This document shows, in pieces, positions 1 to 7,633 of a stretch of DNA of 7,633 bases. The stretch comes from Candidatus Hodarchaeota archaeon (GTDB taxonomy: Archaea > Asgardarchaeota > Heimdallarchaeia > Hodarchaeales > YT1-039), in the NCBI GenBank assembly GCA_016840025.1, contig JAEOTF010000440.1, positions 1 through 7,633 on the forward strand, written 5' to 3'. The position numbers and the translations under genes were made by a program. The stretch's first letter is position 1; each line of letters starts with the position of its first letter. The notes beneath the pieces are model-generated. The model had not been told where the DNA came from, did no database searches, and saw only the letters and a program-made list of their open reading frames with translations.

Positions 1-91
1 CCTTATTAGTATCAAAAACGGTATTATGCAATTTCATTATGAAGAGACAATATCTACTTCATCTAATATAACAAAAAAAAATGAGAAATAA
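1..91 (+). CDS. Possible 3' end of a truncated plus-strand gene
   Basis: Frame 2 is open from the window edge and ends at TAA 89-91, giving about 29 residues rich in Ser, Thr, Lys and Asn with a charged end (NITKKNEK). The composition would suit the C-terminal tail of a protein whose body lies outside the window, and it would converge on the minus-strand gene ending at 111. An open stretch this short is also expected by chance in AT-rich DNA, so this is only a candidate. No function can be assigned. Confidence 0.2.
   Translation, partial: LISIKNGIMQFHYEETISTSSNITKKNEK
73..81 (-). terminator. T-run terminator after the basic helical gene
   Basis: Nine consecutive A on the plus strand read as T9 on the minus strand, about 30 nt beyond the stop codon at 111-113. 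Archaeal RNA polymerase commonly terminates at such U-runs without a strong hairpin, and no hairpin is seen here. Confidence 0.4.
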
Positions 92-110
92 TGAATATAG
101 AAATATTACT

Positions 111-965
111 CTAGTTTTTGCGAAATGCTATACGACGAAATAGGGATTTCGTTTGATTGCGCCTGTCTCGCCTTACAACTGCTAACTGAGCTTGAGTATT
201 ACTATGTTCTCGAAGAGTCAAATTAATTTCTTCCCCGTTAATGATTCGTGGTACTTTTGTAGCGACATCGATGAGTTCTGCAATGTTTTCATCAATGACC
301 GCAGGTAACAGAGTATCCTTTATTGCACGTTGTAAACGTTCATCAGAAGCGTTTTTACTGAATTGGATCGCTTGGAGCAGATTAGGACGGGTACGGACGA
401 GCTGATCTTGGGCATAGAAATCCTCTACTAACTTAACAATCTTTTCACCAAAGAGAATGTTGAGTACAGGTGTATACTTACGTAAAAATTCACGAGCCGC
501 TTCGAGCTCCTTTTCCATAATGCCATTAAGAGTTGTCAGAACTAAAACTTCACTGTATGTGCGTGTTACGCCTATAGCCTCATCTGCTTCAACCATCTGT
601 TGAGCTAAGTTAAAACCAGGTAATTTTTTTTCTGCAAATTGAATTGTTTCATCCCTTGTGCTGGAATCAGTAGAAGGATCATCCAGGATTTGGGCAGCTT
701 CTGCAGCTTGCTTCACATTTTCAGGAACTACATTTAATGAAATTAATGGACGGTAGAGCCTTTTTGGGCGTGGTTTGTATTGATCTAACATCCAACCCAG
801 CATTCCAACATTAAGCATGAGGAAGTATGCGTTAATAATATGGGATGGATGAACAATCTCGTATGGTCTTGAGCGTTTACGCCATAATTGGAAATATTTC
901 TGCACTAGACGGACTTCAAGCTGCTGCTCTTTTGTAAGGATTGTAGGTGGTGAGGGAAACACCAT
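111..965 (-). CDS. Helical protein of unknown family with a very basic C-terminal tail
   Basis: A 284-residue protein that I do not recognise. The start is ATG 965-963, fixed by an in-frame TGA two codons upstream; the second codon is GTG. It looks mainly alpha-helical. Residues 11-34 form a charged amphipathic segment, and 42-61 are moderately hydrophobic (INAYFLMLNVGMLGWML) and could be a buried helix or a weak membrane segment. Residues 83-130 are acidic/alanine-rich, and 136-250 form further amphipathic helices. The last 20 or so residues are strongly basic (VRRDRRNQ, then SLFRRIAFRKN), which suggests contact with nucleic acid, ribosome or acidic lipid. There is no signal peptide, no cysteine and no catalytic motif. 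The gene stands alone: its own AT-rich promoter region separates it from the operon ending at 1207, and a T9 run follows it. It is certainly coding by length and composition, but its function is unknown. Confidence 0.85.
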   Translation of the reverse strand: MVFPSPPTILTKEQQLEVRLVQKYFQLWRKRSRPYEIVHPSHIINAYFLMLNVGMLGWMLDQYKPRPKRLYRPLISLNVVPENVKQAAEAAQILDDPSTDSSTRDETIQFAEKKLPGFNLAQQMVEADEAIGVTRTYSEVLVLTTLNGIMEKELEAAREFLRKYTPVLNILFGEKIVKLVEDFYAQDQLVRTRPNLLQAIQFSKNASDERLQRAIKDTLLPAVIDENIAELIDVATKVPRIINGEEINLTLREHSNTQAQLAVVRRDRRNQTKSLFRRIAFRKN

Positions 966-1206
966 AAATCACAACATTACCTTATCTAGGCTTCATTTAT
1001 TAATTTTCTATGTTATATCTACAATACATAATTTGTTAAAAAATTATCTCAAAGAAAGCATTAGAGGAGAGATTGAAGATTTTTATATTTTAGTGAAAAT
1101 ATGTTTTACTATAAAATAGCAAGAAATTTTGATATTTTGTTAAAAATCTATCTTGATTTATTTAGTGTCTTTGTTCATAATAAATGTAGGCTGTTTTCAA
1201 TTCATC
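966..1206. other. AT-rich intergenic spacer between two minus-strand units
   Basis: This 241-bp spacer lies between the end of the three-gene operon (stop at 1207) and the start of the next minus-strand gene (965). It is very AT-rich. I see short A-runs, of which 1142-1146 is T5 on the minus strand and could help terminate the operon, plus the promoter candidates listed separately. No RNA gene, clear hairpin or open frame is visible. Confidence 0.5.
995..1019 (-). promoter_or_regulatory. Candidate promoter of the 965-111 gene
   Basis: Two TATA-like elements read on the minus strand. GATATAAC (about 1012-1019) would give a leader of some 25 nt containing a weak SD, AAGG (980-983). TTAATAAAT (995-1003), preceded by purine-rich GAAAA, would give an almost leaderless transcript. 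The sequence alone does not decide between them. Confidence 0.3.
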
Positions 1207-1776
1207 TTAGGTTTTTTTAGTAGAAAAAGAAAATTTCTCCAAATTAGTAAGAAAATCATTCAGCCAGAAGACATAGAGAAAAGTTGTGCCTGCTACTATG
1301 AAATAGATCACAAAAAAGCCTATTAATAAGCATATATTAAAAATAACAAGAATAAAGAAGATACTACTTACCAAAATCTCTACAAAAAGAGAGATAGGGT
1401 TTTTATACATTCTTTTTACGTATTGTGCAAAAGATAGTTCATTTTCATATGGAATTTTTATCAAATGAAAGAATAACTTCTTTGAAAAAGGGCCAAATAG
1501 ATAGAGGCCCCAATCAAAGCAATCTAACAGAAGATGGACTAAGGCTGCAAATCCTAAACAGAACAGCGGGAAATTAAAGATTCCTAAGAGAAACACAGGA
1601 ACCCATAAGAGCGGAAAATGTGTCGGCATAGTTCGATGGTTTTTCTCGGTGAAGAAATAATCTAGATCAAGACCAACAGATCCAATTATTATACAGATTA
1701 ATTCAAGATAGGTCAAAGGATTATACATTTCTAATAGAATCGTAACGATTCCTGCTGCCGCTACATGCACATGCAC
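1207..1776 (-). CDS. DUF457/YdjM-type membrane-bound putative metal-dependent hydrolase
   Basis: A 189-residue membrane protein with the signature of the DUF457/YdjM (LexA-binding, inner-membrane-associated putative hydrolase) family. It has an early His (H2/H4), GLDLDY with D37 and D39 in place of the usual PDxD, NHRTMPTH (H47, R48, H53) matching HRxxTHS, and LVHLLLDCFDWG (H81, D85) followed by a Gly-Pro-Phe stretch. In the family these His/Asp residues are predicted metal ligands; the substrate is not established. Hydrophobic segments lie near residues 21-38, 55-75, 70-95 and a long pair at 129-175. The start is GTG 1776 (or GTG 1770), because TGA 1791-1789 closes the frame upstream. The SD lies in the last codons of the preceding gene, 12 bp away, so translational coupling is likely. 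The start region is a small GTGCAT tandem, and an out-of-frame ATG at 1778 opens a five-codon frame ending at 1761. It is the last gene of the operon. Confidence 0.75.
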   Translation of the reverse strand: MHVHVAAAGIVTILLEMYNPLTYLELICIIIGSVGLDLDYFFTEKNHRTMPTHFPLLWVPVFLLGIFNFPLFCLGFAALVHLLLDCFDWGLYLFGPFSKKLFFHLIKIPYENELSFAQYVKRMYKNPISLFVEILVSSIFFILVIFNICLLIGFFVIYFIVAGTTFLYVFWLNDFLTNLEKFSFSTKKT

Positions 1777-1788
1777 ATTTATTATTTG

Positions 1789-1800
1789 TCACCTTTTCCT
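1789..1800 (-). promoter_or_regulatory. SD for the membrane hydrolase inside the end of the upstream gene
   Basis: The minus strand reads AGGAAAAGGTGA. The final GGTGA is a good SD sitting 12 nt before GTG 1776, and its TGA is also the stop codon of the YkgJ-like gene. This arrangement favours coupled translation. Confidence 0.55.
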
Positions 1801-2442
1801 GTTTGAAATAATTTCTCTAATTTTTTGAAGTTCTTGCGCTTCTAAGCCTAAATCCTCAAGGAATTGCTGGAGTCGAGATAAAATGTGGCAGTCTTGTTCT
1901 TGCATAGTTTCGTTATATTTGACTCTAGTCATTTCTTTGCATAGCTGACGACCTAGTATTCTCGCTTTCTTACGCCTTCGAATAAGCCAGTCAGGCGTAA
2001 TTGCACAAATCAAAGGGAGTTCTACTCTATAATATGGTGTTGATACAAGTATACATGTGCCATCTTGATTAAGAAGTGAACAAGCTCCATGACAACCAAA
2101 TTCAATCATTGAAATTGGAATTAGAGTTGTTTCAAGAATTATAGGAAAAACTCTTACGTTATATTTGCCTTTTTCAAATCTCTTGTCAAGTATAAGGCCA
2201 ACAAGATTAGTGCAGCAATTACTACACTCAGAGACGAAATCACTACGATGACATATTCCAACGTTAAAGAAAAAACTCGGATCAATTCTGATTGGTAATC
2301 CATTAGAATCTCTATTAACCGCTATAGTCTCTCCATCTGGAAATTCTAACTTTACTACGCTATCAGAAAAATTTAGTAATGTAATGAGCTGCCATTTAAG
2401 CTCATTTACTAGTTCTGGGCGTAATTCAGCTTTTGATTTCAT
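1789..2442 (-). CDS. YkgJ-like cysteine-cluster protein, putative Zn/Fe-S binding
   Basis: A 217-residue cytosolic protein with ten cysteines, arranged much as in the YkgJ (UPF0153) putative zinc/iron-chelating family. There is an N-terminal C73-x2-C76-C77 (SECSNCC), with C64-H65 just before. The second cluster is CSLLNQDGTCIL (C121, C130), then R139, P143 and C146, resembling the family pattern C-x-F-L...C-x-I-Y..R-P..C. C117 and H118 add possible ligands. Residues 1-60 form a separate small domain without cysteines, and 153-217 are a charged helical tail with C168 and C185. The spacing between the two clusters is longer than I would expect, so this is a divergent member. The start is ATG 2442, 16 bp after the upstream stop, with only AGAAA before it and no proper SD. 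The family has no firmly known reaction; metal or cluster binding is inferred. It is the middle gene of an operon with two membrane proteins. Confidence 0.6.
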   Translation of the reverse strand: MKSKAELRPELVNELKWQLITLLNFSDSVVKLEFPDGETIAVNRDSNGLPIRIDPSFFFNVGICHRSDFVSECSNCCTNLVGLILDKRFEKGKYNVRVFPIILETTLIPISMIEFGCHGACSLLNQDGTCILVSTPYYRVELPLICAITPDWLIRRRKKARILGRQLCKEMTRVKYNETMQEQDCHILSRLQQFLEDLGLEAQELQKIREIISNRKR

Positions 2443-2458
2443 TTTCTATATTTCTGTT

Positions 2459-3799
2459 TTATTTTTTCTCTTCTTTTACATTATTATCCTTTTCTAGACC
2501 TTTCAATTTCCATTTTTTCATTCGTTTTTGGATACTTTGTGATTGAATCTGCAATTTCTTGCTGGCCTTTATTCTCTTTTCTTGATGCTTCCAGATTTCT
2601 CTTTCATGAACTGAAAACCTTCTAAACAAAAAAATGAAGACTATTAACCCAGATATTAAAAATAAAGCGTTAGTTAGAATGGAAATTTGAGTAATATCGC
2701 CCTTCCATTCTGTAAAAAGCCAGAATTGACCTGCAGCATAGGTGGAAGTGAGAGCAAAGCCAAAAAATGCAGCTGAAGTAGGAGGAAGGTCAAATGAACC
2801 CGCTGTGATTTGAACAGATTTTTCACTGAATGCCTTTGCTGCAACAATACTCGTTAAGAACATAATTATGAGATCAAGCCATCTACCCTCTGGAAATGGA
2901 GGTATTTCCTGATAATTAGAAATTAGGGAGAAACCACGATAGAACAAATACGATAGGAATATTCCGTAGAAAAAAAACACACGGAACCACAATTGTTTTG
3001 ATTCTTTAGATTTGCCAAGAATCCATAAATTCCGAATAACAAAGATTATACCACTTAAGAGACCTATGGCAAGAAAAATAATCCATTGTGCTTCGTTCTC
3101 CTCTGAAGCCTTTTCTATCCCCACAAATACTAAAAAACTTATGATGAGAAAAGGCATGAGGCTAAACAGTAGGGAAAGAAGAACCATAAGGAAATTCTGC
3201 TTAGATACATATTTTACTACTTTGCTTGAAATCCCAAGAGTTAATACTGCAAAGAAGTGGGCTTGTAGTAAAGTCCAAAGTAAAAACAGCCCTATCGAGA
3301 AGAACCATAATCCATCAATATCAATTCGCATATAGGCGACTACGGTTGCAACTATGGTTAAACCTACCCCAATTACCGCGCCATTAAACCCAGAAAGATA
3401 ATCTTGGAATAATCTATTTGATAACGCAAGAATTCCAATAATAGTATATCCACAGGTAAATCCAAAAGAAAGAAATAGAATTAGGTCGGGCTTATCCGCA
3501 TATGCTAGAATACCAAATCCTAGGACAATTAATGCAAAAATAGGGAGATGATACCGCATTTCTGATGATAAGATTACTTTAATCCAGTTTTGGGTTTTTA
3601 TTTGAACTCTGTCAGCGCTTTTTTGAGTAATTTCCCTTTTTTGGGATTCTCCTTCCTTAACTCTCCATTTTCCTGCCACAGGTAGCTTTTGAATTGTACT
3701 TGAACCTATTTTTCTACCTTTTTGAACCCCTTTTCGAACTTGTTGGCTGAATGAATTAAGCGGGTTTAAATTTTGTCTTTTTTTAGGGATATCTGGCAT
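2459..3799 (-). CDS. Polytopic membrane protein of unknown family with long basic tails
   Basis: A 446-residue protein of a family I do not recognise. Residues 1-82 are hydrophilic and rich in Lys/Arg/Gln and probably cytoplasmic. About ten hydrophobic segments follow, near 84-100, 105-127, 137-157, 162-188, 203-228, 238-260, 270-292, 307-324, 341-362 and 371-392. A strongly basic helical tail fills 393-446. There is no signal peptide, nucleotide-binding motif or charged residue pattern of a known transporter inside the segments. A conserved-looking stretch is ITAGSFDLPPTSAAFFGFAL (331-350). An even number of segments would place both basic tails in the cytoplasm, consistent with the positive-inside rule. 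The start is ATG 3799 with SD GGAG eight nt upstream. It is the first gene of the operon and divergent from the HTH-GTPase gene. It could be a scaffold, sensor or transporter. Confidence 0.85.
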   Translation of the reverse strand: MPDIPKKRQNLNPLNSFSQQVRKGVQKGRKIGSSTIQKLPVAGKWRVKEGESQKREITQKSADRVQIKTQNWIKVILSSEMRYHLPIFALIVLGFGILAYADKPDLILFLSFGFTCGYTIIGILALSNRLFQDYLSGFNGAVIGVGLTIVATVVAYMRIDIDGLWFFSIGLFLLWTLLQAHFFAVLTLGISSKVVKYVSKQNFLMVLLSLLFSLMPFLIISFLVFVGIEKASEENEAQWIIFLAIGLLSGIIFVIRNLWILGKSKESKQLWFRVFFFYGIFLSYLFYRGFSLISNYQEIPPFPEGRWLDLIIMFLTSIVAAKAFSEKSVQITAGSFDLPPTSAAFFGFALTSTYAAGQFWLFTEWKGDITQISILTNALFLISGLIVFIFLFRRFSVHEREIWKHQEKRIKASKKLQIQSQSIQKRMKKWKLKGLEKDNNVKEEKK

Positions 3800-3807
3800 T
3801 TAATTAA

Positions 3808-3811
3808 CTCC
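3808..3811 (-). promoter_or_regulatory. SD (GGAG) of the membrane-protein gene
   Basis: The minus strand reads GGAG followed by TTAATTAA and ATG 3799, a normal eight-nt spacing. It supports that start and implies a leader rather than a leaderless transcript. Confidence 0.6.
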
Positions 3812-3884
3812 AGATAGAGATGGTTACTACTTGGATAAATGATTATTATGGTACAAGTGCAAAACTAGTAGACATTTTTATTAT

Positions 3885-3900
3885 GACTTTTATTTAAGTC
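3885..3900. promoter_or_regulatory. Inverted repeat, candidate operator between divergent promoters
   Basis: GACTTTTATTTAAGTC has 5-bp arms, GACTT and AAGTC, around a 6-bp AT core. It overlaps the minus-strand TATA candidate and touches the BRE of the plus-strand promoter, so a protein bound here could block both directions. A role as binding site for the adjacent TrmB-like regulator is inference. Confidence 0.35.
3888..3897 (-). promoter_or_regulatory. Candidate TATA box of the minus-strand membrane operon
   Basis: The minus strand reads TTAAATAAAA about 90 nt before ATG 3799, implying a leader of some 60-65 nt that includes the GGAG SD. A second AT-rich stretch at 3838-3851 is an alternative, but it would leave the SD very near the transcript end. 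Confidence 0.35.
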
Positions 3901-3921
3901 GAAAGTTTAAATAATATTTAA
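3898..3921 (+). promoter_or_regulatory. BRE/TATA promoter of the HTH-GTPase gene
   Basis: The purine-rich GTCGAAAG (3898-3905) is followed by TTTAAATAATATTTAA (3906-3921). This is the best archaeal BRE/TATA pair in the window. A start site about 25 nt downstream of the box would leave a leader of roughly 30 nt before the start codon at 3970. Confidence 0.5.
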
Positions 3922-3963
3922 GCAAAACAGAAGTATCATATCACCCAACAACGAAAATAGTCT

Positions 3964-3969
3964 GAGGGG
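3964..3969 (+). promoter_or_regulatory. SD-like GAGGGG abutting the TTG start
   Basis: GAGGGG touches the TTG at 3970 with no spacer, which is too close for normal use. TAG 3958-3960 closes the frame above, and the next in-frame ATG (codon 32) would cut into the first winged helix. TTG 3970 therefore remains the best start despite the odd geometry. Confidence 0.35.
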
Positions 3970-5664
3970 TTGAAATTAGCGCTTATAGATGAACTAATCG
4001 AGTTTGGCTTATCTTCTTCAGAAGCTCAAATTTTATGGATTCTGCTCCGAAACTCACGCCCAATGAGTGGAAATGAAGTATCCGAGCATACAGACCTCAT
4101 AAGACACTATGTATTTGAATTATTAAAAAGACTCGCCAGAAGAGGATTTGTTGAAGAAATTCCAGAACGTCCTCGACGATATACTACTGCCTTAGATATC
4201 TTAGAACGTCGTATAAGTCTTTTTGAACAAGAATCTGAAAGCATTTGTCAAACACTTGCGGATTCCGAAACCCCGGCAAGAGAGAAAATGACACTGCTTG
4301 GTTTAGACGAAATACAAATTGATCTTTACCTTCTTTTACTAAACGGGCATGAAACACGAAGAGTGTTGAAAGAACATAGTGGTCATTCATATGAGATTAT
4401 TCGTAAGCGAACCGATGAAATGGCAGAAAGTGGGATAGTTAAACGCCGACGAGTTGGCAAGGCCTTACATTATATCCCTAACCCCATTGATTCGGTTATC
4501 GAAACAGAAATTTCATCCCGAAAGACTAAATGGCTTAAACATAAAGAAAGGTTACAAAAAAGCCTTGAAAAGCTGCGTATGTATTTGTGGAGAGGAAAAG
4601 ATCAAGTTGGCCCCGAAGAGATGGATATTGTCCTCCTAAGAGGGCAGAAAATGATTGAAGAAAGGATTAGGGCCCATCTAACGGAGGCAAATCGCGCATT
4701 AACCACTCTCTTTATTCACGTTACTCATAATGTCGAGTTGTTTACAGATCTTGCGAATCGAACTCTTAGAATACTCACAGAAATGGGAAAACGCGGCGCA
4801 GAAGTACGCTGTTTAGTTGAAGACTTCTTTCCTTTCATCCTTTCCTCCCTTGATGAGAAAAATGTAGTCGATTTTCTAACAATTTCACCAAAAGTTCAAA
4901 CTCGCATAGCCCCTTTCCCTTTACCTTGTCTAATCATTATTGACAAATCTCTTGTTTTTGAATTTCCATCTGCTTCCTCATCCCTTGAGAAATGCGTTCT
5001 TTACCGCGGTGAAACCTTAACACAGCTTAAAATCACTGAATTTTTTGAGAGTTGGGAAAGAGCATCGGATATTCGCCCATTTCTTCGAGAAATCTTTAGT
5101 GAGCCAGCATGGAAGAACATAGAAACGAGTATGACGAGAGATCCGACCTACACATTCAAACTAGTCATATGCGGACCTTCTTCAGTCGGTAAGACAACAT
5201 TAATCCGGAGATTTTGCACAAAGAAATTTATTCCTGAATTAAAAGCAACAATGGGACTTGATCTCCAACTTCGATCTTATACATTAGAAATTGATAATAA
5301 AACCTATAATGTCAGACTCCAGCTTTGGGATTTCGGAGGAGAGGAGCGTTTTAGAGTTCTTTTACCCGTGTACAGTCAAGGCAGTCACGCTATCATCTAT
5401 GCTGTCGATTCAACCCATCCCGATGCATTTGACGAACTGAACGAATATGTCAAAATCTTAAAGAATGAAGAAGGGATCAAAGTCCTTATATCAACCAAAC
5501 ACGACCTCATTTCAGAGATTGGACATGATCAAATCAAGGATTTCCAAGAAAAGCACAATATTTCTCAGTATTTTCGAACATCATCAGTAACAGGAGAGGG
5601 CGTGGAAGAACTCTTTTTGAATCTAGCATCCCACCTTATTCGGACTACCCATAATCAGGAATAA
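3970..5664 (+). CDS. TrmB-type tandem-HTH regulator fused to a Rab/Ras-like small GTPase
   Basis: A 564-residue fusion. Residues 4-75 are a TrmB-like winged helix (LIEFGLSSSEAQ, then a recognition region near HYVFELLKRLARRGFVEE). Residues 105-180 are a second one (LLGLDEIQIDLYLLLLNG, ending ALHYIPNPID). A charged helix (180-210) leads to a middle alpha/beta domain (216-365) like the PLD-like sensor part of TrmB regulators, though no HKD motif is visible. Residues 394-556 are a small GTPase: P-loop GPSSVGKTT (402-410), switch I T427, G3 WDFGGEE (D454, G457), G4 TKHD (509-512) and G5 TSSV (537-540). The Ras Gln61 position is Glu458, and G4 has Thr for Asn, as in Rac-type GTPases. It has no membrane segment and no C-terminal prenylation cysteine, so it is probably cytosolic and DNA-bound. 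It likely acts as a transcription regulator switched by GTP/GDP. The divergent promoter region suggests control of itself and the 3799-1207 operon. The GTPase assignment is firm; the regulated targets are inference. Confidence 0.9.
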   Translation: MKLALIDELIEFGLSSSEAQILWILLRNSRPMSGNEVSEHTDLIRHYVFELLKRLARRGFVEEIPERPRRYTTALDILERRISLFEQESESICQTLADSETPAREKMTLLGLDEIQIDLYLLLLNGHETRRVLKEHSGHSYEIIRKRTDEMAESGIVKRRRVGKALHYIPNPIDSVIETEISSRKTKWLKHKERLQKSLEKLRMYLWRGKDQVGPEEMDIVLLRGQKMIEERIRAHLTEANRALTTLFIHVTHNVELFTDLANRTLRILTEMGKRGAEVRCLVEDFFPFILSSLDEKNVVDFLTISPKVQTRIAPFPLPCLIIIDKSLVFEFPSASSSLEKCVLYRGETLTQLKITEFFESWERASDIRPFLREIFSEPAWKNIETSMTRDPTYTFKLVICGPSSVGKTTLIRRFCTKKFIPELKATMGLDLQLRSYTLEIDNKTYNVRLQLWDFGGEERFRVLLPVYSQGSHAIIYAVDSTHPDAFDELNEYVKILKNEEGIKVLISTKHDLISEIGHDQIKDFQEKHNISQYFRTSSVTGEGVEELFLNLASHLIRTTHNQE

Positions 5665-5697
5665 GCAGGCCGATAACTTTGATTTACAAATTGTTAA

Positions 5698-5826
5698 AAA
5701 AATTTTCCTACGGAAATTATAAAAGAGGCAGCGGCGCATCCCATACGGTATTCTCTATTAAAGAATAGAGCTGAAAAGCCCATTGCTTTAGTTTTGGGAG
5801 AACGTCAAACGTACAGTTTACTTTAA
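5698..5826 (+). pseudogene. Probable relic of an acyl-CoA synthetase (ANL) N-terminus
   Basis: A 42-codon stretch without a start codon, bounded by TAA 5695-5697 and TAA 5824-5826. Its translation contains NFPTEI, then YSLLKNRAEKPIALVLGERQ followed by TYSLL. This resembles the N-terminal consensus of AMP-forming acyl-CoA synthetases: a FP-x-E-I-like entry, a sLL-x-x-rAek segment, then ALvlGer-x-TY-x-L. An intact enzyme would continue for about 500 more residues, but none follow, and the next gene is unrelated. The stretch is richer in G+C than the flanking spacer, as coding DNA would be. I read it as the remains of a deleted gene; the short match could be coincidence. Confidence 0.45.
5753..5770. 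repeat. Perfect 7-bp hairpin with AAAG loop
   Basis: CTCTATT and AATAGAG pair perfectly around a four-base AAAG loop, in the spacer after the HTH-GTPase gene. A weaker hairpin with CC/GG at its tip and a bulge lies at 5701-5718. Neither is followed directly by a T-run. The perfect one falls inside the putative acyl-CoA synthetase relic, so it may be coincidental; an RNA-level role is possible but unsupported. Confidence 0.4.
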
Positions 5827-5832
5827 TTTTTT
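5827..5832 (+). terminator. T6 run, candidate terminator of the HTH-GTPase transcript
   Basis: Six T follow the stop of the relic fragment, just before the candidate promoter of the coiled-coil gene. The position suits termination of the upstream transcript. No hairpin directly precedes it. Confidence 0.3.
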
Positions 5833-5837
5833 AACCT

Positions 5838-5848
5838 ACTAAATAATA
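5838..5848 (+). promoter_or_regulatory. Candidate TATA box of the coiled-coil gene
   Basis: ACTAAATAATA lies about 75 nt before ATG 5918, which would give a leader of roughly 45 nt carrying the AAGGAG SD. The BRE position is not strongly purine-rich, so the call is tentative. Confidence 0.3.
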
Positions 5849-5899
5849 GATCAGTCTAATAACAAACAAGGTACCAAAAAATCTTCCTTGCATGTATTC

Positions 5900-5905
5900 A
5901 AGGAG
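5900..5905 (+). promoter_or_regulatory. SD (AAGGAG) that sets the coiled-coil protein start
   Basis: A strong SD 12 nt before ATG 5918. It lies inside the longer reading that would begin at TTG 5888, which has no SD of its own, and so favours ATG 5918 as the true start. Confidence 0.6.
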
Positions 5906-5917
5906 TCTGTATTTACC

Positions 5918-7474
5918 ATGGATCAAATTGTTGTGACACCCTTTCTCCTCTTTGAGCAGGAAGATTCAACGCAACATCGAAATATCCCTGAAATTGAGCT
6001 AACATTAGCCTTCAAGCAGATTTATGCAGAAAAGCCCAAGAGAAAGCAGATAAAAGCTATAAGTAAAATTTTCATTCCTTTCTGGTTAGTACCAATTGAC
6101 GACTCTCAAGGAATAGCACTTGCTGCTTTTGAAGGTTTATCTTCTAAGCTTAATTTGCCGATTTACTCATTTCTCGACCCCAAAAGAGAACTTGAAGCTG
6201 AAGGCTTAAATGAATTTATTCAACGACTCCAATATTTTTCTAGACAAGTTAGCAACAATTCTAGAGGAAAGATGCAGAAAGTAAGAATTGATAATTTACC
6301 ATCCCCTCAGTTCTTGGATGATATTAGAATATTATTCAAGGAAAGACATCCAGGACTAGGTAGAGGGTTAGAAAAAGCAATTTCTCCTGAAATAACTGTA
6401 GAACCGTTGGAAGCTAAAGAAGGAGGTTTAGAATGGTTTCCTTCCAAACATATGCTGCATAGTATTGATAATCAAAAAGTTAAAGTTCAAGAAATTGTCA
6501 ATAAGTGGTTAAAAATCGCTCAATCTCACCAAAAACAACTTGAACAACGATACGAACGAGAGGCTGCCCGAATAGAAGAATTCTATGAAAAGAAAATTGA
6601 AGAAAACGAAAATAGGAAAGAAAAACAAATACAGGAACAGGATGAGCGTTTCAGGCGCGGTATTCCCCAGAGATTCCCAGACCCTCCAAAAGAATTTTCT
6701 TCACAGGTTGAACGCATAAAAAAGATAACCGAAGAAATCATCAACGCAACAATCCAAAAAAACTCGGAACGTGCAGCCATTCGGTGTCAAGAAGCTAGAA
6801 GGGATGTAAAGGATCTAGATGATTTCATAACTTCCTTCACAAACAGACTGACTCTTTATAATCGTGAAAAAGAGGAATTTCAGCGAGATATTCAAAGAGA
6901 AAAAGATCATATTGAAAATGATTTCAAATCCACCAAAAGAAACCTTGAAAAAGAACGTGAAAACGAATTAACGGAAAAAAGAACTGTTTTAGATGAATTA
7001 AAAGTGAATCTCGAGATTCTTGAGGAAATAAAGAACAAACTGTTTGTGGATTATCAAGAATGGAAAACAAATGTGGATGTGAATATTTCTATAGAAAGCT
7101 CAAGGCTGGCTCCAATTCAACATACAGAATATAAGGAAGGGCAATCATCCATCATTTACCTATCGGTTTATGGTGCAGAGTTTGCAAATAAAAAAATAGC
7201 ATTTATTGGTCCATTAATCATGGAAGAAAAAGGCAGACAAAAATTCAAACACCTGAATTCGATAGATGATGTTCTTTCTACTATTCAAAAAAAACTGAGT
7301 AAAAACACACGTAAGCAAATCTCTGAAATATTGGAAGCAAATAATCTACTCCGTGATATTGAAGCTGTTGAAAAACTGAAAAAGGGAGCAAAAACTCTTG
7401 AAAGATCAGAATTTTTTAGCCACAATGAGGCGGTAGAGCTTATCCGAAATTATGATAGACAGTTTCTAACCTAA
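5918..7474 (+). CDS. Long coiled-coil protein of unknown family
   Basis: A 518-residue protein from ATG 5918; the frame stays open to a TTG at 5888, but the SD favours the ATG. I do not recognise the family. It appears tripartite. Residues 1-180 look globular and begin with a hydrophobic strand (IVVTPFLLFE); a Phe/Trp/Pro patch (IFIPFWLVPI, 51-60) leads into a helix. Residues 185-247 and 262-385 are highly charged, Glu/Lys/Arg-rich helices typical of coiled coils, broken at 248-259 by GIPQRFPDPP, which may let them fold back as an antiparallel hairpin. Residues 388-518 form a second small domain with a hydrophobic strand pair (SIIYLSVYGAEF and KKIAFIGPLIM) and a helical end. There is no signal peptide or membrane segment, so it is likely cytosolic. 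No ATPase motif is present, so it is not an SMC protein. It lies downstream of the GTPase regulator in the same direction but has its own putative promoter; a role as GTPase partner is speculation. Confidence 0.85.
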   Translation: MDQIVVTPFLLFEQEDSTQHRNIPEIELTLAFKQIYAEKPKRKQIKAISKIFIPFWLVPIDDSQGIALAAFEGLSSKLNLPIYSFLDPKRELEAEGLNEFIQRLQYFSRQVSNNSRGKMQKVRIDNLPSPQFLDDIRILFKERHPGLGRGLEKAISPEITVEPLEAKEGGLEWFPSKHMLHSIDNQKVKVQEIVNKWLKIAQSHQKQLEQRYEREAARIEEFYEKKIEENENRKEKQIQEQDERFRRGIPQRFPDPPKEFSSQVERIKKITEEIINATIQKNSERAAIRCQEARRDVKDLDDFITSFTNRLTLYNREKEEFQRDIQREKDHIENDFKSTKRNLEKERENELTEKRTVLDELKVNLEILEEIKNKLFVDYQEWKTNVDVNISIESSRLAPIQHTEYKEGQSSIIYLSVYGAEFANKKIAFIGPLIMEEKGRQKFKHLNSIDDVLSTIQKKLSKNTRKQISEILEANNLLRDIEAVEKLKKGAKTLERSEFFSHNEAVELIRNYDRQFLT

Positions 7475-7479
7475 AGTAC

Positions 7480-7497
7480 AAAAATGAAAGAAAAAAA
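7480..7497 (-). terminator. T-rich terminator of the rightmost minus-strand gene
   Basis: The minus strand reads CTTTTTTTCTTTCATTTTTG within this span, 18-35 nt beyond the stop at 7515-7517. It lies between convergent genes and fits an archaeal U-run terminator. Confidence 0.45.
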
Positions 7498-7510
7498 GAG
7501 AGGAGTGGGG

Positions 7511-7534
7511 TTATTCATTTCTTTTTCCGTTTTT
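7511..7534 (+). terminator. T-rich terminator of the coiled-coil gene
   Basis: T-rich on the plus strand, with runs of five T at 7522-7526 and 7530-7534, beginning 36 nt after the stop at 7472-7474. It overlaps the coding end of the convergent minus-strand gene, whose Lys-rich tail creates the T-runs, so its use as a terminator is tentative. Confidence 0.35.
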
Positions 7535-7633
7535 GGCGAATTATAGGCACAACGATTCCTATAAAAATAACAAAACCTAAGAAAAGCGAAGATTCAGTCA
7601 TTGGAAGGAATGCCATGGTCTGGTGGTTTGATA
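7515..7633 (-). CDS. C-terminal end of a membrane-anchored (possibly surface) protein, partial
   Basis: The frame is open from the window edge to TGA 7517-7515 and gives 38 residues. These comprise a short polar lead (SNHQT), a single hydrophobic segment (SLFLGFVIFIGIVVPII) and a basic end (RQKRKKK). This is the layout of a type I membrane anchor, or of an archaeal C-terminal sorting signal, on an exported or S-layer-like protein whose ectodomain would lie to the right. The tail is followed by a T-rich terminator, as expected for a real gene end. An internal ATG (codon 6) could in principle start a 33-residue small membrane protein (MAFLPMTE, then the same segment), but it has no SD visible in the window. 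I favour the partial-gene reading. Confidence 0.6.
   Translation of the reverse strand, partial: SNHQTMAFLPMTESSLFLGFVIFIGIVVPIIRQKRKKK

Follow-up and report, generated by a model that had tools for sequence, protein, structure and literature searches.

A putative archaeal transcription regulator combining a TrmB-family core with a C-terminal small GTPase

Results

Domain Architecture of the Protein

The gene at positions 3970..5664 on the forward strand of the window, by which we mean the whole stretch of 7,633 nucleotides analysed, encodes a 564-residue protein with a TrmB-family core and a C-terminal small GTPase. The domain order is winged helix 1, divergent winged helix 2, middle domain and small GTPase. 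Judging from the sequence, we give an even chance to the reading that the protein regulates transcription as a single chain in Asgard archaea of the Hodarchaeota type, and that the nucleotide state of its GTPase would alter DNA binding. When the full chain was scanned against Pfam, TrmB (PF01978) scored 60.8 bits against a cut-off of 25.6, its match falling into two stretches when the E limit was 1, and Ras (PF00071) scored 88.8 bits against a cut-off of 21.6, at residues 397–556. The frame holds 564 codons with no internal stop, an outcome with a chance of about 4e-19 under a simple base-composition model. The TTG start codon is uncertain, one orthologue (P0003) starting at residue 5 of the window protein and the other (P0004) about 40 residues upstream of its start.

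The Fusion Recurs in Related Genomes

We searched a set of 5.8 billion proteins (a capped list of 7,995 candidates scored) and obtained three proteins, the window protein and two orthologues; a second search, with 2,508 candidates and E values up to 10, again gave these three. The third search, of only 269 candidates, gave 26 proteins, of which the 23 beyond the trio list no TrmB domain. Of the orthologues, P0003 has 558 residues and comes from a Candidatus Hodarchaeota metagenome-assembled genome (MAG; 88% identity), and P0004 has 602 residues and comes from a Promethearchaeota MAG (83–84% identity); both taxa belong to Promethearchaeati, and these names support an Asgard origin. TrmB comes first and Ras last in both, making the architecture common to all three full-length proteins found; with the E limit set to 0.01, each orthologue retains a single TrmB stretch.

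The sequence-only reading had raised the prospect that a sequencing frameshift joined two genes. We rejected a frameshift chimera because two other MAG proteins have the same architecture: the identical join recurs in them at 83–88% identity, which effectively refutes it. The frame itself is free of stops, in contrast to the 36 and 47 stops in the other two forward-strand frames over 3970–5664, and GC content is 38–41% across the three thirds of the gene. A fusion created by frameshift or assembly error can thus be dismissed for practical purposes. Elsewhere, no relative was found in two scans of genome contigs (with six, then two peptide patterns) or in a phage scan, where the few exact stretches used make for weak evidence of absence, nor in viral contigs (two protein scans with two patterns each and one DNA pattern scan), where the evidence is similarly weak. 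A plasmid scan gave nine records that matched 26–32% of the query, a share corresponding roughly to the GTPase, and none of the nine was annotated as a TrmB regulator.

Two TrmB-Type Winged Helices, the Second Divergent

Winged helix 1, of TrmB type, covers residues 6–80 (3985..4209, forward strand) and was identified by Pfam, PDB search and alignment. Scanned alone, it matched Pfam TrmB at 48.8 bits, above the cut-off, over residues 11–72. Against PDB sequences, MarR-family chains were matched with E about 0.004 and TrmB (3qph) with E 0.019, and its hhalign score of 51.7 was reached by none of 200 shuffles (maximum 19.8). Winged helix 2, assigned as a divergent TrmB type from a sub-threshold Pfam match, hhalign and an AF2 model, covers residues 104–172 (4279..4485, forward strand). 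As a separate piece it scored 19.2 bits with Pfam TrmB (E 0.0011), below the cut-off of 25.6; in hhalign it alone scored 34.0 at a probability of 67%, with none of 200 shuffles as high (maximum 27.5), and a PDB sequence search with it gave no meaningful match. In the AF2 model the domain forms four helices followed by two strands, and the blocks spanning residues 91–180 are the best part of that model (pLDDT 72–85). The Pfam pieces and hhalign together uphold the two TrmB-like winged helices of the sequence-only reading, the first strong and the second divergent, and its assignment of the N-terminus was borne out by TrmB matches above the cut-off in both the full chain and winged helix 1 alone.

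Two AF2 models were obtained, with pLDDT of 43 and 47, and, because both are poor, no domain interface is visible. With the first model, Foldseek found no match with E of 0.001 or below; MarR-type winged helices and Rabs headed the list, with E of 0.002 and up.

The tyrosine important in DNA binding by TrmB is Y50 (PMC4158304). When the helix end is aligned without gaps and the residue read off, this position holds Phe49 in winged helix 1 and Arg145 in winged helix 2. In the TrmB-family regulator MreA the position is occupied by serine (PMC4158304), and the replacement of the tyrosine is therefore a departure that nevertheless leaves room for DNA binding. By eye, the wings of both winged helices are basic.

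A Middle Domain Collinear with TrmB

A long helix follows at residues 173–212 (4486..4605, forward strand), predicted from AF2 secondary structure and collinear with TrmB; the pLDDT of the model falls below 70 after about residue 180 and below 50 after residue 200. It lies at the place of the dimerising coiled-coil helix of TrmB and, by analogy, may dimerise. The middle domain at residues 213–366 (4606..5067, forward strand) appears to share ancestry with the N-terminal half of the effector-binding domain of TrmB, as suggested by a sub-threshold PF11495 match and hhalign. In the Pfam scan, the region matched Regulator_TrmB (PF11495) at 16.9 bits and E 0.0038 with a cut-off of 22.2, over profile positions 46–137 of 233, and the match was found in one of the three orthologues only. 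A PDB sequence search with the middle domain gave nothing meaningful.

We compared the protein with a template profile built from 14 TrmB-family proteins taken from named plasmid records, 13 of them haloarchaeal and one bacterial. The hhalign query was the profile of the three orthologues, and the null, which is a lenient one, consisted of 200 column-shuffled queries. Residues 100–392 matched the template with a probability of 95% and a score of 61.9; none of the 200 shuffled queries scored as high (maximum 23.8), and the reversed query scored 19.8. The alignment placed residues 105–353 on template columns 23–243 of 383 in a single collinear run that covers the winged helix, the long helix and the effector domain in TrmB order. 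The middle domain alone scored 32.8 with a probability of 35%, a score that none of 200 shuffles equalled (maximum 26.8), while the GTPase, used as a negative control, scored 20.0 and was equalled by 3 of 200 shuffles. The joint match of winged helix 2 and the middle domain is the strong one, the separate probabilities being modest. The comparison with these 14 proteins adds to the weak Pfam match and backs the sensor-type middle domain that had been proposed from the sequence alone.

The TrmB family is described as combining a DNA-binding domain (PF01978) with an effector domain (PF11495), and in Pyrococcus furiosus TrmB the sugar-binding residues include G320 and E326 (PMC4158304). The C-terminal sugar-binding part of TrmB is not aligned in this protein: since the alignment ends at column 243 of 383 and the GTPase starts about 40 residues beyond that end, the remaining 140 template columns have no room. 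According to the same source, TrmBL2 and TrmBL3 lack the 70 C-terminal residues that hold the sugar-binding domain (PMC4158304). The window protein looks like a TrmBL2-like core preceded by an additional winged helix, with a GTPase at the place of the sugar sensor. The GTPase had earlier been described as appended to the TrmB chain; its C-terminal presence holds, whereas "appended" gives way to a domain occupying the place of the sugar-binding part. We infer the replacement of the sugar sensor from position rather than from a traced event.

A Rab-Like GTPase with an Altered Catalytic Position

The small GTPase domain covers residues 393–556 (5146..5637, forward strand) and was assigned from the Ras match and PDB sequence matches; scanned as a separate piece, it scored 92.6 bits with Ras. 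The best 60 PDB sequence matches listed were all Rab-type, with Rab1A and Rab30 at the top. On the forward strand, the G1 P-loop GPSSVGKTT lies at residues 402–410 (5173..5199); the switch I threonine of G2 is T427 (5248..5250), assigned by alignment to Rab and invariant in the three proteins; G3 is DFGG at residues 454–457, followed by Glu458 (5329..5343, the Glu458 codon being 5341–5343); and G4 is TKHD at residues 509–512 (5494..5505). By the motif definitions of PMC4316618, G1 (GxxxxGK[TS]), the G2 threonine, DxxG and [NT]KxD are all intact, and the sequence-only reading was correct in claiming a full GTPase and in placing the P-loop, DxxG and TKHD.

The catalytic glutamine is replaced by Glu458 in all three proteins, which have WDFGGEERF versus WDTAGQERF in the aligned Rabs. 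The G5 pattern SA[KL] is not matched; the G5-like motif at residues 538–540 (5581..5589, forward strand) is SSV, where Rabs have SAK, the serine being kept. None of the C-terminal prenylation cysteines of the Rab family is present, and we expect no prenyl anchor because the window protein has no cysteine beyond C416. Separately, the hairpin between switch I and II (5260–5328) is four residues longer in the alignment than that of Rab30.

Conservation among the Three Proteins

We counted the positions invariant in the three proteins. All 75 positions of winged helix 1 were invariant, compared with 11 of 23 in the linker after it, 63 of 69 (91%) in winged helix 2, 30 of 40 in the long helix, 123 of 154 in the middle domain and 19 of 26 in the linker before the GTPase. 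Within the GTPase, 79 of the 86 positions (92%) from G1 to G3 were invariant versus 43 of 78 from G4 onwards (Fisher P = 7e-8). Winged helix 1 and the nucleotide switch thus seem the most constrained parts, with winged helix 2 near G1–G3, a pattern that is suggestive only because the three sequences are close and the boundaries were set after the alignment was seen.

Proposed Mechanism and Alternatives

TrmB structures provide a model for how such a protein could act. In TrmB, the helix following the winged helix promotes dimerisation, and two recognition helices enter adjacent major grooves (PMC4158304). By inference from these structures, the long helix would form a dimer that binds paired sites near promoters. 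In their GTP- or GDP-bound form, the switch regions would touch either another part of the chain (the long helix or the middle domain) or an outside partner, candidates for which are a GEF, a GAP or a roadblock/longin protein, and the contact would alter how far apart the winged helices stand and with it the binding of DNA. As glutamate stands in for the catalytic glutamine, control of GTP hydrolysis probably lies in an unusual intrinsic rate or in residues provided in trans; Group 1 Rup GTPases lack the catalytic glutamine as well, and its provision in trans has been suggested for them (PMC4316618). Glu458 in all three proteins, SSV for SAK and Phe49 and Arg145 for tyrosine are points against a simple switch. 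At somewhat below even, we also put the broader idea that an archaeal metabolite-sensing regulator was rewired in Asgard archaea, with a eukaryote-like small GTPase at the sugar sensor's place passing a GEF/GAP signal directly on to gene expression.

The same data fit the main rival reading, in which DNA binding is constitutive and the GTP state recruits partners on the chromosome, so that the output comes from the GTPase. Two winged helices and the high constraint in the switch half of the GTPase are compatible with this tethering, and TrmBL2, a protein without the sugar-binding part, apparently works as a general chromosomal protein (PMC4158304). An effector-type middle domain placed between the DNA-binding and GTPase parts suggests allostery instead, and we consider the tethered arrangement possible, if rather unlikely. 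Winged helices can also be protein-interaction modules, as in ESCRT-II, and the protein could by that account be a GTPase scaffold rather than a DNA-binding regulator. The loss of the TrmB DNA-contact tyrosine from both winged helices speaks for a scaffold; on the other hand, winged helix 1 matches TrmB strongly and is invariant in the three proteins, both wings look basic, and the serine of the MreA regulator at the tyrosine position (PMC4158304) weakens the argument from its loss. We hold the scaffold reading to be decidedly unlikely.

The glutamate at the catalytic position could alternatively mark a GTPase that has stopped cycling: locked to its nucleotide, the domain would play a structural or dimerising role, which the presence of Glu458 in all three proteins would suit. 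However, G1, T427, DxxG and TKxD are intact, 79 of 86 positions are invariant from G1 to G3, and the Q61E change in Ras does not abolish hydrolysis, which leaves a non-cycling GTPase very unlikely in our judgement. Group 1 Rup GTPases, for which in-trans supply has been suggested, are likewise without the glutamine (PMC4316618).

Relation to Known Systems

Our preferred reading of a GTP-controlled DNA-binding regulator has partial parallels among described proteins. Like the window protein, TrmBL2 and TrmBL3 of Thermococcales have a TrmB winged helix and, after it, a domain without the sugar-binding end (PMC4158304), but they are 264 residues long and lack both the additional winged helix at the N-terminus and the C-terminal GTPase seen here. 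The sugar sensors TrmB and TrmBL1 have the winged helix, long helix and N-terminal effector half in the same order; they carry a C-terminal sugar-binding part, which is unaligned in the window protein and has a GTPase in its stead. Among Asgard archaea, MK-D1 has 74 small GTPase sequences, of which 35 are single-domain and 26 have roadblock or longin domains (PMC10933270). The window protein resembles the multidomain Asgard proteins in having a Rab-like GTPase within a larger archaeal chain; their partner domains are described as roadblock, longin or domains of unknown function, in contrast to the TrmB core found here (PMC10933270). The terms "DNA-binding" and "winged" are absent from the main text of that paper; a similar fusion could be hidden in MK-D1, because a figure legend marks domains of unknown function (PMC10933270).

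The nearest published link between a small GTPase and transcription that we found is that of the Group 3 MglA operons, where gene neighbourhood connects a small GTPase with a predicted regulator of transcription (PMC4316618). There the two are separate bacterial proteins, the regulator consisting of a receiver and a winged helix, and G3 is of MglA type, whereas here a single chain carries a DxxG-type G3 (PMC4316618). Group 1 Rup GTPases resemble the present domain in having Ras-like G motifs except the catalytic glutamine; in PMC4316618 they have at most 240 residues and other gene neighbourhoods, unlike the 564-residue fusion. In literature on Asgard GTPases, TrmB and winged helices, no such fusion appears in the titles or abstract openings listed, a coverage that leaves out most subscription papers. 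One paper that mentions Asgard, GTPase domain and TrmB (PMC7439475; CdrS and ftsZ2) was set aside, its title and the start of its abstract concerning another protein. Asgard small GTPases are discussed mainly in connection with membranes (PMC10933270), and the fusion provides, for one of them, an output that can be tested directly; if the proposal is true, small-GTPase signalling would be coupled to transcription in archaeal relatives of eukaryotes.

Upstream Region and Neighbouring Genes

A divergent intergenic region of 170 bases with 29% GC separates the regulator from the open reading frame (ORF) at 2459–3799 on the reverse strand. By pattern match only, it contains, at 3906..3913 on the forward strand and 64 nt before the TTG, a TATA-like box preceded by purine-rich sequence. 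The inverted repeat TTATTTAA-N9-TTAAATAA at 3890–3914 consists of two back-to-back TATA-like boxes and overlaps the box at 3906. As an operator palindrome the repeat was not significant, 148 of 2,000 shuffles having as many such repeats, and for this reason we make no claim of autoregulation through it.

Rfam and tRNA scans of the window were empty. Of the neighbouring ORFs, the five larger ones were compared with protein families, four short ones being excluded; none exceeded a Pfam or NCBIfam cut-off or matched a PHROG at E 0.01. Three of those without a family over the cut-off have recognisable features. The reverse-strand ORF at 2459–3799 has several apparent membrane spans by eye and is possibly co-regulated. 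The downstream ORF at 5888–7474 on the forward strand encodes 528 residues with a long, charged, coiled-coil-like middle, also judged by eye. The ORF at 1789–2442 on the reverse strand contains the cysteine clusters ECSNCC and CHGACSLLNQDGTC, and its product may bind metal.
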